A stretch of DNA of 24,535 nt, from the IMG/VR virus record IMGVR_UViG_3300010885_013535, positions 1-24,535 of that record; one strand, given 5' to 3'. The notes below the pieces were generated by a model. It was not told the DNA's origin. It worked only from the letters and a program-made list of their open reading frames with translations, and did no database searches. Made by a program: the position numbers and the translations under genes. Below, piece after piece: positions 1 to 24,535 of the stretch (position 1 is its first letter; every line of letters starts with the position of its first letter). Source of the DNA: a virus.

Positions 1-1
1 G

Positions 2-574
2 ATGGATTCAGTTAAAACATCTGCTCCTATAGAAAATGCAGACGACATGAAGAAATTCATGTCGATTGTTACAGAAGGATCAAATCCGCATAAAGTTGCA
101 TTGCCTGTACAAATGGCAATGCAACACTATGCTGAGCCAATTGAGAATAAACCCGCAAAGCCATCAATGCTTAAACAGTATATGGCTGAAGCATCTGCAG
201 AACAAGAACAATCTGTTTTTGCTCAAAAAGCAGAACTTAAAAGTTATGCTCAAATGATTGCAGCTAAAGTAATGGAAGATGCAATACCTGGACATAATGC
301 CGGTTTTACTGGTGGTGCTGGCCCAGGTATGCAAAGTTATGAACCAGCTGAGTCTGTAGAAAACGAACAAGATGTTGTAAAGTTAGACATACCACTGTTA
401 ATTCGGTTATTAGAATATGCTAGAGAAGACGCACAAACTGATATGGATTTACACGACATTACTGAACGGTTAATTAAATTAAGTTCAACTGGTAATGTAT
501 TAAGTATGCACGAATACAATAAAATAGTAGGTAGTAACACACCTACACGTCAAAGGAACAATAATGGATTTTAG
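2..574 (+). CDS. Unknown phage protein, probably virion-associated
   Basis: A 190-residue reading frame whose first ATG lies one base inside the window, so the true start may be further upstream and the N-terminus may be incomplete. The middle (about residues 55-95) is Gln/Ala/Lys-rich and probably helical. A Gly-rich stretch follows at about 100-112. The C-terminal part (about 127-178) is a compact, mostly helical acidic block with the motifs LLIRLLEYARED and MHEYNKIVG. That block resembles, from memory only, a conserved domain in marine T4-like phage proteins of unknown role. It overlaps the next gene by 11 bases, which suggests translational coupling, and shares an operon with two proteins that look like internal virion or lysis-associated proteins. 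No catalytic motif is visible, so no function is assigned. Confidence 0.75.
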   Translation: MDSVKTSAPIENADDMKKFMSIVTEGSNPHKVALPVQMAMQHYAEPIENKPAKPSMLKQYMAEASAEQEQSVFAQKAELKSYAQMIAAKVMEDAIPGHNAGFTGGAGPGMQSYEPAESVENEQDVVKLDIPLLIRLLEYAREDAQTDMDLHDITERLIKLSSTGNVLSMHEYNKIVGSNTPTRQRNNNGF

Positions 575-1676
575 ACAATTATTAAATAAAATAGACGTGT
601 TATCCGAAGGACTAACCTTATCTACGCTTATTGCTCAAACCTCAGGTTACGAGCAGGATCCTGCTATACGATTTCAAATGGTAGCAAAACTGGCTAGACA
701 AGCTGGGTTTGCAGGATTAGTAGATCCCGCAAGTGGAAAATATATCCCGTCGGACTATAGCGAATTAGGTGACGAAGAAGACGAAATACCAAACGAAGAC
801 GAAGTTGAAAAACTTTCAGCAGCTGGATTACTTCCGCAATCGGCACACCTTCCAGAAGCCGGATGGTTTGACAACGACACGGTATATAACGCTGCTAGAT
901 CTCATTGGACTGATCAGAGTAAACGGATTTCAGATAAACACAACCTAATAACTACGTTATCAGCTAAAAAAGCCGAATTACAAAAACAAATTATAGACTT
1001 TGTTCAAAACTTACAAAATCGAGGTGTAGAAATACCGCCTGAAATTTTGAAAAAAGTTGAAGAAATGAAACGAGGAACACCTAATACTCCTCCATCTCCA
1101 CCACCTCCAAGCTTAGGATCAGATTCAATGAACAATTTAGCAAAAAATAGAATTACCCCAAATGCGCCAACATTATCAGAAGCAATCATCCTTAGTATGG
1201 ATGAAGATTTTGACTGGAAAGGTGCTGCAGATTCTGCATCTGATTATGCACAAGCTTTTGGTCGTAACTTTTGGAACGGTGCAACATACGGCGCAGGGCC
1301 TGAAACATATGGTGCTGCAAAAAGTTATGCAAACGATACTAAAGCAAAAGATGAAATACAAAATCAACGCAACTTACTTGCAAAAAGTCAAAAAGAACAT
1401 CCATACTTATCAACCGCAGCAAATCTTGCTGGCGGTATTGCTAGCCCTATTTCAAAATTAGGCGTAGCTAAAAGTCTCGGAGCTGCAGTAGGTATCGGAG
1501 CCGGTGCATACGGAGTCGATCAAGCAATGGGTATCGGCGATGAAAAACCTGAAGAGATGACTGCTGATTTTCAAAATTGGTTAAATTCACAAGGTGCAAA
1601 CTTAGATATATCGGGTCAACCCGATCAAGCAACACTTGATGCAATTGATCAAATTATTTTAGGAGCAAAAAAATGA
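564..1676 (+). CDS. Large unknown protein with C-terminal peptidoglycan-binding-like module
   Basis: 370 residues. The ATG overlaps the end of the previous gene and has AAAGGA upstream. Visible layout: an N-terminal helical segment; a very acidic patch (about residues 68-85); a Lys-rich, coiled-coil-like helix (about 135-172); a proline-rich linker with PPSPPPPS (about 177-184); and a Gly/Ala-rich hydrophobic stretch (about 285-320) that could interact with membrane. The last 40 residues (FQNWLNSQGANLDISG, then an AT-D-AI pattern) look like half of a PG_binding_1 repeat (xxLQxxLxxxGxxLxxTGxxDxxTxxAI). Known PG_binding_1 modules bind the cell wall, so an internal virion or wall-contact protein is an inference. 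The next gene carries a similar module. There is no lytic catalytic motif. Confidence 0.75.
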   Translation: MDFRQLLNKIDVLSEGLTLSTLIAQTSGYEQDPAIRFQMVAKLARQAGFAGLVDPASGKYIPSDYSELGDEEDEIPNEDEVEKLSAAGLLPQSAHLPEAGWFDNDTVYNAARSHWTDQSKRISDKHNLITTLSAKKAELQKQIIDFVQNLQNRGVEIPPEILKKVEEMKRGTPNTPPSPPPPSLGSDSMNNLAKNRITPNAPTLSEAIILSMDEDFDWKGAADSASDYAQAFGRNFWNGATYGAGPETYGAAKSYANDTKAKDEIQNQRNLLAKSQKEHPYLSTAANLAGGIASPISKLGVAKSLGAAVGIGAGAYGVDQAMGIGDEKPEEMTADFQNWLNSQGANLDISGQPDQATLDAIDQIILGAKK

Positions 1677-2551
1677 AACCTACTACAATCGCAGAATCAA
1701 TGGCTTCATTACGCGCTCGATTAGATGCAATTGAGCAATCTGTTCCTGTACAAGAAAGTTCATCTGTTCTAAAAGAGCATATGAATACCATTCAACACGA
1801 ACAATTAAACGAAATGCCTAACTTCCTTAGTGGTTTAGGCAAAGGTCTTGCATTAAATAAAAATGCAGTACCAAAAGGAGCTGCATCTAAAATAGTCGAT
1901 CCAAACTATTCATATAAAGGTCAAGCTATTCCTCAAGGAAAACACTATGCTGATCCTAGTCCTGAACAAATAGCATCATTTGAAAGAGGAAGAAAAACCG
2001 GAGTAGGTACCGGAGTAGCTCTTGGAGCTGTTGGAGTAGCCGGACTTACTCATTGGTATGATAAGTATAACGACGAAACTCCTGATCCGATTAATCCAAA
2101 AGCTAATCCAAAAATTAAAGCATTGCAAGATCATTTAAATCGTGTATACAAAACTGATCTCGAACTTACTGGAATTTACGATAAGCCGACTAAAGAAGCA
2201 TATGAAACATATATGAAAAATCACACTGCAGATGCACCTCCGGTTACTCCAGAAACACCTGTCATTGAACCTAAAAAACAAGAAGTAGTTAAAGAACCCG
2301 AGAAACAAGAAGTTGATCAGAAACAAACCGGTGAGATAGATCCAAAACTGTTAACTCCGATGCCGACTACACCAGTAACTCCTCCGGTAACTCCTCCGGT
2401 AACCCCGCCAACCGCTAACACGCAAACAGGGGCAGGTGCTCAACCATCATCATCACAGATGTCACCGGATGATGTGCAAAAACTTAATAGCATGTTCCAA
2501 CAAATGCAAGATACACTTCAAAAATTAAACCAATTAGAAAACGGTCAATAA
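1673..2551 (+). CDS. Proline-repeat protein with peptidoglycan-binding-like module
   Basis: 292 residues, starting at an ATGA overlap with the previous stop codon, with AGGAG upstream. The N-terminus is helical. A Gly/Val/Ala hydrophobic segment (about residues 112-126, GVALGAVGVAG) may be a membrane or amphipathic element. Residues about 143-183 (IKALQDHLN, then LTGIYDKPTKEAYETYM) fit the PG_binding_1 pattern of two helices around a TGxxDxxT turn. A Pro/Glu/Lys linker then contains the TPPV repeats, and a Gln-rich helix (about 262-290) ends the protein. The module order resembles the preceding protein: hydrophobic Gly-rich segment near a PG_binding-like unit. I infer a structural or wall-associated role; no enzyme domain is seen. 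A strong terminator follows 12 bases after the stop. Confidence 0.75.
   Translation: MKPTTIAESMASLRARLDAIEQSVPVQESSSVLKEHMNTIQHEQLNEMPNFLSGLGKGLALNKNAVPKGAASKIVDPNYSYKGQAIPQGKHYADPSPEQIASFERGRKTGVGTGVALGAVGVAGLTHWYDKYNDETPDPINPKANPKIKALQDHLNRVYKTDLELTGIYDKPTKEAYETYMKNHTADAPPVTPETPVIEPKKQEVVKEPEKQEVDQKQTGEIDPKLLTPMPTTPVTPPVTPPVTPPTANTQTGAGAQPSSSQMSPDDVQKLNSMFQQMQDTLQKLNQLENGQ
2375..2410 (+). repeat. 12-bp tandem repeat encoding TPPV
   Basis: Two identical 12-base units, GTAACTCCTCCG, at 2375-2386 and 2387-2398, followed by a degenerate third unit at 2399-2410. They encode a VTPP repeat in the linker of the 1673-2551 protein. The exact identity of units 1 and 2 suggests recent slippage, so the linker length may vary between relatives. 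Confidence 0.85.
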
Positions 2552-2563
2552 TTTTTATACTCT

Positions 2564-2590
2564 AAAAAGGCAGATTCGTCTGCCTTTTTT
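2564..2590 (+). terminator. Intrinsic terminator with UUCG loop
   Basis: An 11-bp perfect stem (AAAAAGGCAGA / TCTGCCTTTTT) closed by a TTCG tetraloop and followed by another T. It sits 12 bases after the 1673-2551 gene and 22 bases before the next promoter. The A-run on the other arm means it could also stop transcription in the reverse direction. Confidence 0.92.
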
Positions 2591-2612
2591 CACCTTTACA
2601 TTACCAAGATAG

Positions 2613-2641
2613 TTGACACACTGAACTATCGAATATATAAT
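2613..2641 (+). promoter_or_regulatory. Consensus sigma70-type promoter for dsbA/polymerase
   Basis: TTGACA (2613-2618), a 17-base spacer, then TATAAT (2636-2641): a perfect match to the bacterial housekeeping consensus. The leader to the dsbA ATG at 2673 is about 25 bases and contains a GGAG ribosome-binding site (2663-2666). Host RNA polymerase could read it early in infection. Confidence 0.88.
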
Positions 2642-2672
2642 ACACACTTACTAAACAACAACGGAGAAACAA

Positions 2673-2927
2673 ATGAGCAGAGCATACGGTCCTGAAGAAA
2701 AAGCTAAACTTGAAAAATTAATCAATGAAGGTTCGCTAGTGTTACGCGAAGTTGAAGATTTACAATCTGGTTTGAAAGATACAGTAAAAGCAGTAGCAGA
2801 AGAATTACAAATCAAACCTGCAGTTATAAATAAAGCAATTAAAATTGCTCATAAAGGTAACTGGGCAGATCATAATGAAGATTGGGAAGAAGTTGAAGCA
2901 ATCTTAGATATCACAAAACGCATTTAA
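2673..2927 (+). CDS. dsbA: DsbA-like double-stranded DNA-binding transcription regulator
   Basis: 84 residues, about the size of T4 DsbA, which binds double-stranded DNA and helps late transcription. The sequence fits that small all-helical family: an N-terminal helix rich in Glu/Lys (EEKAKLEKLINEG), a second helix (LREVEDLQSGLKDTVKAVAEEL), the short KPAVINKAIKIAHKG helix-turn-helix-like region, and an acidic C-terminal helix. A consensus promoter and GGAG site precede it. It is the first gene of the unit that goes on to the DNA polymerase. The assignment rests on recalled family resemblance rather than a catalytic signature; another small DNA-binding protein is the alternative. Confidence 0.7.
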   Translation: MSRAYGPEEKAKLEKLINEGSLVLREVEDLQSGLKDTVKAVAEELQIKPAVINKAIKIAHKGNWADHNEDWEEVEAILDITKRI

Positions 2928-2975
2928 TACATAACAAAAAAAGAACGGTAGGCAGGCCATAAACTGCAAAATGGT

Positions 2976-2992
2976 ATTTGTGAGCCACAAAT
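2976..2992. other. Small hairpin in the dsbA-polymerase gap
   Basis: ATTTGTG and CACAAAT (7 bp, loop AGC) form a perfect inverted repeat 20 bases before the start of the 61-residue gene. It has no T-run, so it is not a clear terminator. It could be an mRNA structure that affects translation; the sequence gives no further support. Confidence 0.4.
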
Positions 2993-3012
2993 CACATAAA
3001 CTGAGATACAAT

Positions 3013-3198
3013 ATGGAAGAATTTAAAATCTGTACGGAATGTATTCGTCCGGAAATATGTTCATCAAGATGCGAATGCACAATTATCGTGCATAGCGCAG
3101 AAGAAGTTGCTAAAATACGTGATGAAGAAATATTTATGGAATGGATTAATGCACACGCAACTAATCGTGACATCGGTCGCGATGGTGGTGCAGTATGA
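3013..3198 (+). CDS. Small cysteine-cluster protein, possible zinc binder
   Basis: 61 residues if the ATG at 3013 is used. An in-frame ATG at 2971 would overlap the hairpin and has no clear ribosome-binding site. The N-terminal third holds five cysteines in CTECIRPEICSSRCEC, spaced CxxC-x5-C-x3-CxC, a pattern suited to zinc binding. The rest is helical and ends in a Gly/Asp-rich tail. Its stop overlaps the DNA polymerase ATG (ATGA at 3195-3198), so the two are translationally coupled. I do not recognise the family. A small nucleic-acid or polymerase-associated zinc protein would fit the position, but that is inference. Confidence 0.65.
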   Translation: MEEFKICTECIRPEICSSRCECTIIVHSAEEVAKIRDEEIFMEWINAHATNRDIGRDGGAV

Positions 3199-5852
3199 GT
3201 TATGTAGATGCTTACTTTGATCGCAACAATGACGTTATTAAAATCGTAGAACGAAACGACAAAGGCGATCGAGAATTTAAAGACATTCCTGTTAAACACA
3301 CTTTATATTATAAAGACCCTAAAGGAAAGTATCAATCAATTTACGGTGATACAGTATCAAAAATTGTTTGTAAAAATACAAAAGAATATCGAAAAGAATT
3401 ATCAATACACGCTAATATTAAAACATTCGAAGCAGATATTAATCCTATCTTCGCATGCTTATCAGAGAATTACCTTAATCACGACGCACCTAAACTAAAT
3501 GTTGCGTTTTACGATATCGAGGTTGATTTTGACCCAGAACGTGGATATGCATCACCTGAGGATGCGTTCATGCCCATTACATCTATTGCAGTATACTTAC
3601 AATGGTTAGAAACACTTATTTGTTTAGCAGTTCCACCTAAGACATTAACTATGGAGCAAGCTACTGAGCAAGTAACAGAGTTTCCTAACACATTTTTATT
3701 TGCAACTGAAGCAGAATTGCTAGATACATTCCTTACATTAATCGAAGATGCTGATATTATTAGCGGATGGAACAGTGAAGGATTTGATATTCCGTATACA
3801 GTTAATCGTGTAACTAAAGTTTTATCAAAAGATGATACACGTAGATTCTGTTTATTTGATCAATATCCAAAAAGACGTGAATATGAAAAGTATGGTAAAC
3901 AAGCGGTAACATATGACTTTGTCGGCCGTGTACATTTAGATAGTTTACAACTATATCAAAAGTACACATATGAAGAAAGACATAGTTTTAGACTTGATGC
4001 TATTGCAGAATACGAATTAGGTGACCGTAAAACTCAGTACGAAGGTACTCTTGATCAGTTATACAACAATGATTTTAAAACATTTATCGAATATAATAGA
4101 CAAGATACAATGCTGTTACATAGACTTGATACAAAATTAAAGTTTATTGACTTAGCTAACACATTAGCACATGAAAACACAGTACTTTTACAAACTACTA
4201 TGGGAGCTGTTGCTGTAACAGAACAAGCTATCATTAATGAATCTCATAATAGAGGATTTGTAGTACCTAATAGGCGTAGAGAAGCACCAATCCAAGCTGC
4301 AGGAGCGTATGTTGCGTATCCTAAAGAAGGAATTCACGATTGGATAGGATCACTAGATATTAACTCTCTGTATCCTAGTGCCATTAGAGCACTAAATATG
4401 GGTCCAGAGACTATCGTAGGACAACTAAGACCAGTGTCGACTGACGAATATATCAATTTACAGATAGCTAAAGGTAAATCATTTGCTGCTGCATGGGAAG
4501 GATTGTTTGGCACACTAGAATATACTTCAGTAATGAATGAAGAAATAGGTACTGATATAATAGTTGATTGGGAAAATGGCGATGTTAATGTACTAAGTGC
4601 CGCAGAAGTATACAGATTAGTGTTTGAAAGTAATCAACCGTGGGTATTATCAGCTAATGGGACTATATTTACATATGAAAAAGACGGAGTTATACCCGGA
4701 TTACTTAAACGATGGTATGCAGAACGTAAAGACATGCAGAAAAAGCTGAAAGAAGCTATTAATGCTGGTAATAAGATCGAAGAAGAATACTGGGATAAAA
4801 GACAGTTGGTTAAAAAGATTAACCTAAATAGTCTATACGGTGCTATTCTTAATCCAGGTTGCAGGTTCTTTGATAAGCGTATCGGACAATCAACTACGTT
4901 AACTGGTAGACAAATTGCTAAACACATGGCAGCTAAAGTAAATGAGATTATAACCGGCGAATACAATCACACAGGTAAATCTATTATTTACGGTGACACT
5001 GACTCTTGTTACTTTTCAGCATACAATACTCTTAAAGCCGATATCGATAAAGGGCAAATACCATGGTCTAAAGAAACGATTGTACAGTTATATGATCAAA
5101 TCAGTGATCAAGTTAATGGTACGTTCCAACAATTTATGTTAGATGCATTCCATTGTCCTAAAACACGCGGTGAAGTTATCAAAGCAGGTCGTGAGATTGT
5201 TGGTACTAAATCATTATTCATTACTAAAAAGCGTTATGCAGTATTAGTGTATGATAAAGAAGGTAAGCGTAAAGACACACATGGTAAAACTGGAGAAATT
5301 AAAGCTATGGGATTAGATTTAAAACGTAGTGATACACCAGAGTTTATCCAGGACTTCTTATCTAATGTATTAGAAATGGTATTAGCTGGCGATACTGAAC
5401 AACATGTACTAGATTATATTACAGAATTTAGGTTATTGTTCAAAGCTAGACCGGGATGGGAAAAAGGTTCACCAAAACGTGCTAACAATATTACAACTTA
5501 CCTAAATAAAGAAGATAAGCAAGGCAAAGTTAACATGCCAGGTCATGTTAGAGCAAGTTTAAATTGGAACACATTGAAACGTATGTATGACGACAAGTAC
5601 TCAATGAGTGTTACTGACGGTGCAAAGGTTATTGTATGTAAACTTAAACAAAATCCGTTAGGGTTTACAAGTGTAGCATACCCAGTAGACGAGCTACGAT
5701 TGCCTCAATGGTTTAAAGACTTACCTTTTGATCACAAAGAAATGGAACAAACAATTATCGATAACAAATTAGAAAACTTAATTGGTATTCTAAACTGGAA
5801 ATTGATCGAAACAACCGATAAGAACATGTTTAATACATTATTCGAATTTTAA
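3195..5852 (+). CDS. 43: T4 gp43-like family B DNA polymerase with 3'-5' exonuclease
   Basis: 885 residues, close to T4 gp43 (898). It is the replicative polymerase, extending primers and proofreading with its exonuclease. All signatures are present. Exo I is FYDIEV (D107, E109), Exo II is GWNSEGFD (D198) and Exo III is YNRQD (D304). Polymerase motif A is SLDINSLYPS (D388), motif B is KKINLNSLYG, and motif C is YGDTDS (about residues 598-603). A KKRY element lies near residue 680. The spacing of the exonuclease and motif A aspartates follows T4, shifted by 5-20 residues. No intein or split is seen. It is coupled to the small Cys-cluster gene by ATGA and followed after 11 bases by the promoter of the clamp-like gene, so polymerase and clamp lie together, though clamp-loader genes are not in the window. 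Confidence 0.98.
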   Translation: MSYVDAYFDRNNDVIKIVERNDKGDREFKDIPVKHTLYYKDPKGKYQSIYGDTVSKIVCKNTKEYRKELSIHANIKTFEADINPIFACLSENYLNHDAPKLNVAFYDIEVDFDPERGYASPEDAFMPITSIAVYLQWLETLICLAVPPKTLTMEQATEQVTEFPNTFLFATEAELLDTFLTLIEDADIISGWNSEGFDIPYTVNRVTKVLSKDDTRRFCLFDQYPKRREYEKYGKQAVTYDFVGRVHLDSLQLYQKYTYEERHSFRLDAIAEYELGDRKTQYEGTLDQLYNNDFKTFIEYNRQDTMLLHRLDTKLKFIDLANTLAHENTVLLQTTMGAVAVTEQAIINESHNRGFVVPNRRREAPIQAAGAYVAYPKEGIHDWIGSLDINSLYPSAIRALNMGPETIVGQLRPVSTDEYINLQIAKGKSFAAAWEGLFGTLEYTSVMNEEIGTDIIVDWENGDVNVLSAAEVYRLVFESNQPWVLSANGTIFTYEKDGVIPGLLKRWYAERKDMQKKLKEAINAGNKIEEEYWDKRQLVKKINLNSLYGAILNPGCRFFDKRIGQSTTLTGRQIAKHMAAKVNEIITGEYNHTGKSIIYGDTDSCYFSAYNTLKADIDKGQIPWSKETIVQLYDQISDQVNGTFQQFMLDAFHCPKTRGEVIKAGREIVGTKSLFITKKRYAVLVYDKEGKRKDTHGKTGEIKAMGLDLKRSDTPEFIQDFLSNVLEMVLAGDTEQHVLDYITEFRLLFKARPGWEKGSPKRANNITTYLNKEDKQGKVNMPGHVRASLNWNTLKRMYDDKYSMSVTDGAKVIVCKLKQNPLGFTSVAYPVDELRLPQWFKDLPFDHKEMEQTIIDNKLENLIGILNWKLIETTDKNMFNTLFEF

Positions 5853-5863
5853 TTTAATAAACA

Positions 5864-5892
5864 TTGACAAACAAGAAAAAATACTTTATAAT
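5864..5892 (+). promoter_or_regulatory. Consensus sigma70-type promoter for the clamp-dpdA operon
   Basis: TTGACA (5864-5869), a 17-base spacer, TATAAT (5887-5892): a perfect consensus match. The clamp-like gene starts at 5913 after a TAGGAG ribosome-binding site, so the leader is very short. Genes from here to 9713 are contiguous or overlapping and could form one transcript. Confidence 0.88.
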
Positions 5893-5912
5893 ATAAAAAC
5901 TAGGAGATACAC

Positions 5913-6653
5913 ATGAAATCATTTTTACAAGACGTAGTAGCACATACACATACATTAGGCTTTTTACCATTAGTTAAATTAACAACTGATTCTTCTCACG
6001 TAGAAATCGATGCACAATCTGAAGATAGATCAGTATTAATGTATGGTGAAACATTATTACCAATTAACGGACTTACAGATGCGTATGTATTTGGTTTACC
6101 AAATTTAAATAAATTAGATTTACATCTTAAATGCCCTGAATATAAAAAAGACGCAGTTATTAAATTAAAAACAGAAGACCGTGAAGGTGTAGATACACCA
6201 ACTGGCTTGCATTTTTCTAATGCAACAGGCGATTACGAAAATGATTATAGATTTATGAATCGCAAAATCATTGACGAAAGAATAAAAAGACCAAAAAATA
6301 AAACAGAAGTAAAATACGAATTAGAATTTGTCCCATCAAGTGCAAGTATAACAAAGTTAAAATTCCAAGCTGCTGCACATACAGAAGAAACATTCTTCCA
6401 AGCATCTACTGTTAACGGAGATTTAATCTTTACGTTTGGTGATGCAAGCACACATGCAGGGTCGTTTATATTCCAACCAGCTGTAAATGGAACGTTACAA
6501 CGTACATGGGCATGGTCAATACCACAACTATCAAGTATTTTAAATCTCGATGGAGATATAACTATAAAAGTATCAGATATGGGATTATTGCAAGTTGTTG
6601 TTGAAAGCGGATTAGCAATTTATACTTACACATTACCAGCACAAACAAAATAA
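5913..6653 (+). CDS. 45: Sliding-clamp-like protein (DNA polymerase processivity factor)
   Basis: 246 residues, close in size to T4 gp45 (228), which forms a trimeric ring that tethers the polymerase to DNA. The sequence is rich in beta-strand and ends with VESGLAIYTYTLPAQTK, like the final strand of phage clamps. The segments FGLPNLNKLDLHLKCP and KLKFQAAAHTEETFFQ match, from memory, proteins annotated as sliding clamps in marine T4-like phages. Position supports it: it starts 61 bases after the polymerase stop and has its own consensus promoter and TAGGAG site. Clamps have no catalytic residues to check, so a structure prediction would be the deciding evidence. An unrelated beta-rich replication accessory protein is the alternative. 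Confidence 0.72.
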   Translation: MKSFLQDVVAHTHTLGFLPLVKLTTDSSHVEIDAQSEDRSVLMYGETLLPINGLTDAYVFGLPNLNKLDLHLKCPEYKKDAVIKLKTEDREGVDTPTGLHFSNATGDYENDYRFMNRKIIDERIKRPKNKTEVKYELEFVPSSASITKLKFQAAAHTEETFFQASTVNGDLIFTFGDASTHAGSFIFQPAVNGTLQRTWAWSIPQLSSILNLDGDITIKVSDMGLLQVVVESGLAIYTYTLPAQTK

Positions 6654-7066
6654 TGATAGATATTAGAAACGCATTAAAATTATTAGACGTTGTTTATGTT
6701 AATCAAAATGAAAGTGTTAAGTCATCTCTTGATAAAGTAACAATGTTAGCACAGTTAGATGCGCCTGTATGGACTCCACCTGGACCGTTTGAACAGTTTT
6801 ATGTTGATTATGAATACATGAAACAACGTGTACAAGGACTTGAATCGAGATTAAGCACACTCGAAGGATATAATAGAGATCCGCATACTAATTATAACTA
6901 TAATTCTTACGTAGCTACCTATGTTAATTCAAGTTATCAAATTACAGGTATGTCTACAAAAATTACAGCTTTAGAAACTAAATTGCAAGAAGTTACTACA
7001 CTACTTGCAACCTTAACCCCAGAACAGGAAGAAGATGAATCGGAACTTAACAGCGACGCAGAATGA
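6653..7066 (+). CDS. Unknown coiled-coil-like protein between clamp and dpdA
   Basis: 137 residues. The start shares one base with the clamp stop (TAATG), and the end overlaps dpdA by 32 bases, so it is translationally locked between the two. The N-terminal half includes WTPPGPFEQFYVDYEYM. Two heptad-like stretches (about residues 57-71, VQGLESRLSTLEG, and 101-120, ITALETKLQEVTTLLATL) flank a Tyr/Asn-rich loop with NYNYNSYVATYVNSSYQ. The tail is very acidic (EQEEDESE). I do not recognise the family. An oligomerising accessory factor to the clamp or DpdA is possible but unsupported beyond gene order. Confidence 0.7.
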   Translation: MIDIRNALKLLDVVYVNQNESVKSSLDKVTMLAQLDAPVWTPPGPFEQFYVDYEYMKQRVQGLESRLSTLEGYNRDPHTNYNYNSYVATYVNSSYQITGMSTKITALETKLQEVTTLLATLTPEQEEDESELNSDAE

Positions 7067-8843
7067 TTACGCAGTGTTCCTACCAGCAACGTCGGGTTTC
7101 TACTCGACGTTTATCGGAAAACAACGTTACAGTAATTATGTTGAGCCTTCACGCATACCTGCATCTTTTAAAGCAGGTGTTGAAGGTCTTAATTATTTAG
7201 AACCAGAAAAAGGCGAGTTTTATTACAAATGGTGTTTGTATTCAGCTGGACATGCAAACTTAGATTTAACTAAACCTGACGAAAGCGAAGATATGTTCCG
7301 TAATAGAGACAGAAGCACTAGCTGGGTGTTAGGCGACTCTGGAGGTTTCCAAATAGGTAAAGGTGTCTGGGAAGGCGAATGGCGAGACCCAACAAGTGCA
7401 GCAGTACTAAATAAAATGTCTAAATGCATAGCAAAAGGTATCGAATCTGTTCAAGTTATTGGCAAAGATGGTAATCCTGTTTTTGATAAGAACGGAAATC
7501 CTAAAACTACCAAAGTTAATCATGCTAAAGTTTACCAAGCACGGTTAGATGCTGCTCAAAAGAAAAGAGAACAAGTACTAGCATGGATGGACACATTAAT
7601 GGACTATGGTATGGTTCTTGATATTCCGGCATGGGTTGAACGGAGTCCTGCAGGTAGACTAGCAACCGGTATTAAATCATATGATGATGCTGTAGAAGCA
7701 ACTGTTTACAATAATGAATACTTTATGAAACATCGTAATGGTAATTGCAAATTCTTAAACGTATTACAAGGCGAGAATCACATTCAAGCTGACGACTGGT
7801 ATAGTAAGATGAAAGACTTTTGCGATCCTAACGTATACGGGGACAAAGCGTTTAACGGCTGGGCAATGGGTGGTCAAAATATGTGTGATGCGTCATTAGT
7901 TATGAGACGAGTAGTTACATTAATGTTTGACGGCCTTTTAGAAGAAGGAAAACAAGATTGGATGCATTTTTTAGGAACTAGTAAATTAGAATGGGCATGT
8001 TTTTTAACTGATGTTCAACGTGCAGTTCGTAAATATCATAATCCTAAATTTACTATTAGTTATGATTGCGCTAGTCCATTTTTAGCTACAGCAAATGGAC
8101 AAGTTTATATTAACACAGAGATTGAAGATAGAAAGAAATGGGTGTATCGAATGGTGCCTAGTGCAGATAATAAAAAGTATTCAACAGATACTAGATTATT
8201 TAAAGATGCAGTTTTACAAGACGGTATTTTCGATGTGTTTACACCAAGCCCATTAATCGATCAAGTGCAAATTAAAGACATTTGTATTTACGGAGAAGGA
8301 GTTCCTAATTGGGCAGAAGTAAAAAATGCCGGCATTTCTCGTACTAAACTATTTACAGAGCCCGAATACCTAAATGATCCTAAATATTGGATTACGATGG
8401 GCGATGTTAACAAAGTTAACAAGATCGGAAAAACAAGTTGGGACAGTTTTAGTTATGCTATATTAATGGGGCACAATGTATGGAGTCATATCAATGCAGT
8501 GCAAACCGCAAATACCGCATACGATAATAATATTTTTCCAACAATGCTAGCATCTGAAAAAACTGACACAGTATTAGTTAAAGATGTTATTGACATGATT
8601 ATATCTCTTAAAAATAGAGCCGATGCACTTGACCTAGTCGAACATTATGATAAACTGTGGATGGCAATACCCGGAACGCGAGGCAATGTAGGTAAGAATA
8701 TATATAATACATCTGCAATGGTTAATCACCATTTTGATTTCGGTGATAGTGATGACGATACCGACGACGAGTTCTTTACTGAAGAACAGAAACTTAACTT
8801 AGCAACTCTAGAAGATAGCATTAAAGATGAAAAGACAGTATAA
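7035..8843 (+). CDS. dpdA: DpdA-like 7-deazaguanine DNA transglycosylase
   Basis: 602 residues. DpdA proteins belong to the tRNA-guanine transglycosylase (TGT) superfamily and exchange guanine in phage DNA for a 7-deazaguanine base. TGT landmarks appear in order. DSGGFQIGKG (D101) matches the substrate-binding Asp loop, and MVLDIPAW (D196) the base-recognition Asp. LQGE (244-247) and GWAMGG (275-280) match the glycine-rich core, FLGT (312-315) the following strand, and SYDCASPFLATANG (D344) the FDCVxPTRxARNG segment with the nucleophilic Asp. The CxCxxC...H zinc site of bacterial TGT is not seen, and the C-terminal third and acidic tail exceed the usual 370-400 residues. AGGAAG precedes the ATG. 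Together with FolE, QueD-like and QueE proteins in the window, the DNA-modifying role is far more likely than tRNA queuosine exchange. Subfamily (DpdA1/2/3) cannot be set here. Confidence 0.9.
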   Translation: MNRNLTATQNDYAVFLPATSGFYSTFIGKQRYSNYVEPSRIPASFKAGVEGLNYLEPEKGEFYYKWCLYSAGHANLDLTKPDESEDMFRNRDRSTSWVLGDSGGFQIGKGVWEGEWRDPTSAAVLNKMSKCIAKGIESVQVIGKDGNPVFDKNGNPKTTKVNHAKVYQARLDAAQKKREQVLAWMDTLMDYGMVLDIPAWVERSPAGRLATGIKSYDDAVEATVYNNEYFMKHRNGNCKFLNVLQGENHIQADDWYSKMKDFCDPNVYGDKAFNGWAMGGQNMCDASLVMRRVVTLMFDGLLEEGKQDWMHFLGTSKLEWACFLTDVQRAVRKYHNPKFTISYDCASPFLATANGQVYINTEIEDRKKWVYRMVPSADNKKYSTDTRLFKDAVLQDGIFDVFTPSPLIDQVQIKDICIYGEGVPNWAEVKNAGISRTKLFTEPEYLNDPKYWITMGDVNKVNKIGKTSWDSFSYAILMGHNVWSHINAVQTANTAYDNNIFPTMLASEKTDTVLVKDVIDMIISLKNRADALDLVEHYDKLWMAIPGTRGNVGKNIYNTSAMVNHHFDFGDSDDDTDDEFFTEEQKLNLATLEDSIKDEKTV

Positions 8844-9357
8844 TAATAGTATAACTGCAGATGACGTTGAGTTTTTTGTAGGTAGTGAAATAGAGCACAC
8901 CCCAGCGCATAAAATGTTAACATTTTTTGTTGTGGGGTTGCACCCATATGCTGATATCAACGATAAATTAAACACACTTAACGAGACAGTAGAACACATA
9001 TTTTTTGGATCTAACCATAGCTTTAATCCGCAATCAACAAACGAATGGAATAAATGGGAAGATACTATTAGATATTTTTTAGAAACTGGCTACGTATGTT
9101 CGTTAGATATTCCAGTAACTGCAATAAATGACTTTAACAATAACTGTAGGTTGAACATTTATAATAATTTTATTCCACAACTTAGAGTTCCAATTTCAAA
9201 TATTAAACTTTGGAACTATAATACAATGGTTAAAATCGATGATGTTGATTTTAAGGCATCAAACCCAGGTGTATGGACACATAAATTGCATGACTTACAA
9301 GATTATAGTAAGTTTACTGCGTGGTATGAATATAAAAAAGATAAGATAATTAAATGA
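8827..9357 (+). CDS. Unknown protein translationally coupled to dpdA and queD
   Basis: 176 residues. It overlaps dpdA by 17 bases at its start and the queD-like gene by 4 bases (ATGA) at its end, so it sits inside the deazaguanine gene block. Notable segments are EFFVGSEIEHTPAHK (residues about 15-29), HIFFGSNHSF (about 57-66), a VCSLDIPVT strand (about 90-98) and SNPGVWTHKLHDLQD near the C-terminus. Alternating beta strands and conserved-looking His/Asp residues suggest a small enzyme, perhaps a barrel or Rossmann-like fold. I recall similar hypothetical proteins in marine T4-like phages but know no function. No SGGxDS (QueC), radical-SAM or methyltransferase motif is present. A step in 7-deazaguanine synthesis, modification or delivery is inferred from coupling only. 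Confidence 0.8.
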   Translation: MKRQYNNSITADDVEFFVGSEIEHTPAHKMLTFFVVGLHPYADINDKLNTLNETVEHIFFGSNHSFNPQSTNEWNKWEDTIRYFLETGYVCSLDIPVTAINDFNNNCRLNIYNNFIPQLRVPISNIKLWNYNTMVKIDDVDFKASNPGVWTHKLHDLQDYSKFTAWYEYKKDKIIK

Positions 9358-9713
9358 CAGAGAATAAAATGATATGGGTTACTTTTGAAAAAGAAGGAAT
9401 CCATTGTTACCCAGAAGCACTCACTGATCCTAACTTAAATGATGTATCATTTTTAGGACATCCTCATAGACACACGTTTCATTTTAAAGTATGGATCGAA
9501 GTTACGCATGACAATAGAGATATCGAGTTTATACAATTTAAAAGATGGTTGACAACATTATATGATGATGCTATACTATCACTAGATAATAAGAGTTGCG
9601 AAATGATAAGCAACGATTTATATTGGAATATAGCAAATAAATATTCACACAAAGAAGTGTGGATTGAAGTATCCGAAGATGGTGAAAACGGATCATTTAT
9701 TAAGTATATGTAG
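9354..9713 (+). CDS. queD: QueD-like 6-pyruvoyl-tetrahydropterin synthase family protein
   Basis: 119 residues, the usual QueD size. QueD converts dihydroneopterin triphosphate to 6-carboxy-tetrahydropterin, the second step to preQ0. Alignable features: HPHRHTFHF (about residues 36-44) for the zinc-binding HGHxY/F strand, IEFIQFKRWL for the VxDFxxLK element, SCEMISNDLYWNIA for the PTxEnla helix, and VWIEVSEDGENG for the closing strand with its glutamate. The catalytic Cys that normally lies four residues before HGH is replaced by Leu (L34), so this is a divergent member. It starts at an ATGA overlap with the dpdA-coupled gene. A promoter-like sequence lies inside it at 9549-9577. Family membership is fairly clear; identical chemistry is not. 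Confidence 0.75.
   Translation: MTENKMIWVTFEKEGIHCYPEALTDPNLNDVSFLGHPHRHTFHFKVWIEVTHDNRDIEFIQFKRWLTTLYDDAILSLDNKSCEMISNDLYWNIANKYSHKEVWIEVSEDGENGSFIKYM
9549..9577 (+). promoter_or_regulatory. Possible internal promoter inside the queD-like gene
   Basis: TTGACA (9549-9554), a 17-base spacer, TATACT (9572-9577). The match is nearly as good as the intergenic promoters, and it lies about 140 bases before the 9715 gene. It could transcribe the two small genes at 9715 and 9929, which end at the palindrome at 10201. Being inside coding sequence, it could also be chance. Confidence 0.5.
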
Positions 9714-9714
9714 C

Positions 9715-9927
9715 ATGAAACATTATATCTCAAAAGCTATGCTTGAACAACAAATTAGTCGTTTAAGCCAAGAGATAACTGATTACGAAAAACAAAATAT
9801 GCAATCAGGTAACAGTAAACCTAAGCATATGATACACATTACAAAACTTAGACAACAACTACACGAATTGAAACACACGTTAAATGTTCGTACTAATCAA
9901 ACTATATTAAAAAACGGAAGAAAATAA
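9715..9927 (+). CDS. Small coiled-coil protein
   Basis: 70 residues from the ATG at 9715, one base after the queD-like stop; an upstream in-frame ATG (9664) would lie deep in that gene and is less likely. The whole protein is charged and helical (QQISRLSQEITDYEKQ, then a LRQQLHELKHTL heptad-like stretch), suggesting a helical hairpin or coiled coil. It is positively charged overall, so nucleic-acid contact is possible. I recognise no family. It may be read from the dpdA operon or from the possible internal promoter at 9549. Confidence 0.65.
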   Translation: MKHYISKAMLEQQISRLSQEITDYEKQNMQSGNSKPKHMIHITKLRQQLHELKHTLNVRTNQTILKNGRK

Positions 9928-9928
9928 A

Positions 9929-10183
9929 ATGGCTAAAAATTACAAAACATTCTCATACTTCGAATCACGTCCAGATGTTGTTAAAATCTTTGAAGATTTA
10001 GAAGCATTTCACGATTTTTGCAGAATTGAGTTACGTAAATTTGATCCAGCAGATTTATATCGCAAAGATAGTAAATCATACGGTGCTTACTTAGCTAGTA
10101 AACGTCCTCGTAAACCATATCAAGGTAATAAACCTTGGCCAAACGGTGTTAAACCAAAAAATACTTACCAAAAAAAATCTTAA
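9929..10183 (+). CDS. Small basic unknown protein
   Basis: 84 residues, starting one base after the previous stop, with GGAAG upstream. The N-terminal half is mixed (FEDLEAFHDFCRIELRKFDPADLY). The C-terminal 35 residues are highly basic and Pro/Gly/Asn-rich (KRPRKPYQGNKPWPNGVK), typical of a disordered nucleic-acid-binding tail. It is the last gene before the palindrome at 10201. No known domain is recognised; a small DNA- or RNA-binding accessory protein is an inference from charge alone. Confidence 0.7.
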   Translation: MAKNYKTFSYFESRPDVVKIFEDLEAFHDFCRIELRKFDPADLYRKDSKSYGAYLASKRPRKPYQGNKPWPNGVKPKNTYQKKS

Positions 10184-10200
10184 CAGCTAACATTATCACT

Positions 10201-10222
10201 GAAAGCTCCGTACGGAGCTTTC
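10201..10222. terminator. Palindromic terminator-like hairpin
   Basis: A perfect 22-base palindrome (arms GAAAGCTCC / GGAGCTTTC around CGTACG centre bases) lies 18 bases after the 9929 gene and before the glycosyltransferase. The following tract (CATTCTC) is only moderately T-rich, so termination may be partial. The next gene has a ribosome-binding site but no visible promoter, which argues for read-through. Confidence 0.7.
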
Positions 10223-10240
10223 ATTCTCTAAGGAACATTT

Positions 10241-11335
10241 ATGAAACCTACTATATGGATATTTCCAATAGAACCACTAGACACAAGATACACAAGACAG
10301 TGGCATGATCATATCCCTAAACAATTACGCGCACACATCGAAGACAAATATAATATAGTTCAAATAGACGGTGAACAAAATGCAACAGATGTAACTCCAG
10401 GTGCGTTTTTAAACTTCGTCGATACTAATGTATGGAAAAGCTCACAATTAGTCGGATTCTTAAAAAATTATCACCGAACTACTCGCAATGATCATTTTTT
10501 ATTTACCGATGCGTGGAATCCTACTATTATACAATTAAAATATATTAACGATTTAGAACAATTAAATTGGACATTCCATGGTCTGTGGCATGCTGGTAAT
10601 TATGACAAGCACGATTTCTTAGGAAAGATTACAGGTGCATGGCCTAAACTTGCAGAAAAAACTATGTATACATCTTACACTCATAATTATTTTGCCACCG
10701 AGTTTCATGTAAGAATGTTTTTTGACAATGTAATACAAAGTGGTTATCCAAGTGAAAATCCATGGTATGACGATGACTGGGATGAAGTATATGACGACAA
10801 GTCTATTATAAAAACAGGATGGCCTATGGAGTATTTAAAAGATACATTAGAGCCATACAAAAACACAGAAAAACGTGATTTAATTTTGTTTCCGCATCGG
10901 ATTGCTCCAGAAAAACAAGTTGATATTTTTAGAGCATTAGCTCATCAATTACCGCAATATGATTTTGTTGTATGCCAAGATGAAAAGCTAAGTAAAGACG
11001 ATTATCATAAATTATTAAGTGAAGCAAAGATTGTGTTTAGTGCAAATTTACAAGAAACACTAGGCATTAGTTGTTACGAAGGCGCACTACTTGGTGCTAT
11101 ACCAATGGTTCCTGATAGATTAAGCTATAAAGAAATGTATATGTATCATTTTAAATATCCGTCAGAATGGACTGCTAGCTTTGAAGATTACGAAGCTCAT
11201 AGTTACGATTTATGTAATAAAATTATTCATTATATAGAAAACTATGATACTATAGAGCAATATGTGCAAACACAATCAGAATACCTAACAAGAGAGTTTT
11301 TTAACGCAGAGAAATTATATGACAATTTTAAATAA
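10241..11335 (+). CDS. GT-B fold glycosyltransferase (GT4-like)
   Basis: 364 residues. The C-terminal half matches GT-B retaining glycosyltransferases: LILFPHRIAPEKQVDIFRAL (residues 214-233), with the R/K pair that contacts the sugar-nucleotide phosphates, then KLLSEAKIVFSANL, and QETLGISCYEGALLGAIPMV (271-290), which carries the EX7E motif (E272, E280). The N-terminal half is less conserved and has an acidic Trp/Asp-rich stretch (about 174-185), probably in the acceptor region. No signal peptide or membrane segment is seen, so it acts in the cytoplasm. AAGGAAC precedes the ATG. The acceptor is unknown: DNA bases, virion proteins and host surface are all possible. Proximity to the deazaguanine genes makes modified DNA an interesting but untested option. 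Confidence 0.87.
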   Translation: MKPTIWIFPIEPLDTRYTRQWHDHIPKQLRAHIEDKYNIVQIDGEQNATDVTPGAFLNFVDTNVWKSSQLVGFLKNYHRTTRNDHFLFTDAWNPTIIQLKYINDLEQLNWTFHGLWHAGNYDKHDFLGKITGAWPKLAEKTMYTSYTHNYFATEFHVRMFFDNVIQSGYPSENPWYDDDWDEVYDDKSIIKTGWPMEYLKDTLEPYKNTEKRDLILFPHRIAPEKQVDIFRALAHQLPQYDFVVCQDEKLSKDDYHKLLSEAKIVFSANLQETLGISCYEGALLGAIPMVPDRLSYKEMYMYHFKYPSEWTASFEDYEAHSYDLCNKIIHYIENYDTIEQYVQTQSEYLTREFFNAEKLYDNFK

Positions 11336-11768
11336 CAACGATGATACAATTACATTTACCATGGATGGCGATAGCACTATTCCTGCATTTACTACTAGCA
11401 CATTGTCTTCATATTTAAATCATATGAGCATAACAGGAAATGATGTAGTTTGTGGTTCACACAGTGCAGGTGATACTATTACCCTTAGCAACTATTCATC
11501 TGGGTTTTATGTGAATACTCCAAATGGCACTGCACCTACATACACAATCAATGGCAGTAGTATACACAATAGTACATATTCTTATAACGGTACAGGTAGT
11601 AGTTGGTATCCATATAACAGTAAACCATTCGAAGATAACTTTCCAGAATGGAATGCATTTAGAAAATTATGTGAAGATTATCCAGGTTTAGAAAAAGCAT
11701 ACGAAAACTTAAAAACAATTTATACTATTGTATATGCAGACAGTTTATTACCAAAGGAAGATAAATGA
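11319..11768 (+). CDS. Unknown Ser/Thr/Asn-rich protein with conserved phage C-terminal motif
   Basis: 149 residues, overlapping the glycosyltransferase by 17 bases and the next gene by 4 (ATGA). The first two thirds are rich in Thr, Ser, Asn, Gly and Tyr, and look like beta-strand repeats of a virion or surface protein. The last 50 residues switch to a charged helical segment, FPEWNAFRKLCEDYPGL and then YENLKTIYTIV. That type of tail I recall as common at the ends of small marine-phage proteins. It may be a fusion of two modules. The upstream ribosome-binding site is weak (GAGA), consistent with coupled translation. Function unknown. Confidence 0.7.
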   Translation: MTILNNNDDTITFTMDGDSTIPAFTTSTLSSYLNHMSITGNDVVCGSHSAGDTITLSNYSSGFYVNTPNGTAPTYTINGSSIHNSTYSYNGTGSSWYPYNSKPFEDNFPEWNAFRKLCEDYPGLEKAYENLKTIYTIVYADSLLPKEDK

Positions 11769-12295
11769 AAGTAGTAAAGTATAGTTGGGCACAATTAGAA
11801 GGTGCAGCCTTAGAAATTGCACGCCAAGTACAAAAAGACAAGTGGAAACCAGATTACATTGTCGGCATTACACGCGGGGGACTTATCCCCGCGAACTTAC
11901 TTAGTCAGTATCTCGGAGTTAAGATGCTAACACTACACGTTAGCTTACGAGATCATCTAGATGATAACGAACACAACGCATGGATGGCATGTGATGCGTT
12001 TGGTGTTACTGATGACGAACTAGCAAGTACCGGCCATGCTAAAAACATTCTAATCGTTGATGATATAAACGATTCCGGATCAACACTTAATTGGATTAAA
12101 GAAGATTGGCAATCATTATGTTTACCAAACGACATACGATGGGACCACGACGTGTGGCATAAAAACGTAAGATTTGCTGTAATTTTTGATAATGCTGCAA
12201 GCAAAACACACGTTGATTATTGTGCTGAAGAATTTAACAAACGAGACGATCCAATTTGGATTGACTTTCCTTGGGAAAACTACTGGAAGAAATAA
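11765..12295 (+). CDS. Type I phosphoribosyltransferase-like protein
   Basis: 176 residues. The type I PRTase signature is clear: NILIVDDINDSGSTLN (residues 94-109), with the paired acidic residues that bind PRPP, preceded by the IVGITRGGLIPANLL pyrophosphate loop (32-46). This family moves 5-phosphoribosyl from PRPP to a base (xanthine/guanine/hypoxanthine salvage) or acts in reverse. The specificity hood is not recognisable, so the base is unknown. It starts with ATGA overlap and ends with TAATG overlap. Purine salvage for phage DNA synthesis is the conservative role. Handling a deazaguanine base is conceivable because of the neighbourhood. A 7-bp all-GC hairpin lies within its RGGLIPA coding region. 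Confidence 0.88.
   Translation: MKVVKYSWAQLEGAALEIARQVQKDKWKPDYIVGITRGGLIPANLLSQYLGVKMLTLHVSLRDHLDDNEHNAWMACDAFGVTDDELASTGHAKNILIVDDINDSGSTLNWIKEDWQSLCLPNDIRWDHDVWHKNVRFAVIFDNAASKTHVDYCAEEFNKRDDPIWIDFPWENYWKK
11873..11893. other. GC-only hairpin inside phosphoribosyltransferase gene
   Basis: CGCGGGG (11873-11879) and CCCCGCG (11887-11893) form a perfect 7-bp stem with a 7-base loop. It is built from codons rare in this AT-rich window (CGC GGG ... CCC GCG) that encode the RGGLIPA loop. Confidence 0.7.
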
Positions 12296-12615
12296 TGGAT
12301 CTACATTCAATTGCTAAGAAACACGGTATACGAAGTATAGACGTTGAACAATATTATGCTGCAGGTGATAATTATTCGTTAGATTGGTCAAGATCAAACC
12401 TACCAAGCGAACGAGCAAACGTTACGAGGTCTTTAACTGTTAAAATACACGAGAGCGATTTTATAAAGTTAATTGACAAAGCTGAAAAGTGTGATGACTT
12501 GAATAAAACATATTATGAAGATATGTATGTTAGAGATTCTAATCCAACTGTAAAAGCAGCATACGAAAAATACCAAATGTTTTTAGAAATAGCAAGATCG
12601 GAAGTAAAACAATGA
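12295..12615 (+). CDS. Unknown small protein
   Basis: 106 residues from the ATG that shares a base with the phosphoribosyltransferase stop (TAATG at 12293-12297); an upstream in-frame codon at 12271 would give an 8-residue extension inside that gene and is less likely. N-terminal segment LHSIAKKHGIRSIDVEQYYAAG, a Ser/Arg-rich centre, then a helical region ending with YEKYQMFLEIARSEVKQ. No cysteine cluster or enzyme motif is evident. It overlaps the following small gene by ATGA. Not recognised. Confidence 0.7.
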   Translation: MDLHSIAKKHGIRSIDVEQYYAAGDNYSLDWSRSNLPSERANVTRSLTVKIHESDFIKLIDKAEKCDDLNKTYYEDMYVRDSNPTVKAAYEKYQMFLEIARSEVKQ

Positions 12616-12779
12616 CAGACTTAACTAAAGAAGAATTACAAGAAAAAATTGAAAACGTAAAGCGTGATATGGCAAAACATAGAAGTACTGCTGATTCACG
12701 TATGATGCAAGGTCTTACTCAATATCTAGAATACTTAGAAGACGAGCTAAAAATGTTAAAAACAATTGACAAAACCTAA
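12612..12779 (+). CDS. Small helical protein (55 residues)
   Basis: A short frame starting at ATGA overlap with the previous stop and ending at TAA 12777-12779. It is almost entirely charged and helical (LTKEELQEKIENVKRDM, later LEYLEDELKMLK), like a short coiled coil. The -35 box of the folE promoter lies within its last codons. The overlap on the left and the abrupt end at a promoter support a real gene, but there is no domain evidence. Confidence 0.6.
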   Translation: MTDLTKEELQEKIENVKRDMAKHRSTADSRMMQGLTQYLEYLEDELKMLKTIDKT

Positions 12780-12794
12780 ATAATGTTATACAAT
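12766..12794 (+). promoter_or_regulatory. Sigma70-type promoter for folE operon
   Basis: TTGACA (12766-12771), a 17-base spacer, TACAAT (12789-12794). The leader to the folE ATG at 12820 is about 20 bases with AAGG at 12807-12810. Genes from folE to 17141 are contiguous, so this promoter can serve folE, queE and the exonuclease. Confidence 0.85.
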
Positions 12795-12819
12795 ATACAC
12801 TTACATAAGGAATTAAATA

Positions 12820-13491
12820 ATGAGCTTTAATAAAACAAAAACTGATTCAGAATTAGGTTTAGCAATACACAAACATCTAGTAAGTTTAGGTGTAGAAACA
12901 CCAGTAACTGAAAAGATATTAACTTCATCGGAAAAAGTAAATATCATTCAAGATAAATTCCATGATATTATGGTAACTTTAGGTTTAGATTTAACAGACG
13001 ATAGTTTAGCAGATACTCCTAAACGTGTTGCAAAAATGTTTGTAAATGAAATCTTTTGGGGTCTTGATTACGAAGCATTTCCAAAATGCACAACTATTGA
13101 AAACAAAATGGGATACAATGAAATTGTTGTCGAACGTAATGTAAACGTACAATCAAATTGTGAACATCATTTTGTAGTAATTGACGGTGTTGCAACAGTT
13201 GGTTATATTCCAAATAAAGTAGTACTCGGATTAAGTAAAATCAATCGTGTAGTTGAATACTTTTCTAAACGTCCGCAAGTACAAGAAAGATTAACAGAAC
13301 AAGTATTTCACGCATTAGAATTTATCTTAGGTACTGATAATATTGCAGTTGTAATTGATGCACAACATTATTGTGTAAAATCTCGCGGCGTTGAAGACAC
13401 AGGTAGCACTACTATTACTAGTAAATTAGGCGGTGCATTTAAAAACGATCCCACTACTCGTGCAGAATTTATGAGTATTGTAAACAAATAA
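12820..13491 (+). CDS. folE: GTP cyclohydrolase I
   Basis: 223 residues, the normal length for type IA GTP cyclohydrolase I. It opens the GTP ring to give dihydroneopterin triphosphate, the shared precursor of folate and of queuosine/7-deazaguanine. Zinc ligands are present: C114 and H117 in SNCEHHF, and C185 in HYCVKSRG. Other family blocks follow: YIPNKVVLGLSKINRVVEYF, then RPQVQERLTEQ, GVEDTGSTTI, and a C-terminal FKNDPTTRAEFM. No residue of the core motif is missing. It has its own promoter and an AAGG site. With QueD-like and QueE proteins encoded nearby, the product is expected to feed CDG rather than folate, though both are possible. Confidence 0.97.
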   Translation: MSFNKTKTDSELGLAIHKHLVSLGVETPVTEKILTSSEKVNIIQDKFHDIMVTLGLDLTDDSLADTPKRVAKMFVNEIFWGLDYEAFPKCTTIENKMGYNEIVVERNVNVQSNCEHHFVVIDGVATVGYIPNKVVLGLSKINRVVEYFSKRPQVQERLTEQVFHALEFILGTDNIAVVIDAQHYCVKSRGVEDTGSTTITSKLGGAFKNDPTTRAEFMSIVNK

Positions 13492-13499
13492 GGAGATTT

Positions 13500-13937
13500 A
13501 TGAAATTAACACCACAAATTCCAGCAGTAGGCATTATGCAAACAAATAACTGGGGTAACAGTAAAATGTACGCAATTAAATGCGCATGCGGTAACGAAGA
13601 TGATGATATCGAGTTTATGGTAGAAGCTGATGAATTTAATGTTACAGTAACTACCTTTACTACACAAAAAACTGCATATTGGGATAGACCATTTGATATT
13701 GCAGAAACTTATAAAATCAAAAATGTATTTTTAAGTACGGTTGCATTTGAATGGTTAACGTTGCTTAACTGTTTGCATCATCGTCTTAAAATGACATGGA
13801 ATTTGTGGTTTAATGGCTATCTTAAATATCAACAATCAACTATAATGACTGAACAACAAACTTTAAATTATGCAGAAGCATTAGTATCTGCAATTAAGGA
13901 TTGTCAGCAATTTCGTAAAGAATTACAGGATAAATAA
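13500..13937 (+). CDS. Conserved-type phage protein between folE and queE
   Basis: 145 residues, with a strong AAGGAG site overlapping the folE stop and a one-base overlap with the queE start. The N-terminal half is beta-rich with a CACGNEDDD turn (C29, C31) and the VTVTTFTTQKTAYW strand. The C-terminal half has NLWFNGYLKYQQSTIMTEQQTLNYAEALVSAI, a helical block. I recall proteins of this type as hypotheticals in marine T4-like phages. The position inside the folE-queE unit could mean a part in the deazaguanine pathway, but gene interleaving in such phages makes that weak evidence. Confidence 0.75.
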   Translation: MKLTPQIPAVGIMQTNNWGNSKMYAIKCACGNEDDDIEFMVEADEFNVTVTTFTTQKTAYWDRPFDIAETYKIKNVFLSTVAFEWLTLLNCLHHRLKMTWNLWFNGYLKYQQSTIMTEQQTLNYAEALVSAIKDCQQFRKELQDK

Positions 13938-14776
13938 TGACACTTAAAGTATCGGAAATATTTTACTCATTACAAGGCGAAGGTCGCTTTATGGGTACTC
14001 CTTCAATCTTTTTGCGCACGTTTGGATGCAACTTTAAATGCCAAGGATTTGGCATGCCTAAAGGTGAATTAAGTGTGCAAGCTGAAACTATTGCTAATAA
14101 TGGCATAAAATATCATACATATGACGAACTACCATTAGTAACTACCGGATGTGACAGTTACGCAAGCTGGCATCCAAAATTTAGACATTTAAGTCCTACA
14201 TTGTCAATTGACGAAATTGTAGATAAAATGATTAATCTATTACCTAATAAAAGATGGGGTAATGTGCATTTAGTAATAACAGGTGGAGAACCATTGCTAC
14301 TAGGGTGGCAAAAGATATATCCTGAGTTATTAGCTCATCCTAAACTAGAAGACTTGAAACATATTACGTTTGAAACTAACGGCACTCAAGTAATATCTGA
14401 AGAATTAGAAGATTACATCTTTGGAAAAAGACGATATCAAGTAACGTTTTCGATTAGTCCTAAATTAAGTGCAAGTGGAGAATCAAAAGATAGAGCAATA
14501 TGTCCAGAAATTGTTTCTGAATATCAATTATCTAGTTATGGTTCATATTTAAAATTTGTAGTAGCAACTAAAGATGATGTTGTCGAAGCACTTGAAGCAT
14601 TAGAATGGTATAGGTCAGCAGGGTTTAAAGGTGATGTATACTTAATGCCAGTTGGAGGTGTTGAAGACGTTTACCATTTAAATAATAAAGCAGTGGCAGA
14701 GCTTGCATTAAAATATGGACTAAAATATAGCGATAGAATGCATTTACCGCTATTTGGAAATAACTGGGGAACATAA
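13937..14776 (+). CDS. queE: 7-carboxy-7-deazaguanine synthase (radical SAM QueE)
   Basis: 279 residues. QueE is a radical-SAM enzyme that rearranges 6-carboxy-tetrahydropterin to CDG. The N-terminus EIFYSLQGEGRFMGTPSIFLRTFGC is the family signature, and VITGGEPLLL (about 113-122) is the SAM-binding GGEP motif. FSISPKLSASGE and LKFVVATKDD also match. The cluster-binding cysteines are unusual: C31 and C35 give CxxxC, but the expected third Cys two residues later is Phe. A CDSYASW segment, which normally directly follows as CDTxYxW, appears at C72 after about 34 extra residues. All three cysteines therefore exist in a split motif. Length exceeds the usual 210-240 residues by about that insertion. 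It overlaps both neighbours by one base. Confidence 0.93.
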   Translation: MTLKVSEIFYSLQGEGRFMGTPSIFLRTFGCNFKCQGFGMPKGELSVQAETIANNGIKYHTYDELPLVTTGCDSYASWHPKFRHLSPTLSIDEIVDKMINLLPNKRWGNVHLVITGGEPLLLGWQKIYPELLAHPKLEDLKHITFETNGTQVISEELEDYIFGKRRYQVTFSISPKLSASGESKDRAICPEIVSEYQLSSYGSYLKFVVATKDDVVEALEALEWYRSAGFKGDVYLMPVGGVEDVYHLNNKAVAELALKYGLKYSDRMHLPLFGNNWGT

Positions 14777-15228
14777 TGTTTGGAAATTTTATAAAAAAAG
14801 TATTCGGTGACGAAAACCCGCATACTAAACATCAACAAGACGTGCAATCGGCAATCAAGGCTAAGCAAACAAAAGCAAAGGCAAAACCTAAAGCAAAAGC
14901 AAAGCCTAAAGATACGCCAGCACCTAAAGTTGTAGAAGAAAAAGTACCATTAACTGATAAAGAAAAAGCAACACTCCGACATGAACCATGGGTCGATGTG
15001 ACTGGATTTAAAGTTAATCCCGATAATGTTAGAAATGGTTTTTTTGAAATTGATTGGAATGATTATTGGATTGAAAAATTAAAACAAGAAGGTTACGGAT
15101 TTGATGGAGACCCAGAAGATGAGATAGTAGGTCGGTGGTATAGAGATATTTGTATAAACGCTGCTGCAGCCGAAGGCATTGATGTATCAGCACAAGATTT
15201 TGGATTTCTTAAAGTTAATAGGAAGTAA
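14776..15228 (+). CDS. Unknown protein with Lys-Ala-Pro repeat linker
   Basis: 150 residues, starting with TAATG overlap with queE. An amphipathic N-terminal helix (MFGNFIKKVFG) is followed by a basic linker (about residues 29-52) with two AKAKPK units. The C-terminal domain (about 70-150) reads EPWVDVTGFKVNP, NGFFEIDWNDYWIEKLKQEGY and then a helical end. That domain resembles, from memory, a conserved hypothetical of T4-like marine phages. The linker looks like a flexible tether, possibly DNA-contacting. There is no catalytic motif. It ends one base before the exonuclease gene. Confidence 0.72.
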   Translation: MFGNFIKKVFGDENPHTKHQQDVQSAIKAKQTKAKAKPKAKAKPKDTPAPKVVEEKVPLTDKEKATLRHEPWVDVTGFKVNPDNVRNGFFEIDWNDYWIEKLKQEGYGFDGDPEDEIVGRWYRDICINAAAAEGIDVSAQDFGFLKVNRK

Positions 15229-15229
15229 T

Positions 15230-16216
15230 ATGACATTTATATTGGTTGATTTATCTAATCTTTTTTATCGTGCAAGACATTCTGTGCAAGGCACGTCTGA
15301 TTTAAAATTAGGCATGGCTTTACACATCACGTTTAACAGCGTAAAAAAAGCATGGTACGATTTTAATGGCAATCACGTAATTTTTTGTTTAGAAGGGAGA
15401 TCATGGCGTAAAGATTTTTATAAACCATATAAAGCAAATCGTGCAGTAACACGAGCAGCAATGACTGTAAAAGAACAAGAAGAAGATAAACTCTTTTGGG
15501 AAGCATACGGTGATTTTGCAAACTTTATTACTGAAAAAACTAATTGCACAGTATTGCAACATTCAAAATTAGAAGCAGATGATTTAATTGCTGGATTTAT
15601 ACAATCTCACCCAAACGATACACATGTTATCGTTAGCACAGATACTGACTTCCAGCAATTAATCAGTCCAACTGTTAGTCAGTACAACGGAGTAGCTGAT
15701 CATCATATTACACACGAAGGGTTCTTTGATGCTAAAGGTAAACCCGTAATTGATAAAAAAACAGGTGAAAATAAAATGCCATTTGATCCAGAATGGATGT
15801 TATTTGAAAAATGCATACGAGGTGATACTAGTGATAACGTGTTTTCTGCATACCCTGGTGCAAGAACTAAAGGTACTTCTAAAAAAATAGGGTTAACCGA
15901 AGCGTTTGAAGATCGCAACACAAAAGGGTATGCATGGAATAATTTTTTACTACAAAAATGGACTGATCATAACGGTCAAGAACATCGTGTATTAGACGAT
16001 TATGAACGAAATAGAACACTAATCGACTTAACGCAACAACCGGCAGATATTCGAGAACACATTAACGAAACAATTACTAACAACGCTAAACCTAAAGACA
16101 TTACACAAGTCGGGTCTCGAATGTTAAAATTTTGTCAATCTTATGAGATGAAACGAATTATGGATAATATCCAGACATTTGCAGAACCTTTCCAAGCAAA
16201 CTACCCAACAAGATAA
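15230..16216 (+). CDS. rnh: RNase H / 5'-3' flap exonuclease (T4 Rnh-like)
   Basis: 328 residues from the ATG at 15230, which has GGAAG upstream; a longer in-frame start at 15179 lies inside the preceding gene. T4 RNase H (305 residues) is a FEN-family nuclease that removes RNA primers from lagging-strand fragments. The acidic metal-binding residues fit this family: D7 in ILVDLSNLFYRA, the basic YKANR element (67-71), EADDL (E115, D117, D118), VSTDTDFQQL (D138, D140) and RGDTSDNV (about 196-203). The position usually held by a second Asp (FDxxxxxxR) is Glu (CLEGRSWR, E55), so one metal ligand may be conservatively changed. It works with the polymerase and clamp of this phage. Confidence 0.87.
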   Translation: MTFILVDLSNLFYRARHSVQGTSDLKLGMALHITFNSVKKAWYDFNGNHVIFCLEGRSWRKDFYKPYKANRAVTRAAMTVKEQEEDKLFWEAYGDFANFITEKTNCTVLQHSKLEADDLIAGFIQSHPNDTHVIVSTDTDFQQLISPTVSQYNGVADHHITHEGFFDAKGKPVIDKKTGENKMPFDPEWMLFEKCIRGDTSDNVFSAYPGARTKGTSKKIGLTEAFEDRNTKGYAWNNFLLQKWTDHNGQEHRVLDDYERNRTLIDLTQQPADIREHINETITNNAKPKDITQVGSRMLKFCQSYEMKRIMDNIQTFAEPFQANYPTR

Positions 16217-16217
16217 C

Positions 16218-16418
16218 ATGAAAAAAATTACATTGCAAAAAGAAGAACTGCTTGAAATATTAGCAGTATTGGACAAATTTCCAGAAGTAGAAAAAATTGA
16301 CGTAGAGTATGACAACAATAATGGAATTGGATACATACTAAAAATTTCATTTCCATACGTAGTAAATGGCATTGCTACTACTCAAACTGTTGAAATTTCA
16401 GGTGTAGACCAATGGTAG
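16218..16418 (+). CDS. Small unknown protein (66 residues)
   Basis: Starts at the ATG at 16218, one base after the exonuclease stop; the longer in-frame form from 16179 would overlap that gene and lacks a ribosome-binding site. A helical N-terminus (LQKEELLEILAVLDKFPEVE) is followed by beta strands with a YDNNNGIGY turn. It overlaps the next gene by 7 bases. Not recognised. Confidence 0.65.
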   Translation: MKKITLQKEELLEILAVLDKFPEVEKIDVEYDNNNGIGYILKISFPYVVNGIATTQTVEISGVDQW

Positions 16419-16894
16419 AAATCGAATTACATGCTAAACCGATTATAGATGGTAAATTTTGGATTGTCGAACAAGATGGTTTAAAAGTTGCCACTTTACA
16501 TAAAAAAGAAAACAAATATGTATTGAGTAATACTGATGGTGAAATACTTTTTAATAAGAAAGAAGAAATAACTAAGCAGTTTGGTTCTGAGTTCTTTTTA
16601 AGTAAACATAACATAAAAGTATCTGCAGTCGAAACAAATGAATGCTACGGGTATCCAACAAGTTGTAAACCGTATAACGCGATTTACGACGTTAGACGGA
16701 AGTTACCACTCTTTACTAAAAGTGATCAAAGTAAAAGTTTGTATTGCGCCGGATATTACACTATTAAATTTGAAAAAGGTTGGGTTAAGAGTTTCTGCCC
16801 TAAAGTAATTACAATCGAACGCAATGAACATAAAGGTCCATTTAAAACAGAAATTGAAATGAAAATGGTATTAGCAAATGCAAAATCAGATTAA
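16412..16894 (+). CDS. Conserved-type unknown protein
   Basis: 160 residues, overlapping both neighbours (7 and 17 bases). The N-terminus reads FWIVEQDGLKVATL, followed by a beta-rich region. The centre has YGYPTSCKPYNAIYDV, and the most distinctive part is LPLFTKSDQSKSLYCAGYY and then FEKGWVKSFCPK, with three cysteines and many aromatic residues. I recall this pattern as a frequent hypothetical in T4-like marine phages but know no function. The cysteines (C91, C117 and C134, approximate) are not spaced like a zinc finger. Confidence 0.75.
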   Translation: MVEIELHAKPIIDGKFWIVEQDGLKVATLHKKENKYVLSNTDGEILFNKKEEITKQFGSEFFLSKHNIKVSAVETNECYGYPTSCKPYNAIYDVRRKLPLFTKSDQSKSLYCAGYYTIKFEKGWVKSFCPKVITIERNEHKGPFKTEIEMKMVLANAKSD

Positions 16895-17141
16895 CACTAC
16901 TCCAATTGCACAATTTGCTCAGTTGCTACGTGCGACTGAGCTTGCGCAACAAAAAGAACTTAAACTTTCTATTCAACAAGCTAGACTACTTAATGCCACA
17001 CTTACTGAATTATTAGATAAAGTTAATCAAAACTATGAAGAATTGCTTAGTAGATTACAGAATACTAGCATTAGTGAATCTAAAGAACAACAAGAACCTA
17101 CCGAATCTATAACAATACAGTTAGACGGTGGTTATTTTTAA
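16878..17141 (+). CDS. Small helical unknown protein
   Basis: 87 residues, overlapping the previous gene by 17 bases. Two helices (IAQFAQLLRATELAQQKELKLSIQQ and then LTELLDKVNQNYEELLSRL) are followed by a short acidic Gln/Glu stretch and the terminal ITIQLDGGYF. The closing IQxDGG pattern recalls conserved small proteins in marine T4-like phages. No start-associated ribosome-binding site is evident, consistent with coupled translation. Function unknown. Confidence 0.72.
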   Translation: MQNQINTTPIAQFAQLLRATELAQQKELKLSIQQARLLNATLTELLDKVNQNYEELLSRLQNTSISESKEQQEPTESITIQLDGGYF

Positions 17142-17154
17142 GACTAGTTTTAAC

Positions 17155-17162
17155 GATAAATA
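17155..17162 (+). promoter_or_regulatory. Possible T4-type late promoter
   Basis: GATAAATA resembles the T4 late promoter box TATAAATA and lies 25 bases before the 17188 gene, which has a strong AAAGGAGG site. With one mismatch in an AT-rich genome, chance is a real alternative. Confidence 0.35.
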
Positions 17163-17187
17163 CACGTAGTTTATAAAGGAGGACTTC

Positions 17188-17463
17188 ATGTCAAGACCAA
17201 AGCCGCGTGTATTATTAGAACATATTGATCCGAATACGCTTCAGATAGAACAAATTTTAGAAGCTGATGCAATTTGGGCAGTTATGTACAAAGATGAACC
17301 ATTTAACTTAAAATCTACTTCAAAACAAATCGGGTCTAAGTACAAAAAATCATCCTTTTCAAATCCAGGCCATGCACATAACTTATCTAGCAGATTAAAC
17401 AACCTATTTTCTTGTAGTGATTTTACCGTTGTAAAACTAACCAAAGGAGTAATTGTGCGATGA
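17188..17463 (+). CDS. Conserved-type unknown protein
   Basis: 91 residues with a near-perfect AAAGGAGG ribosome-binding site, the strongest in the window, so high expression is likely. Sequence: RPKPRVLLEHID, EADAIWAVMYKDEPFNLKS, YKKSSFSNPGHAHNLSSRLNN and a final LTKGVIV strand. The SNPGHAHNL segment recalls a hypothetical widespread in cyanophage-like T4 relatives. A single domain of mixed alpha/beta is likely. It overlaps the next gene by ATGA. Role unknown. Confidence 0.75.
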   Translation: MSRPKPRVLLEHIDPNTLQIEQILEADAIWAVMYKDEPFNLKSTSKQIGSKYKKSSFSNPGHAHNLSSRLNNLFSCSDFTVVKLTKGVIVR

Positions 17464-17849
17464 TACCTAGAAACGCATTAACAAAAATATTCTTAGATCA
17501 ATGGGGTAAAAGCTCCGACGACATCAACGTGCAATTATTTTCACGTAAATGGTGGTTTTCCTCACGAGTCGGAAAACAAACTGCATACAGACTATCTGAT
17601 GATGGGTTAGATTTTTTAACTAACACATTAGAACTCAAATCATACGAAATTCCATTTTCAGATAAAATCGAGTTAAGTCCTCAAACAATCATATTTTTAG
17701 AAAGATATTTAGATTGCCCATACTACTTAACACATAGAAGTATTACAGTATTTGCTGAAAGAAAATGTGTAGAACTTTACTTTTTTTCAGATGACATCCG
17801 CAGATATGGTCTTTCTAAAGCAATGAAAGACAGACAAAATAACTTGTAA
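17460..17849 (+). CDS. Unknown phage protein
   Basis: 129 residues, ATGA overlap with the upstream gene. Landmarks: LFSRKWWFSSRVGKQTAYRLSDDGLDFL (about 26-53), then LSPQTIIFLERYLDCPYYL and AERKCVELYFFSDDIRRYG. Dense aromatic and hydrophobic content implies a folded globular domain. I recall similar hypotheticals in marine T4-like phages, paired with the preceding gene. It ends just before a promoter. No functional assignment. Confidence 0.72.
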   Translation: MIPRNALTKIFLDQWGKSSDDINVQLFSRKWWFSSRVGKQTAYRLSDDGLDFLTNTLELKSYEIPFSDKIELSPQTIIFLERYLDCPYYLTHRSITVFAERKCVELYFFSDDIRRYGLSKAMKDRQNNL

Positions 17850-17856
17850 AAAGTTC

Positions 17857-17884
17857 TTGACGTTTGTAAAAAATACTGTATAAT
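17857..17884 (+). promoter_or_regulatory. Sigma70-type promoter for moxR-like gene
   Basis: TTGACG (17857-17862), a 16-base spacer, TATAAT (17879-17884). The mRNA would have a leader of about 85 bases before the ATG at 17975, longer than other leaders here and T-rich. Confidence 0.78.
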
Positions 17885-17974
17885 ATGCTACATAGTTTGT
17901 TAGCAACACAACTTTTTAACACTGCTACTTATTATATTAACTTTCTTTTTTAACTCACAATGAGGAATTACAAT

Positions 17975-19066
17975 ATGAGCAACGATATCACTTCACGTAC
18001 AGTCGGTCCTAAAAATGCTAAAAAATGTTTACGTAAAGCATTTAGCAGCAAACGTCCAATCTTTATTTGGGGTCCTCCAGGTATTGGTAAATCAGATATC
18101 ATTAAACAATTGGGCAGTGAGTTGAACGCACATGTTATTGACGTTCGCCTAAGTTTATGGGAGCCAACAGATATTAAAGGTATTCCATACTTTGATTCAG
18201 TAGATCAAACAATGGTATGGGCTCCGCCTTCAGAACTTCCTAGCAAAGCGTTTGCTGCTCATCACAAAAGCATTATTTTGTTTTTAGACGAGATGAATTC
18301 TGCTGCACCTAGCGTTCAAGCAGCTGCTTATCAGCTTATTTTAAATCGCCGCGTTGGTCAGTATGAGTTGCCAGAAAATGTTGTTATCGTTGCTGCTGGT
18401 AATAGAGAAACAGACAAAGGTGTTACTTATCGTATGCCTGCTCCACTTGCTAACAGATTTGTACATTTAGAAATGACAGTTGAATGGGATGACTATTTTG
18501 ACTGGGCTACAGAAAATAACATTCATCCAGACGTAGTTGGTTTTTTAACATCAAGCAAACAAGATTTATACACGTTTGATACTAAATCAAGTTCACGTGC
18601 GTTTGCTACTCCGCGTTCATGGAGCTTTGTAAGCGAACTTATTGAAGATAATGACGTAGACAATGACACATTAGCTGATTTAGTTGCTGGGTCAATCGGT
18701 GAAGGGCTTGCTATTAAGTTTATGGCACACAGACAATTCTCAAGCAAATTGCCAGATCCACGCGCTGTACTCGATGGTAAAATTACAAAATGTGAAACTA
18801 AAGAGATTTCAGCAATGTATTCTTTGACTATTAGTTTATGCTACGAGTTAAAAGAAGCAGCAAGCAAAAAGCTTCCTAACTGGAATGATCAAGTCAACAA
18901 TTACTTTTTGTTTATGATGAACAATTTTGAAACAGAAATTGCGATCATGGGTACTAAACTTGCATTGTGCCAATACAAACTTCCATTAGAGCCAGACGAA
19001 ATTGCATGCTTTGATGACTTCCATGCTAAGTATGGCAAATACATTACTGCTGCAAGCGGTCAGTAA
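17975..19066 (+). CDS. MoxR-type AAA+ ATPase
   Basis: 363 residues from the ATG at 17975, which has TGAGGA eight bases upstream; the ATG at 17960 overlaps that site and would add five residues. MoxR-type AAA+ proteins form hexamers and remodel partner proteins, usually through a VWA-domain partner. Motifs: Walker A GPPGIGKS (33-40), Walker B LFLDEMN (D105, E106), sensor 1 AAGN (N143), and the ANRF arginine-finger region (R161). LSLWEPTDIKGIP (59-71) matches the MoxR loop region, and a TPRSW element (sensor-2-like) follows near residue 210. The rest is a helical lid domain. The next gene encodes a VWA protein, the classic partner. Its own promoter and long leader precede it. Confidence 0.9.
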   Translation: MSNDITSRTVGPKNAKKCLRKAFSSKRPIFIWGPPGIGKSDIIKQLGSELNAHVIDVRLSLWEPTDIKGIPYFDSVDQTMVWAPPSELPSKAFAAHHKSIILFLDEMNSAAPSVQAAAYQLILNRRVGQYELPENVVIVAAGNRETDKGVTYRMPAPLANRFVHLEMTVEWDDYFDWATENNIHPDVVGFLTSSKQDLYTFDTKSSSRAFATPRSWSFVSELIEDNDVDNDTLADLVAGSIGEGLAIKFMAHRQFSSKLPDPRAVLDGKITKCETKEISAMYSLTISLCYELKEAASKKLPNWNDQVNNYFLFMMNNFETEIAIMGTKLALCQYKLPLEPDEIACFDDFHAKYGKYITAASGQ

Positions 19067-19077
19067 TATCAAAACAG

Positions 19078-19106
19078 TTGACACCGCCGCAAGGCGGTGT
19101 TATACT
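19078..19106 (+). promoter_or_regulatory. Sigma70-type promoter for the VWA gene with hairpin in its spacer
   Basis: TTGACA (19078-19083), a 17-base spacer, TATACT (19101-19106). It lies 12 bases after the ATPase stop and gives a leader of about 25 bases with AGGAG at 19126-19130 before the ATG at 19137. The spacer is almost entirely an inverted repeat (19081-19100). Confidence 0.8.
19081..19100. other. GC-rich inverted repeat between -35 and -10
   Basis: ACACCGCC and GGCGGTGT form an 8-bp perfect stem with a GCAA (GNRA) loop, overlapping the end of the -35 box and filling the spacer. In RNA read from the ATPase gene it would be a stable hairpin; in DNA it is a symmetrical site well placed for a repressor. 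There is no T-run, so a simple terminator is less likely. Confidence 0.8.
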
Positions 19107-19136
19107 TTGCACTTTATAATTATTTAGGAGTAATTC

Positions 19137-20315
19137 ATGGCTTTAGATTCAATTGTTGATAAAATTATCGTAGCTCGCGTAGGCTTACTATTACGCCATC
19201 CGTTCTTTGGTAACATGGCTACGCGTTTAAAAATTGTAGATGGTTCCGAATGGTGCCCGACTGCTGCAACTGATGGTCGTCATATCTTTTATAATCGTGA
19301 GTTTTTTGAACCGTTAACTGTAAAACAAATTGAATTTGTTATTGGCCATGAGATACTACATAACGTATTCGATCATATGTCACGTAGAGATGGCCGCAAT
19401 CCTAAGATCTTTAACATTGCATGTGACTATAATGTAAACGGTCAATTAATTCGTGATAAAATCGGTGAAGTTCCACCTGTTATTAAAATCTTCCACGACA
19501 CTAACTATTACGGCATGGGTTCTGAAGAGATTTATGATAAATTGTTAGAAGACCACGATGAACAGTCACTTGCTCAAATTGGTGAAATGTTAGACGAACA
19601 CATTGACTGGGAAAGTGCAGGTCAAAATGGTCGTCCTCAGTATACTAAAGAAGAACTAAAAAAGATTCGTGATGAGATTCGCGAAGCTACTATGGCAGCA
19701 GCACAAGCAGCAGGTGCTGGCAATACTCCAGCTAGTGTTGCGCGTATGATTAAAGAACTTACTGAACCTAAAATGAACTGGCGTGAAATTTTACGTCAGC
19801 AAATTCAAAGTACTATCCGTAATGACTTTTCATTTATGCGCCCTAACAGAAAAGGATGGCATATGAATGCTATTTTGCCAGGTACTAACTATGACGAAAC
19901 AATTGACATTTGTGTTGCTATTGACATGTCAGGTTCAATCGGCGATGATCAAGCTAGAGATTTCTTAAGTGAGATCAAAGGCATTATGCAAGAGTATCAA
20001 GAGTTTACTATTAAATTATGGTGCTTTGATACACAAGTATATAACGAAGCTGACTACAATGCTTACACTATTACGGAGTTTGACGATTACCAACCAAAAG
20101 GTGGCGGCGGCACTGACTTTGATGCTAACTGGGAATACATGAAAGAACACGATATTCAACCTAAAAAGTTTATTATGTTTACAGACGGGTACCCATTTGG
20201 TAGTTGGGGAGACGAATCATACTGTGATACAGTATTTATTATTCATGGCAATAACACAATCGTTCCACCATGGGGCGAGTTTGCTTACTATGAATTTGCT
20301 AAGGAACCTGCATAA
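19137..20315 (+). CDS. VWA-domain protein with N-terminal HExxH metallopeptidase-like domain
   Basis: 392 residues. The N-terminal domain (about 1-150) has HEILH (71-75) followed by NIACDYNVNGQL, the pattern of the DUF2201-type putative metallopeptidase domain. A helical, Ala-rich linker follows. The C-terminal VWA-like domain carries the MIDAS metal site: D263, S265 and S267 in AIDMSGSIGDD, T326 in GGGTDFD, and T349-D350-G351 in FTDGYP. Proteins of this type work with MoxR AAA+ ATPases, and one is encoded directly upstream. The VWA domain probably binds the ATPase or client, while the HExxH domain may cleave or bind a protein; both points are inferred from families. No export signal. The target and role in infection are unknown. 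Confidence 0.9.
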   Translation: MALDSIVDKIIVARVGLLLRHPFFGNMATRLKIVDGSEWCPTAATDGRHIFYNREFFEPLTVKQIEFVIGHEILHNVFDHMSRRDGRNPKIFNIACDYNVNGQLIRDKIGEVPPVIKIFHDTNYYGMGSEEIYDKLLEDHDEQSLAQIGEMLDEHIDWESAGQNGRPQYTKEELKKIRDEIREATMAAAQAAGAGNTPASVARMIKELTEPKMNWREILRQQIQSTIRNDFSFMRPNRKGWHMNAILPGTNYDETIDICVAIDMSGSIGDDQARDFLSEIKGIMQEYQEFTIKLWCFDTQVYNEADYNAYTITEFDDYQPKGGGGTDFDANWEYMKEHDIQPKKFIMFTDGYPFGSWGDESYCDTVFIIHGNNTIVPPWGEFAYYEFAKEPA

Positions 20316-20317
20316 CA

Positions 20318-20599
20318 ATGGCACTTAAAAATGGAAAACCAAATCCATTAGATTATTTTGGAATGCGGAGAGTAGATTATGCTTGTCCGCATTTTGAATA
20401 CTTTACAGTTAATCGATATAAACGAGAGCAAATTGCAGCGATTAACGAATGGATTATAAAAAATCTAAACGGTAGATATTACATCGGTAAAGGCATTTCA
20501 TTAAGTAGTAATAATGAAATCATTTACAACATTACAATTGGATTTGAAGCTGAAAAAGAACTTAGTTTTTTCACAATTGCTTGTCCAAATTTAAATTAA
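20318..20599 (+). CDS. Small unknown protein after the VWA gene
   Basis: 93 residues, starting two bases after the VWA stop with AAGGAA upstream, so it is in the same transcript. Segments: ACPHFEYFTVNRY, INEWIIKNLNGRYYIGKGISL, and ELSFFTIACPNLN at the end. The two ACPxx cysteine turns near each end are distinctive and could pair in space. I recall comparable hypotheticals in marine phages. It may be an accessory to the MoxR/VWA pair, but gene order is the only hint. Confidence 0.72.
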   Translation: MALKNGKPNPLDYFGMRRVDYACPHFEYFTVNRYKREQIAAINEWIIKNLNGRYYIGKGISLSSNNEIIYNITIGFEAEKELSFFTIACPNLN

Positions 20600-20606
20600 G
20601 TATAAT
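20577..20606 (+). promoter_or_regulatory. Probable promoter for the 20638 gene
   Basis: A perfect TATAAT (20601-20606) with a weaker TTGCTT (20577-20582) 18 bases upstream. A ribosome-binding site (AAGGAG) and ATG follow. The poor -35 box makes it weaker than the others; a phage activator could compensate. Confidence 0.5.
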
Positions 20607-20637
20607 TAATTACATAAAACTTTTAAAAGGAGACACT

Positions 20638-20874
20638 ATGACAGATCAAGTAGAACAAACAGAAAACACTGAATCAGCAGAGCAATCAGGTGCTGATCTT
20701 ACAATTAATGATTTAAATGCATTAAAAACTATCATTGATATTGCTAGTTCAAGAGGCGCATTTAAACCAAATGAAATGGTAGCTGTAGGTCAAACATATA
20801 CTAAATTAGATACATTTTTAACTACTGTTGCCGAACAAGCAAAAGCTGCCGAACAAGCAAAAGCAGGAGCTTAA
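20638..20874 (+). CDS. Small conserved-type acidic protein
   Basis: 78 residues from the ATG at 20638, with AAGGAG upstream; a TTG at 20581 in the same frame would cross the promoter and is not used. A disordered acidic N-terminus (QVEQTENTESAEQ) precedes a helical core, LTINDLNALKTIIDIASSRG and then FKPNEMVAVGQTYTKLDTFL. The protein ends with a duplicated AEQAKA. The core strongly recalls a hypothetical present in nearly all cyanophage-like T4 relatives. Function unknown. It lies two bases before the next gene, whose ribosome-binding site is inside its end. Confidence 0.75.
   Translation: MTDQVEQTENTESAEQSGADLTINDLNALKTIIDIASSRGAFKPNEMVAVGQTYTKLDTFLTTVAEQAKAAEQAKAGA
20830..20865 (+). repeat. 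18-bp tandem duplication at gene end
   Basis: Units 20830-20847 and 20848-20865 differ only at the last base and encode AEQAKA twice at the C-terminus of the 20638 gene, just before the next ribosome-binding site. Confidence 0.9.
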
Positions 20875-20875
20875 T

Positions 20876-21550
20876 ATGGCTGACCTTAAACATGTCGGTA
20901 GAGTAATTGCTACCGGAAAAAAATGTATTGTTGCATATCGAACACTACCGGGAGAATCAGGAAGTTGTTTAATTATTCCTACTGAAAATTTACCAGATAG
21001 TTATCACGATGCGTTAATTAATACTGTTGAAAGTAATGCTGGTCAAACAGCATACGAATTTGCAGAAGCATTAGCTCGTGGGCTATTTCCAGATGGCAGT
21101 AACATGTTATCAGCATTACACACTCAAGGTAGATTTGTTAAAGCACCAACTGATCAAATCGAAATGCTACCGAATAATAGCATGTCAATTGTATTATCGG
21201 AACTTAATCAAATTATTGCAGAACAACGCGGTACAACTGTTGACGATTTATCACTTAAAACTACACTAGATAAGCAGATTAACGAAGCTGCTAAAACTAC
21301 TTCTTTAACAGATCCAGTTGCGCAACCAACTAAACCCGAAGTTGATGTATCGTTGTTAACTCCCGAACAACAAGCTAAACACTATCGATCAGAAGCAGAT
21401 CGCTTATCTAAAGAAGCTGCATCATTACGCAGACAAGCTGAAGAATTAGTTCCAACTGCTAAAAAAACTAAAACAGAAACTGTAGTAGTAGAAGAAGTAA
21501 CTACAGCTAAAAAGGAAAAAGTTGTTAACACAGATAAAGCCACTTCCTAA
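20876..21550 (+). CDS. Conserved-type phage protein with disordered charged tail
   Basis: 224 residues from the ATG at 20876, with AGGAG (20865-20869) before it; the in-frame extension from 20828 would lie inside the upstream gene. The N-terminal domain (about 1-125) reads DLKHVGRVIATGKKCIVAYRTLPG, ENLPDSYHDALINTVESNAGQ, ALARGLFPDGSNML and IVLSELNQIIAEQRG. From memory this is a core hypothetical of marine T4-like phages. The C-terminal part is a charged coiled coil (EQQAKHYRSEADRLSKEAASL) and a disordered Thr/Lys/Val tail. Function unknown. It overlaps the following gene by 29 bases. Confidence 0.78.
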   Translation: MADLKHVGRVIATGKKCIVAYRTLPGESGSCLIIPTENLPDSYHDALINTVESNAGQTAYEFAEALARGLFPDGSNMLSALHTQGRFVKAPTDQIEMLPNNSMSIVLSELNQIIAEQRGTTVDDLSLKTTLDKQINEAAKTTSLTDPVAQPTKPEVDVSLLTPEQQAKHYRSEADRLSKEAASLRRQAEELVPTAKKTKTETVVVEEVTTAKKEKVVNTDKATS

Positions 21551-21842
21551 GGACGTCGTTGACGTTTGGCCCGAAGTATTCGAAGAGGTAACAATTAAAA
21601 CGTTACCTCTTCTTTATTTGCATTCAGTAGTTGTTAATTTTAAAGATGATAAAAATTGGGAGATAAAATTAACAGCTAAAATTAAAAAAGAAGGATGGAA
21701 AAGTTTTTGGGAAAGTCTAGACGAACTCCTAACTTCTTATAATGATTCAATAGTTACTGTTGATTTTAAAATGGATGCGGCAAAAGTTAAAAAAGATGTA
21801 GAAAAATTAACCAAAAAATTTTTAAAGAAAAAGAAATTATGA
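21522..21842 (+). CDS. Conserved-type unknown protein with TTG start
   Basis: 106 residues. No ATG fits, so TTG at 21522 is taken because AAAGGA ends five bases before it and the conserved-looking block KPLPKDVVDVWPEVFEEV starts at once. Further segments: LYLHSVVVNFKDDKNWEIKLTAKIKK and a basic Lys-rich C-terminal helix. The protein resembles, from memory, one that follows the 20876-type protein in many marine T4-like phages, which supports the pair. It overlaps that gene by 29 bases and thyX by 4 (ATGA). A terminator-like 11-bp inverted repeat lies within its early codons. Function unknown. Confidence 0.75.
   Translation: MLTQIKPLPKDVVDVWPEVFEEVTIKTLPLLYLHSVVVNFKDDKNWEIKLTAKIKKEGWKSFWESLDELLTSYNDSIVTVDFKMDAAKVKKDVEKLTKKFLKKKKL
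21582..21612 (+). other. Terminator-like inverted repeat inside coding sequence
   Basis: GAAGAGGTAAC (21582-21592) and GTTACCTCTTC (21602-21612) form an 11-bp perfect stem with a 9-base loop, followed by TTTATTTG. It lies 31 bases after the stop of the 20876 gene and within the first third of the next frame. It may act as an attenuator or an mRNA-processing structure. Confidence 0.65.
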
Positions 21843-22618
21843 ATATTAAATTAGTATCGTACTCTCAACCAACTGAAGAATTTGCCGAATTAGGAATTAC
21901 TGATGCACAAGAACTCATTGCATTTTGCGCAAGAGTAAGTAATCCATCAAATCAATTTAATACAGAAACTTCAGAAAAACTTATCAACTACCTAATTAAA
22001 CATAAACATTGGTCACCACTCGAAATGGTTAATGTTTGTTTAGAAATTAATACCACCCGCGACATTGCACGTCAATTACTACGCCACGCTTCATTTAGAT
22101 TCCAAGAGTTTAGTCAACGTTATGCAGATCCAACAGACGACTTATCTTTTGAAATACGTGAAGCACGTTTCCAAGATCCTAAGAATCGTCAAAACTCTAT
22201 CACAGTTAATACTGCTGAAGAAGAAGCAATTAATCAAGAATGGAAACTAAGACAAAACGGTCTTATTGAAGCAGCAAAAATACAGTATGCGTGGGCAATT
22301 AGCAAAGGGATTGCTAAAGAACAAGCTCGCGTCGTTCTTCCAGAAGGCAATACTAAGAGTCGTGTATATGTTAACGGGACACTACGTTCCTGGATTCACT
22401 ACATACAAGTGCGCAGTAACGCGGATACACAGCTGGAACACAAGCAAGTTGCTGTAGCATGTGCGCAAGCAATTAGCGCAGTATTTCCAATGGTAAATGA
22501 CTTTGTTTACAAGGAAGAACCACTTAAACCTGTTATAATAACTGCAGTTATTAAAGAAGATGTTGAACCTAAAACGCTTAAATGGTATCAACATGTTTTT
22601 AACTTTTACAAACACTAA
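21839..22618 (+). CDS. thyX: Flavin-dependent thymidylate synthase
   Basis: 259 residues. ThyX makes dTMP from dUMP using FAD, methylene-tetrahydrofolate and NADPH, supplying the phage with thymidine. Family evidence: an N-terminal CARVSNP element, HWSPLEMV (57-64), the ThyX signature region LRHASFRFQEFSQRY (81-95), and the LPEGNTKSRVYVNGTLRSW and TQLEHKQVA segments, which form the substrate-binding and C-terminal core. The usual RHRxxSxNExSxRY motif is altered at its third residue (Arg to Ala, A84) and at the Ser/Asn positions (R87, Q89). The QEFSQRY ending is common in phage and marine versions. Length is normal. It couples to the upstream gene by ATGA and ends at a palindromic terminator. 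Confidence 0.93.
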   Translation: MNIKLVSYSQPTEEFAELGITDAQELIAFCARVSNPSNQFNTETSEKLINYLIKHKHWSPLEMVNVCLEINTTRDIARQLLRHASFRFQEFSQRYADPTDDLSFEIREARFQDPKNRQNSITVNTAEEEAINQEWKLRQNGLIEAAKIQYAWAISKGIAKEQARVVLPEGNTKSRVYVNGTLRSWIHYIQVRSNADTQLEHKQVAVACAQAISAVFPMVNDFVYKEEPLKPVIITAVIKEDVEPKTLKWYQHVFNFYKH

Positions 22619-22625
22619 TCACAAC

Positions 22626-22647
22626 AAAGCCGGCAATTGCCGGCTTT
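22626..22647. terminator. Bidirectional palindromic terminator
   Basis: A perfect 22-base palindrome with arms AAAGCCGGCAA / TTGCCGGCTTT, seven bases after thyX and 18 bases before the end of the minus-strand fibre gene. It can form the same hairpin in either strand and so end both converging transcripts. T-runs are short on both sides. Confidence 0.85.
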
Positions 22648-22665
22648 ATCATTTTTACTAATCTA

Positions 22666-24535
22666 CTATTTTAAATTACATATTACGTATGTACTAGGAA
22701 TCTTTGTATCAACAAATGTTAATTTTATATATCCTGTAACAACACGTGACGGAAAATCAGTATAAACTTGCAGTGCTGTACTAAGCGCCGTTGATCCTTC
22801 ATCCCCTGTATCGTTATCATACCAATAATAATAATATTCTTTTTTTGCAATGTTTAATGTTGGGGTTATTCCATCATTAAACGTATATACATAATTACCA
22901 TCTTGGTTAGTAGTACGAGAAATTGAACCTGTGCCTCCATACCAAGCACCAACGTTAGGCACTGACCACGAAAGTTTAGTTACATCAGAATCAGTATTTG
23001 ATGTTGAATGTGCAAACACCGAAACTGTTGCAGAACTAGATTTAGTAATATCCCAGGTATACGTTGTTGAATTCGTAGATACTGGAGATAACTGATTAGG
23101 TGTTCCTGCACCGTCATACGATACTGAAAATATATAACTTACAGTAGCATATGCCGACGAAGCGCATGAAATTTTAATTGTTCCGCCTTTAGTTGCAGTA
23201 CTAACTGCAGTAATAGTTATAGACAAACCTGATAATTGCGGTATCTTAGGTAATGTCGGAACACCGACAGTTGCTGCTGTAGTAGATGCAGTTACGGTCA
23301 TAGGTGATGTATTCGGCACTACCGATACTACAACTATATTAGGAAGAACTACAGTAGTAGCTGCTGCGGTCGATACTGTATTATTATTTGCAGTCACGGT
23401 TGCAGGATTAACTACAGTAGTAAGATTAGGATTAATTACAGTAGGTGTAGTAACTGCAGTTACAGTTACAGTATTAGGATTAACTACAGTAGTTTGTTGC
23501 GCTAATGTTAACTGATTTAATGCATCAATACTTAATACACCTACTCCTGCAACAGGATTTGTTACAGTTAAAACTTGTGATGTGTTAGTGCTATTTAATA
23601 CCGGTCCTATAAAATCAACCGGAAGAATAGTATTTGATAAATCAATAATACTCGTATACTGACTATTTTCAACAGTTACTAACGATCCGTTATATGCCGA
23701 TGATGCTATTGGATTTACACATTCGATCATTACTGCGCCGTCGTATTCCCAATCACCAAAATATGATGCACCTAAAACAGCTACGCCGTTTATAGAAGAA
23801 GGGAATTTGACCGTATGGGCTGGAAACGTAGGTCCGGCTGTTGTATCAGCATACCATAAATAAAACCAACTAGTAATTGCTTGCCCGGCTGCTAACGCTG
23901 TTGCTGCTGATGCGAATCCATAAACTGAAGTTCCGTTAGTATCAGGCGAGGCAATCTCTTTAGTATACGTATACGCAGGAGATAACACGCGACCTACTTC
24001 AACAGTTGACCCAGATGGGTAACTTCCAATCATAGACCCACCGACTATGTTTGTGGTCCATACCCCTGTTTTTGTGTTTGTACCTGGTCCGCAATTAAAT
24101 ATTTGATTACCGTTTATATACACAATAGTTGATGTACTTAGAGTAGCACCTACAAGCAATTCACCCGCCATTAATGGATCTGAATATGAACCTCCGCGAC
24201 CTACTTCAATAGTAATTACATCACCAGGTACTACAGATATGTTACCTGTTAAAATACGAGCACCGGCTGCACCAGAAGTAACAGCGTATTTGTTATTACC
24301 ACCATTGATCCACCAATACTTGCCAGCAGTGGGACTTCCGCCGCCTACTGCAGTCATACGTATTGATGTTACACCGTTTGGTACTGTCCAACTTCCATTT
24401 TTTCTAAATAAAATCGGAGTAGGTAGTGTAGTCGGAGTAGTAGCAGTCATATCGTATGCAGTCATACCGCATTTATCAGTTGTGTATGTAGCAGTAAAGC
24501 TACCTTTTCCGCCTGGTTGACCTGCTGCGGTTATA
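22666..24535 (-). CDS. Tail-fibre-like protein, N-terminus beyond window
   Basis: Runs from the right edge to TAG at 22666-22668 on the minus strand. A Met lies at 24465, but the frame stays open to the edge and reads GQPGGKGSFTATYTTDKCG, so the start is outside. At least 622 residues. A Gly-rich beta domain appears twice in part: the edge fragment, and SWTVPNGVTSIRMTAVGGG through VITIEVGRGGS. Such domains form adhesin tips of phage tail fibres. A Trp/Tyr-rich middle follows, then a Thr/Val/Asn-rich repeat zone (23270-23520), then an Ig-like beta domain (TKGGTIKISCASSAYATV) and a Tyr/Trp-rich C-terminus. It probably contacts the host surface. It is the only gene here on the minus strand. There is no chaperone gene next to its end within the window. 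Confidence 0.82.
   Translation of the reverse strand, partial: ITAAGQPGGKGSFTATYTTDKCGMTAYDMTATTPTTLPTPILFRKNGSWTVPNGVTSIRMTAVGGGSPTAGKYWWINGGNNKYAVTSGAAGARILTGNISVVPGDVITIEVGRGGSYSDPLMAGELLVGATLSTSTIVYINGNQIFNCGPGTNTKTGVWTTNIVGGSMIGSYPSGSTVEVGRVLSPAYTYTKEIASPDTNGTSVYGFASAATALAAGQAITSWFYLWYADTTAGPTFPAHTVKFPSSINGVAVLGASYFGDWEYDGAVMIECVNPIASSAYNGSLVTVENSQYTSIIDLSNTILPVDFIGPVLNSTNTSQVLTVTNPVAGVGVLSIDALNQLTLAQQTTVVNPNTVTVTAVTTPTVINPNLTTVVNPATVTANNNTVSTAAATTVVLPNIVVVSVVPNTSPMTVTASTTAATVGVPTLPKIPQLSGLSITITAVSTATKGGTIKISCASSAYATVSYIFSVSYDGAGTPNQLSPVSTNSTTYTWDITKSSSATVSVFAHSTSNTDSDVTKLSWSVPNVGAWYGGTGSISRTTNQDGNYVYTFNDGITPTLNIAKKEYYYYWYDNDTGDEGSTALSTALQVYTDFPSRVVTGYIKLTFVDTKIPSTYVICNLK
23405..23493 (-). 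repeat. Periodic 17-bp repeats in the fibre gene
   Basis: GGATTAACTACAGTAGT occurs exactly at 23405-23421 and 23477-23493, with a degenerate copy at 23429-23445 (two mismatches). Starts are offset by 24 and 48 bases, multiples of eight codons. They encode TTVVNP/TVINP repeats in the Thr/Val-rich zone. Confidence 0.88.

Follow-up and report, generated by a model that had tools for sequence, protein, structure and literature searches.

A phage protein family without a name that accompanies dpdA: a very probable, undescribed component of the 7-deazaguanine DNA-modification pathway

Our study identified a 176-residue phage protein, here called X, that very probably belongs to the dpdA DNA-modification pathway as an undescribed component, and whose association with dpdA and the surrounding deazaguanine module is near certain. 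Its gene lies within a stretch of 24,535 nucleotides (IMG/VR virus record IMGVR_UViG_3300010885_013535, positions 1 to 24,535), which we refer to as the window. The disguise of phage DNA with 7-deazaguanines, which allows it to survive restriction, has been described (Hutinet 2019, PMC6884629), and modification based on DpdA is already known; X itself is unnamed in every library searched. The features of the window that are relevant to this analysis are the following:

7035..8843, plus strand: dpdA, a TGT-like DNA guanine transglycosylase of a subfamily common to PA5oct gp168 (motifs, profile-profile match, tblastn)
8827..9357, plus strand: gene X, coding for a 176-aa orphan protein (ORF, homologues, dN/dS, AlphaFold)
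8827..8843, plus strand: 17-nt overlap between the end of dpdA and the start of X (sequence)
8875..8901, plus strand: X motif 1, residues 17-25, F-x-G-x-E-x-E-x-T, at the C-terminal end of predicted strand 1
8995..9021, plus strand: X motif 2, residues 57-65, HIFFGSNHS, in predicted strand 3 and the following loop
9232..9243, plus strand: X motif 3, residues 136-139, KIDD, at the end of predicted strand 6
9262..9282, plus strand: X motif 4, residues 146-152, NPGVWTH
9316..9342, plus strand: X C-terminal motif, residues 164-172, T-x-W-x-x-Y-x-x-D
9354..9357, plus strand: 4-nt ATGA overlap between the stop of X and the start of the QueD-like gene (sequence)
9354..9713, plus strand: QueD-like paralogue, phrog_17812, a candidate CDG-processing enzyme (hhalign, no Cys)
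10241..11335, plus strand: glycosyltransferase-like (GT-like) protein that accompanies dpdA and the QueD-like gene (weak Glycos_transf_1 and Glyco_trans_1_2 matches, synteny)
11765..12295, plus strand: phosphoribosyltransferase, frequent in X clusters (PF00156, E 5.9e-15, synteny)
12820..13491, plus strand: folE, GTP cyclohydrolase I (NCBIfam NF006824, 314.7 bits against a cut-off of 202; TIGR00063, 235 bits)
13937..14776, plus strand: queE, coding for the radical SAM enzyme that synthesizes CDG, in which a long insert follows CxxxC (PF04055, phrog_2076, alignment)

The linkage between X and dpdA carries the main finding. We collected 209 distinct X proteins, 182 of them with at least 4 kb of upstream sequence, and dpdA was present in the same cluster as X at all of these 182 informative loci. 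A script that required dpdA to lie within 4 kb of X on the same strand counted 180, and inspection resolved the two exceptions: in locus L401 dpdA (8449-9996) had been masked by an over-extended automatic start of X, and in Acidovorax phage ACP17 a DpdA2 gene lies directly downstream of X, joined to it by an ATGA overlap. In Pseudomonas phage PA5oct, dpdA is 28 kb away from X in the same genome, beside the GT, QueD-like and QueE genes, and that genome holds X, dpdA, GT, QueD-like, QueE, FolE and QueD together. A second, divergent group of X proteins (61-83% identical to that of locus L172, some from phages of more than 300 kb) has dpdA adjoining X in 80 of 80 loci, followed by the QueD-like and GT genes in nearly all loci whose contig reaches far enough. 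The reverse counts agree, with lists biased to close relatives in both cases: X occurs in 56 of the 58 window-type dpdA loci with room downstream, and X plus dpdA in 65 of the 66 QueD-like loci with room upstream. The original prediction had proposed X as a new component of deazaguanine DNA modification, and the dpdA linkage strongly supports it; X homologues in phages lacking dpdA, which it had named as contrary evidence, appeared at no informative locus. It is important to consider that the loci represent the best 80 hits per query, and that less common contexts may have escaped.

Gene order is conserved as dpdA, X, QueD-like, GT, with the QueD-like gene within 4 kb after X in 123 of 124 loci. 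The exception is L042 (L042:6830-15937), where dpdA and X are present and the QueD-like and GT genes are missing from the 5.4 kb downstream. A rearranged order was observed at L118:5671-8507, where the QueD-like gene stands upstream of dpdA, which is then followed by X. The reading frame of X is as originally described, 176 codons that share 17 nt with dpdA (which ends at 8843) and 4 nt with the frame starting at 9354. These overlaps had been offered as an argument for tight coupling, and here the two halves of the argument separate: the conserved gene order stands, while the overlap itself is a weak argument because the 17-nt form is not conserved. Of 164 loci, 3 have it, the window itself accounting for at least one of them, and it is nearly unique to this phage; the usual junction is a 4-nt overlap or a gap, with 28 ATGA overlaps and 17 other overlaps among the 202 junctions measured. 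The 4-nt overlap of X with the QueD-like gene is shared by 46 of the 199 distinct homologues that have a QueD-like gene downstream.

X is a real protein under purifying selection, with a median dN/dS of 0.11 and a maximum of 0.23 over 121 homologue pairs. The motifs that had been picked out in the single sequence are indeed among the conserved ones, which are G19-x-E21-x-E23, H57 to S65, K136-x-D138-D139 and N146-P-G-V-W150, each residue named here being at 98-100% among 290 homologues (96% for P147). In this same set, F17, G19, E21 and E23 of motif 1 are at 100%, with residues 16-20 forming a strand in the AlphaFold model; the frequencies in motif 2 are 0.98 for H57 and 1.00 for both G61 and S65; K136, D138 and D139 of motif 3 are at 100%; N146, G148 and W150 of motif 4 are at 100%, with 0.96 for P147 and 0.98 for H152; and T164, W166, Y169 and D172 of the C-terminal motif are at 99-100%.

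No Pfam, NCBIfam or PHROG family matches X, as had been anticipated. Scans of 52 homologues against the family libraries gave no consistent family, with isolated Pfam hits to single members only, four divergent homologues gave none, and the X profile matched no sequence in the PDB. X nonetheless represents a large unnamed viral family, abundant in large phages: IMG/VR contains 112 close relatives, and two profile queries of it returned at least 588 and at least 600 stretches. Isolate genomes with X are of just two kinds, Pseudomonas jumbo phages of the PA5oct group (about 37% identity) and Acidovorax phage ACP17 (29%); when 14 whole phage records were scanned with the X profile, ACP17 and PA5oct alone gave a match, and the PA5oct protein as query of viral contigs returned no loci. 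Three bacterial MAG contigs also contain X. Two of them, L084 and L085, look viral because they have the same dpdA-X-QueD-like order; L085, a 335-kb contig under a Neomarinimicrobiota MAG with the whole polB-dpdA-X-QueD-like-folE-queE block, is probably a large phage binned with its host. At L086:1913-2887 an X fragment is fused in frame to an apparent glutamyl-tRNA reductase on a 3-kb contig of low coverage, probably an assembly chimera.

The DpdA of the window has the TGT-type motifs DSGGFQ, LDIP, HFLGT and DCASPF, with invariant D101-S-G-G, D196, H311 and D344, and matches the DpdA2 profile at E 6.7e-6 in a profile-profile comparison. An insert of about 45 residues (about 128-172) is common to only part of the family, L170 for example. 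At BLAST level, its only relatives among isolates are in PA5oct, Sinorhizobium phage Phosso and Vibrio phage 2.275.O. ACP17 encodes a DpdA of the DpdA2 type, with homology to those of nt-1 and KVP40, which means that X accompanies two DpdA subfamilies, the window type and DpdA2. The system of Vibrio phage nt-1 resembles the one described here in that FolE, QueD and QueE supply a 7-deazaguanine to a TGT-like DpdA (PMC6884629); it differs in that QueC is present and both X and the QueD-like gene are absent.

As for the other genes of the cluster, GT is conserved together with dpdA, the QueD-like gene and X, and is found too in ACP17, PA5oct, X1, BUCT-ZZ01 and Phosso; this conservation suggests that the modified base may carry a sugar. 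The phosphoribosyltransferase also occurs beside DpdA2 in BUCT-ZZ01 and Ps15. The QueE of the window keeps CxxxC, and its long insert precedes a GCDSY segment that may supply the third cluster cysteine. QueE types vary among the phages with X, with no matching change observed, and since they do not follow X, a compensation by X for an unusual QueE was rejected.

The gene downstream of X had been called queD, a label that is probably wrong: the protein is a QueD paralogue without the conserved cysteine, and a true QueD is encoded elsewhere. Its profile matches that of canonical phage QueD (hhalign E 2.7e-6) and, like QueD/PTPS (PF01242), it has conserved histidines, whereas the cysteine before the HxH / HG[YHF] motif is present in 21 of 21 canonical QueDs and in 0 of 120 QueD-like proteins. 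The window protein matched no Pfam family, PF01242 included, at E up to 1. Canonical QueD was found elsewhere in 10 of the 16 X-bearing records searched, and also in nine of the ten isolates having the QueD-like paralogue. Isolates with a strong QueC (nt-1, pf16 and 2.275.O) are without the paralogue, and those with the paralogue have either no QueC or a weak (D479) or sub-threshold (X1) match. This pattern of presence against strong QueC is suggestive of the paralogue taking over from QueC after CDG. Matches to QueC in some X phages were discarded as weak, several of them resembling other PP-loop ATPases. In many phages the QueD-like family (phrog_17812) goes together with FolE and QueE; in Vibrio phage Bakedbeans (L202:4212-5363) and Chryseobacterium phage MA9V-3 (L204:4428-5309) its domain forms the C-terminal part of a longer protein. 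A CDG decarboxylase was reportedly named DpdL by Cui et al. in 2023. It would act on CDG in phages without QueC, as proposed here for X or the QueD-like gene, and DpdL might be one of these two; within the literature covered, a search on DpdL and related terms returned nothing useful.

The fold of X is confidently predicted to be a compact alpha/beta structure, most likely of a single domain. AlphaFold with 52 relatives gave a model with pLDDT 91.3 and pTM 0.87, and a second model, built from the L170 protein (35% identical to that of the window) with the alignment rows reordered, reached pLDDT 89.8 and pTM 0.84; because its alignment is largely that of the first, this second model is only a partial replicate. 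Among the high-ranking rows of the structural comparison, QueE gave the widest coverage at a given rmsd with both models: 5th5 at Z 6.7 over 133 residues (3.9 A) and 6nhl at Z 6.4 over 131 residues for the first, and 5th5 at Z 6.0 over 129 residues (3.6 A) and 6nhl at Z 5.6 over 127 residues for the second, all of them below the Z of 8 under which the tool places its background. We count it as a mild plus that a QueE-like order had been expected from the sequence before the fold search. Foldseek against the PDB returned nothing below E 0.001, and against BFVD only the ACP17 homologue. Two other folds headed the VIA lists and were taken as common arrangements: STAS/RsbS, first with the first model (Z 7.3, about 90 residues) and lower with the second, and Mre11/SbcD, first with the second model (Z 6.3, 99 residues).

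X and QueE (5th5, 6nhl) very probably act in one pathway, and they may also have a partial TIM-barrel fold in common, the matches to a strand-helix outline extending over about 130 residues in either model at Z values below the trust level; QueE differs in its CxxxC and SAM motifs, its greater length and the lack of any detectable sequence relation. An hhalign comparison of X (290 sequences) with QueE (104 sequences) gave a probability of 0.7%, and the X profile showed no homology to dpdA, DpdA2, QueD, QueD-like, QueE, FolE, GT or the phosphoribosyltransferase, with hhalign probabilities of at most 3% on deep alignments. The iron-sulphur cluster of QueE is bound through C31, C35 and C38 (PMC11142719). 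CxxxC occurs in 0 of 125 X homologues, while 54 of 54 phage QueEs have both CxxxC and GGEP; since CxxxC, where QueE binds its cluster, is absent, X is not a radical-SAM enzyme of the QueE type. Conservation in X averages 3.29 bits in the C-terminal loops, 2.71 in the N-terminal loops and 2.26 in the helices, with conserved polar residues clustered just after strands. This peak in the strands and the loops that follow them is as would be expected of a ligand site at a barrel-like mouth.

We tentatively favor a reading, held at somewhat less than even confidence, in which X is a dedicated accessory protein of 7-deazaguanine DNA modification in phages without QueC and binds or processes a CDG-derived base before its insertion. 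FolE, a canonical QueD whose gene lies in another part of the genome, and QueE would produce 7-carboxy-7-deazaguanine (CDG), and the cysteine-less QueD paralogue would stand in for QueC. X, with the shape of a QueE barrel that has lost its iron-sulphur and SAM elements, would then bind and process the CDG-derived base; DpdA would insert the finished base into DNA in exchange for guanine, and the glycosyltransferase-like protein would belong to the same module. We infer that X acts on the base and that it is catalytic, as well as its reaction; with CDG as the precursor and no strong QueC present, the leading guess would be decarboxylation or another change at the 7-position. For such a decarboxylase-like step, the QueD-like paralogue is a candidate equal to X or better.

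Other roles have to be weighed against this one. X could be an accessory subunit of DpdA, aiding DNA binding or selection or base loading in a DpdB-like role, and its constant presence with dpdA, usually adjoining and with the overlaps counted above, would fit. We consider this unlikely given how the two proteins diverge: over 98 non-redundant loci, X and dpdA distances correlate at r 0.12; the corresponding values are 0.39 for X and polB and 0.75 for dpdA and the clamp-like gene beside it, and the mean X distance is 0.362 with far dpdA and 0.369 with near dpdA. This absence of co-variation disfavours a fixed interface, and a small-molecule step fits it better. In addition, X is found with both the window-type DpdA and DpdA2, the latter being its neighbour in ACP17, and several other DpdA phages are without X, all of which speaks against an obligate form of the DpdA partner that the original prediction had listed among its options, beside a decarboxylase and a base carrier. 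An action after insertion, on the 7-deazaguanine already in DNA, in which X prepares or completes hypermodification with the GT-like protein, would agree with the shared module of GT, QueD-like gene and dpdA and with the weak glycosyltransferase profile matches of GT. It appears quite unlikely, as no DNA-binding feature was seen in X, and GT and the QueD-like gene occur without X in Xanthomonas phage X1 and Synechococcus phage BUCT-ZZ01 (both with DpdA2) and in Sinorhizobium phage Phosso (with a window-type dpdA). These three phages also indicate that the core pathway can do without X, which is therefore an add-on to the core module.

A QueE-like outline without cluster or SAM motifs is also what a non-catalytic base carrier or pseudo-QueE would present, holding CDG or tuning QueE; however, the many invariant polar residues of X suggest catalysis, and the QueE types vary without a matching change, which leaves this role improbable. 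Very improbable, finally, is an unrelated function of a gene merely carried in a syntenic replication block. Most loci do come from two related large-phage groups with a shared polB-clamp-dpdA order, but ACP17 and PA5oct, which differ both as phages and in genome order, still pair X with a DpdA, and no X without dpdA was seen.

No description of the combination of DpdA, a cysteine-less QueD paralogue, a GT-like protein and X turned up in the literature searched, which did not cover Cui et al. 2023. On a more speculative and rather unlikely extension, X, the paralogue and the GT-like protein would constitute an undescribed QueC-independent branch in which new enzymes convert CDG, with X a non-radical derivative of QueE and the DNA base hypermodified, perhaps glycosylated. 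New base chemistry is likely, because in the X module a QueD paralogue stands where a strong QueC is lacking. The isolates that carry X, Acidovorax phage ACP17 and the Pseudomonas PA5oct group, make this module directly testable.
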